Origin: Streptomyces angustmyceticus
Lineage (GTDB): Bacteria > Actinomycetota > Actinomycetes > Streptomycetales > Streptomycetaceae
Direction: 5' to 3'
Assembly: GCF_019933235.1 (NCBI RefSeq)
Contig: NZ_CP082945.1
Coordinates: forward strand, 4,873,501 to 4,937,500
DNA: 64,000 bases
The position numbers were made by a program, and so were the translations under genes. A model generated the notes under the pieces. The model worked only from the letters and a program-made list of their open reading frames with translations, did no database searches and was not told the DNA's origin. Positions 1 through 64,000 of this stretch are shown in pieces (position 1 is the first letter of the stretch; every line of letters begins with the position of its first letter).

Positions 1-2
1 CG

Positions 3-3419
<3,417 letters not shown>

Positions 3420-4113
3420 GGCAGGGCCCGTGGCGCGCGGGGCGTAGGCCCGGGGCCGGCGGGAGCAACGGCCGGGCGGTGGTCCTTCGATACGGATCGA
3501 CGGGCCGCCGGCCGGCCGTTACGCGTTCTGGCGCGGGCGCCGATTGTCAGTGGTACCGGCGAGAATGGTCGGTATGACGCGGACGGTTCGCACGGAAGCC
3601 GGACGCCGTCCCCCGCGCGCCCGCGGGGGCGGCGGCCATCGCCTTTCCATCGATTCTTCCGCCGATGTCCGACCGTGTCTGAGTATCCGTCACTCTCCTG
3701 CGCCGTTGGCGGATGATGCACCGTCAACCCCTTCGTCATCGCAGGTCAGTTGGTGTCTGCTGAGGTCGGGAAGAGTCCCGCGAACTAGGTACGACTACTC
3801 ATGCGGGGCCGCTCGCGGGGATGTGACGGTGGTGGTGACGGGGGAGCGGGACCGGCGCGGGACGACACGGACCGGCCGGTGCGAAGAGTCCGGGGCGGCG
3901 AGGAGCCGCCCGGCACCGCGCCCTCGGCGGAACACCGGGAGACAGGAGGTGCTCCCGGCGAAGGAGGCCCGGGTGTGGCGGCACCCGGGCGCGCGACAGC
4001 GGCAGTGGGACGGGACGGGGCCCCGGACCGGGGGACGGTGCCGGACCACTGACGCGCCATCAGGGCCGGGCGCGGCGGTGTTCCGCCGTGCCGGGCCCGG
4101 ACCAGGGGGAAAA
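3420..4113. other. Gene-poor spacer between mfd and luxR-type gene
   Basis: About 0.7 kb with no supportable gene. An open frame runs in phase into the LuxR-type gene, but its predicted peptide is Arg/Pro/Gly-rich low complexity and lacks a ribosome site. I read it as untranslated upstream sequence that probably holds the regulator's promoter. No confident promoter or operator was recognised. Confidence 0.5.
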
Positions 4114-4476
4114 ATGAAGACGTCCTTGCGCGCAAGGAACGGCATGCCGTGCCCGTACCAGGAGTCGGACGACGGCCCGCTCGAAGGGCCGGTGGATCTC
4201 AGCCGGCTGACCGCACGGGAGCGGCAGGTGCTCCTGCTTCTCGGCGGCGGCCCGTCCAACGGGGAGTTGTCCCGGCGGCTGAGGATCTCCGAACGCACGG
4301 TCAAGGCGCATATCTCGCGCATCCTGATCAAGACCGGTCAGAGCACCCGGCTCCAGGCCGCCATGGTCTCCGCACTCCATCACGATCAGCTGTGCCCGTC
4401 GCCGGACTGCCGCTGGAGCCTCGCGGCGGGCTCGCCGCCCCATGACCCGGGGGCCGGCGAGGTGTCCGCCGCCTGA
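4114..4476 (+). CDS. Small LuxR-type HTH regulator
   Basis: A 120-residue protein made almost only of a LuxR/GerE helix-turn-helix. The motif LTARERQVLLLL is followed by LSRRLRISERTVKAHISRIL and TGQSTRLQAA in the usual spacing (about residues 32-90). There is no receiver or sensor domain, so it is an orphan DNA-binding protein. ATG 4114 was chosen because GGGGA lies a few bases upstream and the preceding in-frame sequence is non-family low complexity. The C-terminal tail (about 25 residues) is unrelated to the HTH. It is convergent with the DUF2079 gene. Targets cannot be predicted. Confidence 0.85.
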   Translation: MKTSLRARNGMPCPYQESDDGPLEGPVDLSRLTARERQVLLLLGGGPSNGELSRRLRISERTVKAHISRILIKTGQSTRLQAAMVSALHHDQLCPSPDCRWSLAAGSPPHDPGAGEVSAA

Positions 4477-4488
4477 CGGGTTCCCCGG

Positions 4489-4527
4489 CCGGACGCGGGC
4501 AGTCCCCTCGCCCGAGGGGGCGTCCGG
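4489..4527. terminator. Bidirectional hairpin between convergent genes
   Basis: Arms CCGGACGC and GCGTCCGG enclose an inner CCCCTCG/CGAGGGG stem. It sits in the 79-base gap between the ends of the LuxR-type gene and the DUF2079 gene. There is no T tract, as is common in Streptomyces. Confidence 0.55.
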
Positions 4528-4555
4528 TCCGGCCAGACCGGGGCGGGGGAAGGCG

Positions 4556-6133
4556 TCAGCGGGCGGAGGTCCGGTGCAGGACGAGGAGGTCGGAGGCGCC
4601 GCCGAGGATGACGTACGTGGACCGGGGGTGGCGGGCGGTGGCGTCCGCCAGTGCCTGGCGCGGGGTGTGGCCGTCGCGCAGCTGCACGGCGACGTAGTCG
4701 GGCGCCAGCCCCCCGGTGTCGCCGGTCCAGAAGACCCGGGTACGGCCGGTGAGGCGGCTCAGCGGCCGGATGTCGGACTCCACGCTCGCCCCGTCCGGGA
4801 TCCGGTCCAGCAGCTTCCCGGCGGCGACGGCGTCCGGCGGGGTGCGGTAGGTGGCGGCCTCGGTGAGGCGGGCCAGCGGCAGCGTGGTCGTCAGCGCGAG
4901 GGCCACGGACACCACGGCGGCCGGCAGGTGGTGGGCGTAGGAGCGCAGCCAGGGGCGGGCGGAGACCCGGGCCCGGGGCAGGGCGTCGATCAGGGCGAGG
5001 AAGACCACCGGCATCAGCACGGCGTTGTAGTGCCAGTCGATGCCCCAGTAGTGGGGTTCGTGGGACAGGAAGCGCCAGCCCAGGGTGGGCAGCGCGACCA
5101 GGAGGAGAGGGGAGCGCAGCGCGAGCAGGCCGGTGGTGGGCAGCAGGACCCACAGAGTGGTGCGCAGGGCCGTGTCGAGCGGGATGGTGAGCCCGCCGCC
5201 GTCGGCGCCGAACTTGCTCCAGTAGTCGTACGAGCCGGAGCCGTTGAACCCCGGTATGAGCACGCCGAGGGTGACGGCGGTGGCGGTGATGCCGAAGGCC
5301 ACCAGGGCGATGGCCAGCGGGCTGGCGCGCCGGGTGCGTATCAGGGCGAGCGCCCCGATGACGGCCGCGGTCACCCCGAGATCCTCCTTGACCAGCACCA
5401 GGGGCGCGGCCCAGCACACCACCGCCGTCCACCGTCCGCGCAGCACCGCTTCGAGGGCGAAGGCGATCAGCGGCAGCGCGAAGGCGATCTCGTGGAAGTC
5501 GAAGTCGACGGCCTTCTGCACGCCCCAGGACGTGCCGTAGGCGAGGCCGATCGCCAGGCCGGGGACGCGGCCCAGCGTGCGGGCGGCGGCGCGGGCGACC
5601 GGTATCGCGGACACCGCGAACAGCGCGGCCTGCGCGATCAGCAGGGTCAGCGACGAGGGGAACAGCCGGTAGAGGGGGGCGAGCAGGATCAGCACGGGGC
5701 TGAAGTGGTCGCCGAGGATGTTGGTGCCGGGCCCCTTGAGGTCCACGATCGGGGCCTGGAAGTGGGCGTAGCCGCGTATCGCCTGCTCGAATATCCCCAG
5801 GTCCCAGGAGGACGTGGACAGCGTACGGAAGCGGCAGACGGCCAGCACCGCGTAGGCGACGAAGAAGAGGCCCGCCGTCCAGTAGGGGTCGAGGCGAGGG
5901 GCGCGCAGGGGAGCGGTCCGGGTGCGCAGGCGGTGCGCGGCGCGGCGCAGGCGTCCGGGCAGGTCCGGCGGAGGTGTGCCGGTGCCGGCCGTCTCGGCGT
6001 CGTCCGGCCCGGCGGACCGCGGCGCCGGTACGGTCCCGGCCGGGGCGGCGGTCCGGGGCGGTGGCACGGCGCCGGTGTCCTCCCCAAGAATCCGTCCGGG
6101 GGCACCCCCGGCCGTTACTGCGGCCGTGTCCAT
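4556..6133 (-). CDS. DUF2079 polytopic membrane protein
   Basis: A 525-residue integral membrane protein of the DUF2079 family, which is related in layout to GT-C glycosyltransferases but of unproven function. Many hydrophobic helices start near residue 70 (FFVAYAVLAV) and the family segment around SWDLGIFEQAIRGYAHFQ is present. The aqueous N-terminus (about 60 residues, Pro/Ala-rich) is variable. The in-frame sequence extends further upstream, but ATG 6133 has a GAGG-type site just before it and the extension is Arg/Pro-rich junk. The gene is transcribed toward the LuxR-type gene and diverges from the lipoprotein gene. Confidence 0.88.
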   Translation of the reverse strand: MDTAAVTAGGAPGRILGEDTGAVPPPRTAAPAGTVPAPRSAGPDDAETAGTGTPPPDLPGRLRRAAHRLRTRTAPLRAPRLDPYWTAGLFFVAYAVLAVCRFRTLSTSSWDLGIFEQAIRGYAHFQAPIVDLKGPGTNILGDHFSPVLILLAPLYRLFPSSLTLLIAQAALFAVSAIPVARAAARTLGRVPGLAIGLAYGTSWGVQKAVDFDFHEIAFALPLIAFALEAVLRGRWTAVVCWAAPLVLVKEDLGVTAAVIGALALIRTRRASPLAIALVAFGITATAVTLGVLIPGFNGSGSYDYWSKFGADGGGLTIPLDTALRTTLWVLLPTTGLLALRSPLLLVALPTLGWRFLSHEPHYWGIDWHYNAVLMPVVFLALIDALPRARVSARPWLRSYAHHLPAAVVSVALALTTTLPLARLTEAATYRTPPDAVAAGKLLDRIPDGASVESDIRPLSRLTGRTRVFWTGDTGGLAPDYVAVQLRDGHTPRQALADATARHPRSTYVILGGASDLLVLHRTSAR

Positions 6134-6474
6134 GCGGATCCTCACTCTCAACTGTCGAAAAGATACTCGAAGCGGAGCCCCGGACCGCCCGGCGGACGAG
6201 GTGCTGCGACGGCGGGGTGGCAGTGGGTCAGACGCCGGTGCGGGCCGGTCCGTTCCCCGGGAGGGAAGGGCGGCGGGTGGCAGGGGAACGGCGGGGTACG
6301 GCGCGGTGCGGCGGTCGACCGGGACGGGCCGGCGGACCGGAATCGGCACCTCCGAGCACCAGAAACCGAGCCCGCCCCAGATCGTTGGCCGAAGCAGTGG
6401 CCTGGGCCACGCCGACTCCATAGCATCGATCCACCAAGGTCGAGACTCCGTCGCACGATCTGCCGGGAGGCCAT

Positions 6475-7113
6475 GTGTTCCGCCGTAGGACAGCGCTCTC
6501 CGTATCCGCCACCGCCGCCCTGCTGGGCGCGGCCCCGTTGCTCGCGGCCTGCGGCAGCGACGCCCACCCCGGGGCCGCGGCCCTCGTGGACGGGAAGCGG
6601 ATCACCGTCTCGCAGTTGCAGGCGAAGGTGAAGGACGTGCGCGCCGCGCAGGCCAGGTCCCCGCAGGGCAGCCAGCTCATCATGAACACCGGCCGGCTCA
6701 GCCTGGCCACCCTCAACGGCATGATCTTCGACGAGGTGCTGGCCCGCGGCGCCCGGGACGCCGAGGTGACGGTCACCCGGGGCGACGTCCAGCGCTGGCG
6801 GGCGCGCGCGGAGCAGCAGGCCGGCGGCGCCGCGCGGCTGAAGGAGATGTGGCTCCAGCAGGGCGTCGCCCCCGACGAGATCGACGCCATGGTCCGCAAC
6901 CAACTGCTGCTCGACGGCGTCGCCCGGCACCTCGGCGCGGACCGCGGCAAGCCGCAGGGCCAGCAGAAGCTCGCCCGCGCACTGGCCAAGACCTCCCGGT
7001 CCATGGGAATCGACGTCAATCCGCGGTTCGGCAAGTGGGACGACCAGCAGGTCATCCTCGGCGAGACCAAGGACCCGTGGATCACCCGGGAGTCCGCGAA
7101 GCAGCAGGCCTGA
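6475..7113 (+). CDS. SurA-N-like lipoprotein
   Basis: A 212-residue secreted lipoprotein. The signal peptide ends in lipobox LLAAC (Cys about residue 26), so it should be anchored outside the membrane. The rest resembles the SurA/PrsA N-terminal chaperone domain (VDGKRITVSQLQAKVKDV, then a long helical stretch), with no rotamase domain seen. GTG 6475 has GGGAGG six bases upstream. It lies just before mazG on the same strand. A role in folding exported proteins is plausible from the family but not shown. Confidence 0.85.
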   Translation: MFRRRTALSVSATAALLGAAPLLAACGSDAHPGAAALVDGKRITVSQLQAKVKDVRAAQARSPQGSQLIMNTGRLSLATLNGMIFDEVLARGARDAEVTVTRGDVQRWRARAEQQAGGAARLKEMWLQQGVAPDEIDAMVRNQLLLDGVARHLGADRGKPQGQQKLARALAKTSRSMGIDVNPRFGKWDDQQVILGETKDPWITRESAKQQA

Positions 7114-7236
7114 GAGGAGGTGGCCGGGGCCGGCCGGGGGCGGCCCGTACGGGGCGGGCGGCGCGGCGAACAGGGCGTGTCCGGGCCGTCGCCCACCGGC
7201 GCCGGGCCGTCCGGCGGGGTGCGTTACGTTCGAGAC

Positions 7237-8253
7237 GTGAACGCTGACGCCTCTGCCGCCGACACCGGCGCCGAAGCCCGCCCCGAGGGCACCGGCACCG
7301 GACGCCTGGTCCTGCTCACCACCAGCCACCGGGTCGCCCCCGGGCTCCTGTCCTGGCCCGCCTGGCAGATCCTGCGCGGGGCGGACCGTGTGCTGTGCGC
7401 CGACCCCGACCACCCGCAGCTGCCGTATCTGCGGGAGGCCGGCATCGCGGTGGAGACGGCCGCCCCCGCCGCCCGCGAACTGGTCGACTACTGCGTGCCG
7501 GGGGGCCGTACGGCCGTCGTCCTGACCTCGGCGGACGGCGAGAGCACGCTGACCGACGGCCTGGCCAGGCTGGCCGGCTCCGGCCGCGAGACCATGCCGG
7601 ACCTGGAGCTGCTGCCCGGCTCCTACGACCTGCCCGGCGCCCGGCTGCTCGACCTCGTCCAGGTCATGGACCAGATCCGCGCCGCCTGCCCCTGGAGCGG
7701 CATCCGTACGCACCGCGACCTCGCCAAGTACGGCATCGAGGAGGCGTACGAGCTGGTCGAGGCCATCGAGGAGGGGGACCGCGAGGCGCTGCGCGAGGAG
7801 CTGGGCGATGTCCTCCTCCAGGTCGTCTTCCACGCCCGGATCGCCCAGGACGACCCCGACGAACCGTTCTCCCTCGACGACGTCGCGGGCGGCATCGTCG
7901 ACAAGCTGATCCACCGCCACCCCCATGTCTTCGGCGACGCGGACGCGGCGACCCCGGACGACGTCCGGGCGCACTGGCTGCGGACGAAGGCCGAGGAGAA
8001 GCGGCGCGACTCGGTGACCGAGGGCATCCCGCTGGCCCAGCCCGGCCTGGCGCTGGCGGCGAAGCTCTCCTCCCGCGCCCGCACGGCCGGACTCGATGTC
8101 GCGCCCCCGGCCGGGGAGGGCATCGGCTACGAACTCCTGGCCCTGGCGGTACGGGCCGAGGCGGACGGTGTGGACCCGGAGGCCGCGCTGCGGGCGGCGG
8201 CCCGCGCCTACCGGGACGCGGTGATAGCCGCCGAGGGCGGCGCCGGCGCGTGA
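7237..8253 (+). CDS. mazG: MazG nucleoside triphosphate pyrophosphohydrolase
   Basis: Hydrolyses non-canonical (d)NTPs to monophosphates and pyrophosphate. The MazG fold is in the C-terminal half: EEAYELVEAIEEGD followed by LREELGDVLLQVVFHA gives the EExxE and ExxD metal-binding pairs, and a second ExxD-type helix follows. The N-terminal about 110 residues (VLLTTSHRVAPGLLSWPAWQ onward) resemble part of the tetrapyrrole-methylase-like domain seen fused to MazG in some bacteria, here short and probably non-catalytic. GTG 7237 was preferred because residues upstream of it are low complexity. Total length is 338 residues. Confidence 0.9.
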   Translation: MNADASAADTGAEARPEGTGTGRLVLLTTSHRVAPGLLSWPAWQILRGADRVLCADPDHPQLPYLREAGIAVETAAPAARELVDYCVPGGRTAVVLTSADGESTLTDGLARLAGSGRETMPDLELLPGSYDLPGARLLDLVQVMDQIRAACPWSGIRTHRDLAKYGIEEAYELVEAIEEGDREALREELGDVLLQVVFHARIAQDDPDEPFSLDDVAGGIVDKLIHRHPHVFGDADAATPDDVRAHWLRTKAEEKRRDSVTEGIPLAQPGLALAAKLSSRARTAGLDVAPPAGEGIGYELLALAVRAEADGVDPEAALRAAARAYRDAVIAAEGGAGA

Positions 8254-8416
8254 GGCTCCGGAGCGGCGGGGGCGCGTTCCCCGCCGCGGGGCCGGGGCGG
8301 CATCGCGGCGGCGGCGCCTGACCGGGCTCGGGGTGGATGCGGCGTGGTGCGGCGCCCGCGGGGGCCCGGCAGGTGCGCGGGCGCGCTCCGGCGCGCCCAC
8401 CGGTTACGGTCGGAAG

Positions 8417-9745
8417 GTGCACGACAAGCCCCACGCCCCCGCCGCCGACGCCCCCGCGGGCTGCCCCGCAGCCGCGCCCGCCCCCGCCCTGTTCACCTGG
8501 GAGTTCGCCGCCGACCCCTACCCGGCGTACGCCTGGCTGCGGGAGCACGCGCCGGTGCACCGGACCGAGCTGCCCAGCGGCGTCGAGGCATGGCTGGTGA
8601 CCCGCTACACCGAGGCGCGGCAGGCGCTCGCCGACGGCCGGCTGTCGAAGAATCCGGTGCACCACAGCGAGTCCGCGCACGGCAAGGGCAAGGTCGGCAT
8701 CCCCGGCGAGCGCAGCGCGAACCTGATGACGCATCTGCTCAACATCGACCCCCCGGACCACACCCGGCTGCGCCGGCTGGTCTCGAAGGCTTTCACCCCG
8801 CGCCGGGTCGCCGCCTTCGCCCCGCGCGTCCAGGAGCTGACCGATCACCTCATCGATCAGTTCGCGGCGAAGGGCGAGGCCGACCTCATCCACGAGTTCG
8901 CCTTCCCGCTCCCGATCTACGCGATCTGCGACCTGCTGGGCGTGCCGCGCGAGGACCAGGACGACTTCCGCGACTGGGCGGGCATGATGATCCGGCACGG
9001 CGGGGGACCGCGCGGCGGGGTCGCCCGGTCCGTGAAGAAGATGCGCGGCTATCTCGCCGAGCTGATCCACCGCAAGCGCGAGTCGCTGGGGGACACCCCC
9101 GAGGCGGACGAGGACCTGATCTCCGGCCTGATCCGGGCCTCGGACCACGGCGAGCACCTCACCGAGAACGAGGCCGCCGCCATGGCCTTCATCCTGCTCT
9201 TCGCCGGTTTCGAGACCACCGTCAACCTCATCGGCAACGGCATCTACGCGCTGCTGCGCCACCCCGCCCAGCGCGAGCTGCTGCAGAAGTCGATCACTGC
9301 GGGTGACACCGGCCTGCTGACCTCCGGCATCGAGGAACTGCTCCGCTACGACGGTCCCGTGGAGCTGGCGACCTGGCGGTTCGCGACCCAGGAGCTGACC
9401 CTGGGCGGGCAGCGGATCGCGCAGGGCGACCCGGTCCTGGTGGTGCTGGCCGCCGCCGACCGCGACCCGGCGCGCTTCGACGAGCCGGACGTGCTCGACC
9501 TGACCCGCCGTGACAACCAGCACCTGGGGTACGGGCACGGCATCCACTACTGCCTGGGCGCCCCCCTCGCCCGGCTCGAAGGGCAGACGGCTCTGGCGAC
9601 CCTGCTGACCCGCCTCCCGGACCTCCGGCTCGCCGCGGAACCCGACGCGCTGCGCTGGCGCGGCGGGCTCATCATGCGCGGATTGCGGTCGCTGCCGGTG
9701 GAGTTCCCGCCCGAGCGCCCTGACCAGCGACAAGGTCAGAAGTGA
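8417..9745 (+). CDS. Cytochrome P450
   Basis: A 442-residue soluble bacterial P450 that needs ferredoxin partners. The I-helix oxygen-binding motif is LLFAGFETTV, the K-helix EELLRYDGP is followed by an ERR-triad Arg, and the heme-binding loop is YGHGIHYCLGAPLAR with the axial Cys. It most resembles the CYP105/107-like group of actinomycetes. The substrate is unknown and no ferredoxin gene lies beside it. GTG 8417 is preceded by a weak GGAAG site. The in-frame sequence upstream of it is not P450-like. Confidence 0.95.
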   Translation: MHDKPHAPAADAPAGCPAAAPAPALFTWEFAADPYPAYAWLREHAPVHRTELPSGVEAWLVTRYTEARQALADGRLSKNPVHHSESAHGKGKVGIPGERSANLMTHLLNIDPPDHTRLRRLVSKAFTPRRVAAFAPRVQELTDHLIDQFAAKGEADLIHEFAFPLPIYAICDLLGVPREDQDDFRDWAGMMIRHGGGPRGGVARSVKKMRGYLAELIHRKRESLGDTPEADEDLISGLIRASDHGEHLTENEAAAMAFILLFAGFETTVNLIGNGIYALLRHPAQRELLQKSITAGDTGLLTSGIEELLRYDGPVELATWRFATQELTLGGQRIAQGDPVLVVLAAADRDPARFDEPDVLDLTRRDNQHLGYGHGIHYCLGAPLARLEGQTALATLLTRLPDLRLAAEPDALRWRGGLIMRGLRSLPVEFPPERPDQRQGQK

Positions 9746-9977
9746 CGCAGAGTCAGGTGCGTGACCTTTACGTGATCCGCGCTACACCGACTTGTGACTA
9801 CCCGTGACCCCGGCTACCTTTCCACCGACGATCGACGGGCTTCACCCGATCGGCCGAAGCGGTGATGTGGGGGACCGGTAGAACGGTGCGCCTCGTGCGC
9901 GTCGGCCGGGCGGGTGACCCGTCGAGCAGCTCGACGAGCTCGTCGTACAACTCAACCGCCGCGCGAAAGGCATCCGC

Positions 9978-10991
9978 ATGCGTTCCGGGACCGGCCGACA
10001 CCGTCGCCCCCGTCAGGCACCGGCCATCTTTGTCACGGCGGGAGTGACCGGCGCAGGGTTCGCCCTGCCGCTGCTCGCCGCGAGCGGCGCGCACGCCGCC
10101 GACACCACGACCTGGGACAAGGTCGCCCAGTGCGAGAGTGCCGGCGTCTGGAGCGCGGCCTCGGGCAACGGCTACTACGGCGGGCTGCAGCTCACCCAGG
10201 AGATGTGGGACACCTACGGCGGCGCGGCCTACGCCTCGCGCCCCGACCTCGCCAGCCGCTCCCAGCAGATAGCGGTCGCCGAGTCGATCCTCGACCACCG
10301 CGGCCCGGAGGTCTGGTCGGGCTGTGCCGACGGCGCCGGCCTGGTCAAGGACGGCCGCGCGCCCGAGGTCGACCCGGGCAGCACCGCCACTCCCTCCCCC
10401 GCCCCGTCGGACGACTCCGCCGACCCCTGGGACTCCTCCGGCACGCCGGGCGGCCAGGGATCCGCCGGTCAGGACTCCGGCCAGGACTCCTCCGGGGCGC
10501 ACGACGAGACCGGCGGCAGCCAGGCCGATCCGGCGCCCTCGCCCGAGCCTTCGGACTCCGCCGGCTCCGACGACGGCCCCGGCAGCCGGCAGCCGTCGGG
10601 CTCCGCGACCCCGGGCGACCGGGACGAGGACCCGTCGCCGTCCGCCGACCCGTCCGAGGGCGGCAGCCGTCCGGACACCACCGGCACCCCGCACAAGGCG
10701 CCCACCCAGGGCAAGCACCGCGGCGACGCGGGCGACCAGGGCGCCGGCGACGACGACGGCCGGTCGGCCGGGGGCCGGCACGCCTCCCGCGGCGACGGCG
10801 CGCGGACGGACCCGGCGGCGGACGGCGCGTACACCGTGCGCCCCGGTGACACGCTGTCAGCCATCGCCTCGGCGCACCGGCTGCCCGGCGGCTGGCCCGC
10901 CCTCTACGACCGCAACGAGGGCGTCATCGGCACCGACGCGGACCTGATCAAGCCGGGCCAAAAGCTCGATCTCGGGCACAACGAAGGGTAA
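9978..10991 (+). CDS. Resuscitation-promoting factor with LysM domain (RpfC-like)
   Basis: A secreted muralytic protein of 337 residues. The order is a signal peptide ending at about residue 40 (SGAHA), then the Rpf lysozyme-like domain ([11 protein letters not shown] carrying the catalytic Glu, GYYGGLQLTQEMW). A roughly 150-residue Gly/Ser/Asp/Pro-rich linker follows, then a C-terminal LysM (YTVRPGDTLSAIASAH). It probably cleaves cell-wall glycan during spore germination or growth. ATG 9978 has AAAGG seven bases upstream. The linker is much longer than in the second Rpf. No c-di-AMP riboswitch is visible upstream, in contrast with the next gene. Confidence 0.93.
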   Translation: MRSGTGRHRRPRQAPAIFVTAGVTGAGFALPLLAASGAHAADTTTWDKVAQCESAGVWSAASGNGYYGGLQLTQEMWDTYGGAAYASRPDLASRSQQIAVAESILDHRGPEVWSGCADGAGLVKDGRAPEVDPGSTATPSPAPSDDSADPWDSSGTPGGQGSAGQDSGQDSSGAHDETGGSQADPAPSPEPSDSAGSDDGPGSRQPSGSATPGDRDEDPSPSADPSEGGSRPDTTGTPHKAPTQGKHRGDAGDQGAGDDDGRSAGGRHASRGDGARTDPAADGAYTVRPGDTLSAIASAHRLPGGWPALYDRNEGVIGTDADLIKPGQKLDLGHNEG

Positions 10992-11204
10992 TTCGCCTCC
11001 CTTCGCCCTCTTTTGGGAAAGTGAGACAAGGGTCTCGTTGACCGCGCTGAACCCCGGTGCGTCCGCCCTCGGCAAACCGGGGTTCACCTGCGGGTATGTG
11101 TCCGATCCGTGATCAAAAACGGTCAACTTGGTTCAGATGATGGGGTTTGAACCCCAAGGGCATTACTGCTTAACGTCAGGACCGCTCGCCAAAGCGGGCC
11201 CTTC

Positions 11205-13689
<2,485 letters not shown>

Positions 13690-13765
13690 CCGACGGCGGC
13701 CCGCCGCCCCGCCGGACCGGGTCGGCAAGGGCTGAACGGGCGAGACAACCGCCCAGCACCCCGTA

Positions 13766-13802
13766 CGTCCCCGGCAACGGTCCCGTACCGTTGCCGGGGA
13801 CG
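13766..13802 (+). terminator. Terminator-like hairpin after eno
   Basis: Arms CGTCCCCGGCAACGG and CCGTTGCCGGGGACG pair perfectly around a 7-base loop. There is no T tract. It lies between eno and the DivIC/FtsB gene. Confidence 0.7.
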
Positions 13803-13847
13803 CGTCTGCTTCAGCAGTCAGGCGTCCGTCAGTGAAGGGGAGACGAC

Positions 13848-14300
13848 GTGCCCGCGGACCGGTTCTCGACCGCGACCCGACTCAAGGCGCTCGGCGAGCA
13901 GGCCGCCGCCCGCGTCTACCGAGCCCGCCCGCCCCGCCGCAACCGCCTCACCGGCCGTGCCGCCCTGCTGGCGCTGGTGATGTGCTCCCTGGTCGTTGCC
14001 CTCGCGTACCCGATAAGGCAGTACGTCTCCCAGCGCTCCGACATCGCCGACCAGCGCCGCAGGGCCCAGGACGCGGGCGCCGCCCTCGACCGGCTGCGCG
14101 AGCAGAAGGCCCGCTGGCAGGACCCGGAGTACGTACGCCAGCAGGCCCGCCGGCATCTGCACTACCTCATGCCGGGCGAAACCGGCTACATCGTCCAGGA
14201 CGGCTCCCGCGCGGGCGCCGCGCCGAAGGGGCCGCAGGCGGCGCAGCGCCCCTGGTACGACAATCTGTGGGGCACCGTCGACGCGGCGGACAAGCGGTAG
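13848..14300 (+). CDS. Septum formation initiator (DivIC/FtsB family)
   Basis: A 150-residue bitopic division protein. The basic N-terminus is followed by one membrane helix (about residues 38-56, RAALLALVMCSLVVALAY). An extracytoplasmic coiled coil follows (about 60-90, SDIADQRRRAQDAGAALDRL), then the family DPEYVRQQARRHLHY segment. In the family it joins FtsL and FtsQ at the septum. GTG 13848 has GGGGAG upstream. Its place after eno is typical of actinobacteria. Confidence 0.92.
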   Translation: MPADRFSTATRLKALGEQAAARVYRARPPRRNRLTGRAALLALVMCSLVVALAYPIRQYVSQRSDIADQRRRAQDAGAALDRLREQKARWQDPEYVRQQARRHLHYLMPGETGYIVQDGSRAGAAPKGPQAAQRPWYDNLWGTVDAADKR

Positions 14301-14406
14301 CCCCGGCTGCCCGTACCGCCGCCGGACGCCGGCCCGTAGTGTCGGGACCCGGCGGCCCGCCCCGCCCCGCCCCGCCACCTCACCACCCACCTCACCGAAA
14401 GCGCAC

Positions 14407-14967
14407 ATGGACACCCCCCCGCCCCAGACCGAGCCCACCGAGCCCACCGACGCGGACATCGCCGCCTTCAAGCAGCAGCTCGGCCGTCCGCCGCGCGGCC
14501 TGCGCGCCATCGCGCACCGCTGCCCCTGCGGGCAGCCGGACGTCGTCGAGACGGCGCCGCGCCTGGAGGACGGCACGCCCTTCCCCACGCTCTACTACCT
14601 CACCTGCCCCCGCGCGGCCTCCGCGATCGGCACGCTGGAGGCCAACGGCGTGATGAAGGAGATGACCGAGCGGCTGGCGGCCGACCCGGAGCTCGCCGCC
14701 GCCTACCGGGCCGCCCACGAGGACTACATCCGGCGGCGGGACGCCATCGAGGTGCTGCAGGGCTTCCCCAGTGCCGGCGGCATGCCGGACCGGGTCAAGT
14801 GCCTGCACGTCCTCGTCGGCCACTCGCTGGCGGCCGGACCGGGCGTCAACCCGCTCGGCGACGAGGCGCTGGCGATGCTGCCGGAGTGGTGGAAGAAGGG
14901 GCCGTGCGTGACCCCCTGCCAGGACACCTCCGAAGCCCAGGACGCCCCCGAGGGAGACGCCACGTGA
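14407..14967 (+). CDS. DUF501 protein
   Basis: A 186-residue member of DUF501, conserved in actinobacteria between the divIC-like gene and ppx, with no settled function. Recognisable features are FKQQLGRPPRGLRAIAHRC, then CPCGQPDV, YYLTCPRA and DRVKCLHVLVGH. The conserved Cys and His residues suggest a metal or structural site (inference). The stop overlaps the GTG of the next gene by four bases (GTGA), so the two are translationally coupled. Confidence 0.92.
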   Translation: MDTPPPQTEPTEPTDADIAAFKQQLGRPPRGLRAIAHRCPCGQPDVVETAPRLEDGTPFPTLYYLTCPRAASAIGTLEANGVMKEMTERLAADPELAAAYRAAHEDYIRRRDAIEVLQGFPSAGGMPDRVKCLHVLVGHSLAAGPGVNPLGDEALAMLPEWWKKGPCVTPCQDTSEAQDAPEGDAT

Positions 14968-15959
14968 AGCGGGTCGCCGCCATCGACTGCGGTACGAACT
15001 CCATCCGGCTGCTGGTCGCGGACGCCGACCCGGCGACGGGCGAGCTGAAGGACCTCGACCGCCGGATGCAGATCGTCCGGCTGGGCCAGGACGTGGACCG
15101 CACCGGGCGGCTGGCGCCCGAGGCGCTGGAGCGCACCTTCGCGGCCTGCCGGGAGTACGCCGCGGTGATCAAGGGCCTGGGCGCCGAGCAGGTCCGCTTC
15201 GTGGCGACCTCCGCCTCCCGGGACGCGGAGAACCGCGAGGACTTCGTCCGCGGCGTGGTGGACATCCTGGGCGTGGAGCCCGAGGTGATCACCGGCGACC
15301 AGGAGGCGGAGTTCTCGTTCAACGGCGCCACCAAGGAACTGCTTGGAATGGGGGCTGCAGGCGCGGAGCGACTTCCCGGGAAGGGTGGTGGCGGGCGACG
15401 GGTGGGCCTGGCGCGGCCGTTCCTGGTCGTCGACATCGGCGGCGGCTCGACCGAGTTCGTCCTCGGCGACGCGTCGGTGCGCGCCGCGCGCTCGGTCGAC
15501 GTCGGGTGCGTGCGGATGACCGAGCGGCATCTGGTGCACGGGGGAGAGATCAGCGACCCGCCGACCCCGGGGCAGATCGACGCCATCAGGGCGGACATCG
15601 CCACGGCGCTGGACCGGGCCGAGGAGACCGTCCCGCTGGGCGAGTCCGCCACCCTCGTGGGCCTGGCCGGCTCGGTGACCACGGTCGCCGCGATCGCGCT
15701 GGGCCTCGACCGGTACGAGTCCGAGGCCATCCACCACTCCCGTGTCCCGCTGGCGAAGGTCCGCGAGATCACCGACCGGCTGCTGTCCTCCACCCACGCC
15801 GAGCGGGCGGCCATCCCGGTCATGCACCCGGGCCGGGTCGACGTGATCGGCGCGGGCGCGCTCGTGCTGCTGTCGATCATGGAGCGGACCGGCGCCGAGG
15901 AGGTCGTCGTCAGCGAGCACGACATCCTCGACGGCATCGCCTGGAGCCTGGCCGGCTGA
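14964..15959 (+). CDS. ppx: Ppx/GppA exopolyphosphatase-family phosphatase
   Basis: An actin-fold phosphatase acting on polyphosphate or pppGpp. The phosphate-1 motif is AIDCGTNSIRLLVAD, the phosphate-2 motif is FLVVDIGGGSTEFVLGD, and the conserved FVATSASRDAENR lies between them. At 331 residues it is the short actinobacterial PPX1/PPX2-like form without the C-terminal HD-like domain. It starts at GTG 14964, overlapping the DUF501 stop. An insertion rich in Gly/Arg near residues 130-147 (LGMGAAGAERLPGKGGGGRR) separates two conserved blocks and is unusual. Confidence 0.93.
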   Translation: MKRVAAIDCGTNSIRLLVADADPATGELKDLDRRMQIVRLGQDVDRTGRLAPEALERTFAACREYAAVIKGLGAEQVRFVATSASRDAENREDFVRGVVDILGVEPEVITGDQEAEFSFNGATKELLGMGAAGAERLPGKGGGGRRVGLARPFLVVDIGGGSTEFVLGDASVRAARSVDVGCVRMTERHLVHGGEISDPPTPGQIDAIRADIATALDRAEETVPLGESATLVGLAGSVTTVAAIALGLDRYESEAIHHSRVPLAKVREITDRLLSSTHAERAAIPVMHPGRVDVIGAGALVLLSIMERTGAEEVVVSEHDILDGIAWSLAG

Positions 15960-15969
15960 CGGCGCGTAC

Positions 15970-16013
15970 CCACTCGGCGGAGGTCGGCAACGGCCTCTGC
16001 CGAGTGGCTTTTT
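15970..16013 (+). terminator. Rho-independent terminator after ppx
   Basis: CCACTCGGC and GCCGAGTGG pair, extended inward by GAGG/CCTC-type pairs, and a T5 tract follows. This is a classical intrinsic terminator. Confidence 0.9.
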
Positions 16014-16088
16014 GAGCGGGCGGTATGCCCGTCCGAGCGCCCTTCAGGGGGCTTCGGGAGGCCCCGCGGAGGGATCGGCGAAGAAAGT

Positions 16089-16106
16089 TCGTGAAATCCT
16101 TCACAT
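16089..16106. promoter_or_regulatory. Candidate Rex operator (distal) upstream of ndh
   Basis: TCGTGAA, four bases, TTCACAT. This matches the Rex consensus TTGTGAA-N4-TTCACAA at 12 of 14 arm positions. It lies about 310 bases upstream of ndh. Rex senses NADH/NAD+ and is known to repress ndh in Streptomyces, so the context fits. The distance suggests either a distal promoter or a second site. Confidence 0.55.
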
Positions 16107-16360
16107 GAAAAAGCCTCCCGTTGGGCGAACAATCTGATCGTCCGACCCTCATTCGAAGGCTCAGGGGCGTCTCGACCCGGAAAATGCCCGGCGGCTGTCG
16201 CGGGGGCCGCGCACTCGCCGAGGCGGTGGTCCGGCCGTCCGGCGGACGACAATCCCTGATCAACAGGGGTCTCCAACGCTCCGTGGCCTACGGTGGTTCC
16301 GCTTCACGCTATGGCGTCGGTCACGAAGGCGGCGGAGTGTAGCAGATGCCCCTTGCTTGC

Positions 16361-16378
16361 TTGTGAAGGGGCTCACGA
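16361..16378. promoter_or_regulatory. Candidate Rex operator (proximal) upstream of ndh
   Basis: TTGTGAA, GGGG, CTCACGA. One perfect half site and one five-of-seven half site of the Rex consensus lie 35 bases before the ndh start codon, in a position to block transcription. Confidence 0.65.
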
Positions 16379-16412
16379 GCGACCCCCCATGTGGGGGTGG
16401 ATACTCGATTGC

Positions 16413-17804
16413 ATGAGCACCACGGAGCGTCCCAGGATCCTCGTTGTAGGCGGTGGGTACGTAGGCCTGTACGCGGCACGCCGCATCCTCAAGCAGATGC
16501 GGTACGGCGAGGCGACCGTCACGGTCGTCGACCCGCGCTCGTACATGACGTACCAGCCCTTCCTCCCCGAAGCTGCAGCCGGCAGCATCTCCCCCCGCCA
16601 CGTCGTGGTGCCGCTACGACGCGTGCTGCCCAAGGCGGAGGTCCTCACCGGCCGGGTCACCACCATCGACCAGGACCGCAAGGTCGCCACGATCGCCCCG
16701 CTGGTCGGCGAGGCGTACGAGCTGCCCTTCGACTACCTGGTCATCGCGATGGGCGCGGTCTCCCGCACCTTCCCGATCCCGGGCCTGGCCGAGAGCGGCA
16801 TCGGCATGAAGGGCGTGGAAGAGGCCATCGGCCTGCGCAACCACGTGCTGGAGCAGCTGGACAAGGCCGACTCCACGACCGATGAGGACGTCCGCCGCAA
16901 GGCGCTCACCTTCGTCTTCATCGGCGGTGGCTTCGCGGGTGCGGAGACCGTCGGCGAGGTCGAGGACATGGCCCGGGACGCCGCGAAGTACTACAACAAC
17001 GTGAAGCGCGAGGACATGCGCTTCCTGCTGGTCGACGTCGCCGACAAGATCCTCCCCGAGGTCGGCCCGAAGCTCGGTGCCTACGGCAAGGAGCACCTCG
17101 AGGGCCGCGGTGTCGAGGTCTACCTCAAGACCGGCATGGACTCCTGCGTCGACGGTCACGTGAAGCTCAACAACGGCCTCGAGGTCGACTCCAACACCAT
17201 CGTGTGGACCGCGGGCGTCAAGCCGAACCCGGCGCTGGCCCGCTTCGGTCTGCCGCTCGGCCCGCGCGGCCACGTCGACACCGGCACCACCCTCCAGGTG
17301 CAGGGCACCGACTACATCTGGGCCGCCGGCGACAACGCCCAGGTGCCGGACATGGTCGGCCGCAAGAACGGCAACGAGAACGCCTGGTGCCCGCCGAACG
17401 CGCAGCACGCGCTGCGGCAGGCCAAGGTCCTCGGCGACAACGTGCTCTCCGGCATGCGGGGCTTCCCGCAGAAGGAGTACAGCCACGCCAACAAGGGTGC
17501 GGTCGCCGGTCTGGGCCTGCACAAGGGCGTCGCGATGATCGTCGTGGGCAAGATGAAGATCAAGCTCAAGGGCCGTCTCGCCTGGTACATGCACCGCGCG
17601 TACCACGGCATGGCGATGCCGACGTTCAACCGGAAGATCCGGGTCTTCGCCGACTGGACGCTGGCGATGTTCCTCAAGCGCGAGGTCGTCTCGCTCGGCG
17701 CCATGGAGAACCCCCGCGAGGAGTTCTACGAGGCCGCCAAGCCGGCGCCGGCCCCGCCGACCGCCGCCGAGGCCGGGGACAAGACCAAGGCCAAGGCTTC
17801 CTGA
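16413..17804 (+). CDS. ndh: Type II NADH dehydrogenase
   Basis: A single-subunit, non-proton-pumping NADH:quinone oxidoreductase on the inner membrane face. It has 463 residues with two Rossmann folds. The FAD-binding ILVVGGGYVGLYAARRIL is at the N-terminus and the NADH-binding FVFIGGGFAGAETVGEVEDM is near residue 167. IWAAGDNAQVPD binds FAD and the C-terminal amphipathic region can attach to the membrane. ATG 16413 is not preceded by a clear ribosome site. The alternative upstream frame adds unrelated sequence. Two Rex-like operators precede it, so control by redox state is likely. Confidence 0.95.
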   Translation: MSTTERPRILVVGGGYVGLYAARRILKQMRYGEATVTVVDPRSYMTYQPFLPEAAAGSISPRHVVVPLRRVLPKAEVLTGRVTTIDQDRKVATIAPLVGEAYELPFDYLVIAMGAVSRTFPIPGLAESGIGMKGVEEAIGLRNHVLEQLDKADSTTDEDVRRKALTFVFIGGGFAGAETVGEVEDMARDAAKYYNNVKREDMRFLLVDVADKILPEVGPKLGAYGKEHLEGRGVEVYLKTGMDSCVDGHVKLNNGLEVDSNTIVWTAGVKPNPALARFGLPLGPRGHVDTGTTLQVQGTDYIWAAGDNAQVPDMVGRKNGNENAWCPPNAQHALRQAKVLGDNVLSGMRGFPQKEYSHANKGAVAGLGLHKGVAMIVVGKMKIKLKGRLAWYMHRAYHGMAMPTFNRKIRVFADWTLAMFLKREVVSLGAMENPREEFYEAAKPAPAPPTAAEAGDKTKAKAS

Positions 17805-17833
17805 ACCTCCGGTCGGGTACTCCGACCAGCCCG

Positions 17834-17868
17834 AAGGGCGTCCGCCATCCGTGGGGCGGGCGCCCTTT
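17834..17868 (+). terminator. Terminator after ndh
   Basis: AAGGGCG-T-CCGCC pairs with GGCGG-G-CGCCCTT, with one mismatched pair, and is followed by TTGG. It lies 30 bases past the ndh stop. Confidence 0.75.
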
Positions 17869-18015
17869 GGCGTGTCCGCAGGTGTGTCCACTCTGGCGCA
17901 AACCGTGCGGTGTGCGGTTCTCTTGCGTGTGAACGGGACTAACTGGGCGCCCCATTGGCGTTTACGTGGTGGGTGAAACTTCTTTGCCCGACTCGTCAAC
18001 ACGGAGGTGTGCGAC

Positions 18016-19344
18016 ATGGCCGACGCCGCGGGACGGCTCACCAAGCTCGCCGAGGAGGTGCTGGGGGTTCCGCTCCCGGTGCGTATCCGCGCCTGGGACC
18101 GCAGCGAGTCGGGCCCGCCGGGGGCACCCACGCTCGTCATCCGCCACCGCAGGGCGCTGCGCCGGCTGTTGTTCAAGCCGGGCGAGCTGGGCCTGGCCCG
18201 CGCCTGGGTGGCCGGCGACCTCGACATCGAAGGCGATCTCTACGAAGCGCTGGACCGGCTCGCCGGACTGATCTGGGAGCGCGGGGAGACCGCCAAGCCG
18301 CACCGCGCCGCCGCGCTGCGCGCGCTGGCCCGCCCCGAGGTCCGCGCCGCCGCCCGGGAGCTGCTGGCCCTGGCCGGCGCTCCGGTGCCGCCCACCCCGC
18401 CCGCGGAGGAGGTCAGACGCCGCCGCGGCCCGCTGCACACCCTGCGGCGCGACAAGGAGGCCATCAGCCACCACTACGACGTCGGCAACGACTTCTACGC
18501 GCTGGTGCTCGGCCCGTCCATGGTCTACTCCTGCGCCTACTGGGGGACCGCCGAGGACGGCGTCGCCACCCTGGAGGACGCCCAGCGCGACAAGCTCGAC
18601 CTGATCTGCCGCAAGCTCGGCCTCCGCGAGGGACAGCGGCTGCTCGACGTCGGCTGCGGCTGGGGCTCGATGGTGCTGCACGCGGCCCGCGAGTACGGCG
18701 TGCGCGCGGTCGGCATCACCCTCTCCGAGGAGCAGGCCACCTTCGCCCGCAAGCGCATCGCCGAGGCCGGGCTGGCCGACCGGATCGAGATCCGGGTGCA
18801 GGACTACCGCGAGATCCACGACGAGCCGTTCGACGCCGTCTCCTCGGTCGGGATGGCCGAGCACGTCGGCCGGACCCAGTACGCGGAGTACGCCGCCGCC
18901 CTGTACGCGCTGCTCAAGCCCGGCGGGCGGCTGCTCAACCACCAGATCGCCCGGCGGCCGGTGCCCGACGAGGAGGCGTACCACGTCGACGAGTTCATCG
19001 ACCGCTATGTGTTCCCGGACGGCGAGCTGGCGCCGATCGGCCGGACCGTCGGCCAGCTGGAGGAGGCCGGGTTCGAGGTGCGGGACGTGGAGGCGATCCG
19101 GGAGCACTACGCGCGCACGCTGCGGCAGTGGGTCGCCAACCTGGAGGAGCACTGGGACGAGGCGGCGCGGCTGACCTCGGTGGGCCGGGCCCGGGTGTGG
19201 CGGCTGTACATGGCCGCGTCCGCGCTGTCCTTCGAGCGCAACCGCATAGGAGTCAACCAGGTGCTGGCCGTCCGGACGCCGGAGCCCGGGGAGTCGGGCC
19301 TGCCGCTGCGGGCGCGCGACTGGCGCGCCGCAGGACGCGGCTGA
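18016..19344 (+). CDS. Cyclopropane-fatty-acyl-phospholipid synthase family methyltransferase
   Basis: A SAM-dependent enzyme that methylenates or methylates unsaturated acyl chains of phospholipids at the membrane. The 442 residues comprise an N-terminal lipid-binding CFAS domain and a C-terminal Rossmann methyltransferase. SAM motif I is RLLDVGCGWGSMVLHAA. The family segments SHHYDVGNDFYALVLGPSM, YSCAYW and VGMAEHVG are all present. ATG 18016 is preceded by GGAGG at 18003-18007. A GTG inside that site is unlikely to be the start. Whether it forms cyclopropane or a methyl-branched product cannot be told. Confidence 0.93.
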   Translation: MADAAGRLTKLAEEVLGVPLPVRIRAWDRSESGPPGAPTLVIRHRRALRRLLFKPGELGLARAWVAGDLDIEGDLYEALDRLAGLIWERGETAKPHRAAALRALARPEVRAAARELLALAGAPVPPTPPAEEVRRRRGPLHTLRRDKEAISHHYDVGNDFYALVLGPSMVYSCAYWGTAEDGVATLEDAQRDKLDLICRKLGLREGQRLLDVGCGWGSMVLHAAREYGVRAVGITLSEEQATFARKRIAEAGLADRIEIRVQDYREIHDEPFDAVSSVGMAEHVGRTQYAEYAAALYALLKPGGRLLNHQIARRPVPDEEAYHVDEFIDRYVFPDGELAPIGRTVGQLEEAGFEVRDVEAIREHYARTLRQWVANLEEHWDEAARLTSVGRARVWRLYMAASALSFERNRIGVNQVLAVRTPEPGESGLPLRARDWRAAGRG

Positions 19345-19350
19345 CCGCGG

Positions 19351-19388
19351 CCCGCCCGCCCGCTGCCGTGACGGAGCGGGCGGGCGGG
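19351..19388. terminator. Bidirectional hairpin between convergent genes
   Basis: Arms CCCGCCCGCCCGCT and AGCGGGCGGGCGGG pair perfectly around a 10-base loop, between the convergent CFAS and ABC permease genes. Confidence 0.75.
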
Positions 19389-19411
19389 GCGGGGGGCCGG
19401 TGCCGGGGGCG

Positions 19412-21982
19412 TTATTCGGCCTTGATGGCGGCCAGCGTGTTCAGCCGCGCCGCCCGCAGCGCCGGCCACAGGGCGGCCAGGACGCCGACGAGCGCGGCCA
19501 GGCCGAGGAAGACGCCCATCCGGGCCCACGGCAGCACCAGTTCGTAGGTGGGCAGGTGGGCGCCGATCAGCTTGCCGACCGCCCAGCCCATGAACACGCC
19601 GAGCCCGATGCCGAGCACCCCGCCGAACAGCGAGATGACCAGCGACTCCAGCCGCACCATCCGCTTGATGCCGCGCCGGTCCAGGCCGATCGCCCGCAGC
19701 ATGCCGATCTCCTGCGAGCGCTCGAAGACCGACATCGCCAGGGTGTTGACGACCCCGAGCACCGCCACGATCACGGCCATGGCCAGCAGGCCGTAGAGCA
19801 TGTTCAGCAGCAGGGTGAACATCGAGGCGATGGCGTTCGAGACGTCCTTCTTGTCCGCGACGGTGACCGCCGGGTTCTTGCCGAGCGCCTCGACCAGGTC
19901 GTTCTTGTGCGCGTCGGTGGCGCCGCCGGACATCTTGACCAGCAGCTGCTTGTCGCTGGGCTGCTTCTGGTGCGGTGCCAGGGTGCGGTTGTCCAGGAAG
20001 ACGCCGTTGAGCATCTGGTTGCCCCGGTAGACGCCCGAGACGGTGAGGGTGGCGGCCTTGCCGTCCTCGAACGTCACCGGGAGCCGCGAGCCGGCCCGCC
20101 AGCCGTGGCGGGAGGCGGTGTCCTCGTCCACCAGGATCCGGCCGCCGCGCAGGGTGCCGAACGAGCCCTCGCTGATGTCGGGCCGCACGAGCGCGCCGAA
20201 CCGGTCGCCGTCCACACCGGTCAGCGGGGTCGGCTGCCGGGCCGCGGAGCCGCTGCCGATCGTCGCCATGCCCTTGCGCAGCGGGGTGACGGCGGTGACG
20301 CCGGGGACCTCGCGGACCTTCTGCTCGGTGCTGGTGGGCAGTTGGGTGTCGCCCTGCATCGAGAGGGTGTAGTCGGCCTTCAGCGAGTCGACGGCCAGCT
20401 TGTCGATGCCCTTCTGGGTGCCGTTCGCGATCACCGTCATGCCGGTGATCAGGGTCAGTCCGATCATCAGCGCCGAGGCGGTGGTGGCCGTGCGGCGCGG
20501 GTTGCGCAGCGCGTTCTGCCGGGCGAGGAGGCCGGCGATGCCGAAGGCCCGCAGGACGGGCGCGGCCAGCGCGATCAGCGGCCGGGACAGCAGCGGCGTC
20601 AGGATGAACACCCCGATCAGCAGCAGCATCCCGCCGCCGCCCAGCAGGTACCGGCTGGTGCCGTCGCCTTCGTACCCGGCCGTGGCGACGAGCACCGCGG
20701 CCGTGCCGGCGCCCGCGACGAGCGCACCGAGGGTGTTGCGGATCAGCAGCGACTTGGTGGTGGCGACGGCGTGCACGCTGTTCATCGCCGCGACCGGCGG
20801 GACCTTCGCGCCACGCCGGGCGGGCAGCCAGGCGGCCAGCACCGTGATGACGGTGCCGATGCCGAGGGCGGTGACGGCCGTGGCGGGCGAGACCACCAGC
20901 GGCCCCTCGGGGAACTTCGCGACGAAGCCGTTCAGCAGCGCGCGCAGCAGGGCGGCGATGCCGATGCCGGCGGCGAGGCCCGAGACCCCGGCGATCGCGC
21001 CGACGACGAACGCCTCGGCCAGCACCGAGCGGGTGACCTGGCGCCGGCTCGCGCCGACCGCCCGCAGCAGCGCCAGCTCCTTGGTGCGCTGGGCGACCAG
21101 CATGGTGAAGGTGTTGGCGATGAGGAAGATGCCGACGAAGAGCGCGACGGCGGCGAACGCCAGCAGCGCGATCCGCATGCCCTGCGTGTTCTCGTCGATC
21201 ATCTTGGCCTCGCGGTCGGCGAGTTCCTTGCCGGTGGCGGTGGTGGCGCTGCCGTGGGGGAGCGCCTTGTCGACCGCCTGGCGCAGGGCTGCCTGGGAGG
21301 TGCCGGCCGCGGCCTCGACGTCGATCTCGTGGTATCCGCCGGCCGTCTTGAACAGCTTCTGCGCGGTCCCGGTGTCGAAGAGGGCCAGCGAACCGCCGGC
21401 GGCGACCCGGCCGTCGTCGGTGGTGAAGATGCCGGTCAGCTTCTGCTCCCGGACCGGCCCGTCGGCGGAGATCCGGACGGTGTCGCCGACGTGGTAGCCG
21501 CCCTTCGCGGCGGTGCCCGCGTCCAGCGCGAACTCGCCGGCGCCGGTGGGGGCCGTGCCCTGCCGCATCGGGTAGCGGGCGTCCTTGCCGTTCTTGCCGG
21601 GGACGTAGTTGCTGCCGCGGCTGCTCCGGCCCTGGGCGATCGGCTTGCCGTCCTTGTCGCCGATCGCGGTGAAGCCTTCGACGGTGCCGGTGACGGAGGC
21701 GGCGCCGGGGAGCCGGGCCAGGGTGCCGAGCACCTTGCCGTCGAGCCGGGGTCGGGCGGCGCTGTCGGCGCGGGCGGCGCCGGGCCCGTCGGGGGACGCG
21801 GGCTGTACGGCGACGTCGACGTGGTCGAGGCTCTTGTGGGAGCTGGTGCGGAAGGCGTCGGAGATGGTCGAGGTGAAGACCAGGGTGCCGGAAACGAAGG
21901 CCACGCCGAGCATCACGGCGAGGACGGTCATCAGCAGCCGGGCCTTGTGCGCGAGCACATTGCGCAAGGCGGTACGGAACAT
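19412..21982 (-). CDS. MacB/FtsX-type ABC transporter permease
   Basis: An 856-residue permease with two repeated FtsX units, each with transmembrane helices. A first helix sits at about residues 17-40 (LLMTVLAVMLGVAFVSGTLV), followed by a large extracytoplasmic MacB-PCD domain. A helix set near 260-400 includes ALLRAVGASRRQVTRSVLAEA. A second extracytoplasmic domain and a final FtsX unit (IGMLRAIGLDRRGIKRMVRLE) complete it. In the family such proteins work mechanically on the outside rather than by alternating access. It lies 47 bases downstream of its ATPase gene. Substrate is unknown. Confidence 0.94.
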   Translation of the reverse strand: MFRTALRNVLAHKARLLMTVLAVMLGVAFVSGTLVFTSTISDAFRTSSHKSLDHVDVAVQPASPDGPGAARADSAARPRLDGKVLGTLARLPGAASVTGTVEGFTAIGDKDGKPIAQGRSSRGSNYVPGKNGKDARYPMRQGTAPTGAGEFALDAGTAAKGGYHVGDTVRISADGPVREQKLTGIFTTDDGRVAAGGSLALFDTGTAQKLFKTAGGYHEIDVEAAAGTSQAALRQAVDKALPHGSATTATGKELADREAKMIDENTQGMRIALLAFAAVALFVGIFLIANTFTMLVAQRTKELALLRAVGASRRQVTRSVLAEAFVVGAIAGVSGLAAGIGIAALLRALLNGFVAKFPEGPLVVSPATAVTALGIGTVITVLAAWLPARRGAKVPPVAAMNSVHAVATTKSLLIRNTLGALVAGAGTAAVLVATAGYEGDGTSRYLLGGGGMLLLIGVFILTPLLSRPLIALAAPVLRAFGIAGLLARQNALRNPRRTATTASALMIGLTLITGMTVIANGTQKGIDKLAVDSLKADYTLSMQGDTQLPTSTEQKVREVPGVTAVTPLRKGMATIGSGSAARQPTPLTGVDGDRFGALVRPDISEGSFGTLRGGRILVDEDTASRHGWRAGSRLPVTFEDGKAATLTVSGVYRGNQMLNGVFLDNRTLAPHQKQPSDKQLLVKMSGGATDAHKNDLVEALGKNPAVTVADKKDVSNAIASMFTLLLNMLYGLLAMAVIVAVLGVVNTLAMSVFERSQEIGMLRAIGLDRRGIKRMVRLESLVISLFGGVLGIGLGVFMGWAVGKLIGAHLPTYELVLPWARMGVFLGLAALVGVLAALWPALRAARLNTLAAIKAE

Positions 21983-22029
21983 GGTGGCTCAGTCCTGGAG
22001 GAGAGGTCCGAAGTGCGGGCGGCCGCTGG

Positions 22030-22812
22030 TCAGTTGGTACGGCCCTTGGCGTCGAAGCCCTTCATGCGCTCCAGCACCAGGTCGGAGGTCGGGCCGGCCA
22101 TGTCGTCGACGATCCGGCCGTCGGCGAGGAAGACCACCCGGTCCGCGTAGGAGGCGGCGACCGGGTCGTGGGTCACCATCACCACGGTCTGGCCCAGTTC
22201 GCGCACGGAGTTGCGCAGGAAGCCGAGGATCTCGGCGCCGGAGCGCGAGTCGAGGTTCCCGGTGGGCTCGTCGGCGAAGATGATCTCGGGCCGGGAGGCC
22301 AGCGCGCGGGCGACCGCGACGCGCTGCTGCTGGCCGCCGGAGAGCTGGCCGGGCCGGTGCTTGAGCCGGCCGGCCAGGCCCACGGTCTCCACGACGCGGT
22401 CCAGCCAGGCGCGGTCGGGCTTCCGGCCCGCTATGTCCATGGGCAGGGTGATGTTCTCCAGGGCGCTCAGGGTCGGCAGCAGGTTGAACGCCTGGAAGAT
22501 GAAGCCGATCTTGTCGCGCCGGAGCCGGGTGAGGTTCTTGTCCTTCAGCCCGTTCAGTTCGGTCCCGCCGATCCGCGCGGAGCCGCCGGAGATCGAGTCC
22601 AGCCCGGCCATGCAGTGCATCAGGGTCGACTTGCCGGACCCGGACGGGCCCATGATCGCGGTGAATTCGGCCTGCCGGAACTCGACGGAAACCGCGTCCA
22701 GGGCGACCACCTGGGTCTCGCCCTGTCCGTAGACCTTGGTGAGGTCCGTGGCGCGGGCGGCCGCCGTGGTGGTGCGGGGGGCGGTGGCGACGCCGGAGTG
22801 GGTGGTGGTCAC
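22030..22812 (-). CDS. MacB/LolD-type ABC transporter ATPase
   Basis: A 260-residue ATPase that partners the permease downstream. Walker A is MGPSGSGKSTLMH, the Q-loop lies in FIFQAFNLLP, the signature is LSGGQQQRVAVARALA and Walker B is IIFADEPTGNLD. GTG 22812 is supported by AGGAG eight to ten bases upstream. The in-frame extension above it is not family-like. The two genes form a simple export operon. No regulator gene adjoins it. Confidence 0.95.
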   Translation of the reverse strand: MTTTHSGVATAPRTTTAAARATDLTKVYGQGETQVVALDAVSVEFRQAEFTAIMGPSGSGKSTLMHCMAGLDSISGGSARIGGTELNGLKDKNLTRLRRDKIGFIFQAFNLLPTLSALENITLPMDIAGRKPDRAWLDRVVETVGLAGRLKHRPGQLSGGQQQRVAVARALASRPEIIFADEPTGNLDSRSGAEILGFLRNSVRELGQTVVMVTHDPVAASYADRVVFLADGRIVDDMAGPTSDLVLERMKGFDAKGRTN

Positions 22813-23285
22813 GGGAAGGGTCTCCTGTCGGGACGAAGGGCGATCGGTCCGCGGCGGCCACGAGGGCGGCTGCCGCAGGCGGAAGCGGACCCTTCCATCG
22901 TGGGACAGCCCGGGGGACGTGGACGTCAACCCCTGTGCCCGTCCTGCGCCACACCTGGGAGGTAGCCGCGGGGTGCGGGTCATCCCTGGGGAGGAGCCGG
23001 ACCCTGAGGGGCGCTACTGCGTACGGAGTGGCCGGGCGTCCGGCGCCGGGGCGGCGGAGGGGGTCCGGAGGAGGCGTCGAGTTTCCGTCAATTCGGGCAC
23101 GGAATTGTGTTGCGGCGCGTCCTGGCGAAGGTGGGCTTCAGGCATGTGCCCGAGGCCCGTACCCGGCGCTGATGCTCCCTCAGTTGCCAATAAAATAAGA
23201 CAACCTCGGGAAGAGCGGCCGAACCCTGTGGTGCGCTGCGGGCTACGCTCGTGCTGCCTCTTTGAGGTGGCATGGGGGATCCCAG
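22813..23285. other. Spacer between ABC operon and tRNA-Leu, holding both divergent promoters
   Basis: No gene is supportable. On the minus strand a TTGACG box (complement of 22924-22929) could be the -35 of the ABC operon. A lower-GC patch around 23185-23205 (CCAATAAAATAAGACAACC) precedes the tRNA. TACGCT near 23242 is a plausible -10 for it. These promoter readings are weak. Confidence 0.4.
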
Positions 23286-23367
23286 GCCCGGATGGTGGAA
23301 TGCAGACACGGCGAGCTTAAACCTCGCTGGCCTACGGGCCGTGCCGGTTCAAGTCCGGCTCCGGGCA
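23286..23367 (+). tRNA. bldA: tRNA-Leu (anticodon UAA), bldA type
   Basis: The acceptor arms GCCCGGA and TCCGGGC pair perfectly, with discriminator A and no encoded CCA. The anticodon stem GCGAG/CTCGC frames loop CTTAAAC, so the anticodon is TAA at 23318-23320. The long variable arm (TGGCC/GGGCC) is typical of class II leucine tRNAs. The T arm is GCCGG-TTCAAGT-CCGGC. It reads the rare UUA codon, the basis of bldA control of development and antibiotics in Streptomyces. I saw no TTA codons in the protein genes of this window on a visual scan. Confidence 0.95.
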
Positions 23368-24312
23368 CTGCGCAGCCGCAGCTTTGAGACCTTGAACAAA
23401 CAACCATATAGATCCGGGGCTCCTGCCGCTCGCCCGAACACGCGGAGAACGCATGTGCCTTTGACGGTGTGCGCGTGCGAGTCCGCGGTGGAATGCCGTG
23501 CCGGAAATATCATGGGTTACCGAGTGAAGTGCGGCGATGCCGTCCCCCGGAAAATGCTCCGGAAGTCCGCGGGCCCGTCCGGGCGAAACCGTCCGGACCT
23601 GCTGAAACAGTGTCAACTCGGCAGCATTGCACCGTTCTTCGCGAGGCGTTCCGGTAGTGCGGGGGGGTGGGGAAGTGCCGCAGGGGCGGCGGTCGGCCGC
23701 GCGGCGGGTTCCGGCCTTCGCGATGCGGTGTGCGCCTCGCGCGGACACCGAGCCGCCTACCCGGGATGCCTACCCGAGGTAACTTGAATTTTGGATTTTT
23801 CTGCCGCCGGTGCGTGCGGAAACCCAACGCGGCGCACTTCCTCTCCGACGCCCCTCGCCTGCCCGCCCGGCGGCTCCCCATTCTTTCGCCGTAAGCCGGC
23901 CCGTCGCCGGGCGGAATCCCCGTGAACGCACCGGGAGTCGCGCGCCGGGCGCCGCGTGCCGGGCGTCGCGCTTTCGTGAAGTTCCGCGGCGCGAAAGGAA
24001 AGTGCCGAATCGCGCTGAGGAGTGGCGCTGCGGCGGCGGGTGTGCGACGGAGAGGGCGCGCGGCGAGGGCGGTGGGCGAGGGCGCGAGTGTGCGCGGGGA
24101 TAGCGGGATACGGGGCCGCGCCGCCGGAACGGACGGGCCGGGCACACTTCCGCCGGGCGTCCGGAACCCACGCGCGATTGTGGAATGCGTACAACTCCCC
24201 GACGCCGAAATCGGTCTGCCTCTCGCCTGTTTGCCGAGCTGATGACTGAGATGATCTCTGCGGGATCATCAAGGGTTTTTGTGCAGTTTCCATGAGATCA
24301 GAGGAGGCGGAG
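23368..24312. other. Long gene-free region between bldA-type tRNA and ketosynthase
   Basis: About 0.95 kb. Several short frames are open on both strands, but their peptides are Arg/Ala-rich, lack ribosome sites and overlap each other, so I call no gene. An AT-richer patch sits at about 23780-23800 (ACTTGAATTTTGGATTTTTC). A small stem-loop with a T tract lies at the right end. It may contain the ketosynthase promoter or an untranslated RNA. Confidence 0.5.
24250..24280 (+). terminator. Stem-loop with T tract just before the ketosynthase gene
   Basis: GATGATC and GATCATC pair around a 7-base loop, and AAGGGTTTTT follows. It could end transcription coming from the tRNA side, act as a leader attenuator for the ketosynthase 33 bases downstream, or be an operator. 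The stem is short (7 bp) and not GC-rich, so confidence is modest. Confidence 0.4.
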
Positions 24313-25527
24313 ATGACCGAGAACGGTCAGGTGCTGGTGACGGGTGTCGGAGCGAGGACCCCCGTCGGCGCCGACGCGTCATCGTCCTGGTCGGCGCTGC
24401 TGGCGGGGAAGTCCGGGGTGCGCGCCCTGGAGGAGGAGTGGGCCGCGGACCTCCCGGTGAGCGTCGCGGCCGGACTCACCGAGGACCCGGCCGCCGCGCT
24501 GCCGCGTACCCGGGCCCGGAAGCTGGACCGCAGCGAGCAGCTCGCGATACTCACCTCCCGCGAGGCCTGGCAGGACGCCGGCGCGCCCGAGGTCGAGCCC
24601 GAGCGGCTGGCCGTGGTCATCGGTACCGGCACCGGTGGTGTGCTCACCACCCTCGGCCAGGACGACCTCTTCGAGCAGTCCGGGGCGCGCCGGCTCTCGC
24701 CGTTCGCGGTCCCGATGCTCATGCCCAACGGGCCGGCCGCCTGGGTGAGCATGGACCTGGGCGCCAAGGGCGGGGCCAGGACGCCGGTCAGCGCCTGTGC
24801 CTCCGGTGCCGAGGCGCTGGCGATGGGCCTCGACCTGCTCCGCGCCGGGCGGGTGGACGTGGTGGTCGCGGGCGGCGTCGAGGCCTGTCTGCACCCGTTC
24901 ACCCTCGCCGCCTTCGCCCAGATGAAGGCGCTCTCCCCGCAGTTCGAGGACCCGGAGTCGGTGTCCCGTCCGTTCGACGTGGCCCGCAGCGGCTTCGTGA
25001 TGGGCGAGGGCGCGGGGATCATGGTGCTGGAGCGTGCCGGCTTCGCCCGCGCCCGCGGCGCCAGGACGTACGGCGCGCTGGCCGGCGCCGCCGTGAGCTC
25101 CAGCGCGAACCACATCACGGCCTCCGACGCGGCGGGCCAGGTCCACGCCATCGAGACGGCCCTGCGGGACGCGGAACTGACCCCGCGGGACATCGGCCAT
25201 GTGCACGCCCACGCCACCTCCACCGAGTCCGGCGACCTGGCGGAGGCCGAGGCGATCGGCCGGGCCGTGGGCACCCATGCCGCGGTCACCGCCACGAAGT
25301 CCATGACCGGCCACATGCTGGGCGCCTCGGGCGCGGTGGGCGGGCTGGCGGCGCTGCTGGCGCTCCGGGACGGGGTGGTGCCCGCCGTCCGCAACCTCGA
25401 CACCCTCGACCCGAGGATCGAGCTGGACGTGGTGCGGGGCGAGCCGCGGACCGGCCGGTGGCACGCCGCGCTGGCCAACTCCTTCGGCTTCGGCGGCCAC
25501 AACGTGAGCCTGGTCTTCACGGCGTGA
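24313..25527 (+). CDS. Stand-alone beta-ketoacyl-ACP synthase (FabF/KAS II-like)
   Basis: A decarboxylative Claisen-condensing enzyme of 404 residues. The nucleophile Cys is about residue 162 (VSACASG). The two catalytic histidines lie in HVHAHATSTESGD and TGHMLGASGAVGG, and the terminal NSFGFGGHN loop is intact, so it should be active. ATG 24313 has GGAGG upstream. No ACP, malonyltransferase or chain-length-factor gene adjoins it, so it is neither part of the usual fabDHCF operon nor of a visible polyketide cluster. Its acyl substrate is unknown. Confidence 0.93.
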   Translation: MTENGQVLVTGVGARTPVGADASSSWSALLAGKSGVRALEEEWAADLPVSVAAGLTEDPAAALPRTRARKLDRSEQLAILTSREAWQDAGAPEVEPERLAVVIGTGTGGVLTTLGQDDLFEQSGARRLSPFAVPMLMPNGPAAWVSMDLGAKGGARTPVSACASGAEALAMGLDLLRAGRVDVVVAGGVEACLHPFTLAAFAQMKALSPQFEDPESVSRPFDVARSGFVMGEGAGIMVLERAGFARARGARTYGALAGAAVSSSANHITASDAAGQVHAIETALRDAELTPRDIGHVHAHATSTESGDLAEAEAIGRAVGTHAAVTATKSMTGHMLGASGAVGGLAALLALRDGVVPAVRNLDTLDPRIELDVVRGEPRTGRWHAALANSFGFGGHNVSLVFTA

Positions 25528-25550
25528 ACCGCGTGAACCGCGTGAACCGC
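25524..25550 (+). repeat. Three tandem copies of a 9-bp unit over the ketosynthase stop codon
   Basis: GTGAACCGC is repeated exactly three times. The first copy contains the TGA stop. A point mutation of that stop would add in-frame Arg-Val-Asn triplets. It probably arose by replication slippage. Confidence 0.85.
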
Positions 25551-25618
25551 GTGGCCGGGCGGCCGGGAGGTCACGCCCCCACGTGATCAAGCGGCCCTGA
25601 CCACGCGGGAGCCGTCCG

Positions 25619-25661
25619 TGCGAGAAGGGCCGCCGGGGACGGCCCGGCGGCCCTTCTCGCA
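25619..25661. terminator. Strong bidirectional terminator
   Basis: An 18-base perfect stem, TGCGAGAAGGGCCGCCGG with CCGGCGGCCCTTCTCGCA, with a 7-base loop. It lies between the convergent ketosynthase and glycosyltransferase genes. Confidence 0.85.
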
Positions 25662-25690
25662 CGTCCGCGGGCGCCCCGGCGCCCCGGGGC

Positions 25691-26860
25691 TCAGCGCTCC
25701 ACGAGGGCGAAGAGGCTCTCCCAGCGGGCGACGACCTCGTCCGTGGAGAACCGCTGGATGTTCTCGCGGGCGGTGTCGCCCATGGTGTCCCTGAGGTCCT
25801 TGTCGGACATCAGGGTGTCGAGGTGGCGGGCGAACTCGGTGATGTTCCCCGGGGGAGCGAGGAGGCCGTCCACGCCGTCCGAGATGATCTCGTGGACGCC
25901 GGGCGCCACATCGAACGCCACACACGGCACGGCCGTCGCCATGGCCTCCATGGGGGCCAGCGGGAAGCCCTCGCCGCGGGAGCTGAGCGCGAAGACCGCG
26001 CTCTCCCGCAGGGCGCCGGGCACATCGGCCGTACGGCCCATCCAGGCGACCGAGTCGGCGATCCCCAGCTCGGCGGCCTGCTTGCGCAGCGCCTCTTCCT
26101 CCTCGCCGGAGCCGTAGATCCGCAGCGTCCAGTCGGGGTGCCGCGGTGCGACCTTCGCCCAGGACTCCAGCAGCAGGTCCACGCCCTTCTCCTCGTGGAG
26201 CCTGCCGATGCTGACCACGCACTTGCGGGAGCGGTCCGAGGGGACGTCGGGGAAGAACGGCAGCGGGTTCGGCATGAAGCCGACGTTGTCCATCCGCTGC
26301 CGGATCCAGCGGTCGGCGTCCTCCCGGGTGAGCGTCAGCATCCGGTCGACGTCCGCGTAAAACCGCTTGACCCGGCCGAAGCGCGACGACTTGCGGCAGG
26401 TGTCGAACGACTCATGGCTCATACCGATCACCGTCAGCCCGGCGGTGTCGGCCAGCGCGACCCATTCCATGGCCCACACCTGCGTGACGATCACCACGCC
26501 GCCCGGCTTCGCCGCCCGGAACAGCGCGCTCATCTTCGCCGCCTGCTCCCGCATGCCGGCCTCGCGGGCGGCGCGGCGGCGCTGCTCGACGAGGTTGAGC
26601 CGGCCCTTGAGGCCCCGCGCGGGGCGGACGGCCGGCGGATGCTCGGCGTAGAGGGTGGTCGTCCCGAACGGCAGGTCGTCCGCCAGCTCGTGGACCCGCC
26701 CCTCCGGCGGCGGCACCACACCGATGATGTGCACCCGGTGGCCCCGCTCGCTGAACAGGCGCGCCATCTGGTGCGACCAGCTGGTGATGCCGCCCATCTC
26801 GTTGACGCTGTTGGAGACGAAGAAGATGTCCCGCGGCTCGGCTGCGTACGACTCGGTCAT
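25691..26860 (-). CDS. GT4-family glycosyltransferase
   Basis: A retaining GT-B glycosyltransferase of 389 residues. The N-terminal acceptor half has SNSVNEMGGITSWSHQMARL. The C-terminal donor half has VSIGRLHEEKGVDLLLESW and SSRGEGFPLAPMEAMA with the family E-x7-E site, then GVDGLLAPPGN. ATG 26860 overlaps the stop of the upstream gene (TGATG), so translation is coupled. It probably adds hexose units to the polymer made by its partner, for instance a teichoic-acid-like wall polymer (inference). Confidence 0.93.
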   Translation of the reverse strand: MTESYAAEPRDIFFVSNSVNEMGGITSWSHQMARLFSERGHRVHIIGVVPPPEGRVHELADDLPFGTTTLYAEHPPAVRPARGLKGRLNLVEQRRRAAREAGMREQAAKMSALFRAAKPGGVVIVTQVWAMEWVALADTAGLTVIGMSHESFDTCRKSSRFGRVKRFYADVDRMLTLTREDADRWIRQRMDNVGFMPNPLPFFPDVPSDRSRKCVVSIGRLHEEKGVDLLLESWAKVAPRHPDWTLRIYGSGEEEEALRKQAAELGIADSVAWMGRTADVPGALRESAVFALSSRGEGFPLAPMEAMATAVPCVAFDVAPGVHEIISDGVDGLLAPPGNITEFARHLDTLMSDKDLRDTMGDTARENIQRFSTDEVVARWESLFALVER

Positions 26861-29712
26861 CAACGGCTCCACTGCGCGAAGAACTGATCGACGATGCTCT
26901 GGGCGGCGTTGCCCTGGTCGAATTCGCCGAACTTGGCGACGAATTCCTTGCGGCTCCCGGCGTATTCCGCGGACTGCGACTCGAACGACTTGATCGCCTG
27001 GTGGAAATCCTCCTCGGTGCGGACCACCGGGCCCGGAGCGTGCTCCAGCAGATCGAAGTAGGTGCCCCGGCCCTCGTGCACATACTCGTCGTAGTCGTAG
27101 GTGAAGAACACCAGCGGCCGGTCGAGCAGCGCATAGTCGAACATCACCGAGGAATAGTCGGTGATCAGCCCGTCGGCCAGCTCCAGCAGCGGCGTCACAT
27201 CGTGGTGCGCCGATACGTCGATGACCCGGCCCTCCACGGTCGGTGGCAGCACCACGTGATTGAGGTAGTGCGAGCGCACCAGGAGGACATAGCGGTCGCC
27301 GAACCGGTCGGCGAACCGCTCCACGTCGAAGGGCAGGGCGAAGCGTCCGTGCCGGCCGCCGGCCTTGCGGAACGTCGGTGCGTAAAGCAGTACGGTCTTG
27401 TCGGCGGGAATGCCCAACTCGGCAGCCAGCGCTCCGCGTTCGCGCTTTCCGAGGGCCGTTTCCCGCTCCCGGGCGCGGACCAGCGCGTCATTGCGAGGGT
27501 AGCCGACCCGCAGCAGGGTCTCCGGCTTGAGCCGGAAGGCCTTGGCGAGCGTGCGCACATCGTGCTCGGAGCGGATCAGGAACCGGTCGAAACGGTCCAG
27601 CGAGCGCTGCTGCTCCTCCTGCTGCCGACGGGTCTGCGCCTTCAGCGCCGGCTGGTCGAAGCCCATGTTCTTCAGCGCGGAGCCGTGCCAGGTCTGGAGG
27701 TAGGTGGTCTCCGGACGCTTGGTGAGCTTGAGCGGGTAGCTCTGGTTGTCCACCCAGAACTCCGCCTGCGCCAGCGCCTTGAGGTAGGGCAGCGACCAGC
27801 GCCGTACGAGCGTGACGCCCTTCGGGAAGTTCTTGGGGGACCCGGCGTACGACCAGATCGCCTCGAACTCCAGGCCCTGCCGGCGCATCTCCTCGTAGAT
27901 CGCGCGCGGGCTGTCGCTGTACTGCTTGCCCAGGTGGCTCTCGAAGACCACCGTGCGCTTCTTGACCGGCAGCCGGCTGAACACCTCGTGGTAGGCGCGG
28001 AGCTTGTTGTCGCCGGAGGTGACCTTCTTGCGCAGCTCCTTCGCCTTGCGGTAGCCGGTCTTTGCCAGTGTCCCCGGCCTGCCGTGCACCCCGCGGGTGA
28101 TCAGGTCCTGGACGCGCTCGGCGTTGCGGTTCTCGCTGACCAGGCGGAACGCCAGGTGGCCCTTGGCCGAGACATGCGGTTCGAGGTGGTCGGCGACCAT
28201 CCGCGACAGCCGCGGCCGCACCGGCAGCCCGCCGGACAGCTCGGTGTCGGCGACGGTGAGCCGGGTCGTGGTGCGCACCCCGTCGACGTCCAGGCGCAGC
28301 CGGACGTCCCAGATGGTGTCCACGATGCCCAGCGGGCGCAGCTTGGCGGTGAGGTCGGCGGTGGTCTCCCAGTGGACGGTGTCGCCGTCGTGGCGCAGCA
28401 TCCGCACCGGGAAGTGGAAGGACTGCAGGCTGCGCCGCCGGGCGCTGAACTCCAGCTCGCCCTTGAGCCGCGCTCCGGGCGGGATGATGCCGAGCGGGTT
28501 GGTGATCCGGCCGGTCAGTGACACGGACCTGCCGGACACGTCGAAGCCGGTGAGCTGGTTGCGCAGGAAGAGCTGGTTGACCGACTTCTCGTGGTAGCCG
28601 ATGTCGGTCACGTCCAGCACGTCGCGCCCGAACGGGTCGTCGGTGTAGCCGTCGCACCAGAAGATCCGCCCGTCGTGCTCGGCGAGCGGCGAGGAGAGCT
28701 TGTCGCGGTTGATGAGCGTGTCGACGGCCGGGATCAGGTGGTCCCAGTCACCCTGCTGGAGCAGGTACGCACAGATGGCCTGTATCGGCTGCACCCGCTC
28801 GTACGCCTCGGGCGCGATGCTCGCGAGGTATTCGCGGGAGAGTTCGGCGAACTCCCGGCGGTAGGCATCGTCGCGGAACGGCAGGTCCCGCAGATGCAGC
28901 ACCAGGTCGTGCTTGAGGAATTTGACGTCCTTGGCGAGTTTCATTTCGCTCAGCCCGCGGGCCGCCAGCAGGGCGTCGATACGCCGGTGGATTTCCAGCC
29001 GGTGGGCGTAGTTGCTCATTTCGTGGCGCCGGTTCGTCACCGACTTCACGGCGGCCCGCTCATGAACGTGCCAGAAATAGACCTGATTGGGGATCAGGGT
29101 GATGCGCCGGGCCGCCAGATATGCGTCGGCGATAAACATCAGGTCCTCGTAGAACATCCCCTTGGGGAATCGGAGATTGTTCTCGATGAGGAAATCGCGG
29201 CGGTAGCACTTGTTGGTGGAAAGGGTGTCCCACACGAACAGGTCCGGCAATTCCGTGACGGATTCCAGCGTACGGGTCGTGGAATACAGCCAGGCGTACC
29301 ACTCGTCCCGCTTCTGGTTGCGGGTGTCCAGATGCAGCCGGACGCACAGACCGGAAACGATGTCCGACCCGGTTTCCTCGGCCGCCTCCAGCATATTCCG
29401 GCACGCATTGTGTTCCAGGACGTCATCGCTGTCCAGGAACATGACGTACCGGCCCTCGGTGTGCTGGATTCCGGCATTCCGCGGCTCGCCTCCCGCACCG
29501 CTGTTCTCCGGCAGCTGGAAGGCTCGGACCCGCCCGGGATGACCGGCCGCGAGGTGCTGCGCCACTTCGAAAGAACGGTCGGTGCTGCAGTCGTCGACGA
29601 TCACCACCTCGACGTCCCGGAGCGTCTGGTCCAGCACGGACTGGACCGCGGTCGGCAACCGGTCGGCGTCGTTGTAGACGATGACGACTACTGAGACGTC
29701 AGGCACAGGCAC
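26860..29712 (-). CDS. Bifunctional GT2 glycosyltransferase / CDP-glycerol-type glycerophosphotransferase
   Basis: A 950-residue fusion. Residues about 1-230 form a GT2 domain (SVVVIVYNDADRLP, then the DxD-type MFLDSDDVLE). A central beta-rich region of unknown role spans about 330-540. The C-terminal about 390 residues match the TagF/TagB polymerase family, with VFESHLGKQYSDSP, QTWHGSALKNMGFD, LLYAPTFRK and ADGLITDYSSVMFDYALL. It likely builds a teichoic-acid-type wall polymer at the inner membrane face. GTG 29712 has GAGGG five bases upstream. A second GTG at 29706 is possible. Confidence 0.92.
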   Translation of the reverse strand: MPVPDVSVVVIVYNDADRLPTAVQSVLDQTLRDVEVVIVDDCSTDRSFEVAQHLAAGHPGRVRAFQLPENSGAGGEPRNAGIQHTEGRYVMFLDSDDVLEHNACRNMLEAAEETGSDIVSGLCVRLHLDTRNQKRDEWYAWLYSTTRTLESVTELPDLFVWDTLSTNKCYRRDFLIENNLRFPKGMFYEDLMFIADAYLAARRITLIPNQVYFWHVHERAAVKSVTNRRHEMSNYAHRLEIHRRIDALLAARGLSEMKLAKDVKFLKHDLVLHLRDLPFRDDAYRREFAELSREYLASIAPEAYERVQPIQAICAYLLQQGDWDHLIPAVDTLINRDKLSSPLAEHDGRIFWCDGYTDDPFGRDVLDVTDIGYHEKSVNQLFLRNQLTGFDVSGRSVSLTGRITNPLGIIPPGARLKGELEFSARRRSLQSFHFPVRMLRHDGDTVHWETTADLTAKLRPLGIVDTIWDVRLRLDVDGVRTTTRLTVADTELSGGLPVRPRLSRMVADHLEPHVSAKGHLAFRLVSENRNAERVQDLITRGVHGRPGTLAKTGYRKAKELRKKVTSGDNKLRAYHEVFSRLPVKKRTVVFESHLGKQYSDSPRAIYEEMRRQGLEFEAIWSYAGSPKNFPKGVTLVRRWSLPYLKALAQAEFWVDNQSYPLKLTKRPETTYLQTWHGSALKNMGFDQPALKAQTRRQQEEQQRSLDRFDRFLIRSEHDVRTLAKAFRLKPETLLRVGYPRNDALVRARERETALGKRERGALAAELGIPADKTVLLYAPTFRKAGGRHGRFALPFDVERFADRFGDRYVLLVRSHYLNHVVLPPTVEGRVIDVSAHHDVTPLLELADGLITDYSSVMFDYALLDRPLVFFTYDYDEYVHEGRGTYFDLLEHAPGPVVRTEEDFHQAIKSFESQSAEYAGSRKEFVAKFGEFDQGNAAQSIVDQFFAQWSR

Positions 29713-30415
29713 CTCAACCCTCTTTCGCTACTGTTTCCCGCCAGAATAGCCCTGTCTGTCCCCCAGGATTACAACCGATCGCGTCCGTGACACTACGGAC
29801 CGTGAGTCACGGAGGTATCGGGAAGGGCGCTTCGGCGTTCGGATCGTGACCACGCGTCAGCCTTGTGATCCGCCTGCCCGGGCAGGCTCCGGCCAGCAGG
29901 GAAGACGGGTGCCCCCGCGAATCGGTTGCCTGCCGGGCCCGGGTGGCGCGTGTTGCGATCAGACATTTATCGGATTCCGTGCGAAGCGAGCGGGAAGGCG
30001 CCCCCGGAGAAGCGGAAGGAAATGACAGTTCGAGCACGGGGGAAGCGTGCGACGGCAACGGAAGAGAACAGACACGGGCAAGGCGGCGGCAGGAGAGTGG
30101 CAAGCGGACGGCAAGAAGGCGGCAAGAGCGCGGTGAGAACACGGCGCGGCAACGGTGAGAGCACGGCCGGGGATCGAATTCCCGCAATGGCGGCGCCGGG
30201 GCCGCGCGACGGTGCAGTGGCAGGAGTGCCGGCCGGCCGCGCGCGCCGCCCCCGGCACCCGGCCGGGCACCTCTCCGCCCTCCCGTACGTCCTCCTCATG
30301 GAGGAGGTGCCGGCGCGAGTTCGGGGAAAGATCCTGCTCAAGAACTAGCGACGCCCCTTTGCCAAGCCATTACGCTTGCCGTCAAGGCCGCGCACGGCGG
30401 CCATGGAGGAGTGAG
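29713..30415. other. Spacer with purine-rich strand
   Basis: About 0.7 kb between divergent genes. No gene is supportable. From about 29985 to 30175 the plus strand is strikingly rich in G and A with very few T, and carries repeated GGCAAG/GGCGGCA words. Open frames through it encode Arg/Glu/Gly/Lys-biased peptides without a ribosome site. ATGGAGGAG at 30402-30410 contains the ribosome site of the Bax-inhibitor-like gene. Confidence 0.55.
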
Positions 30416-31276
30416 ATGAGGAGCAGCAACCCGGTCTTCTCGCGTCGGGGGTTCAGCCGCGACACCGGCTACGCGGGCTTCAACGCGCCGCCGCAGGCCG
30501 GGGGCGCCGCGAACCCGTACGCCGGGACGAACCCCTACGCACAGGGCGGCAACCCGTACGCCCAGGACCCGCAGCAGGCCACCCAGGCGCCGCCGCAGTA
30601 CGCGCCGCAGACCCGCCCCATGACGATGGACGACGTCGTCGCCCGTACGGGCATGACGCTCGGCACGGTCATCGCGGGCGCCACCGTCGGCTGGCTCTTC
30701 CTGACCGAGAACCTCGGCTTCGCCGTCGGCGCCGGTCTGGTCGCGATGGTGCTGGGCTTCGTCCAGTCCTTCAAGCGCAAGCCGTCGCCCGCGCTGATCC
30801 TGGCGTACGCGGCCCTGGAGGGAATCTTCCTCGGCGCGCTCAGCGGCTACATCAACCTGCTGCCGAACATGAACGGCGCCCCCATGCAGGCGGTGCTGGG
30901 CACGATGGCGGTGTTCGTGGCCATGCTGGTCGCCTACAAGACGCGGATCGTGCGGGTCACCGCCCGCTTCACCCGCTTCGTGATGATCGCGGCCCTGGGC
31001 TTCGTCCTGCTGTCGCTGGTCAACGTCCTGTTCATGGCGTTCGGCGGCGGTGAGGGCCTCGGCTTCCGCAGCGGCGGCCTGGGCATCGTCTTCGGCATCG
31101 TCGGCGTGGTCCTCGGCGCGCTCTTCCTGGCCCTGGACTTCAAGCAGGTCGAGGACGGCATCGCCTACGGCGCCCCGCGCGAGGAGTCCTGGCTCGCGGC
31201 GTTCGGCCTGACGCTGACGCTGGTGTGGATCTACATGGAGATGCTGCGGCTGATCTCGATCCTCCGGGGCGACTGA
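30416..31276 (+). CDS. Bax inhibitor-1/YccA-family membrane protein
   Basis: A 286-residue membrane protein of the BI-1 (TMBIM) superfamily, some members of which are pH-dependent calcium leak channels. The N-terminal about 60 residues form a Pro/Tyr/Gln/Asn-rich tail with three NPYA-type repeats (NPYAGT, NPYAQG, NPYAQD). Seven hydrophobic helices follow, including the family segment ALEGIFLGALSGYIN. The last helix ends near an acidic GAPREESWLAAFGL. ATG 30416 follows GGAGGAG. Its biological role in Streptomyces is not established. Confidence 0.92.
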   Translation: MRSSNPVFSRRGFSRDTGYAGFNAPPQAGGAANPYAGTNPYAQGGNPYAQDPQQATQAPPQYAPQTRPMTMDDVVARTGMTLGTVIAGATVGWLFLTENLGFAVGAGLVAMVLGFVQSFKRKPSPALILAYAALEGIFLGALSGYINLLPNMNGAPMQAVLGTMAVFVAMLVAYKTRIVRVTARFTRFVMIAALGFVLLSLVNVLFMAFGGGEGLGFRSGGLGIVFGIVGVVLGALFLALDFKQVEDGIAYGAPREESWLAAFGLTLTLVWIYMEMLRLISILRGD

Positions 31277-31318
31277 CCCGGAGCGGCGCCGGGCACTCCG
31301 CGCGCCGCACGAGCCGTA

Positions 31319-31355
31319 CGAAGGGCCCGCGGGCATTGCGCCCGCGGGCCCTTCG
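31319..31355. terminator. Strong hairpin after the BI-1-like gene
   Basis: A 16-base perfect stem, CGAAGGGCCCGCGGGC with GCCCGCGGGCCCTTCG, around ATTGC. Immediately after it the 10-base word GTGGTGAAAC is repeated nearly three times (31358-31387). It serves the converging BI-1-like and DUF4287 genes. Confidence 0.85.
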
Positions 31356-31432
31356 GCGTGGTGAAACGTGGTGAAACGTGGTGAAAGAGGAGTGTCCCGA
31401 GCCGGACCGGGGCGGGGCCCCGTCACCGGGGC

Positions 31433-31660
31433 TCAGAACTTGCGCGCTGCGCGCCTGAGATCGTGTTCATGGACGATTGCCTTGGCGTGCCCGTAGGCGA
31501 GATTGTGCTCGCCGCGGAGCCAGCTGACCTTTTCGTCGAAGCGGAAGAGAGCGGGACCCTCCTCAACGGTGCGGAGCCAGTCGGAGATTTCCCGGCCGGT
31601 GCAGTGCGGGATACGAGAGAGCATGTTCCGGTGGGTCTCTTCGGAGAAGAGCTGAGACAT
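31433..31660 (-). CDS. DUF4287 small protein
   Basis: A 75-residue soluble protein matching the DUF4287 pattern: MLSRIPHCTGREISDWLRTV, then WLRGEHNLAYGHAKAIVHEHD. Function is unknown. ATG 31660 has GGAGG upstream. The longer frame above it is not conserved in character. It is divergent from the next small gene. Confidence 0.85.
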   Translation of the reverse strand: MSQLFSEETHRNMLSRIPHCTGREISDWLRTVEEGPALFRFDEKVSWLRGEHNLAYGHAKAIVHEHDLRRAARKF

Positions 31661-31758
31661 CGGCGCCTCCGGACGCGGTCGATGCTGGTTCTTCAGCCCA
31701 CCGTGCCTGAGCGTTCGGGCGTTGGCAACCACCCCGGGGTGGCGCATAGGCTCACGGC

Positions 31759-32118
31759 GTGCTTGACGTGACCCCCTTGCAGACCGCCGTCGACGCCCTC
31801 GCCGACCGCCTCAGGTCGCTGCCGCAGAGCAGGCTCCACCGCGGTGCCGCGGCCGAAGGGCTGGCGCTGGCCCGGCGGTTGGCGACCCGGGCGCAGCTGA
31901 TCGAACGGCCGGGGGAGCCCCCGCGCGAACTGCCGGACGCCGGCGTGTTCGCGGTCGGCGACCAGCTGGCCGTGGCCGGCCACGACCTCGTCGAGGCGCT
32001 GCGGGCCGCGGCGCTGAGGATGGCCGACGGAACGGGGGATTCTGACGCGAAAGCGGCCCCCGCCGACGAACTGGCGGAGGCCGTGCGAGAGGTCCGGGCG
32101 GCGGCGGAACGCTGCTGA
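31759..32118 (+). CDS. Conserved hypothetical helical protein
   Basis: A 119-residue protein I do not recognise. It is Ala/Leu/Arg-rich and predicted mostly helical (LQTAVDALADRLRSLPQSRL, then LALARRLATRAQLIERPGEP), with no signal peptide or membrane helix. GTG 31759 opens the frame. Its codon bias matches neighbouring genes, which supports a real gene. It converges on the next gene with a gap of only 19 bases. Confidence 0.7.
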   Translation: MLDVTPLQTAVDALADRLRSLPQSRLHRGAAAEGLALARRLATRAQLIERPGEPPRELPDAGVFAVGDQLAVAGHDLVEALRAAALRMADGTGDSDAKAAPADELAEAVREVRAAAERC

Positions 32119-32137
32119 CGCGCGCCGCCGCGCCGGG

Positions 32138-33088
32138 TCAGAGCGAGGCGATGACGCGGTCCGCGAGGACGTAGACGCTCTCCTCGCGGCTCTCGCCCCA
32201 GGAGAAGGTCAGCGCGTACGCGCCGGAGATGCCGGAGCCGCCCAGCAGCACGGGGGCGTGCCCCGCGTGCAATGCGCCGGCCACGCGCTCCGCGGTGTCG
32301 CGCTGCCCCGGGGTCAGGCAGAGCGTGGTGCCGTCGGTGAAGACGTAGACGTCCAGGGTGCCCAGCGGGCCGGGGCGGACGTCCGCGAGCGGGGTCGCCT
32401 GCTGGGCAAGCTCCTCCAGGCGCGCGACGGTGCGCTCGTGATCGCTGACCGCCGGGGACGGGGAGAAGTCGGGGTGCGAGGGGTGGCGCCGGCGCGCGGC
32501 GGCCAGCTCGGCGGATTCGGTCTCCTCGACCGGCTCCAACTCCGGCGCGTCCAGGGCGTCCATGGACTCCAGCGCGTCCATCGCCTCCATGGCGTCCGGG
32601 CCCAGCAGCGGTTCGAGCCCGGCGAGGTCCGCCTGGCGGGGCAGGAACGGCTGGATGTCGAGCCGGTCGGAGTCGCGCTCGGGCAGGTCGCGCTGGTCGG
32701 CGCGGGCGTCGAGCAGTCCCTCGTCGCCGAGGCCGACGAGGCCGCCCAGCAGCGACGGGGCGTCGGCGGCGTCCCGCGCCTCCTGCGCGGCCCAGAAGGC
32801 GCGGGCCTCGGCGAGTTCGCGCTCCCGCTCCTCGGCCAGGGCGTCGGCGACGGCGGCGCGTATGTCGGCGAGCGGGGTCTCGGCGGCCGGGCTGGTGCGG
32901 GCGGCCGGGATGGCCGCCGCGGCCGGGTGCGCACCGGCGCCCGCGGCGGCGTCCTGGCGGGCCGCGCCGAGCTCGGCGTGCAGCTCGGCGATCTGGCGGC
33001 GCAGGGCGCGGGCGGTGTGCAGGGCGGCGGCGCCCAGCGCCACGGCGACGGCCGCGGCCACTAGCAGGACGAGGGTGGTGACGCTCAT
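32138..33088 (-). CDS. Membrane-anchored hypothetical protein
   Basis: A 316-residue protein of unknown function. One N-terminal membrane helix (about residues 4-25, TTLVLLVAAAVAVALGAAAL) leads into a cytoplasmic helical segment (RALRRQIAELHAELGAARQD). A long Ala/Glu/Asp-rich region with near-repeats EAMDALESMDALDAPELEPV follows. A compact C-terminal domain (about 225-316) contains VYVFTDGTTLCLTPGQRD and ESVYVLADRVIASL. ATG 33088 was chosen at the start of the membrane helix, with GAGAGG upstream. Confidence 0.75.
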   Translation of the reverse strand: MSVTTLVLLVAAAVAVALGAAALHTARALRRQIAELHAELGAARQDAAAGAGAHPAAAAIPAARTSPAAETPLADIRAAVADALAEERERELAEARAFWAAQEARDAADAPSLLGGLVGLGDEGLLDARADQRDLPERDSDRLDIQPFLPRQADLAGLEPLLGPDAMEAMDALESMDALDAPELEPVEETESAELAAARRRHPSHPDFSPSPAVSDHERTVARLEELAQQATPLADVRPGPLGTLDVYVFTDGTTLCLTPGQRDTAERVAGALHAGHAPVLLGGSGISGAYALTFSWGESREESVYVLADRVIASL

Positions 33089-33785
33089 GCCGAAACCTCT
33101 CTCCGTTCGGTCCCGCATGCGCGAGACGCGCGCCGTTCGATGCCTCGCCGGTGGCGCTCGCTCATGCGTCCTCCCCACTTCGCTCGGCGGCCCTCTTCGC
33201 GCGGGCCGCGCATCGGTTCGCGGACCGGCCCCGGCCCGCGGCCGGGATGGCCCCCTTGATGCGCTCGCTCACGGGATCACTCCAGGTAGCGCGTCGCTGA
33301 CCGGCGTACTCCCGTTAGCAGAATGTTCTCCGACTTCCTACATCAGGCTGCCGGGGGTCGGCGACCGCTCCGGGTGCGCTATGTCCCGAAAAGGCGGGGA
33401 GGTGGGGCTCCCCGCGCCGGGGCTTCCCCCTGCTGACCTGCAAGAACGCCTCTCCCCCAGGGCGTTGGTCACAATCCTGGGGGAGATTGGGTCGCGATCT
33501 CGTTAACGAGTGGCGCGGGTCACGCCGTGTCGCCGCCCGTATCCGGACGACAGCGAAGGGTGTGCGCCGGGCGGCAGTTGGTCCTTTTTGCCGCGCTCCG
33601 GTGTGAGCGGGGCGGGGGAGCTGCGATGGGGGAGGGGGTCGGGGTGCGCGGTACGCGGACCCCGACCCCCTCCGCTGCGGCTCAGCTCAGCCGCTCGTGT
33701 TCGTGGTCGCGCTGAGCTTCGCTTCCGCTGCGGGTAGGTGCCGGGTACTCGTACCTCGCACCCGCCCCCTACCCTCCGCTACAGC
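33089..33785. other. Spacer between membrane-anchored gene and thiolase
   Basis: About 0.7 kb with no supportable gene. It holds a strong hairpin and a 28-bp near-copy of the thiolase 3' end (listed separately). The promoter of the minus-strand gene ending at 32138 should lie just right of 33088. Confidence 0.5.
33631..33673 (-). terminator. Terminator-like hairpin downstream of thiolase
   Basis: A 15-base perfect stem, GGAGGGGGTCGGGGT with ACCCCGACCCCCTCC, with a 13-base loop. It lies 110 bases past the thiolase stop. Confidence 0.65.
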
Positions 33786-33801
33786 TCAGCTCAGCCGCTC
33801 G
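33670..33801. repeat. 28-bp direct repeat duplicating the thiolase 3' end
   Basis: Bases 33670-33697 and 33774-33801 agree at 26 of 28 positions. The shared core is CTCAGCTCAGCCGCTCG. The right copy spans the thiolase stop codon and its last codons. The left copy lies in the spacer next to the hairpin. Confidence 0.85.
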
Positions 33802-35006
33802 ATGACCATCGCCATGCCCTGGCCGCCGCCCACGCACATCGTCTCCAGGCCGAACTGCTTGTCGTGCCACTGGAGGGAGTTGATGAGGGTGCCGGTGATG
33901 CGGGCGCCGGTCATGCCGAAGGGGTGGCCGACGGCGATGGCGCCGCCGTTGACGTTCAGGCGGTCCAGGTCGATGCCCAAGTCGCGGTAGGACGGAATGA
34001 CCTGGGCGGCGAACGCCTCGTTGATCTCGACCAGGTCGATGTCGGAGACCGAGAGGCCGGCCCGCCGCAGCGCCTGCTTGCTGGCCTCGACCGGGCCGTA
34101 GCCCATGATCTCGGGGGAGAGGCCGGAGACGCCGGTGGAGACGACCCGGGCCAGCGGGGTCAGGCCCAGCTCGCGCGCCTTGGTGTCGGACATGACGACC
34201 AGCGCGGCGGCGCCGTCGTTCAGTGGGCAGCAGTTGCCGGCGGTCACCAGGCCGTCGGGGCGGAAGACCGGCTTGAGGCCGGAGACGCCCTCGACGGTGA
34301 CGCCGGCGCGGGGGCCGTCGTCCTTGCTGACGACCGTGCCGTCGGGCAGCGTGACCGGGGTGATCTCCCGCTCCCAGAACCCGTCGTTGATCGCCTTCTC
34401 GGCGAGGTTCTGGGACCGGACGCCGAATTCGTCCATGTCCTGGCGGGTGACGCCCTTGAGGCGGGCGAGGTTCTCCGCGGTCTGGCCCATCGCGATGTAC
34501 GCGTCCGGGATCAGGCCGTCCTCGCGCGGGTCGTGCCAGTCGGAGCCCTCCTGCTCGGCGCGGGCCGCGGTGCGGGCCTCGGCGTCGGCGAAGAGCGGGT
34601 TGTGGGTGTCCGGCAGGCCGTCGGAGCTGCCCTTGACGCTGCGCGAGACGGTCTCGACGCCGGCCGAGATGAAGACGTCGCCCTCGCCGGCCTTGATGGC
34701 GTGCAGCGCCATGCGGGTCGTCTGGAGCGAGGAGGAACAGTAACGGGTGATGGTGCAGCCGGGGAGGTGGTCCATCCCCATCTGGACGGCCACGATGCGG
34801 CCGAGGTTGTGGCCCTGCTCGCCGCCGGGGAGGCCGCAGCCGAGCATCAGGTCGTCGATGTCCTTGGGGTCCAGCTCGGGGACCTTGGCGAGGGCGGCCT
34901 CGATGATCTTCGCGGTCAGGTCGTCCGGACGCAGGTCCTTGAGCGAGCCCTTGAAGGCGCGGCCGATCGGGGAGCGGGCGGCTGAGACGATCACGGCTTC
35001 GGGCAT
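33786..35006 (-). CDS. Acetyl-CoA C-acetyltransferase (thiolase)
   Basis: A 406-residue thiolase joining or cleaving acyl-CoA in fatty-acid or acetoacetyl-CoA metabolism. The nucleophilic Cys is in [16 protein letters not shown], the catalytic His in [16 protein letters not shown], and the second Cys in [20 protein letters not shown] (35009) and ATG (35006) are adjacent. ATG is preferred because GGAG lies seven bases upstream of it. A perfect 14-bp palindrome about 100 bases upstream may bind a TetR-type repressor. It appears to be a single gene. Confidence 0.95.
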
Positions 35007-35108
35007 CACACGGCTCCAAGTGCGCGGGAAAACGGCGGACTGTGAGGGAAGTTACCTGCACGTAGCGCTGAGGTCACGGGGTCCGCGCTGTGATGCGGGC
35101 CTCTTTTC

Positions 35109-35122
35109 TAAGCGCGCGCTTA
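35109..35122. promoter_or_regulatory. Perfect palindrome TAAGCGCGCGCTTA, candidate TetR-type operator
   Basis: A perfect 14-bp palindrome 103 bases upstream of the thiolase start, within the promoter region. Its AAGCG...CGCTT design is typical of TetR/AcrR operators in actinobacteria. No TetR gene lies in the window, so the regulator would act from elsewhere. Confidence 0.45.
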
Positions 35123-35131
35123 TGGCAACGG

Positions 35132-35164
35132 CGAGGGGCCGCGGGGTATTCCCGCGGCCCCTCG
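35132..35164 (-). terminator. Terminator after the SGNH hydrolase gene
   Basis: A perfect 14-base stem, CGAGGGGCCGCGGG with CCCGCGGCCCCTCG, around GTATT. It lies 37 bases past the SGNH gene stop on the minus strand. Confidence 0.8.
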
Positions 35165-35200
35165 GCCGGTGATCGGGACGCCGCCCCGGGGCGGCGTCGG

Positions 35201-36214
35201 TCAGCCGGTGACCGACGAGGGGTCCGCCGGGTCCGGCACCGGCAGCTGGCGGCGCCTGCGGTGTTTGAGCAGGGCCCAGGGCGCACGGGAGGCGGTGACC
35301 TCCGTGCCGCCCTCGGACGCCGCCTCGGCGGCCGCCTGCTCGACCGGCAGCAGCCCCTCGCCGCGTGCGGGCTCCGGCTGCTCCTTCTCCGGCCACAGGC
35401 CGAGCGAGGCGCACAGCGTCGGCAGGACGGCCATCGCCGCGGTGGCGTAGCCCTCGGCCGACGGGTGGTAGTTGTCCGGTCCGAACAGCTCCCGCGGGTT
35501 CGCCTCGAACTCGGGGCCGAGCAGATCGCCGAGCGAGACCGTACGGCCGCCGCTCTCCACCACCCCGATCGTCTGGGCGGCGGCGAGCTGCCGGGAGAGC
35601 CGCCGGGCCACCCAGCGCAACGGCTGGTAGACCGGTTCGATGGTGCCCAGGTCGGGGCAGGTGCCGACGACCACCTCGCAGCCCGCGGCGCGCAGCGTGC
35701 GCACCGCATCGGAGAGGTGGCGCACGGACTGCGCGAGCGGCATCCGGTGGGTGACGTCGTTCGCGCCGATCATGATCACGCAGACGTCCGGGACGTCCGC
35801 GCCGTCCGCGAGCATCAGCTCCACCTGGCGGGGCAGGTCGTCCGACTGCGCGCCGGGCAGCGCCACGTTGCGGAAGTCGACGGGCAGCTCGGACAGCGCG
35901 GCCAGGCCCGAGGCGAGCAGCGCGCCGGGGGTCTGGCGGGCGCGGTGGACGCCCTGGCCCGCGGCGGTGGAGTCGCCGAGGAAGCCCAGCCGCAGCGGCC
36001 GGCGGTCGGTGCGGTGGTCGAAGGCGGCGCCGTAGCGGCCGTCGGCGCACGGCGGAATGTCGCTGGAGCCGCCGACCGTACGGCGCGCCAGCCGGACCTC
36101 GGTCAGCAGCACACCGACCGCGGCCACCCCGAGCAGCCCGATCCCGCCGCCGCCGACAGCGGCGGCGGTCGCGATCCGCCGGGCCACTCTGGCCCTGGAC
36201 ATCGTCATCGGCAT
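35201..36214 (-). CDS. SGNH/GDSL-family hydrolase, membrane-anchored
   Basis: A 337-residue esterase/lipase-fold protein. An N-terminal hydrophobic segment (about residues 15-38, AAAVGGGGIGLLGVAAVGVL) is a signal anchor. The SGNH blocks are LGFLGDSTAAGQGV (nucleophile Ser), GAQSDDLP, IGANDVTH and DNYHPSAEGY (Asp/His), all intact. It likely acts outside the membrane on an acyl or acetyl ester, with the natural substrate unknown. ATG 36214 precedes two further in-frame ATGs. It is divergent from cystathionine beta-synthase. Confidence 0.9.
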   Translation of the reverse strand: MPMTMSRARVARRIATAAAVGGGGIGLLGVAAVGVLLTEVRLARRTVGGSSDIPPCADGRYGAAFDHRTDRRPLRLGFLGDSTAAGQGVHRARQTPGALLASGLAALSELPVDFRNVALPGAQSDDLPRQVELMLADGADVPDVCVIMIGANDVTHRMPLAQSVRHLSDAVRTLRAAGCEVVVGTCPDLGTIEPVYQPLRWVARRLSRQLAAAQTIGVVESGGRTVSLGDLLGPEFEANPRELFGPDNYHPSAEGYATAAMAVLPTLCASLGLWPEKEQPEPARGEGLLPVEQAAAEAASEGGTEVTASRAPWALLKHRRRRQLPVPDPADPSSVTG

Positions 36215-36410
36215 GGGCCGGGCACCTCCCCGCGCAGTGCGGGCGCGCCCCGGCCCGCGGCCCGGACGCGCTCATCGATCGGCACGAACTCCTACAACAG
36301 GGTGTTGCCCGTTCCCGCACGGAACGCAACGCACCCTTCCTCTAACGGACCCGGGCAATAGGCTGGCCGCACGGGCGCAGGAGAGCGTGCCCCCGACCGC
36401 GGAGACCACC

Positions 36411-37799
36411 GTGCAGTTTTACGATTCGATGATTGAGCTAGTCGGCAACACCCCGCTCGTGCGGCTCAACAACGTGACCAAGGGAATCCAGGCCACCGTC
36501 CTGGCGAAGGTCGAGTACTTCAACCCCGGCGGGTCGGTCAAGGACCGGATCGCCGTGCGGATGATCGAGGCCGCCGAGCAGTCGGGTGAGCTGCAGCCGG
36601 GCGGGACCATCGTCGAGCCGACATCCGGCAACACCGGTGTGGGCCTGGCGATCGTCGCCCAGCAAAAGGGTTACAAGTGCATCTTCGTCTGCCCGGACAA
36701 GGTGTCCACGGACAAGATCAACGTGCTGCGTGCCTACGGTGCCGAGGTGGTGGTCTGCCCGACCGCCGTCGACCCCGAGCACCCGGACTCGTACTACAAC
36801 GTCTCGGACCGGCTGGTGCGCGAGACGCCCGGTGCCTGGAAGCCGGACCAGTACAGCAACCCGAACAACCCGCGCTCCCACTACGAGAGCACCGGTCCCG
36901 AGCTGTGGGAGCAGACCGGGGGCCGGATCACCCACTTCGTGGCGGGCGTCGGCACCGGCGGCACGATCAGCGGCACCGGCCGCTATCTGAAGGACGCCAG
37001 TGACGGCAAGGTCAAGGTGATCGGCGCCGACCCGGAGGGCTCCGTCTACAGCGGCGGCTCCGGGCGCCCGTACCTGATCGAGGGCGTCGGCGAGGACTTC
37101 TGGCCGACGGCCTACGACCGCACCGTCGCGGACGAGATCGTGGCGGTCTCGGACAAGGACGCCTTCCAGATGACCCGGCGGCTCGCCAAGGAGGAGGGCC
37201 TGCTGGTCGGCGGCTCCTGCGGGATGGCCGTGGTGGGCGCGCTGGAGGTCGCGGCGAAGCTCGGCCCCGACGACGTGGTGGTCGTGCTGCTGCCGGACAG
37301 CGGCCGCGGCTACCTCTCCAAGATCTTCAACGACGAGTGGATGGCCGACTACGGCTTCCTGGAGGAGGGCGGCGCCGCCGCCCGGGTCGGCGAGGTGCTG
37401 GAGCACAAGGAGGGCGCGCTGCCCTCGCTGGTCCACATGCACCCGGAGGAGACCGTCGGCGAGGCGATCGAGGTGCTGCGCGAGTACGGCGTCTCGCAGA
37501 TGCCGATCGTCAAGCCGGGCGCCGGGCACCCCGACGTGATGGCCGCGGAGGTCGTCGGCTCGGTCGTCGAGCGCGAGCTGCTCGACGCGCTGTTCACCCA
37601 GCGCGCCTCGCTGACCGACCCGCTGGAGAAGCACATGTGCCCGCCGCTGCCGCAGGTCGGCTCCGGCGAGCCGGTCGCCGACCTGATGGCGGTCCTGGAG
37701 AGCGCGGACGCGGCGATCGTCCTCGTCGAGGGCAAGCCGAAGGGCGTGGTCAGCCGGCAGGACCTGCTGGCCTACCTGGCGCGCGAGGCCGGCAAGTAG
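36411..37799 (+). CDS. Cystathionine beta-synthase
   Basis: A PLP enzyme that joins serine and homocysteine to cystathionine. The PLP Lys is in FNPGGSVKDRIAVRM, the phosphate-binding loop in GVGTGGTISGTG, and PTSGNTGVGLA is the substrate loop. It is 462 residues long. The C-terminal about 130 residues form a pair of CBS domains (VGEAIEVLREYGVSQMPIVK, then VSRQDLLAYLAREAGK), which distinguishes it from short CysK proteins and suggests ligand regulation. GTG 36411 has GGAG seven bases upstream. Confidence 0.94.
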   Translation: MQFYDSMIELVGNTPLVRLNNVTKGIQATVLAKVEYFNPGGSVKDRIAVRMIEAAEQSGELQPGGTIVEPTSGNTGVGLAIVAQQKGYKCIFVCPDKVSTDKINVLRAYGAEVVVCPTAVDPEHPDSYYNVSDRLVRETPGAWKPDQYSNPNNPRSHYESTGPELWEQTGGRITHFVAGVGTGGTISGTGRYLKDASDGKVKVIGADPEGSVYSGGSGRPYLIEGVGEDFWPTAYDRTVADEIVAVSDKDAFQMTRRLAKEEGLLVGGSCGMAVVGALEVAAKLGPDDVVVVLLPDSGRGYLSKIFNDEWMADYGFLEEGGAAARVGEVLEHKEGALPSLVHMHPEETVGEAIEVLREYGVSQMPIVKPGAGHPDVMAAEVVGSVVERELLDALFTQRASLTDPLEKHMCPPLPQVGSGEPVADLMAVLESADAAIVLVEGKPKGVVSRQDLLAYLAREAGK

Positions 37800-37807
37800 C
37801 GGCGGCT

Positions 37808-37856
37808 CCGGCGGCCGGGGCGCGGGGCGGCGACTGCCCCGCGCCCCGGCCGCCGG
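37808..37856 (+). terminator. Very strong terminator after cystathionine beta-synthase
   Basis: A 21-base perfect stem with the arms at 37808-37828 and 37836-37856, starting CCGGCGGCCGGGG, and a 7-base loop. It begins eight bases after the stop codon. The remaining sequence to 38141 shows no gene. Confidence 0.85.
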
Positions 37857-38141
37857 CCGTTTCGCGCACCCGGCGCGGCGTCAAGTGGCCGCCGGGAAAC
37901 GGTCCGTCGGCGCACGGTGTACGGAGGCGTCATCTGCGCGCAGCACGGGCTTAACACGCGTCGGGCACAGTGAGGACACGGCGACAAGGACCTCCGGAGC
38001 GGCTCCCGGACCTCCGGTCGCCACCGGATGCGACGACCGGCTTCACCCCGGTACGCGTCCCTTGCGGGGACCGCCGTCGTCCCGCCCCCGGCAGCGCCGG
38101 GGTGCGGCGGTCCCCGCAACATCCGGCTCCCGCCGCGGACT

Positions 38142-38573
38142 TCAGCCCGCCGGGCCCCGCGGGTGCGGTGCCGCGCCGTCGCGGCTCGTGCCCGGGCGCG
38201 GCAGCCGGCGCGCGCCGCCGCTCTGTACGGCGTTGACGCCGACGATCCCGGCCCAGCACAGCAGCAGCCCCACGTCCCCGGCGTACGCCGCGGCGATCGC
38301 GGACAGCGGCACCGCCAGCACCAGCGAGAACGCGGCGAACCCGAAGCGTTCCCACATGCCCCGGGCGTCGCCGCCGGGGCGCGGCGGCCGGGCGCCGCGG
38401 GCCACCTGCACCTGCTGCTCGGCGAGTTGCCGGCGCACCCGCTGCTCGACGCCGCGGTCCAGCTTCTCCAGGAAGGACTCCAGGAGTTCCGCCTCGTACT
38501 CCGGCCCCAGCTCCTTGCGCGTCTGGAGGGTCGCGTCGAGTTCCTTGCGCAGCTCGGGGTCGTGTGTCGCCAT
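38142..38573 (-). CDS. Small two-helix membrane protein
   Basis: A 143-residue protein of unknown function. The cytoplasmic N-terminal half is strongly charged and helical (DPELRKELDATLQTRKELG, then SFLEKLDRGVEQRVRRQLAE). Two adjacent membrane helices follow (FAAFSLVLAVPLSAIAAAYA and VGLLLCWAGIVGVNAV). ATG 38573 opens it. The larger frame on the same strand is a shadow of the permease gene. It follows the NCS1 permease by 41 bases and may be co-transcribed with it. Confidence 0.8.
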   Translation of the reverse strand: MATHDPELRKELDATLQTRKELGPEYEAELLESFLEKLDRGVEQRVRRQLAEQQVQVARGARPPRPGGDARGMWERFGFAAFSLVLAVPLSAIAAAYAGDVGLLLCWAGIVGVNAVQSGGARRLPRPGTSRDGAAPHPRGPAG

Positions 38574-38614
38574 GCCGCCGAGAATACGGACGCCGGGCGC
38601 CGGGCGCGGTAGGG

Positions 38615-40027
38615 CTAACCCCCGGATCCGACGGTGTGCGGGTCCTCCCGGGGCGCCGCCGGCCATGCGGTGCGCGCGGTGTCGCGGCGGGCGGTGAGCC
38701 AGTACAGGACGGCCGGCACGGCGAGCCCCACCAGCCAGGAGACGTCGGCGCCGCCGAGCGGTTCGACCAAGGGGCCGGTGTAGAAGTGCGTGGCCAGGAA
38801 CGGGAGCTGGGCGAGCACCCCGGCGGCGTAGACCGCCAGCGCCGGGACGTTCCAGGCGCCGTAGCGTCCCGTGGGGTCGCTGAGCGCCGGGATGTCGTAG
38901 CGCTCCTTGGAGATCAGGTAGTAGTCGACGAGATTGACGGCCGACCAGGGCGTGAAGAAGGTCAGCAGGAAGAGCAGGAAGTCCTTGAAGGACGTCAGGA
39001 ACGAGTCCTTGCCCAGGAGGGCGACCGCCGTGCCGGCCACCATGATCCCGGCGATGTACGCGGAGCGGCCGCGCGGGGAGAGGGTGCGCTGCCCGCGGAA
39101 GCCGCTGACGCTGGTGACCAGCGACATGAACCCGCCATAGGTGTTGAGGATGTTGATGGTGAGTTTGCCCAGGGCGATGACGAAGTAGAGGCACGAGGCG
39201 ATCAGGCCGGTGCCGCCCAGGCCGACGAGGTAGCCGACCTCGTGCCCGACGAACGCCCCGGGCGCCGCGGCGGCGGCCAGCGCGCCGAACGTCATCGACC
39301 ACTGCGAGCCGAGCACCGAGCCGGACAGCGTCCACCAGAACGTGGCGCGCGCCGAGGTGTGCCGCGGCAGGTAGCGCGAGTAGTCGGCGACGTACGGGCC
39401 GAACGCCAGCTGCCAGGAGGCCGACAGCGAGACGGCCAGCAGGAAGACCGGCAGCCCGAAACGGTGGTCGGCCAGGAGCGTGCCGAGGTCGGTGCGCTGC
39501 AGCAGCCGGATGCCGAGGTAGACGAAGGCCAGCGCGCAGATCAGGCCGGTGACCCTGCCGAGGGTGTGGATCAGGCGGTAGCCCACCGCCGCGGCGACGG
39601 CGGTGACCGCGGCGAACAGCACGATGCCCGGTGTCTCGCCGAGGTGCGTCAGCTCGCCGACCGCCTGCCCGGCCAGGACGCTGCCGCTGGCGAAGAACCC
39701 GATGTACATCACGATGACCAGCGCCAGCGGGACCACCGCGCCGCGCACCCCGAACTGAGCCCGCGAGGTGATCATCTGCGGCAGGCCCAGCCGCGGCCCC
39801 TGGGCGGAGTGCAGCGCCATCACCGCGCCGCCCAGGAGGTTGCCGAGCAGCAGCCCGATCAGCGACCAGAAGGCGTTCGCCCCGAAGACGACGGCCAGCG
39901 CGCCGGTGATGACGGCGGTGATCTGGAGGTTGGCGCCCAGCCAGAGCGTGAACTGGCTGACCGCGCTGCCGTGCCGTTCGTCGTCGGGGACGACGTCGAT
40001 GGAACGCCTTTCGACCACACCTGCCAT
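38615..40027 (-). CDS. NCS1-family nucleobase/hydantoin-type permease
   Basis: A 470-residue secondary transporter with about 12 helices. The NCS1 pattern is seen in SQFTLWLGANLQITAVITGA (helix 1), PQMITSRAQFGVRG, and SWQLAFGPYVADYSRYLP. The family carries cytosine, uracil, allantoin, hydantoins or purines with Na+ or H+. The substrate cannot be read here. ATG 40027 follows a compact promoter region that shares a long element with the OpuC-type operon 7.6 kb away. Co-regulation with it and with hutU is the most useful clue to its substrate. Confidence 0.9.
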   Translation of the reverse strand: MAGVVERRSIDVVPDDERHGSAVSQFTLWLGANLQITAVITGALAVVFGANAFWSLIGLLLGNLLGGAVMALHSAQGPRLGLPQMITSRAQFGVRGAVVPLALVIVMYIGFFASGSVLAGQAVGELTHLGETPGIVLFAAVTAVAAAVGYRLIHTLGRVTGLICALAFVYLGIRLLQRTDLGTLLADHRFGLPVFLLAVSLSASWQLAFGPYVADYSRYLPRHTSARATFWWTLSGSVLGSQWSMTFGALAAAAAPGAFVGHEVGYLVGLGGTGLIASCLYFVIALGKLTINILNTYGGFMSLVTSVSGFRGQRTLSPRGRSAYIAGIMVAGTAVALLGKDSFLTSFKDFLLFLLTFFTPWSAVNLVDYYLISKERYDIPALSDPTGRYGAWNVPALAVYAAGVLAQLPFLATHFYTGPLVEPLGGADVSWLVGLAVPAVLYWLTARRDTARTAWPAAPREDPHTVGSGG

Positions 40028-40051
40028 GAGCCCGCCTCGCGTCGCCGCTGT

Positions 40052-40100
40052 ATGGATTCATGCAGGATCGATGGCGATGAATGGAAGGTCAATAGGCGGT
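40052..40100 (-). promoter_or_regulatory. NCS1 permease promoter with shared TTGAC..ATTCA element
   Basis: Read on the minus strand: TTGACC (40092-40087), 17 bases, GATCCT (40069-40064), then CTGCATGA. CATTCA lies three bases after the -35. The same arrangement, with about 37 of 48 aligned bases equal allowing small gaps, occurs before the OpuC-type operon (47641-47698). The -35 box ends 60 bases from the start codon here and 59 there. Confidence 0.7.
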
Positions 40101-40125
40101 GGCCGATTCGTGGTGACGGGGCCGG

Positions 40126-40683
40126 TCAGACCGTGGCCGGCCCGCCGGCCGGGCGGAGTTCGTCCGCGTACGAGACCGAGACCCGCCGCATCAGACCGTC
40201 CTCGGTGATGTCGTACTGGCCCAGCCGCCACAACGGCGGCGAGTAGGCGTGCACCGACACCGCGTCGTCGCTCGCGCCGGTCAGCCGGTGGATGTGGTCC
40301 GGGCCGAAGCAGAAGGAGGCGCCCGCGCCGACCGTGGTGGCCAGGTGCGCGCCGCCGATGCGGGGGTTGGACTCGGTCAGCTCGCCCTGGACCACGCGGA
40401 CCGCCCCGGAGGAGAGGTCGTGGTCGTGCCAGCCGGTGTCGTTCCGCCGGGTCCAGCACAGCAGCCAGACGTCCACGAACTCGTCGCGGTGCAGGGAGGC
40501 GTAGTGGCGCTCGGTGTCCGAGAAGGCGACCTGTTCGCGCCACAGGTCCGGGCGGGTGGCGAGCGCCTCCACCAGGGCCTGCAGCTCGCGCTTGTCGAGG
40601 TTGCGTGCGGGCAGTGCGGAGAACGGCTCCTCGCCGTCGGGGACCTCGCGGGCGGTGGCGGCCAGGGAGGTGCGGTACGTCAT
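40126..40683 (-). CDS. Cysteine-dioxygenase-family cupin
   Basis: A 185-residue non-heme iron thiol dioxygenase of the bacterial CDO/cupin family. Metal ligands are expected in TGWHDHDLSSGAVRVVQGEL (two His) and in FGPDHIHRLTG (third His). The family WLLCWTRRNDTGWHDH segment is clear. It would oxidise cysteine or another small thiol to the sulfinate. ATG 40683 overlaps the upstream amidohydrolase stop by four bases and has AAAGGAG upstream. Whether the true substrate is cysteine is open, since close relatives use 3-mercaptopropionate and similar thiols. Confidence 0.9.
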   Translation of the reverse strand: MTYRTSLAATAREVPDGEEPFSALPARNLDKRELQALVEALATRPDLWREQVAFSDTERHYASLHRDEFVDVWLLCWTRRNDTGWHDHDLSSGAVRVVQGELTESNPRIGGAHLATTVGAGASFCFGPDHIHRLTGASDDAVSVHAYSPPLWRLGQYDITEDGLMRRVSVSYADELRPAGGPATV

Positions 40684-41597
40684 GGGCGGGCTCCTTTCGT
40701 CGGGCCCAGCAGGCGGGCCGGGTTGGCGGTGCGCAGGGCGTGGAGGGCGGCCCGTGCCCCGAGGTCGGGGAGGACGGGCTCGGCGTAGGGGCGGTCGCTG
40801 CCGCTGACGACGACGTCGATGCCGGCGGCCCGGACGAGCGCGTCGACCGCGCGGGTGCCGTACGACGACGTCTCGTAGAACGCCCGGCAGTCCACCCGGG
40901 CGCGCTCCCGGCCGCCGCCGCGGGCCACCAGCCGCTCGCCGTGCAGCGGCGCCAGGCCCGCCAGGGCCGCGAAGCAGACCCGCAGCTCCGGGTGGCGCGG
41001 CCGGCCGAAGGCGCGGAAGGCGAACCAGGAGGCGTGCAGCTGCTGGACGTACGGGACCAGGGCCGGCCACCAGGCGGGCGCGTTCCCCTCGGCGGGCGGG
41101 GCCGGGCCGGGGTGGACGAACAGCGGCGCGTCCTGCTCGGCGGCGGCGTCCAGCAGCGGCGCGCAGCGGGCCCATCCGGCGGCGTCGAGCAGGGCGGTGG
41201 CGGGCAGTTGCAGGCCCACGCAGCCGCGGGCCAGCTCGCGCCGCAGCGCGTCGGCGTCCGGTTCCGGCGCGGACAGGCAGGCGGCGGCCCAGACGCCGAA
41301 GGGCGCGGGGAGGTCCAGCGCGCCGTCGTGGAACGCGGCGAGCAGCGGCGCGGCCTCCGCGGGCGGCAGGTGTTCGATGCCGAGCGGGCTGGAGAGCGAG
41401 ATGAGGGCCAGGTCGAGGCCGTCGGCGCGGGCGAGCCGGGCGCGGGCCGCGATGTCGTGGTCGGCGGGGTCGACGGCGTACGGGGGTTCGCCCGGCAGGT
41501 GCAGCGTCCAGCCGTCCAGCCGCGGCGGCGCGCCGCGGGCCCGCAGCAGCGCGAGGAACTCGGGCGGCCAGAGGTGCTGGTGGACGTCGGTGGGCAC
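40680..41597 (-). CDS. Amidohydrolase (amidohydrolase_2) family protein
   Basis: A 305-residue TIM-barrel metal-dependent hydrolase or decarboxylase of the ACMSD-like amidohydrolase_2 family. The N-terminal TDVHQHLWPPEF supplies the HxH metal pair. FVHPGPAPP carries a barrel His, and VSGSDRPYAEP near the end carries the last-strand Asp. GTG 41597 has GGGAGG upstream. It forms a coupled two-gene operon (ATGA overlap) with the cupin dioxygenase and is divergent from a LacI regulator across a large inverted repeat. Substrate is unknown. Confidence 0.85.
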   Translation of the reverse strand: MPTDVHQHLWPPEFLALLRARGAPPRLDGWTLHLPGEPPYAVDPADHDIAARARLARADGLDLALISLSSPLGIEHLPPAEAAPLLAAFHDGALDLPAPFGVWAAACLSAPEPDADALRRELARGCVGLQLPATALLDAAGWARCAPLLDAAAEQDAPLFVHPGPAPPAEGNAPAWWPALVPYVQQLHASWFAFRAFGRPRHPELRVCFAALAGLAPLHGERLVARGGGRERARVDCRAFYETSSYGTRAVDALVRAAGIDVVVSGSDRPYAEPVLPDLGARAALHALRTANPARLLGPTKGARP

Positions 41598-41659
41598 GGG
41601 CCTCCCTCGGGGCGCGGGGCGGTCGTCGGGGTGGCGCGGGTGGGGTCTCCCGTGCCTTG

Positions 41660-41706
41660 AACCGTTTCACTTAACCGCTTAACTGATACGTTTAAGTGAA
41701 ACGGTT
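41660..41706. promoter_or_regulatory. 47-bp inverted repeat, likely LacI-family operator
   Basis: Arms AACCGTTTCACTTAA (41660-41674) and TTAAGTGAAACGGTT (41692-41706) match perfectly around 17 bases that themselves contain GCTTAAC. The right arm also overlaps palindrome CGGTTAACCG (41702-41711). It sits between the amidohydrolase operon and the lacI-type gene and is a local AT-rich island. Auto- and operon regulation by that LacI protein is the natural reading. Confidence 0.7.
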
Positions 41707-41824
41707 AACCGAGGGTGCTGTCAAGGTCCTGCCGCGTCCCCGGGCGGGGCCGCCGGGGCCCCGCGCCGCCGGGGAGCCCGGATCGTGCCCGGCTGGCGGG
41801 CCCTCCTTGGGTAGGCTTCCGGGC

Positions 41825-42862
41825 ATGGCCAGGCCCAACAAGCGCACCACCCTCCGCGAGGTGGCCGAGGCCACCGGCCTCTCCACCGCGGCCGTCTCCT
41901 ACGCGCTGCGCGGCAAGCACGTCTCGAAGGAAACCGAGGAGCGGGTGCGCAAGGCCGCCGCCGAACTCGGCTACGAGGCCGACCCCATCGCCCGCGCCCT
42001 CGCCAGCGGCCGTACCAGCACGGTCGGGGTGCTCGCCGGCGATCTGCAGGACCTGTGGCAGCAGCAGCTGATGGCGGCGATAGGGCGGGAGCTGCTGGCC
42101 GGCAACCGCTACGCGCTGATCCTCGACGCGGGCGGCGACCCCGGACGCGAGCTGTCCCTCGCCAAGCAACTGCGCGACCAGCGGGTGGACGGCCTGCTGG
42201 TGTCGCCCGTCGACCCGTCCGCCGAGGGCTGGTCGAAGATCGCCGACGCCGTGCCGGTGGTGTCCATCGGCGACGCCCTGAGCCGGGCCCGTACGGCGGG
42301 CGAGGTGCTCTTCGACAACCGGGCCGGCATCGACGCCGTCCTCGACTACCTCCGCGGCCTGGGCCACCGCCGGGTCACCGTGCTGACCCCCACCGGCCCC
42401 TCCACCCCCGACCGCCCCGCCGACGTCTATGTGCGCGAGGCCGCCGACCGGCTCGGCATCGAGGCCGTGGTCCTGCCCTGCCCGCAGGAGCTGGGCGAGG
42501 CGACGGCGATGGCCCGCCGGGTCCTGACCAACAGCCCCGACGGCCGCCGGCCCGCCGGTCCCGCCCCGGCCACCGCCGTCTTCTGCTTCTCCGACTCCAT
42601 CGCGTACGGCGTCTACGCGGCCGCCGCCGAGGCCTCCCTCACCGTCGGCCGCGACCTCTCCGTCGTCGGCTTCGACGACCACCCCGTCTCCCGGGTCCTC
42701 ACCCCGCCGCTCACCACCGTCGACTGGGGCCTGACCGACATCGCCAAGGAGGCCGCCCGCCTGGCCGTCGCCGCCATCGAGGGCCGCCGCGTCCGCCGCA
42801 AACGCATCCTGTGCGCCCCCCGCCTCTCGGAACGCGGCTCGGCGGCGGCACCGCGGGGGTAG
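41825..42862 (+). CDS. LacI-family transcriptional regulator
   Basis: A 345-residue regulator. The N-terminal HTH ([23 protein letters not shown]) and hinge helix (about 50-60, [15 protein letters not shown]) precede a periplasmic-binding-protein-like sensor domain ([17 protein letters not shown], then [16 protein letters not shown] and [16 protein letters not shown]). It probably controls the divergent amidohydrolase-dioxygenase operon through the inverted repeat at 41660-41706. The inducer is unknown. ATG 41825 begins the HTH, and an upstream in-frame extension is not conserved in type. Confidence 0.93.
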
Positions 42863-43005
42863 GGGCGTCCTCGCGCCGAACCCCCGTCCGGGCTCCGGTC
42901 CCGGCTGCGGGGCACCGGGCCGGGGAGCAGACTGGTGCCGGATGCTCCGGTAGCGTCGGGCGCGCGTGCCGGTGGTCGGCCGACGGGCGGAGGTGCGGGT
43001 CCTCG

Positions 43006-44043
43006 ATGAAACGGTCCTCGACGAGCGGAACCACGGCGGACGGCGGGGCGGTGCCCGCCGACGGCGGCGCGGGGGGCGCGCCGCGGGAGCCGGTGGACCT
43101 GCTGGAGGCGTACCGCACCGAACTGACCGGCTACTGCTACCGGATGCTGGGCTCCGCGTTCGAGGCCGAGGACGCCGTGCAGGAGACGATGGTCCGGGCG
43201 TGGCGGAGCTACGACCGGTTCGAGGGGCGGTCCTCCCTGCGGTCCTGGCTGTACCGGATCGCCACCCATGTGTGCCTGGACCTGCTCAAGGGCAGTCAGC
43301 GCCGGGCCCGGCCGATGGACCTCGCCTCCCCGTCGAGCGTGGACACCCCGATCGGCACGGGGCTGCCCGAGACGACCTGGATCGGGCCCGTACCCGACCA
43401 GCGGGTGCTGGCGTCGGCGGGGGACCCGGCGGAGACCGCCGTCGCCCGGGAGACGGTGCGGCTGGCGTTCGTCTCCGCGCTGCAGCGGCTGGCGCCCCGG
43501 CAGCGGGCGGTGCTGATCCTGCGGGAGGTGCTCAGCTGGTCGGCGCGGGAGGTCGCGGAGCTGCTGGACAGCTCGGTGGCCTCGGTCAACAGCGCGCTGC
43601 AACGGGCCCGCGCGACCCTCGCCGCCTCCGGTGACACCGCCGCCGACACCGCGCCGCAGCCGCTGGACGACGCCCAGCAGGCGCTGCTGCGGCGCTATGT
43701 CGACGCCTTCGAACGGTTCGACATGGACGCGCTGACGGCCCTGCTGCACGAGGACTGCACGCTGTCCATGCCGCCGTACGCGCTGTGGCTGCGCGGCCGC
43801 GAGGACCTCGTGAAGTGGCTGCTGGGGCCGGGCTGCGGCTGCGAAGGGTCGCGTCTGGTGCCGGTCGCGGCCAACGGCCGGGCGGCGTTCGGGCAGTACC
43901 GCGCGGACGGCACGCCCTGGGCGATCCAGGTCATCGAGACGGCGGACGGCCGGATCGGTGCGCTGCAGTGCTTCCTGGACACCGAGCGGCTGTTCCCGCT
44001 GTTCGGACTGCCGGCGCGGTACGGCGGCCCGCCGCCCGCGTGA
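43006..44043 (+). CDS. ECF sigma factor with SnoaL-like C-terminal domain
   Basis: A 345-residue sigma-70 family factor of the SigG/SigJ-like ECF type. Region 2 is [20 protein letters not shown] with [12 protein letters not shown]. Region 4 is [20 protein letters not shown], then [15 protein letters not shown]. The C-terminal about 120 residues form an NTF2/SnoaL-like domain ([20 protein letters not shown]), which in this group replaces a separate anti-sigma factor as the likely control element. ATG 43006 follows GGAGG at a rather long distance. No anti-sigma gene adjoins it. Confidence 0.9.
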
Positions 44044-44064
44044 GGCGCGCGGCGGCGCCGGGCC

Positions 44065-44991
44065 TCAGCCGGCCACGTGCTTCTTGAGCCAGGCGTCGGC
44101 CACCCGGTCCGGGTCCTGCTTCTCCTTGTCGACCAGGCGGTTGAGCTCGGTGAGGTGGGCGGTGGTGAGGGTGTTGCCCAGGCGGGCCAGCGCCTTGCGG
44201 ACCTTGGAGTCGGCCTTGCGGGCGGCGATCAGCGGGACGATGTGCTGCGCCGGGATCAGGTGCTCGGGATCCGCCAGCAGGACCCAGCCGTTCTCCGCGG
44301 TGTCGACGTCGGTGGTGAAGACGTTGCCGACGTCGATGTCGCCCTTCTTCAGCGCGCCCTTGACCAGCGGCCCGGAGGAGTCCAGCGCCTTGAACTCCTT
44401 GAATTCCACGCCGTAGGCGTCCTTGAGACCGACCAGCCCGACGACCCGCTTCTTCATCTCGGCGGCCGCGCCGAACACCAGCTTGCCGTTGACCTTGCGC
44501 AGGTCGGCCAGCGTCTTCAGGCCGTAGCGGTCGGCGGTCGCGCGGGTCACCGCGAAGCTGTCACGGTCCTCGGCGGCCGCGTACGGCAGGACTTCGAGAC
44601 CGTCGGGGAGCACGGCGGCCAGCGCGTTCTGCATCGCGCCCGCCTCGGTCTCGGTGGCCTTCTTGTCGAGGTAGAGCAGCAGGCTGCCCTGGTACTCGGG
44701 GAGCAGGTCGATGTCGCCGGAGCGCAGCGCGGGGACCACGATCTCGCGGGAGCCGAGGTTGGGCTTGACGGTGGCCTTGACCCCGGCGGCGGTCAGCACG
44801 CCCGCGTAGAGGTAGCCGAGGATCTGGTTCTCGGTGAAGTTGGCGGTGCCGATGACCAGCCCGCCGGAGCTGCTCCCGCTGTCGCCGCCGGCGCCGTCCC
44901 CCTTGAGGGAGGTGATGCCGGAGGAGCAGGCGGCCAGCAGCGGGGCCGAGGCGCCGGCGAGGAGGGTGGTCAGGGCGGTACGGCGGTTCAT
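44065..44991 (-). CDS. OpuC/ProX-type quaternary-amine substrate-binding lipoprotein
   Basis: A 308-residue solute receptor. The signal has NRR near the start and lipobox LLAAC (Cys22), so it is lipid-anchored outside the membrane. The OpuAC fold is indicated by GTANFTENQILGYLYAGVL and LGSREIVVPALRSGDIDLLP. Family ligands are glycine betaine, choline, carnitine and related trimethylammonium compounds. The EgtU receptor for ergothioneine belongs to the same superfamily. It is the last gene of the four-gene operon and starts at ATG 44991 with GGAG upstream. Confidence 0.9.
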   Translation of the reverse strand: MNRRTALTTLLAGASAPLLAACSSGITSLKGDGAGGDSGSSSGGLVIGTANFTENQILGYLYAGVLTAAGVKATVKPNLGSREIVVPALRSGDIDLLPEYQGSLLLYLDKKATETEAGAMQNALAAVLPDGLEVLPYAAAEDRDSFAVTRATADRYGLKTLADLRKVNGKLVFGAAAEMKKRVVGLVGLKDAYGVEFKEFKALDSSGPLVKGALKKGDIDVGNVFTTDVDTAENGWVLLADPEHLIPAQHIVPLIAARKADSKVRKALARLGNTLTTAHLTELNRLVDKEKQDPDRVADAWLKKHVAG

Positions 44992-45035
44992 GGGCGGGCT
45001 CCTCGGTGCGTACGTAGGGGCGGGGCGGCGGGCGC

Positions 45036-45707
45036 TCAGCGGGCGGTGGCCGGGCGGCCGCGGAACAGCAGCCGCGTCAGGCCGCCCAGGGCCAGGTCGG
45101 CGACCACGGCGAGCACGGCGACCAGGGCCGCACCGCCGAGCACCTGCACCAGGTCGCGCTGCGCCAGCCCGTCGAAGACATAGCGGCCCAGCCCGCCGAA
45201 GCTGACGTAGGCGGCGATGGTGGCGGTGGCGACGACCTGCACGGTCGCCAGCCGCACACCGGTCATGATCAGCGGGAGGGCGAGCGGGAGTTCCACCTGC
45301 CACAGGACCTGGTGGCCGCGCAGCCCCACGCCCTTTGCGGCGTCCTTGACCTCGGGGTCGACGGCGGCCATCCCCGCGTACGTATTGGTGATGATCACCG
45401 GCACGGCGAGCGCGACCAGCGAGACGTACACCGGCCACACGCTCAGCCCGCCCGCGAGGAACACCAGGGTGACCAGGCCGACGGTGGGCAGCGCCCGGCC
45501 GAAGGAGGAGAGGTTGACGGCGAGGAAGGCGCCGCGGCCGGTGTGCCCGATGAGCAGGCCGACGGGCAGCGCGATCACGGCCGCGGCGAGGGTGGCGAGC
45601 AGCGAGTACTCCAGGTGCTCCAGGACGCGGGCGGCGATGCCCTCGGGGCCCGACCACTGGGCCGGACTGGTCAGCCAGGTGAGGAGGTTCTTCAGCAGTT
45701 CGAGCAT
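45036..45707 (-). CDS. OpuC-type ABC permease (second)
   Basis: A 223-residue permease with about five membrane helices. The EAA coupling motif is in VDPEVKDAAKGVGLRGHQVL. The helix SLLATLAAAVIALPVGLLIG and the ATIAAYVSFGGLGRYVF segment are typical of OpuCB/OpuCD. It pairs with the preceding permease to form the channel. Only seven bases separate it from the upstream gene. Confidence 0.92.
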   Translation of the reverse strand: MLELLKNLLTWLTSPAQWSGPEGIAARVLEHLEYSLLATLAAAVIALPVGLLIGHTGRGAFLAVNLSSFGRALPTVGLVTLVFLAGGLSVWPVYVSLVALAVPVIITNTYAGMAAVDPEVKDAAKGVGLRGHQVLWQVELPLALPLIMTGVRLATVQVVATATIAAYVSFGGLGRYVFDGLAQRDLVQVLGGAALVAVLAVVADLALGGLTRLLFRGRPATAR

Positions 45708-45714
45708 CGGTGCG

Positions 45715-46389
45715 TCACGCCGCCTTCCGCCGCATGAAGGTGCGCTGCCGGGAGGTGCCGCGCCGCCAGGGCGTGCACAGCCACTGGACGGTCACCAGCA
45801 GCGCGTCGGCGACCAGGGCGAGCAGCAGGGTCAGGGCCACCCCGGCGACGACCGGGGTGGGGAAGTTGCGCTGGAAGCCGTCGGTGAAGAGCTGGCCGAG
45901 ACCGCCGTAGCCGATGTAACTCGCCACGCTGACCAGGGAGATGGACATGACGGTGGCGACCCGTACGCCCGCCATGATCACGGGGAGGGCGAGCGGCAGC
46001 TCGACGGTGAGCAGGGTGCGCAGCGGCCGGGTCCCCATGGCCCGGGACGCCTCACGGACCTTGGCGGGCACCGCGTCCAGGCCCTCGACGGTGTTCCGCA
46101 CCAGCACCACCAGGGTGTACGCGGTCAGGCCGACGATCGCGGTGGTGCGGGTGAGGCCGGTGACCGGCAGGAGGAGGACGAAGAAGGCGAGGGAGGGGAT
46201 GGTGTAGAGGATGTTGGACGCGCCGAGGATGACGCCGCGCAGCGGCCGTACCCGGTGTGCGAGGACCGCCAGGGGCAGGGCGATCAGCAGGCCGAGGACG
46301 ACGGCGGGGACGGCGGTGGCGAGGTGGTCCGCGGTCAGGCGGGCCATCTCGTCGGCGTGGTCGGGGAACCAGCCCCATTCGAGGGTCAT
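45715..46389 (-). CDS. OpuC-type ABC permease (first)
   Basis: A 224-residue permease. The EAA motif region is VPAKVREASRAMGTRPLRTL and the family ending is VASYIGYGGLGQLFTDGF. It has about five to six helices beginning HLATAVPAVVLGLLIALPLA. Its ATG overlaps the ATPase stop by four bases (ATGA), so production is coupled. It forms a heterodimeric membrane domain with the next gene product. Confidence 0.92.
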   Translation of the reverse strand: MTLEWGWFPDHADEMARLTADHLATAVPAVVLGLLIALPLAVLAHRVRPLRGVILGASNILYTIPSLAFFVLLLPVTGLTRTTAIVGLTAYTLVVLVRNTVEGLDAVPAKVREASRAMGTRPLRTLLTVELPLALPVIMAGVRVATVMSISLVSVASYIGYGGLGQLFTDGFQRNFPTPVVAGVALTLLLALVADALLVTVQWLCTPWRRGTSRQRTFMRRKAA

Positions 46390-47621
46390 GCGGGGCGCTC
46401 CGTGGCGGCGGAGGGGGAGGCCGCGCCGGGGGCGGTGTCCTCGGGGGCGGTCTCGGACGCGGTTTTCGCGACGGGTGCCGTGGGGGCGGCGTTCGCGGTG
46501 GCCGCGGCCCGGCCCGCCTCTGCCCGGCCCGCCTCCGCGTGGCTGCGGCCCGCCCGGTCGTGGATGGCGTCGCGGGAGGTGAGGCCGGTCAGGACGCCGT
46601 CCTCGGTGACCCGGGCGACCGCGGCGGCGGGGGAGGAGACCGCCTCGTTGAGCGCGGAGAGCAGCGAATCGCTGTCGCGCAGCGGCCGTACGTCCTCCAG
46701 CGGGGCCTCGCCGGCCGTCCCGCCGGCCGGCAGCGCGTCGGTGTCCAGCCACCCCAGCGGCTCCCCGCGCGGGGAGGTCACCAGGCGCCAGCGGCCACCG
46801 TTGCGGGGTATCCCGCCGACCGGCTCGTCCGCGCGTATCGCCCGGCCGGGGGCGTACGGGACGTCCGCGAGGGTGGTGAGCGAGAGCAGCTTCAGGCCGC
46901 GTTCGGCGCCCAGGAAGCCGGCGACGAAGTCGTCGGCGGGGCGGGCCAGCAGCTCGGCGGGCTCGGCGCACTGGACGAGCCGGCCGCCGGTGCGGAAGAC
47001 CGCGATCCGGTCGCCCAGCCGGACGGCCTCGTCGATGTCGTGGGTCACGAAGACGACGGTCTTGCGCAGCTCCTCCTGGAGCCGCAGCAGCTCGTTCTGC
47101 AGCTGGGTGCGGACGACCGGGTCGACGGCGCCGAACGGCTCGTCCATCAGCAGCACGGGCGGGTCGGCGGCGAGCGCGCGGGCGACGCCGACGCGCTGCT
47201 GCTGGCCGCCGGAGAGCTGGTGCGGATAGCGCTTGCCGGCGTCGGCGGGCAGTCCGACCAGCTCCAGCAGTTCGGCGGCGCGGGCGCGGGCCTTGCGCTT
47301 GCCCCAGCCCAGCAGCAGGGGGACCGTCGCGATGTTGTCCAGGATCGTACGGTGAGGGAAGAGACCGGACTGCTGGATGACGTAACCGATGCCGCGACGC
47401 AGCTCGGCGGCGTCCGCCTCCAGGATGTCGCGGCCGCCGACGCTGATCCTGCCGGAGGTCGGCTCGACCATGCGGTTGACCATCCGCAGGGTGGTGGTCT
47501 TGCCGCAGCCCGACGAGCCGACGAGGACGGTGACACCGCCCTCGGGGAGGTCCAGGGACAGCTCGTCCACGGCGGTGGTGCCATTCGGGTATCGCTTGCT
47601 GACTGCGTCGAACTTGATCAT
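46386..47621 (-). CDS. OpuC/ProV-type ABC ATPase
   Basis: A 411-residue ATPase energising the quaternary-amine importer. Walker A is LVGSSGCGKTTTLRMVN, the signature is LSGGQQQRVGVARALA, and Walker B is PPVLLMDEPFGAVD with the switch His in VFVTHDIDEA. After residue about 240 comes a C-terminal extension with a CBS-like part (VTEDGVLTGLTSRDAIHDR), the usual ionic-strength or ligand sensor of this family, then an Ala/Pro/Thr-rich tail. ATG 47621 has AAGGGG upstream. It is the first gene of the operon and diverges from the lyase-family gene. Confidence 0.93.
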   Translation of the reverse strand: MIKFDAVSKRYPNGTTAVDELSLDLPEGGVTVLVGSSGCGKTTTLRMVNRMVEPTSGRISVGGRDILEADAAELRRGIGYVIQQSGLFPHRTILDNIATVPLLLGWGKRKARARAAELLELVGLPADAGKRYPHQLSGGQQQRVGVARALAADPPVLLMDEPFGAVDPVVRTQLQNELLRLQEELRKTVVFVTHDIDEAVRLGDRIAVFRTGGRLVQCAEPAELLARPADDFVAGFLGAERGLKLLSLTTLADVPYAPGRAIRADEPVGGIPRNGGRWRLVTSPRGEPLGWLDTDALPAGGTAGEAPLEDVRPLRDSDSLLSALNEAVSSPAAAVARVTEDGVLTGLTSRDAIHDRAGRSHAEAGRAEAGRAAATANAAPTAPVAKTASETAPEDTAPGAASPSAATERPA

Positions 47622-47640
47622 CCGCTGCCCCTTGCCCGGC

Positions 47641-47698
47641 CTGCATAGTGTCATGCAGAGTCATAGGCGCGTGAATAGAAGTCAATAGGCGGAAGTGA
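47641..47698 (-). promoter_or_regulatory. OpuC-type operon promoter with shared TTGAC..ATTCA element
   Basis: Read on the minus strand: TTGACT (47685-47680), 17 bases, GACTCT (47662-47657), then CTGCATGA. TATTCA follows the -35 after two bases. A hexamer inverted repeat CTGCAT/ATGCAG (47641-47658) covers the expected start site. The whole block aligns with the NCS1 permease promoter (40052-40100). The -35 and TATTCA pairing also occurs before hutU. Confidence 0.7.
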
Positions 47699-47794
47699 AT
47701 CGCCTGTTACCTCGCCTGTTGGTTCGACTCACCGTACGGAACGAGGTGTCGGACTTCGATCCACAAAGCGCGTTATAAGAGGGAGTTGAGCCCC

Positions 47795-49291
47795 TTGGTT
47801 TCCCACATGCTGGACAGCGGCCCCCGCACGGGCCGGCGCGTCACGCTCGACGGCACCGGTCTGCACAGCGCCGACATCGCCGCCCTCGCCCAGCGCACCG
47901 CGCATCCCACGGCGCCCGACCCCAAGGCCCTCGCCCGCGCCGAGGAGTCCTGGGAGACCGCGCGCCGCCTGGCCGCCACCGGCCGGGTCTACGGACGCAG
48001 CACCGGCGTCGGCGCCAACCGCACGGAGGACGTCGGCGCCGCGGACGCCGACCACGGACTGCGGCTGCTGCGCAGCCACGCCGGCGCGATCGGCGACCCG
48101 CTGCCCGCCCGCGAGGTCCGCGCCATGCTCGCGGTGCGCGCCAACCAGCTGCTGGCGGGCGGCGCCGGCCTGAACCCCGCCGTCATCACCTCCCTGCTCG
48201 CCGCCCTGGACGCCGGCGCGCACCCCGTCGTCAACGAACACGGCGCCGTCGGCACCGGCGACCTGGCCGCGCTCGCCCAGACCGGACTCGCGCTGGCCGG
48301 CGAACACCCCTGGCACTGCGCGTCCGGCGGCCGGGCCCCCGCCCCCATCACCCTCGACAACAACGACGCCCTCGCCCTGATCAGCAGCAACGCCCTCACC
48401 CTCGGGCAGGCCGCGCTCGCCCTCGACGAACTGCGCCGCCTGCTGGCCGCGGCCCTCCCCGTCGCCGCCCTCTCCCTGCTCGCGGTCGGCGGCTCGTACG
48501 AGCCCTTCGCCGAGCCGGTCATGCTCGCCCGCCCGCACCCCGGCTCCGCGGCCGCCGCCACCCGGCTGCGCGCCCTGACCGGCGTGCCGCCCCGCCCGGC
48601 CCCGCCCCTCGGCCGCATCCAGGACCCGTACGGCTTCCGCTGCATCCCGCAGATACACGGCCCGGCGCTGGACGCCGCCGACACCCTGGACGGGGTGCTG
48701 ACCGTCGAGGTGAACGCGGCCGCCGAGAACCCCCTGATCAGCATCGAGGACCAGGCCGCCTACCACCACGGCAACTTCTACGCCGCCCACGTCGCGCTCG
48801 CCCTGGACGCCTTCCGGCTCGCCGTGCTGCAGACCGCCCAGCTGTCCACCGCCCGGCTCGCCGCGCTCTCCGAGCCCGACTTCACCCGGCTGCGGCCCTT
48901 CCTGGGCGACCCGGCGCCCGCCAGCTCGGGCGTGATGATCCTCGAATACGCGGCCGGCGCGGCCCTCGGCGAGATGCGGGCGGTCTCCCAGCCGGCCACG
49001 CTCGGCCACACCGTGCTCTCCCGCGGCGTCGAGGAACAGGCCAGCTTCGCCTCCCTCGGCGCCCGCCAGACGCTGCGCGCCTGCACCTCCTACCGCCAGA
49101 TCCTCGCCTGCGAACTGGTCGCCGCCGTACGGGCCCTGCGGATGCGCTCCCTGGAACCCGACCCGGACGCTCCGCTCGCCGCCGTCTACGCCGTCGCCGC
49201 CGACGCCCTCGACCCGCGGATGGAGGACCGCCCGCTGACCGACGACGTGGCGGTGGCGGCGGGGCTGCTGGACGGGGTGGCGGGGTGGTGA
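47795..49291 (+). CDS. HAL/PAL-family lyase-like protein lacking the MIO triad
   Basis: About 498 residues, the length of histidine ammonia-lyase, with much of the fold's fingerprint: VYGRSTGVGANR (the catalytic Tyr loop), IQDPYGFRCIPQIHG, AAAENPLI and a late SRGVEEQASFASLG. Where HAL has Gly-Ser-Val-Gly-Ala-Ser-Gly-Asp-Leu, this protein reads GAVGTGDL (Gly153-Thr154-Gly155). One residue is missing and the Ser that forms the MIO cofactor is Thr. It is therefore unlikely to be a classical ammonia-lyase. MIO-less relatives such as ergothionase eliminate trimethylamine. TTG 47795 is chosen for its GGGAG spacing. TTG 47786 and ATG 47807 are alternatives. Confidence 0.85.
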   Translation: MVSHMLDSGPRTGRRVTLDGTGLHSADIAALAQRTAHPTAPDPKALARAEESWETARRLAATGRVYGRSTGVGANRTEDVGAADADHGLRLLRSHAGAIGDPLPAREVRAMLAVRANQLLAGGAGLNPAVITSLLAALDAGAHPVVNEHGAVGTGDLAALAQTGLALAGEHPWHCASGGRAPAPITLDNNDALALISSNALTLGQAALALDELRRLLAAALPVAALSLLAVGGSYEPFAEPVMLARPHPGSAAAATRLRALTGVPPRPAPPLGRIQDPYGFRCIPQIHGPALDAADTLDGVLTVEVNAAAENPLISIEDQAAYHHGNFYAAHVALALDAFRLAVLQTAQLSTARLAALSEPDFTRLRPFLGDPAPASSGVMILEYAAGAALGEMRAVSQPATLGHTVLSRGVEEQASFASLGARQTLRACTSYRQILACELVAAVRALRMRSLEPDPDAPLAAVYAVAADALDPRMEDRPLTDDVAVAAGLLDGVAGW

Positions 49292-49420
49292 GGTGAGGCC
49301 CGGAGTGGGAGAGGGGGACGGCCGGATCGCGTCGCGTAGCGCGGGCCGGACCGGGCCAGGAATTCCGTACAGTCGGTCGACACAGGACAAGGCCCCCGAC
49401 CGGGCCGGGAAGAAGAGGCG

Positions 49421-50488
49421 ATGAGCGGGGACGGGGACAACGGCGCCGGTGCCGCCGGCACGGCCGGCGACGAGCCGAGGAACACCGGCGGCGCGGCCGG
49501 CGAGGGCACGAACGCCGCGGGCGGGCCCGGGAACGGCGGGTCCGGGAACGGTGCGCGCGGCAAGGGCGCGGGGAGCGACGGCGCGCGGGGCGACGACGTG
49601 CGCGGCGGCGGGGCGAGCGGCGAGGCGGCGGCGGGTGATGCCGCCGGCGGCGCGGACACCGGTACCGCCGCCCGCCTCCAGAAGCTCTTCGAGGGCCACC
49701 GGCTGACCCCGACCCAGCGCCGGATCGCCCACTGCATGGTGCGCCGGGCCGCCGACGCGCCCTTCCTCTCCAGCGTCGAACTGGCCGAACTGGCCGGCGT
49801 CAGCCAGCCGTCCGTCACCCGCTTCGCCGTCGCCCTCGGCTTCGACGGCTACCCGGCGCTGCGCCGGCACCTGCGCGAGGTCGCCCCCACGGACAGGTCC
49901 GGCGACACCGGCTCCGCGAACGAGTACCAGCAGGCCGTCCAGGCCGAGATCGACAACCTCCGCCAGCTCGCCGCCGCCTTCGCCGACCCCTCGCCGGTCA
50001 TCGAGGCCGGCCGCCTCCTCGCCGCCTCCCGGCCGCTGCCCGTCCTCGGGCTGCGCGCCGCCACCGCCCAGGCCGCCGGCTTCAGCTACTTCGCCCGCAA
50101 GGTCCACCCCGACGTCCGTCTCCTGGACGAGGGCGGCACCATGCTCACCGACCGCATCGACGCCGCCGTACGGGCCGGCGCGGACGCACTGCTCTGCTTC
50201 GCCCTGCCTCGCCACCCCCGCGAGGTGGTCGACGCCCTCGACTACGCCCGTACGGCCGGCCTGACCGTCGTCACCGTCGCCGACAGCGCCTTCGCCCCCG
50301 TCGCCCACCACACCGACCTGCTCCTCCCGGCCCCCGTCGGCACCGGCCTGGCCTTCGACACGGCCTGCGCCCCCATGCTCCTGGGCCGCGTCCTGCTGGA
50401 GGCGATGTGCGACGCCCTCCCGGACGCCCAGGCCCGCCTGGAGGAATTCGACGCGGGGGCGGCGGCCCGGGGGCTGTTCGTGGAGTGA
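49421..50488 (+). CDS. MurR/RpiR-family transcriptional regulator
   Basis: A 355-residue regulator. After an unusual Gly/Ala/Asp-rich low-complexity N-terminus of about 75 residues comes the RpiR HTH (LTPTQRRIAHCMVRRA, then SSVELAELAGVSQPSVTRFA). A SIS domain follows (LPVLGLRAATAQAAGFSYFA, then ADALLCFALPRHPREVVDAL). SIS domains usually bind phosphosugars, but several RpiR proteins regulate amino-acid or betaine use. It follows the MIO-less lyase gene by 129 bases on the same strand, so it is the best local candidate for controlling that gene and the divergent transporter. Confidence 0.93.
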   Translation: MSGDGDNGAGAAGTAGDEPRNTGGAAGEGTNAAGGPGNGGSGNGARGKGAGSDGARGDDVRGGGASGEAAAGDAAGGADTGTAARLQKLFEGHRLTPTQRRIAHCMVRRAADAPFLSSVELAELAGVSQPSVTRFAVALGFDGYPALRRHLREVAPTDRSGDTGSANEYQQAVQAEIDNLRQLAAAFADPSPVIEAGRLLAASRPLPVLGLRAATAQAAGFSYFARKVHPDVRLLDEGGTMLTDRIDAAVRAGADALLCFALPRHPREVVDALDYARTAGLTVVTVADSAFAPVAHHTDLLLPAPVGTGLAFDTACAPMLLGRVLLEAMCDALPDAQARLEEFDAGAAARGLFVE

Positions 50489-50490
50489 GG

Positions 50491-50535
50491 TGTGCCGCAC
50501 GGGTGCGCCGCACGGATGTGCCGCACGGGTGCGCC
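50491..50535 (+). repeat. 19-bp direct repeat
   Basis: TGTGCCGCACGGGTGCGCC occurs at 50491-50509 and 50517-50535, just after the RpiR stop codon. A third partial unit (GCCGCACGGA) lies between them. Confidence 0.85.
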
Positions 50536-50574
50536 TGGTGGGAACGGAGCGGTCTCGGGGCGAGGAGGTCTGTC

Positions 50575-51204
50575 GTGGGGCACGGGGCGTATGCGCTGGC
50601 GCGGGTGGCTGTGGTGGTGCGGGCGCCGGCGGGCTGGCTGTGGTGGCCGGGGCTGCTGGCCGCCGGGATCGGGGCACTGGTGCCCGGGCTGACCGGGCGG
50701 ACGGTCGGGCTGGCGGCAGGGGCGGCGCTCTGCGCGGCCGCGGCCCTGGTGGTGTTCCTGGCCCGGCGCGGCCGGTACGCGGCGCTGGCGCGGGACGCGT
50801 CACGGGCCGGCAAGGCCGTCATCCTCCAGGACCGGGCGGTCACCGTCCGGGTCTGGCGGCGGGCGCACCGCTGGTGGCTGCTGGGCGCCTTCCTTGCGGC
50901 GGTCGGCACGTCGTGCGCGCTGCCGGCGGCCGGCGGGCTGTTGATGGCCGGGGCCGCGCTCGGCCTGTGGGGCAAGGCACTGTGGCTGGGCCGCTGGGAG
51001 CGGGAACACGAGACGCTGCTGTGGGTACGGACGGAAGCCGCCGGACGCGGCGGCGCGGCGGGCAAGGACGTCCGCGCCTACGCCCTGACCGGGACGGCCG
51101 CGGGCGATGCCCGGCCCGGCGGGGCCCGGCGCGGCGGAGCCCGGCGTGGCGAAGCGGCGGGAGCCGCCGGTCGGCGGACCGGGGGATTGCGGGCCGGTCG
51201 CTGA
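50575..51204 (+). CDS. Small integral membrane protein of unknown function
   Basis: A 209-residue protein I do not recognise. Four hydrophobic segments are visible: WLWWPGLLAAGIGALVPGL, GLAAGAALCAAAALVVFLA, WLLGAFLAAVGTSCALPAA and GLLMAGAALGLWGKALWLG. Between the second and third is a soluble loop (YAALARDASRAGKAVILQDR). The last about 40 residues are Gly/Ala/Arg-rich and probably disordered. GTG 50575 follows GGAGG by seven bases. The 246 bases after it hold several CTACCGC words but no gene. Confidence 0.75.
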   Translation: MGHGAYALARVAVVVRAPAGWLWWPGLLAAGIGALVPGLTGRTVGLAAGAALCAAAALVVFLARRGRYAALARDASRAGKAVILQDRAVTVRVWRRAHRWWLLGAFLAAVGTSCALPAAGGLLMAGAALGLWGKALWLGRWEREHETLLWVRTEAAGRGGAAGKDVRAYALTGTAAGDARPGGARRGGARRGEAAGAAGRRTGGLRAGR

Positions 51205-51450
51205 GGGGCACGGCCGGGGGGTACGGGCCGTACTTCGTTGAGGATTACGTGCCGGCCGTTGGGTGGCGGCGCGGGCGGGCCGGGAGAGGCTTAGTGGCGC
51301 CTGACCTGAGCCGGGCAGCTGAGCTGTGCCCGGGGCCGCAGCTGCGCCTGAGCCGGGGCCCGGCGGGCGCAACCGGTCCTCAGCTACCGCCGCCTGCTAC
51401 CGCCCCCCGGCCGCCATCCCTCGGTTACCGCTGGCGGCCGGGCCGCCCGG

Positions 51451-52785
51451 CTACCGCTGCCCGAGCTCGTCCAGCGACCGTGTGTGCGCGCCGCCGCTCT
51501 CCGCGGTGAGTTCCTCCAGGGTCTGCGGGGTGCGGACGGTCGCGAAGCGGACGGTGCCGTCCGGGTCCGCCGCGTAGCCGTAGATCCCGGGACGGGGAAG
51601 GGAGTTGTAGGCGAAGTGGGTGGAGAAGTAGTAGGCGCCGGTGTCCAGCAGGGCGGCATGGTCGTCGGCCTCCAGGCGCGGAAGCGGACGGTTCTCCGCG
51701 ACCAGGTCGCCCGCGAAACAGCACGGTCCCGCGACGTCCTGGGCGACCGGCGGGCCCGTCTTGGGGCGTCCCGGAGCGTCGTAGGCCGCGACCCGGATCG
51801 GCCAGGCGTCGGGGACGAAGACCGTACGGGTGGCGATCTGGGCGCCGGCGTGAGTGACGGCGATCGGCCGGCCGCCGGCCGACTTGGCGTACTCGACCCG
51901 GGCGAGGACCGTGCCGTGCTTGGCCAGCAGTGAGCGCCCGAACTCGGTGACGATCCCGTAGCGCCCCGACAGCAGACCGGGGACGGTCCGGTGCAGCAGC
52001 GCGGCGTACTCGCGGTAGGTCGGAGTGGTGGCGTCCGAGGAGAAGTTGACCGGCAGGCCGCCGCCGATGTCGAGGGTGTCGATCTGCTGGCGGCCGGCCT
52101 GCTCGTTGATCTCCTCGGCGAGGTCGAACAGCTCCCGTACGCCCGCCGCCATCAGCTCCAGGGGCATGCCCTGGGAGCCGACGTGGGCGTGCAGCCGGGT
52201 CAGCCAGGGGCGCGCGAGGACGGCCTGTACGACCCAGTCGCGGGCGCCCTCGTCACGCAGCCCGACGCCGAACTTCGAGGTGTCCGTGGCCGTGCTCATC
52301 GCCCCGATGCTGCCGCCGCCGATCTGGGGGTTGACCCGCAGGCCGATGGGCGCGCGGCTCGGCGCGGAGGCCATCAGCGCGTCGATACGTGCGAGTTCCT
52401 CGGCGTTGTCGGCGTTGACGGCGATACCGAGGGCCAGCGCCTCACGCAGTTCGGCGAGGGTCTTGGCCGGCGAATCCAGGACGGTCCGCCCGACCGGCAC
52501 GCCGGCGGCACGGGCCAGGGCCAGCTCGCCGGGGCTCGCCACCTCGCACCCGAGCCCCTCCTGTGCGAGCAGCCGCAGGACGGGGACGAGCGAGGCGGCC
52601 TTCACCGCGAAGGCGTGCAGCACAGGGGTGCCCGGTGCGGTGAACTCCGCGAAGGCGGCGCGGAGTTCGGCCGCCGACCTTCGGATCCCGGCGATGTCGA
52701 GCAGCCCGGCAACGGGCTCCCCGGGGCCCACCAGCCCGCGCGCGACGGCTGCCTCTACGGCACGGTCTCGCTCCGTGAAGTTCAT
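51451..52785 (-). CDS. Fold-type III PLP decarboxylase (diaminopimelate-decarboxylase-like)
   Basis: A 444-residue PLP enzyme with an alanine-racemase-type barrel. The PLP Lys is in LHAFAVKAASLVPVL, the phosphate-binding glycines in LDIGGGLPVNFSS, HVGSQ in the barrel, and the second-subunit Cys in GPCCFAGDLVAEN. In true LysA that motif reads CESGD. Here Glu is replaced by Phe, which argues for a different substrate. It is not next to lysine or arginyl-tRNA genes. ATG 52785 follows no strong ribosome site. A relative in specialised amino-acid metabolism is likely. Confidence 0.88.
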   Translation of the reverse strand: MNFTERDRAVEAAVARGLVGPGEPVAGLLDIAGIRRSAAELRAAFAEFTAPGTPVLHAFAVKAASLVPVLRLLAQEGLGCEVASPGELALARAAGVPVGRTVLDSPAKTLAELREALALGIAVNADNAEELARIDALMASAPSRAPIGLRVNPQIGGGSIGAMSTATDTSKFGVGLRDEGARDWVVQAVLARPWLTRLHAHVGSQGMPLELMAAGVRELFDLAEEINEQAGRQQIDTLDIGGGLPVNFSSDATTPTYREYAALLHRTVPGLLSGRYGIVTEFGRSLLAKHGTVLARVEYAKSAGGRPIAVTHAGAQIATRTVFVPDAWPIRVAAYDAPGRPKTGPPVAQDVAGPCCFAGDLVAENRPLPRLEADDHAALLDTGAYYFSTHFAYNSLPRPGIYGYAADPDGTVRFATVRTPQTLEELTAESGGAHTRSLDELGQR

Positions 52786-52820
52786 GGGTCAACTCCATCA
52801 TTGGGTGGGGGCATCACGCC

Positions 52821-53120
52821 AACCGGGAGCCTGCCCGGAAGAGCCCGCGTCTGCCCGGACGCGCCTGTGTCTGCCCGGACGCGCCTGTGTCTGCTCGGAG
52901 GGGCCTGCGCCTGCCTGGACCGCCCGTGAGTGCCCGGTCCGCCGTGCACGCCCCAAACCGCCCGCGTGCCGGGGCAGTGCCGCGCCTGGCCGGGACGACG
53001 CCGCACGGGGCCGGGCAGCCACCGCGCCACCGGGTGGCGCTACACGGAGCCGGACAGCGTCGTGACTGCCCGGGCGGCGCCATGACTGCCGGTGCGGCGT
53101 CATGACTGCCGGGGTGTGAC
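52821..53120. repeat. Degenerate 20-bp tandem repeats in the spacer
   Basis: Between 52821 and 52937 the sequence repeats every 20 bases about six times. Two successive units are GCGCCTGTGTCTGCCCGGAC and GCGCCTGTGTCTGCTCGGAG. A second 20-base series occurs at 53061-53116 (units ending GGCGGCGC, GTGCGGCGT, each starting with TGACTGCC). The 409-base spacer 52786-53194 holds no gene. Irregular TGCC-G words continue between the two arrays. Confidence 0.8.
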
Positions 53121-53194
53121 TGCTGGGGCACTCCGCGGCTGTCCGGGGACCGCCCGCCCCCTGTCCGGACGGTCCGGGCAAGGCCGGCTGCCGC

Positions 53195-54310
53195 TCAGGC
53201 CGTCCGGCCGCCGCTCCACCCCGCCTTGCGATGGCGTTCGGAGAGGCGGGAGCCGGATTCGCGGCGGGCCGCGCGGCGCAGCAGCGGTACGGCGAGCAGG
53301 AAGCCGAGGACCGCCCAGGCGGTGAGTATCAGCGCCACGGTCGGCAGCTCCCAGGAGCCGGCCGGTTCCGCGGCCCGCGCGGCGTCCGGCAGGAGGGCCG
53401 AGCGCAGTCCCTGGGCCATCCACTTCAGCGGGAAGACGGAAGCGATCTTCTGCACCAGCACGGGCAGCGAGCCGAGCGGGAACATCGCTCCCGAGGTGAC
53501 CAGCAGCGCCATCGTCGGCAGCATGATCAACGCGAGCGCCTCCCGGGGGTTCGGCAGCACCGCGCCGATGGCCGCCCCCAGCGGTACGACGGCGAGCAGC
53601 CCCAGCGCGCTGACCCACAGCAGCGTCAGCCACCCGCCGGGCCCGTGCGGCAGCGGCCCGTCCACCAGCAGGGCGGCGGCCCCCAGCAGGAGGGCCAGGG
53701 TCCCGAACGCCATGACGACCACCAGCAGCGACTTGGCGATGAGATAGGCGGGTATGCCGCCGGGAGTCGCCCGCAGCCGCAGCAGAGCGCCCTCCTCGCG
53801 CTCGGTCACCAGGATCTGCGGGAGATTGACCAGCCCGATCTGGAACAGCAGGTAGGCGGCAAAGCCCGCGAGCGCCAGATGGGCCATCGGGACATGGGTG
53901 CCGGGCACCTTGTCGCTGATGTATCCGGCGAGCAGCAGCGCCACGACGACGTTGATCAGATGGCCGCTCATCTCCTTGGGGTTGCGGACCAGGTGGCGGA
54001 GCTCGATCCCGCCGCGGAGGAACCCGGCGCGCCAGTGCCGAAGCCGGGCCCGCGGCCGCGACCCGGCCTTCCCCCCGGCCACAGGCTCCGTGGCCCCCGC
54101 GCCCGCCGTCGCTGCCGGGTCGCTCCCGCGGAGCGTGCCGGCCCCGCGGGCGGCCTCCGCCCCCTGAGCCGCCTCTACGCCTTGAGTCACCTCTGCCCCT
54201 TGCTCCGTCCCCGCCGGCTGCGCCGTCCCGGCCCCCTGGACCGGTTCCGTCGCCCCTGCCCCCGCGCCCGCCGTCGGTTCCGTCACCGCTGTCACTCCGC
54301 TCCCCCTCAT
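53195..54310 (-). CDS. ABC-2 type transporter permease
   Basis: A 371-residue permease with about six helices in the C-terminal 260 residues (LINVVVALLLAGYISDKVPG, LINQ-like LVNLPQILVTEREEGALLRL, then MLPTMALLVTSGAMFPLGSL). This pattern matches ABC-2 drug or polyketide exporters of the DrrB/YadH type. The N-terminal about 95 residues are Gly/Ala/Thr/Glu low complexity with near-repeats (ATEPVQGAGT, ATEPVAGGKA). The true start could therefore be later than ATG 54310. It follows its ATPase by 40 bases. Confidence 0.88.
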   Translation of the reverse strand: MRGSGVTAVTEPTAGAGAGATEPVQGAGTAQPAGTEQGAEVTQGVEAAQGAEAARGAGTLRGSDPAATAGAGATEPVAGGKAGSRPRARLRHWRAGFLRGGIELRHLVRNPKEMSGHLINVVVALLLAGYISDKVPGTHVPMAHLALAGFAAYLLFQIGLVNLPQILVTEREEGALLRLRATPGGIPAYLIAKSLLVVVMAFGTLALLLGAAALLVDGPLPHGPGGWLTLLWVSALGLLAVVPLGAAIGAVLPNPREALALIMLPTMALLVTSGAMFPLGSLPVLVQKIASVFPLKWMAQGLRSALLPDAARAAEPAGSWELPTVALILTAWAVLGFLLAVPLLRRAARRESGSRLSERHRKAGWSGGRTA

Positions 54311-54350
54311 GCCTGCTGCTCCCTGCCCGAGACCGCCGTCCCGCCCCTGC

Positions 54351-55409
54351 TCATGCCCCAGCCTCGCCCGAGGTCCCGACCCCGCTCGACACCCCTGCCA
54401 GGGTCCCGTCCACGCCGTCCCCACCAGCGTCATCCGCCCCCGGCCCGTCCCCGTTGCCCCGGTGCACCATGTGCAGGTAGGTGTCCTCCAGCGTCGGGCG
54501 GCGGACCTCCAGGTCGGGTACCGGTCCGCCGGTGTCCCGGTGGAGGTCCCAGACCAGCTGGGAGGGGTCGGCGGTCCGTTCCCGGCGGGCGGTGCCATCG
54601 GGCGCCGTCCAGCGGACCTCTGCCTGTGCGGCGGCCCGGCGGGCCAGTTCCGCCGGGGTGCCGCCGGCCCGGATCCGGCCGTTGACCAGCACGGCTATCC
54701 GGTCGGCCAGCCGCTCGGCCTCCGCCAGGTCATGGGTGGTGAGCAGGATGGTGACGCCCTCGTCGCGGGCGAGCCGTTCGACCAGGTCGTGGAAGTCGCG
54801 CCGGGCCTCGGGGTCGAAGCCGGTGGTCGGCTCGTCCAGGAAGAGGAGTTCCGGGCGGCCGACGATCGCCAGTGCCACGTCGAGGCGGCGGCGCTGCCCG
54901 CCGGAGAGCCGGTCGACCTGCGCTCCGGCCTGCGCGGTGAGGCCGACCAGGGCCAGCAGCTCGGCGGGATCGCGGGGAGACGGGTAGTACAGGGCGAAGT
55001 GCCGCAGCAGCTCGGCCACCTGCCAGCGGCGGTGGTCGCGCCAGGACTGCAGGACCAGGCCGATCCGGGCGCGCCAGGCGTCGTCGCCGCGCGCCGGGTC
55101 CGCCCCCAGGACGGTGACCTCGCCGGCGGAGCGCTGCCGGAAGCCCTCCAGGATCTCGACGGTGGTGGTCTTCCCCGCGCCGTTGGGGCCGAGCAGCGCG
55201 AAGATCTCCCCGCGCCGGATGTCGAGATCGATGCCGTGCAGGACGTCGGTGCCGCCGTACGACATCCGCAGGTCGCGCACCCGGATGACGGGCGGGACGG
55301 ATCCGGCCGGAACGGTGGCCGCTGTGGCTGTGGCTGTCGCAGCCGCTGCCGCTGCCGCAGCCGCCGCCGCGGTCGTGGGCGCGGGGCCGGTCGGCTCGGT
55401 GGTGGTCAT
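54351..55409 (-). CDS. ABC transporter ATPase (DrrA-like)
   Basis: A 352-residue exporter ATPase. Walker A is ALLGPNGAGKTTTVEILEG, the signature is LSGGQRRRLDVALAIVG, and Walker B is PELLFLDEPTTGFD with the switch His in ILLTTHDLAEAERLAD. The N-terminus contains an almost pure Ala/Thr run (about residues 13-32) coded by GCC/GCA-like repeats at 55316-55375. The tail after residue 320 is Gly/Asp-rich. Its ATG overlaps the preceding regulator's stop (ATGA). GGAGG lies upstream. Confidence 0.93.
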   Translation of the reverse strand: MTTTEPTGPAPTTAAAAAAAAAAATATATAATVPAGSVPPVIRVRDLRMSYGGTDVLHGIDLDIRRGEIFALLGPNGAGKTTTVEILEGFRQRSAGEVTVLGADPARGDDAWRARIGLVLQSWRDHRRWQVAELLRHFALYYPSPRDPAELLALVGLTAQAGAQVDRLSGGQRRRLDVALAIVGRPELLFLDEPTTGFDPEARRDFHDLVERLARDEGVTILLTTHDLAEAERLADRIAVLVNGRIRAGGTPAELARRAAAQAEVRWTAPDGTARRERTADPSQLVWDLHRDTGGPVPDLEVRRPTLEDTYLHMVHRGNGDGPGADDAGGDGVDGTLAGVSSGVGTSGEAGA

Positions 55410-55804
55410 CGGCCTGCCTCCGCGCGCTGCTGCTGTTGCCCGGCTCCTGCTGCCGCAGCGGACTCCGGCGATGCCCCGGCCTGCGTCCGGGGTGCGGGCG
55501 CCGCAGCGGGCCCCGCGCCCTCGACGATAGCCCGGAGCGCCGCCACATGGCCCTCGAAGGCGGTCCGGCCGCGGCCCGTCAGCCGTACCTTGGTGCGTCG
55601 TTTGCGGCCGCCGCCCTCCTTGCGGATCTCCAGGTACTCCGCCTCTTCCAGCGTGTGCAGCTGCTTGGAGAGCGCGGAGTCGCTGAGCGAGAGGCTGTCG
55701 CGGATGAAGGGGAAGTCGGCCCATTCCGTCGCGGCGAGCAGCGCCACCACGGACAGCCGGGTGGCGGGGTGGATCAGTTCGTCGAAGCCGCTCGGCGTGC
55801 TCAT
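55406..55804 (-). CDS. Winged-helix regulator (transcriptional regulator, MarR/ArsR-like)
   Basis: A 132-residue DNA-binding protein. The wHTH covers about residues 5-85: LIHPATRLSVVALLAATEWA, then RDSLSLSDSALSKQLHTLEE (recognition helix), then the wing EIRKEGGGRKRRTKVRLT. The C-terminal 35 residues are Ala/Gln/Pro-rich. It is coupled by four-base overlaps to genes on both sides, so the whole operon is made as a unit. It probably represses it through the palindrome at 56362-56409. Confidence 0.9.
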   Translation of the reverse strand: MSTPSGFDELIHPATRLSVVALLAATEWADFPFIRDSLSLSDSALSKQLHTLEEAEYLEIRKEGGGRKRRTKVRLTGRGRTAFEGHVAALRAIVEGAGPAAAPAPRTQAGASPESAAAAGAGQQQQRAEAGR

Positions 55805-56307
55805 CGGCCCGCTCCCTTCCGGAGGTCTGACGTACCGCGGTCGCGCAGGGAGCCGACCGCCCAGCGGTTGGCCGGCCCGATGAAGAGGACGAAGGCGCCC
55901 GCGGAGACGGTGGCCCGGATCAGGCTGCCGTACGGGAGCGCCAGCCAGTCGACCAGCAGGCCGGAGCCCAGGATGGCCACGGCGGTCACCGCCATGCCCG
56001 CGAAGAAGGCGGCGACGGACCGCCAGCTGTGGCGCGAGCGGTGCAGCCGCATCCGGGTCCTGCGGTTGTAGATCACGGCCAGCGAGCCGAGCAGGGCGAC
56101 GTAGGCGGTGAGTACCAGCCCGAACGCCCACCCGGGCAGATCGAGACCGGAGACGGCGAGGAACACCCACATGATTCCGGCCGTGGTGTACGTCGCCCTC
56201 GGATCGCCCTCGGCGCAGCGCTCGATCTCGTCGTACACCCGCTCCTGCGGTACCCGGATGCGCTGCAGGTCCTGCCATGCCTGTTCGGCGTTCACCGGTG
56301 TGCTCAT
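55801..56307 (-). CDS. Membrane protein of ABC/regulator operon
   Basis: A 168-residue protein I cannot name. The charged N-terminus (AEQAWQDLQRIRVPQERVYD) is followed by four hydrophobic segments (GIMWVFLAVSGLDLPGWAFG, LVLTAYVALLGSLAVIYNR, AAFFAGMAVTAVAILGSGLL and ATVSAGAFVLFIGPANRWAV). It is the first gene of the four-gene operon, with a good GGGAGG site, and overlaps the regulator by four bases. It may be a membrane partner or immunity component of the exporter (inference). Confidence 0.8.
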   Translation of the reverse strand: MSTPVNAEQAWQDLQRIRVPQERVYDEIERCAEGDPRATYTTAGIMWVFLAVSGLDLPGWAFGLVLTAYVALLGSLAVIYNRRTRMRLHRSRHSWRSVAAFFAGMAVTAVAILGSGLLVDWLALPYGSLIRATVSAGAFVLFIGPANRWAVGSLRDRGTSDLRKGAGR

Positions 56308-56361
56308 GTCCCTCGCCTCCCCAAGGCGGTCCGGACGGGGCGGGTCCGGACGATCCCCGTT

Positions 56362-56409
56362 GACTTGCCCACTGGGAAAGTTAGCGCAGACTTTCCCGGT
56401 GGGCAAGTC
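56362..56409. promoter_or_regulatory. 48-bp near-perfect palindrome, likely operator of the ABC/wHTH operon
   Basis: Arms GACTTGCCCACTGGGAAAGT (56362-56381) and ACTTTCCCGGTGGGCAAGTC (56390-56409) match at 19 of 20 pairs around TAGCGCAG. It lies 55 bases upstream of the first gene of the operon, in the promoter region. A near-copy half word GGGCAAG..CGCAAGCGCG recurs at 56435-56452. Confidence 0.75.
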
Positions 56410-56541
56410 GAAAGCGCGAGTGAGTCGAAAGGGCGGGCAAGCCGCAAGCGCGGCCAGGTCGATCGAAGATCCGGAGCGGGCCGGCCCCTCGGCGCGTCGG
56501 CCGGATCGTGCGGGTCGCGGCGCATGGTGCCCCGTGCCCTG

Positions 56542-56580
56542 TTGACTAGCGCTATTCAGCAACCTCAATATGTGAATAGC
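56542..56580 (+). promoter_or_regulatory. hutU promoter with shared TTGAC..ATTCA element
   Basis: TTGACT (56542-56547), then CTATTCA (56552-56558). CAATAT (56566-56571) is a -10 candidate at 18-base spacing. GCTATTCA (56551-56558) and TGAATAGC (56573-56580) form an inverted repeat that would place a regulator over the -10. The -35 box ends 66 bases before the hutU start. The NCS1 and OpuC-type promoters carry the same -35 plus ATTCA arrangement. Confidence 0.65.
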
Positions 56581-56612
56581 TCAATCCAATCGACGTCAGG
56601 GAGGCACGGCCC

Positions 56613-58283
56613 ATGTCGGGACCGCGACCCGTGCGGGCACCGCGCGGAACGGAGCTGAGTGCTCGGGGATGGCAGCAGGAAGCCGCGCTGCGCATGCTGC
56701 AGAACAACCTCGATCCGGAGGTGGCCGAACACCCGGACCAGCTCGTCGTCTACGGCGGCACGGGCAAGGCCGCGCGTGACTGGCGCTCCTTCGACGCGAT
56801 GGTGCGCACGCTCACCACGCTCAAGCAGGACGAGACGATGCTCGTCCAGTCCGGCCGGCCGGTCGGCGTGATGCAGACGCACGAATGGGCCCCGCGGGTG
56901 CTCATCGCCAACTCCAACCTCGTCGGCGACTGGGCCAACTGGGAGGAGTTCCGGCGGCTGGAGGCCCTCGGCCTGACCATGTACGGGCAGATGACCGCCG
57001 GTTCGTGGATCTACATCGGCACCCAGGGCATCCTCCAGGGCACCTACGAGACCTTCGCCGCCGTCGCCGCGAAGAAGTTCGGCGGCACGCTCGCCGGGAC
57101 GATCACCCTCACCGCGGGCCTCGGCGGCATGGGCGGCGCCCAGCCGCTCGCCGTCACCATGAACGACGGCGTCGCGATCTGCATCGACGTCGACCCGCGC
57201 GCCATCGAGCGCCGGATCGAGCACCGCTACCTGGACGTGCGGGCCGACAGCCTCAAGCACGCCCTCGAACTCGCGGTCGAGGCCCGCGACCGGCGCAAGC
57301 CGCTCTCCATCGGCCTGCTCGGCAACGCCGCCGAGCTGCTGCCGCAGATGCTCGCCGAGGGCGCGCCGATCGACATCGTCACCGACCAGACCAGCGCCCA
57401 CGACCCGCTGGCCTACCTCCCGGTCGGCATCGACTTCGACGACATGGCCGCCTACGCCGCCGAGAAGCCCGCCGACTTCACCCAGCGGGCCCGCGAGTCC
57501 ATGGCCCGGCACGTCGAGGCCATGGTCGGCTTCATGGACGCCGGCGCCGAGGTCTTCGACTACGGCAACTCGATCCGCGGCGAGGCCCAACTCGCCGGGT
57601 ACGAGCGCGCCTTCGCCTTCCCCGGCTTCGTCCCCGCCTATATCCGGCCACTGTTCGCCGAGGGCAAGGGGCCGTTCCGCTGGGCCGCGCTGTCCGGCGA
57701 CGCCCGGGACATCGCCGCGACCGACAAGGCGATCCTGGACCTCTTCCCCGAGAACGAGTCGCTGGCCCGCTGGATCAAGATGGCCGGCGAGCGGGTCCAC
57801 TTCCAGGGCCTGCCCGCCCGGATCTGCTGGCTCGGCTACGGCGAGCGCGACAAGGCCGGTGAACGCTTCAACGAGATGGTCGCCGACGGGACGCTCCGGG
57901 CCCCGCTGGCCATCGGCCGCGACCACCTCGACTGCGGCTCCGTCGCCTCGCCCTACCGCGAGACCGAGGCCATGAAGGACGGCTCGGACGCGATCGCCGA
58001 CTGGCCGCTGCTCAACGCCATGGTCAACGTCGCCTCCGGCGCCTCCTGGGTCTCGCTGCACCACGGCGGCGGCGTCGGCATGGGCCGCTCGATCCACGCC
58101 GGCCAGGTCACCGTCGCCGACGGCACCCCGCTGGCCGGCGAGAAGATCCGCCGGGTGCTCACCAACGACCCCGGCATGGGCGTCATCCGGCACGTCGACG
58201 CGGGCTACGAGCGCGCCGACGAGGTGGCCGCCGAGCGCGGCGTCCGCATCCCGATGCGCGAGGGCGAGGGCGGGGACGCGTGA
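56613..58283 (+). CDS. hutU: Urocanate hydratase
   Basis: The second step of histidine breakdown, urocanate to imidazolone-propionate, using tightly bound NAD+ as electrophile. At 556 residues it is full family length. Diagnostic stretches are [11 protein letters not shown], the NAD-binding [17 protein letters not shown], and the [20 protein letters not shown] region with the active-site Cys. It starts at ATG 56613 with GGGAGG upstream, and its stop overlaps the next gene's GTG (GTGA). It is the first gene of the hut operon. No hutH lies beside it. Confidence 0.98.
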
Positions 58284-59518
58284 CCGCCTCGTTCCACGAG
58301 ATGTGGGAGGAGCTGCGGCCCCTGGGCCGCGACTCCTCCTCCGGGGGCTACCGCCGCTACGCCTGGACCGGAGCCGACGCCGACTGCCGCGCGTGGTTCC
58401 GGGCGCAGGCCGAGGCCCGCGGGCTCGCCTGCGAGCTGGACCGCAACGGCAACCAGTGGGCCTGGCTCGGCGCCACCGGCCACCAGGACGTGGCCCCGGG
58501 CGACGCCGTCGTCACCGGCTCGCACCTGGACTCCGTGCCGGACGGCGGCGCCTTCGACGGCCCGCTGGGCGTCGTCTCCTCCTTCGCCGCGCTGGACGAA
58601 CTCCGCCGGAGAGGAGTGGAGTTCACCAAGCCGCTGGCGATCGTCAACTTCGGCGACGAGGAAGGCGCCCGCTTCGGCCTGGCCTGCGTCGGCTCCCGGC
58701 TCGCCGCCGGCGCGCTGACCCCCGAGGCCGCGCACCGGCTGCGCGACGGCGACGGCGTCACCCTCCCGCAGGCCATGGAGCGCGCCGGGTACGACCCCGA
58801 CGCCATCGGTCCGGACCCCGAACGGCTCGCCCGGATCGGCGCGTTCGTCGAACTCCACGTCGAACAGGGCCGGGCCCTGGACCTCTCCGGCGACCCGGTC
58901 GGCATCGCCTCCGCCATCTGGCCGCACGGCCGCTGGCGGTTCGACTTCCGCGGCGAGGCCAACCACGCCGGCACCACCCGCCTGGAGGACCGCCGCGACC
59001 CGATGCTCAGCTACGCCGCGACCGTGCTCGCCGCCCGCGAGCAGGCCCGGCTGGCCGGTGCCCTGGCCACCTTCGGGAAGATCAGCGTGGAGCCGAACGG
59101 CGTCAACGCCATTCCCTCGCTGGTCCGCGGCTGGCTGGACTCCCGCGCCCCCGACCAGGACACCCTGGACACCGTGGTCGCCGGGATCGAGCGGGCCGCC
59201 GCCGAACGGGCCGCCCGCGACGGGGTGGACCTGAGCGTCGTGCGCGAATCCTTCACCCCGGTCGTGGAATTCGGGCACGCCCTGCGCGACGAACTCGGCG
59301 CCATCCTCGGCAAGACGGCGGAGCGGCCGGTGCCGGTCCTGGGCACCGGCGCCGGGCACGACGCCGGTATTTTGTCCGGAACCGTCCCCACGGCGATGCT
59401 GTTCGTCCGCAACCCCACCGGCGTCTCGCACTCACCCGCCGAGGCGGCGGCCGAGGACGACTGCGTCGCGGGGGTCACCGCACTCGCCGACGTACTGGAA
59501 GGGCTGGCGTGCCACTGA
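58280..59518 (+). CDS. M20-family amidohydrolase (allantoate amidohydrolase-like), hut-linked
   Basis: A 412-residue zinc amidohydrolase of the allantoate/N-carbamoyl-amino-acid hydrolase type. Metal sites are seen in [20 protein letters not shown] (His, Asp), [11 protein letters not shown] (Glu-Glu), FVELHVEQG (His) and [11 protein letters not shown] (last His). [13 protein letters not shown]-like [16 protein letters not shown] is the dimer-site motif. It is coupled by overlaps to hutU and hutF. The HutF route makes N-formylglutamate and no HutG gene is present, so it is a good candidate for N-formylglutamate deformylase (inference). Confidence 0.9.
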
Positions 59519-60864
59519 CGACACAGGCAACACCGACGACGTACTGGCTCGAACACGCCTGGCTCGGCACTCATGTCGAGCCAGGCGTGGCCCTGGACAC
59601 CGCGGACGGGCGGATCACGGCGGTCCGCACCGGGGTGGACACCCCGCCGCCCGGCGCGACCGTGCTGCGCGGCCTGACCCTCCCCGGCCTGGCCAACGCC
59701 CACTCGCACGCCTTCCACCGCGCGCTGCGCGGCACCGTCCAGGTCGGCTCGGGCACCTTCTGGACCTGGCGCGAGATCATGTACAGCGTCGCCGACCGGC
59801 TCACCCCCGACACCTATTACGCCCTCGCCCGCGCCGTCTACGCCGAGATGGCGCTGGCCGGCATCACCTGCGTCGGGGAGTTCCACTACCTCCACCACGC
59901 GCCGGGCGGCACCCGCTACGACGACCCCAACGCCATGGGCGAGGCGCTGGTCAGCGCCGCCGAGGACGCCGGGATCCGCATCACCCTGCTGGACACCGCC
60001 TACCTCTCGGCCGGCTTCGGCGCCCCGCCGGACGCCCACCAGCTGCGTTTCTCCGACGGCACCGCCGAGCGCTGGGCCGAGCGCGCCGACGCCCTCAAGG
60101 AGCGCGCGCACGCCCGCCTCGGCGCCGCCATCCACTCCGTACGCGCCGTCCCCGCGGACCAGCTCGGCACCGTCGCGGACTGGGCCCGCGAACGCCGGGC
60201 CCCGCTGCACGTCCACCTCTCGGAGCAGACCGCCGAGAACGACGCCTGCCGCGCCGCCCACGGCTGCACCCCCACCCGGCTGCTGGCCGACCACGGCGCG
60301 CTGGGCCGGCACACCACGGCCGTGCACGCCACCCACCTCACCAGCGAGGACATCGAGCTGCTCGGCGACTCCCGCACGGGCGTGTGCATGTGCCCCACCA
60401 CCGAGCGAGACCTCGCCGACGGCATCGGCCCGGCCGCCCGCGTCCAGGGCCGCGGCAGCCCGCTCTCCCTCGGCAGCGACAGCCACGCCGTCATCGACCT
60501 GCTCGAAGAGGCCCGCGCCATGGAGCTCGACGAACGGCTGCGCACCCGCACCCGCGGGCACTGGACGGCCGCCGCCCTGCTGCGCGCCGCGACCGCCGAC
60601 GGTCACGCCGCCCTGGGCTGGGACGATGCCGGCACCCTGGAGGCCGGTGCGCTCGCCGACCTCACCACGATCGCACTGGACTCCGTACGCACCGCCGGAC
60701 CAGTGCCCCGCCTGGCCGCCGAAACGGCGGTATTCGCCGCCTCCGCGGCGGACGTTCGGCACACCGTCGTCGCCGGCCGGCAGATCGTCCGCGACGGTGC
60801 GCACACCCTTGTCCCCGACGTACCCACCGCCCTCGCAGAGTCCATCGCCGCGGTACGCGGCTGA
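59509..60864 (+). CDS. hutF: Formimidoylglutamate deiminase
   Basis: Converts N-formimidoyl-L-glutamate to N-formyl-L-glutamate and ammonia, the alternative branch of histidine use. A 451-residue amidohydrolase-superfamily barrel. The metal HxH is in [16 protein letters not shown], with [17 protein letters not shown] (His), TAVHATHLT (His) and [16 protein letters not shown] (Asp). GTG 59509 lies ten bases inside the end of the M20 gene, so it is coupled. It is followed 17 bases later by hutI. Confidence 0.95.
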
Positions 60865-60881
60865 AGGAGAACACCCCCGCG

Positions 60882-62066
60882 ATGACGACGACTTCCACGC
60901 CGACCACCACCGCCATCACCCACATCTCCCAGCTCGTCACCAACGACCCCTCCCTCGGTGAAGGCCCCCTCGGCCTGATCCAGGACGCCGCGGTCGTCAT
61001 CGACGGCGACCGCGTCGCCTGGGTCGGTGCCACCAGCAAAGCACCCGCCACCGACAACGCCGTCGACGCGGGTGGCCGGGCGGGCCTCCCCGGCTTCGTC
61101 GACTCCCACTCCCACCTGGTCTTCGCCGGCGACCGCACCGCGGAGTTCAACGCCCGGATGTCCGGCCGCGCGTACTCCGCCGGCGGCATCCGCACCACGG
61201 TCGCCGCCACCCGCGCCGCCACCGACGAGGCCCTGCACGCCAACGTCGCCCGCTACCTCGCCGAGGCGCTGCGCCAGGGCACCACCACCCAGGAGACCAA
61301 GTCCGGCTACGGCCTGACCGTCGAGGACGAGGCCCGCGCGCTGCGCATCGCCGCCGAGCACACCGACGAGGTCACCTTCCTCGGCGCGCACATCGTGTCG
61401 CCCGACTACGCCGACGACCCGGCCGGCTACGTCGACCTGGTCACCGGCCCGATGCTGGACGCCTGTGCCCCGCACGCCCGTTGGGTGGACGTCTTCTGCG
61501 AGACGGGCGCCTTCGACGGCGACCAGGCCCGCGCCGTCCTCACCGCGGGCAAGGCCAGGGGCCTGGTGCCGCGGGTGCACGCCAACCAGCTCGGCCACGG
61601 CCCCGGCGTCCAGCTGGCCGTCGAACTCGGCGCCGCCTCCGCCGACCACTGCACCCACCTCAGCGCGGCCGACATCGACGCCCTCGCGCAGTCCGACACC
61701 GTCGCCACCCTCCTGCCGGGCGCCGAGTTCTCCACCCGCGCCCAGTGGCCCGACGCCCGCCCGCTGCTCGACGCCGGCGCCACCGTCGCCCTGTCCACCG
61801 ACTGCAACCCCGGCTCGTCCTTCACCAGTTCCATGCCGTTCTGCATCGCGCTGGCGGTCCGCGACATGGGGATGACCCCCGACGAGGCCGTGTGGTCGGC
61901 GACCGCGGGCGGGGCCCGCGCCCTGCGCCGCACGGACGTCGGCCGGATCGCTCCCGGCGCCCGCGCCGACCTCGCCCTCCTGGACGCGCCCTCGCACGTC
62001 CACCTCGCCTACCGGCCGGGCGTCCCGCTCGTCTCGGCCGTGTGGCACAAGGGCGTACGCGTCTGA
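60882..62066 (+). CDS. hutI: Imidazolonepropionase
   Basis: Hydrolyses 4-imidazolone-5-propionate to N-formimidoyl-L-glutamate, between HutU and HutF. A 394-residue zinc amidohydrolase. [13 protein letters not shown] gives the HxH pair, [12 protein letters not shown] is the substrate loop, [11 protein letters not shown] has a metal His, and [16 protein letters not shown] carries the catalytic Asp. ATG 60882 follows GAAGGAGAA. It is the last gene of the operon, before a strong terminator. Confidence 0.97.
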
Positions 62067-62182
62067 CGGCCGCACGGCGCACCCGAGGCCCGGTCCGGCT
62101 CCCCGAGCCGGACCGGACCGCACGGCCCGTGGCACCGGACGCCGACAGCGGACGTCCGTGACACCGGACGCCCGTGGCGGCA

Positions 62183-62230
62183 GCAAAGGAGGGCCCGTCC
62201 CGAGCGATCCCGGGGCAGGCCCTCCTTTGC
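62183..62230. terminator. Bidirectional terminator between hutI and the sigma gene
   Basis: Arms GCAAAGGAGGGCC and GGCCCTCCTTTGC pair perfectly, with a partially paired inner stem. The TTTGC end gives a short T run on the plus strand, and the AAAG start does so on the minus strand. The genes on both sides converge here. Confidence 0.8.
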
Positions 62231-62274
62231 GCGGGCGACTGCCGGCCGCACGGGCCGGCAGGGACCGCGGTCCC

Positions 62275-63213
62275 TCACTCCTCGATCATGAGCCCCTTGC
62301 GGAGCCGCACGAGGGTGCGGGAGAGCAGACGGGAGACGTGCATCTGCGAGATGCCCAGCTCCTCGCCGATCTCGGACTGCGTCATGTTGGCGACGAAGCG
62401 CAGCGAGAGGATCTTCCGGTCGCGCGGCGGGAGTTCGGCGATCAGCGGCTTGAGGGACTCGACGTACTCGATGCCCTCGAGTCCGTGGTCCTCGTAGCCG
62501 ATGCGGTCCGCCAGCGCGCCCTCGCTGTCGTCCTCCTCGGGCTGGGCGTCCAGGGAGCTCGCGGTGTAGGCGTTGCTCGCGGCCATGCCCTCGACGACCT
62601 CGTCACGGCTGATGTCGAGGCGCGCGGCGAGCTCGTGCACGGTGGGGGCGCGGTCCAGCTTCTGCGCCAGTTCGTCGCCCGCCTTGGCGAGGTCCAGGCG
62701 CAGCTCCTGCAGCCGCCTGGGCACCCGCACGGACCAGCTGGTGTCGCGGAAGAAGCGCTTGATCTCGCCGATGATGGTCGGCATCGCGAACGTCGGGAAC
62801 TCGACGCCGCGGCCGATCTCGAAGCGGTCGATCGCCTTGATCAGGCCGATCGTGCCGACCTGGACGATGTCCTCCATGGGCTCGCTGCGGGAGCGGAACC
62901 GGGAGGCCGCGAACTTCACCAGCGCGAGGTTGAGCTCGACCAGGGTGTTGCGGACGTACGCGAATTCGTGGGTGCCTTCCTCGAGCGTTTCGAGACGCTC
63001 GAAGAGGGTCTTGGACAGAGCCCTCGCGTCCACCGGGCCCACCTCGTCGAACGGCGGGATCTCGGGCAGCCCCTCGATCTCAGTCGGTGCCGCCAGATCG
63101 GATTCGGCGGCGAGCGACTGGGAAGGGATCTGTCCGGTCGGGTCGGACGGGGGTGTCGACGATGCGGGCTGCCGGGTGTCGTCGGTGCGCAATTCGTCGA
63201 GCCGGGGTGACAT
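62275..63213 (-). CDS. SigB/SigF-type alternative sigma factor (SigI-like)
   Basis: A 312-residue group 3 sigma-70 factor. Region 2 includes RSEPMEDIVQVGTIGLIKAI and FEIGRGVEFPTFAMPTIIGE. Region 3 is RDTSWSVRVPRRLQELRLDL and APTVHELAARLDISRDEVVE. Region 4 is ELPPRDRKILSLRFVANMTQ followed by GISQMHVSRLLSRTLVRLR. Its position between hutI and a divergent STAS gene fits SigI. ATG 63213 has GGAGGAG upstream. The 260-base divergent region carries an imperfect palindrome TTGTCCA-TATAT-TGGGCAA (63351-63369). No HATPase anti-sigma gene lies beside it. Confidence 0.92.
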   Translation of the reverse strand: MSPRLDELRTDDTRQPASSTPPSDPTGQIPSQSLAAESDLAAPTEIEGLPEIPPFDEVGPVDARALSKTLFERLETLEEGTHEFAYVRNTLVELNLALVKFAASRFRSRSEPMEDIVQVGTIGLIKAIDRFEIGRGVEFPTFAMPTIIGEIKRFFRDTSWSVRVPRRLQELRLDLAKAGDELAQKLDRAPTVHELAARLDISRDEVVEGMAASNAYTASSLDAQPEEDDSEGALADRIGYEDHGLEGIEYVESLKPLIAELPPRDRKILSLRFVANMTQSEIGEELGISQMHVSRLLSRTLVRLRKGLMIEE

Positions 63214-63473
63214 GGTCTCCTCCATCGTTCTCGGCATATGGCTGCCGATGCCTCTACGCGAAGCTGCGGTGTGCGGCGCCTCCAAAGCCGGCCGTTTCGA
63301 ATGTGTAGCTCTACGCCTACCTGGCTTTGCATGAAGATGGCAAGTACGTGTTGTCCATATATTGGGCAATACGCGGATTGTTCAGCTACCGGGAGGCGTC
63401 GTGAAGGCGTAGGGTTCGACGAGCGCAGTCGGTAAGCAAACAGTCGTCTAGACAGCAAGAGGGGTGCGCGCGC

Positions 63474-63842
63474 ATGGACCGCGGGACGGTCGGCAGTGCA
63501 AGCCGGGGCCGGCTTCATGTCGAGATCCGCCATCACGGCGCCAGCGCGGTCGTGACGGTTTCGGGTGAGCTCGATCACCACACCGCGGATCTGTTGCGTG
63601 AGTCACTCGAAGGCTGTGTGGACGACGGGTACGCACGCCTGGTGGTGGACTGCTCACCCCTTGAGTTCATGGACTCCACCGGGCTCAATGTGCTGCTCGG
63701 CGCCCGCCTGAAGGCGGAGGCCGCGGGGGGCGGGGTTCATTTGGCGGGGATGCAGCCGGTGGTGGCCCGGGTCTTCGAGATCACCGGGGCGGAAGCGGTC
63801 TTCACGGTGCACGACTCCGTCGACGCGGCCCTGGCCGGCTGA
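63474..63842 (+). CDS. STAS-domain anti-anti-sigma factor
   Basis: A 122-residue anti-sigma-factor antagonist of the SpoIIAA/RsbV type. The phosphorylation loop is CSPLEFMDSTGLNVLLGARL, with the target Ser in MDSTG. VSGELDHHTADLLRESLEG is the first strand-helix unit. It should bind a kinase-type anti-sigma factor when unphosphorylated and so free the divergent sigma factor. In the relatives the kinase is encoded nearby, but here none is visible within the window. ATG 63474 was taken as the start. Confidence 0.92.
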   Translation: MDRGTVGSASRGRLHVEIRHHGASAVVTVSGELDHHTADLLRESLEGCVDDGYARLVVDCSPLEFMDSTGLNVLLGARLKAEAAGGGVHLAGMQPVVARVFEITGAEAVFTVHDSVDAALAG

Positions 63843-63852
63843 CATGGCGGCA

Positions 63853-63879
63853 GTGCCCGGAACGTTGCATTCCGGGCAC
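63853..63879 (+). terminator. Hairpin after the anti-anti-sigma gene
   Basis: A perfect 10-base stem, GTGCCCGGAA with TTCCGGGCAC, around a 7-base loop, 11 bases past the stop. No T tract follows. Confidence 0.65.
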
Positions 63880-63947
63880 GTAGTACGTGTCACAACTTCC
63901 GTACCCAAGAAGTGGGTGTTCTCACCGTCCGGTCGGGCAGGAGACAT

Positions 63948-64000
63948 CTGAATCCGTTGAATCAGTCAGTATCTGTTTTCCGTGAACAGGCGAATCGGTG
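63948..64000 (+). CDS. Probable start of a further gene, cut by the right edge
   Basis: AGGAGA at 63939-63944 is a good ribosome site. The frame beginning CTG (63948) or TTG (63957) stays open to the edge and would read LNPLNQSVSVFREQANR. A start at GTG 63982 in another frame cannot be excluded. Too little is visible to name a product. Confidence 0.35.
   Translation, partial: MNPLNQSVSVFREQANR

Follow-up and report, generated by a model that had tools for sequence, protein, structure and literature searches.

Gene content of the HAL-like locus

The window, the whole 64,000-nucleotide stretch of Streptomyces angustmyceticus DNA that was analysed, contains a forward-strand gene (47795–49291) whose product resembles histidine ammonia-lyase (HAL) and lacks the MIO triad, and we propose that it encodes a hercynine (N,N,N-trimethylhistidine) trimethylamine-lyase. 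The open frame extends from a TTG at 47786 to a stop codon ending at 49291. The gene start is placed at the TTG at 47795, which has AGGGAG nine bases 5′, and the ATG at 47807 is an alternative start. With 370 bits against PF00221 (cut-off 27.3) the protein belongs to the aromatic amino acid lyase superfamily, where it is in a clade of its own (see below), and at 287.8 bits it falls below the cut-off of the hutH equivalog TIGR01225 (539.15).

Four reverse-strand genes, divergent from this one, encode a quaternary-amine ABC transporter: an OpuC/ProV-type ATPase (46386–47654; TIGR01186 proV 306.6 bits, below the cut-off of 326.6) that is syntenic in relatives, two permeases (45715–46341, the start of which is not settled, and 45036–45707) whose best NCBIfam match in each case is ProW, below cut-off, and a substrate-binding lipoprotein (44065–44991; PF04069 OpuAC, 178 bits; searches used a start two codons downstream of this annotation). 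Directly 3′ of the HAL-like gene is a gene for an RpiR-type regulator (49421–50488, forward; PF01418), found in all 20 of the named Streptomyces loci. A urocanate hydratase gene, hutU (56613–58283, forward; TIGR01228 902 bits, cut-off 375), lies approximately 7 kb from the HAL-like gene and is proposed to supply the next step; it is overlapped by a gene for an M20-family allantoate amidohydrolase-like protein (58280–59518, forward; NF006770 659.6 bits, cut-off 372).

A further group of genes includes one for a cysteine-dioxygenase-family protein (40126–40683, reverse; PF05995) and one for an amidohydrolase-like protein (40680–41597, reverse) that overlaps it by 4 bases. The dioxygenase gene is adjoined by an NCS1-type permease gene (38615–40027, reverse; PF02133 197.5 bits), which is close by in some Streptomyces loci. 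A gene for a LacI-type regulator (41825–42862, forward; PF00356/PF13377), also syntenic, is divergent from the amidohydrolase-dioxygenase pair, and at 41658–41708 (forward) there are four palindromes phased at 13 bases (consensus TKAANCGNTTMA, one with a mismatch). These four matches compare with 0.58 expected, and a count of four in the window was reached by just one of 100 shuffles. Of 80 named loci, which were chosen by likeness to a Nonomuraea protein and therefore lean to the Streptosporangiales, 60 have this motif next to their LacI-type gene, and 121 of its 123 occurrences are on the amidohydrolase side of that gene. The palindromes are thus probable operators of the LacI-type regulator, with binding inferred from their sequence and position. 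In none of the 80 loci is the motif present within 500 bases 5′ of the match to the HAL-like gene, so that co-regulation through this operator is not visible, and because of this absence the HAL-like gene and the dioxygenase operon appear to be neighbours that are probably under separate control.

The dioxygenase and amidohydrolase

The closest solved relative of the window dioxygenase is a Thermocatellispora protein, PDB 8qfl (66% identity over 172 aa), and a Thermocatellispora tengchongensis gene beside a HAL-like gene (L133) encodes a product identical to it at 184 of 184 residues. The PDB entry is named 'Cysteine dioxygenase'; we take it to be an ergothioneine dioxygenase, with a partner desulfinase that yields hercynine. 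Nalivaiko, Vasseur and Seebeck reportedly described, in Angew. Chem. in 2024, an ergothioneine dioxygenase from T. tengchongensis and a metal-dependent desulfinase that converts the sulfinate to trimethylhistidine and SO2, and this oxidative degradation is said to end there; the HAL-like gene would be a continuation past trimethylhistidine. The window dioxygenase meets the test of closeness and neighbourhood against the Thermocatellispora protein and is likely to be an ergothioneine dioxygenase, with ergothioneine oxidation inferred from the sequence match. The amidohydrolase-like protein matches no Pfam or NCBIfam model at E 0.001 and has only weak similarity in the PDB to metal-dependent decarboxylases, and its likely identity as the ergothioneine sulfinate desulfinase is inferred from its pairing with the dioxygenase gene, as is its activity. 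Modelled from its sequence alone, the dioxygenase gave a poor structure (pLDDT 40.9), and a fold search with this structure was uninformative.

Loss of the MIO triad and conservation of the pocket

The initial annotation, made from the DNA letters alone, had reported three ammonia-lyase fingerprints (YGRSTGVG, IQDPYGFRC and AAAENPLI) and a cofactor site, GAVGTGDL, that is one residue short and without Ala-Ser-Gly. The fingerprints are all present, and the description of the site (codons at 48242–48265, forward) is borne out by alignment with Pseudomonas putida HAL, in which GAVGT-GDLA is opposite GSVGASGDLA. There is no serine, and the test for an MIO enzyme (an Ala-Ser-Gly or Xaa-Ser-Gly triad) is not met. 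Gly-Thr-Gly-Asp is invariant in all 44 sequences of an alignment of the window protein with 43 of the 80 named loci (a 37-row comparison of the loop included the window copy, and the extracted frame of L052 left out the loop site). The shortened loop is also in 26 of 26 proteins of the window clade, 23 with Thr-Gly-Asp, two with Thr-Ala-Asp and one with Ile-Gly-Asp. Because Thr-Gly-Asp is invariant in the 44 relatives and 60 of 121 Streptomyces genomes carry the gene (E ≤ 1e-60; each best match with at least 50% identity, some of them partial), a sequencing error is ruled out as the cause of the short loop, and the change is, by these alignments, a family trait. The position of HAL Asn195 is serine in the HAL-like protein (LISSNA vs LLNGTQ). 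A normal HAL, with the loop GSLGCSGDL, is encoded elsewhere in the same genome.

Equivalents of seven HAL pocket residues (Y53, H83, Q277, Y280, R283, F329 and E414) are invariant in the 44 aligned sequences, which span several families. Across a larger set, 26 members of the clade, six of the seven are kept in 26 of 26, and the exception is Y280, whose equivalent, Tyr275, is replaced by Phe, Val or Leu in nine (residue numbers of the window protein refer to the 494-aa product counted from the ATG at 47807). Because the seven residues are conserved while the triad and Asn195 are gone, the alignments indicate that the loss of MIO is specific and that the rest of the HAL pocket is kept.

A structure model built from the 44 sequences (pLDDT 86.5, pTM 0.90) has the HAL/ergothionase fold. 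Its Z scores against solved structures are 40.7 for Thermoplasma HAL (rmsd 2.8 over 462 aligned residues), 40.6 for tyrosine aminomutase, 40.3 for Treponema denticola ergothionase (rmsd 2.7, 477 residues) and 39.9 for T. cruzi HAL. The six best matches all fall within Z 40.7 to 39.9, and P. putida HAL follows at 39.1; the comparison with solved structures was also run with Foldseek. The modelled fold is certain, yet the structure cannot tell the substrate readings apart, because the Z scores of HAL, aminomutase and ergothionase tie. Single-sequence searches of the PDB ranked HALs (187 and 170 bits) above ergothionase (128 bits).

Position in the lyase family

We constructed a tree of 49 proteins, which is unrooted, has rows chosen by hand from the sequences retrieved and includes only seven MIO rows. 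A branch with support of 100/100 separates the window type (26 rows, among them the deep relatives L079 to L082) from the rest of the tree. The seven MIO enzymes and four members of a GYLTH group, in which the whole ASGD is lost, are split from all of the other MIO-free proteins with support of 100/99, and this split keeps a support of 97 in a quick tree with the columns of four motifs removed. Placement of the window protein in a clade of proven MIO enzymes would have refuted the initial annotation and did not arise, with or without the motif columns; in the comparison with HAL and Treponema ergothionase that the same annotation had proposed, it falls in a clade of its own. The ergothionase groups with L057 and L058 (100/99) among the other MIO-free proteins and is thus not a member of the window clade. 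Those other proteins are more weakly supported as a group (88/90), which is not one side of a branch in the quick tree, and a single MIO loss common to the window type and ergothionase is possible from this unrooted tree and has not been shown.

The T. denticola ergothionase (PDB 6s7j/6s7q) is similar to the window protein in several regards. It has a PF00221-type fold and an MIO-free loop, SSIGEGDI, that is one residue shorter than in HAL (SSIGE-GDIT as aligned), its own Ser-Cys-Asn-Ala at HAL Asn195-Gly-Thr, and equivalents of Tyr53, His83, Arg283 and Glu414. The two proteins differ in that they are in separate clades and share only 24% identity, and Gln382-Lys383 of the Treponema enzyme correspond to Glu-Tyr in the window protein, which moreover has no thiourocanate hydratase partner above cut-off and has the dioxygenase, amidohydrolase and HutU as its neighbours. 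Membership of the ergothionases is therefore met for the shortened MIO-free loop and not for the Treponema clade or the thiourocanate hydratase, and no ergothionase model is among the NCBIfam matches listed for the HAL-like protein and five relatives.

Distribution and co-occurrence

In a sample of the phylum the HAL-like search is passed by 15 of 396 genomes, of which 13 are left after removal of L085, where the match is a normal MIO HAL, and L084, where it is an MIO-free HAL of another group. For 81 loci (the 80 named loci plus Nonomuraea L053), the stretches compared include a LacI-type gene in 62 cases, a dioxygenase gene in 59, an amidohydrolase gene in 57, a gene for the binding protein in 22 and hutU in 20. 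Of the 60 named loci outside Streptomyces, a sample biased to Streptosporangiales, 55 have the dioxygenase and 53 the amidohydrolase; the genera include Nonomuraea, Planotetraspora, Herbidospora, Acrocarpospora, Streptosporangium, Thermocatellispora, Actinomadura and others. Five loci are without the dioxygenase (L120, L121, L122, L131 and L151). Three of these end close after the amidohydrolase gene, so that the dioxygenase may lie just beyond the stretch, and L151 is a 6-kb contig. Two Actinomadura loci (L150 and L155) have transporter, HAL-like, LacI-type, amidohydrolase and dioxygenase genes in one run.

The dioxygenase is in 10 and the amidohydrolase in 18 of the 121 Streptomyces genomes, and all of these are within the 60 that have the HAL-like gene (Fisher 6e-4 and 7e-7 respectively, from lists compared by eye and uncorrected for relatedness). 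In seven of the ten the dioxygenase gene is within about 8 kb of the HAL-like gene, and in the other three (G011, G022 and G024) the two genes are on separate contigs. A 65–67% type at another genome position accounts for eight of the 18 amidohydrolases, and just ten amidohydrolase genomes thus support the window type. Four loci of the 65–67% type were retrieved, three of which are beside a different MIO-free HAL (L090, L092 and L093), and the fourth (L091) has no HAL match. Among the 60 Streptomyces genomes that carry the HAL-like gene, the dioxygenase is missing from 50 and the amidohydrolase from 42 at the thresholds applied, and the link to ergothioneine is therefore optional.

The four transporter genes accompany the HAL-like gene in 10 of the 13 closest Streptomyces loci (L033 to L045), and in three of the other seven at 40–56% identity, among 20 loci of 19–20 kb. 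The best solved relatives of the binding lipoprotein are EgtUC (88.7 bits) and ProX (84.1 bits). It is of the same quaternary-amine binding-protein class as EgtUC and keeps the equivalents of Glu375 and Arg379, and it differs in having tyrosine at the position of Phe293, as do all 14 related proteins aligned with it (15 of 15 rows, three of them from loci with the other HAL type). At positions 242–244 the HMMER and MAFFT alignments disagree and there is no confident alignment. According to the part of the EgtU report available, Phe293, a Tyr-to-Phe switch, is a marker for ergothioneine in the EgtU binding protein (PMC9732360). The absence of Phe293 led us to reject an EgtU-type ergothioneine importer, for which the membership test is not met. 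Any ligand would be inferred from this alignment, and because the binding protein has tyrosine in place of Phe293 it is not certain.

Urocanate, thiourocanate and ergothioneine genes

A thiourocanate hydratase (NF058530) above cut-off is absent from all 121 Streptomyces genomes, including that of the window. Weaker matches to this model are found in 120 of the 121, and in the window genome the match is HutU itself (652 bits, below the cut-off of 930). Because NF058530 is above cut-off nowhere and a weaker match is in 120 genomes, these strains could probably take urocanate further but not thiourocanate. Of the 45 genomes in which the HAL-like gene and a HutU-type gene share a contig, 36 have the two no more than 25 kb apart (counted by hand; the 15 of the 60 genomes with the two genes on different contigs are left out), although this proximity may largely reflect one inherited location. 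The window genome also has EgtD (377.5 bits, cut-off 290.9) and EgtB (449.2 bits, cut-off 360), and since both are above cut-off it is predicted to make its own hercynine and ergothioneine.

A proposed hercynine trimethylamine-lyase

We consider it probable that the HAL-like protein is a catalytically active, MIO-free hercynine trimethylamine-lyase that feeds urocanate to the Hut pathway; the substrate, the products and catalysis itself are inferred, and there are no activity data. The enzyme would convert hercynine (N,N,N-trimethyl-L-histidine) to trans-urocanate and trimethylamine, with urocanate passing onward through HutU to glutamate. Hercynine could be supplied in two ways, by import through the divergent quaternary-amine transporter, or from ergothioneine by the dioxygenase and the amidohydrolase (as desulfinase) encoded 6–7 kb away. 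MIO would be unnecessary because trimethylamine is already a good leaving group. The roles of the pocket residues in HAL are general knowledge of that enzyme, and by transfer through the alignment Tyr62 would be the base, or near the base, that takes the beta proton, the imidazole would be held by His91 and Glu409, and the carboxylate by Arg278 with Gln272 and Tyr275. The short Thr150-Gly151 loop and Ser193 may give the trimethylammonium group space where HAL has MIO and Asn195. Besides the lack of activity data, points that weigh against this reading are the higher single-sequence PDB scores of HALs, the variable Tyr275 position, the many Streptomyces genomes with neither dioxygenase nor amidohydrolase, the missing operator motif and the uncertain ligand of the transporter.

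The initial annotation had suggested either an elimination enzyme whose substrate is a trimethylammonium amino acid, with ergothioneine or hercynine as candidate substrates, or a non-catalytic sensor. An elimination enzyme is favored by the ergothionase-like short loop, the invariant pocket and the transporter, hutU and dioxygenase neighbors, with activity inferred. Of the two substrates, hercynine is retained as the most likely one for an MIO-free clade distinct from ergothionase, and ergothioneine is disfavored by the separate clade and the lack of a thiourocanate hydratase above cut-off.

A substrate that precedes or replaces hercynine, either ergothioneine sulfinate or sulfonate, with the desulfinase acting later or never, or another aromatic or imidazole betaine, is unlikely but has some evidence in its favor. 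Five loci (L149, L152, L154, L157 and L163; two from Actinomadura and three from MAGs) have the dioxygenase and no amidohydrolase match within the stretch compared, and a sulfonate route is indicated by the title, which is all that was available, of Yan 2022. The 50 Streptomyces genomes with the HAL-like gene and no dioxygenase nonetheless make the sulfinate improbable as a general substrate, and because the equivalents of His83 and Glu414 are invariant an imidazole is favored over indole or phenol rings.

The protein could also be a strict ergothionase, producing thiourocanate and trimethylamine from ergothioneine, and the short loop, the Ser-Ser/Cys-Asn-Ala segment shared with the Treponema enzyme and a neighborhood related to ergothioneine are all in keeping with this. 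We nevertheless think this quite improbable, given that the window clade is apart from that of the Treponema enzyme and NF058530 is not above cut-off in any of the 121 Streptomyces genomes, the window genome among them. The adjacent dioxygenase would moreover compete for ergothioneine, and Lys383 of the Treponema enzyme (TIQKTF), the role of which is untested, is replaced in the window clade by Tyr, Ile or His. The accessible portion of a review describes an EanB reaction mixture to which ergothionase was added and in which this enzyme turned ergothioneine into thiourocanate (PMC9103826). We take the substrate in this mixture, 'compound 13', to be hercynine, which suggests that the known ergothionase takes hercynine poorly, and a hercynine enzyme would then represent a new specificity because the known one seems not to take hercynine readily.

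A histidine ammonia-lyase acting on plain histidine, whether still forming MIO or independent of it, would share the fold, pocket residues and Hut neighborhood of HutH (P. putida 1b8f, Thermoplasma 7tqr), but it is effectively ruled out by the tree, the score under the hutH cut-off and the missing triad (no Ala-Ser-Gly or Xaa-Ser-Gly, one residue absent and Asn195 changed to Ser), and the genome already has a normal HAL. A non-catalytic sensor or dead paralogue has only the cofactor loss to recommend it and is hardly credible, as a mere sensor would have no need of the invariant ring, carboxylate and base residues (the seven positions kept in 44 of 44 sequences from several families), and the catabolic neighborhoods with transporter and HutU are conserved.

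Implications and variant loci

If the hercynine trimethylamine-lyase is confirmed, it would bridge ergothioneine oxidation and histidine catabolism and answer the question of hercynine's fate, and actinobacteria that make ergothioneine would also feed on it by way of the Hut pathway. MIO-free lyases would then have a second, separate specificity, and comparison with HAL would test how far a trimethylamine leaving group can replace the cofactor. About half of the 121 sampled Streptomyces genomes carry the gene. Our literature search found nothing on a hercynine lyase, and in the sources as available ergothioneine dioxygenase is mentioned once, in passing, in a review of trimethylamine N-oxide.

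The enzyme is also a candidate source of the trimethylamine released by Streptomyces, although presence of the gene in S. venezuelae is unchecked. In the available text of one exploration study the authors left the source open, having found no cntA homologue, with cutCD homologues expressed more in static cultures and TMAO reductase homologues expressed very low (PMC5207766), and the available part of another names no trimethylamine source (PMC6401478). The fullest version of the proposal is that a hercynine lyase apart from the known ergothionases completes an aerobic actinobacterial route from ergothioneine through the sulfinate and hercynine to urocanate plus trimethylamine and on to glutamate, and is in addition the unidentified source of the trimethylamine volatile of exploration near fungi; taken together this is speculative and we hold it as doubtful.

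Two variant loci are informative. The deep relative L080, which belongs to a different family within the phylum, has a same-strand run of genes for an RpiR regulator, a sodium symporter, a normal HAL (GSLGASGDL), the four transporter proteins, the MIO-free HAL-like protein, an M20 hydrolase and HutU, and the presence of the MIO-free protein in one run with HAL and HutU is consistent with a second way of forming urocanate. At L086 the MIO-free HAL belongs to the other group (31%) and is adjoined by LacI (62%), amidohydrolase (66%) and dioxygenase (69%) genes, as if one MIO-free HAL type had been replaced by the other.

Repeats beside the LacI-type regulator gene

Four palindromes with 13-base phasing are present at positions 41658-41708 of the window, between the genes for the LacI-type regulator and the amidohydrolase-like protein, and the same motif adjoins the LacI-type gene in 60 of the 80 named loci, a set chosen by likeness to a Nonomuraea protein. 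At five loci from other genomes (L149, L152, L154, L157 and L163) the dioxygenase gene immediately adjoins the LacI-type gene, and no match to the amidohydrolase was found within the retrieved stretch of each, which is all that was covered; its role there may be filled by another desulfinase or by spontaneous loss of SO2. At L081, where the HAL-like gene (10635-11962) belongs to the window clade, the adjoining genes encode a rhodanese and a distant dioxygenase-like protein (35%), and HutU is about 5 kb away.

Other HAL relatives with altered loops

Three Streptomyces loci (L090, L092 and L093) encode a second MIO-free HAL with the loop GASDLC and Arg at the HAL His83 position, adjoined by an amidohydrolase 64-66% like that of the window; transporter genes are also present at L090 and L092. 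This second protein is possibly a lyase acting on a different betaine. Arg also occupies the His83 position in the MIO-free HALs of two Rhizobium plasmids (L054, which is without annotation, and L060), which have the loop GAADLA. The L060 gene adjoins hutC and an ABC transporter gene, and the top PDB match of its product is ergothionase (269.5 bits). In the tree, Treponema ergothionase is closest to the MIO-free HALs of Sinorhizobium and Paracoccus plasmids (L057 and L058), which have an N-terminal stretch resembling a signal peptide. On a Deinococcus plasmid (L181), a urocanate hydratase gene is followed by a DUF917 gene and then by an MIO-free HAL (1393-2928; loop SLGESDL).

Four proteins annotated as hutH on rhizobial, Aureimonas and Burkholderia plasmids (L055, L056, L061 and L182) have GS[AV]GYL[TV] as the MIO loop. 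In the alignment ASGD is missing from them entirely, with Asn195-Gly-Thr and Gln-Glu-Asp retained, and in the tree they lie beside MIO enzymes. The L061 gene is surrounded by hutF, hutI, hutG and hutU.
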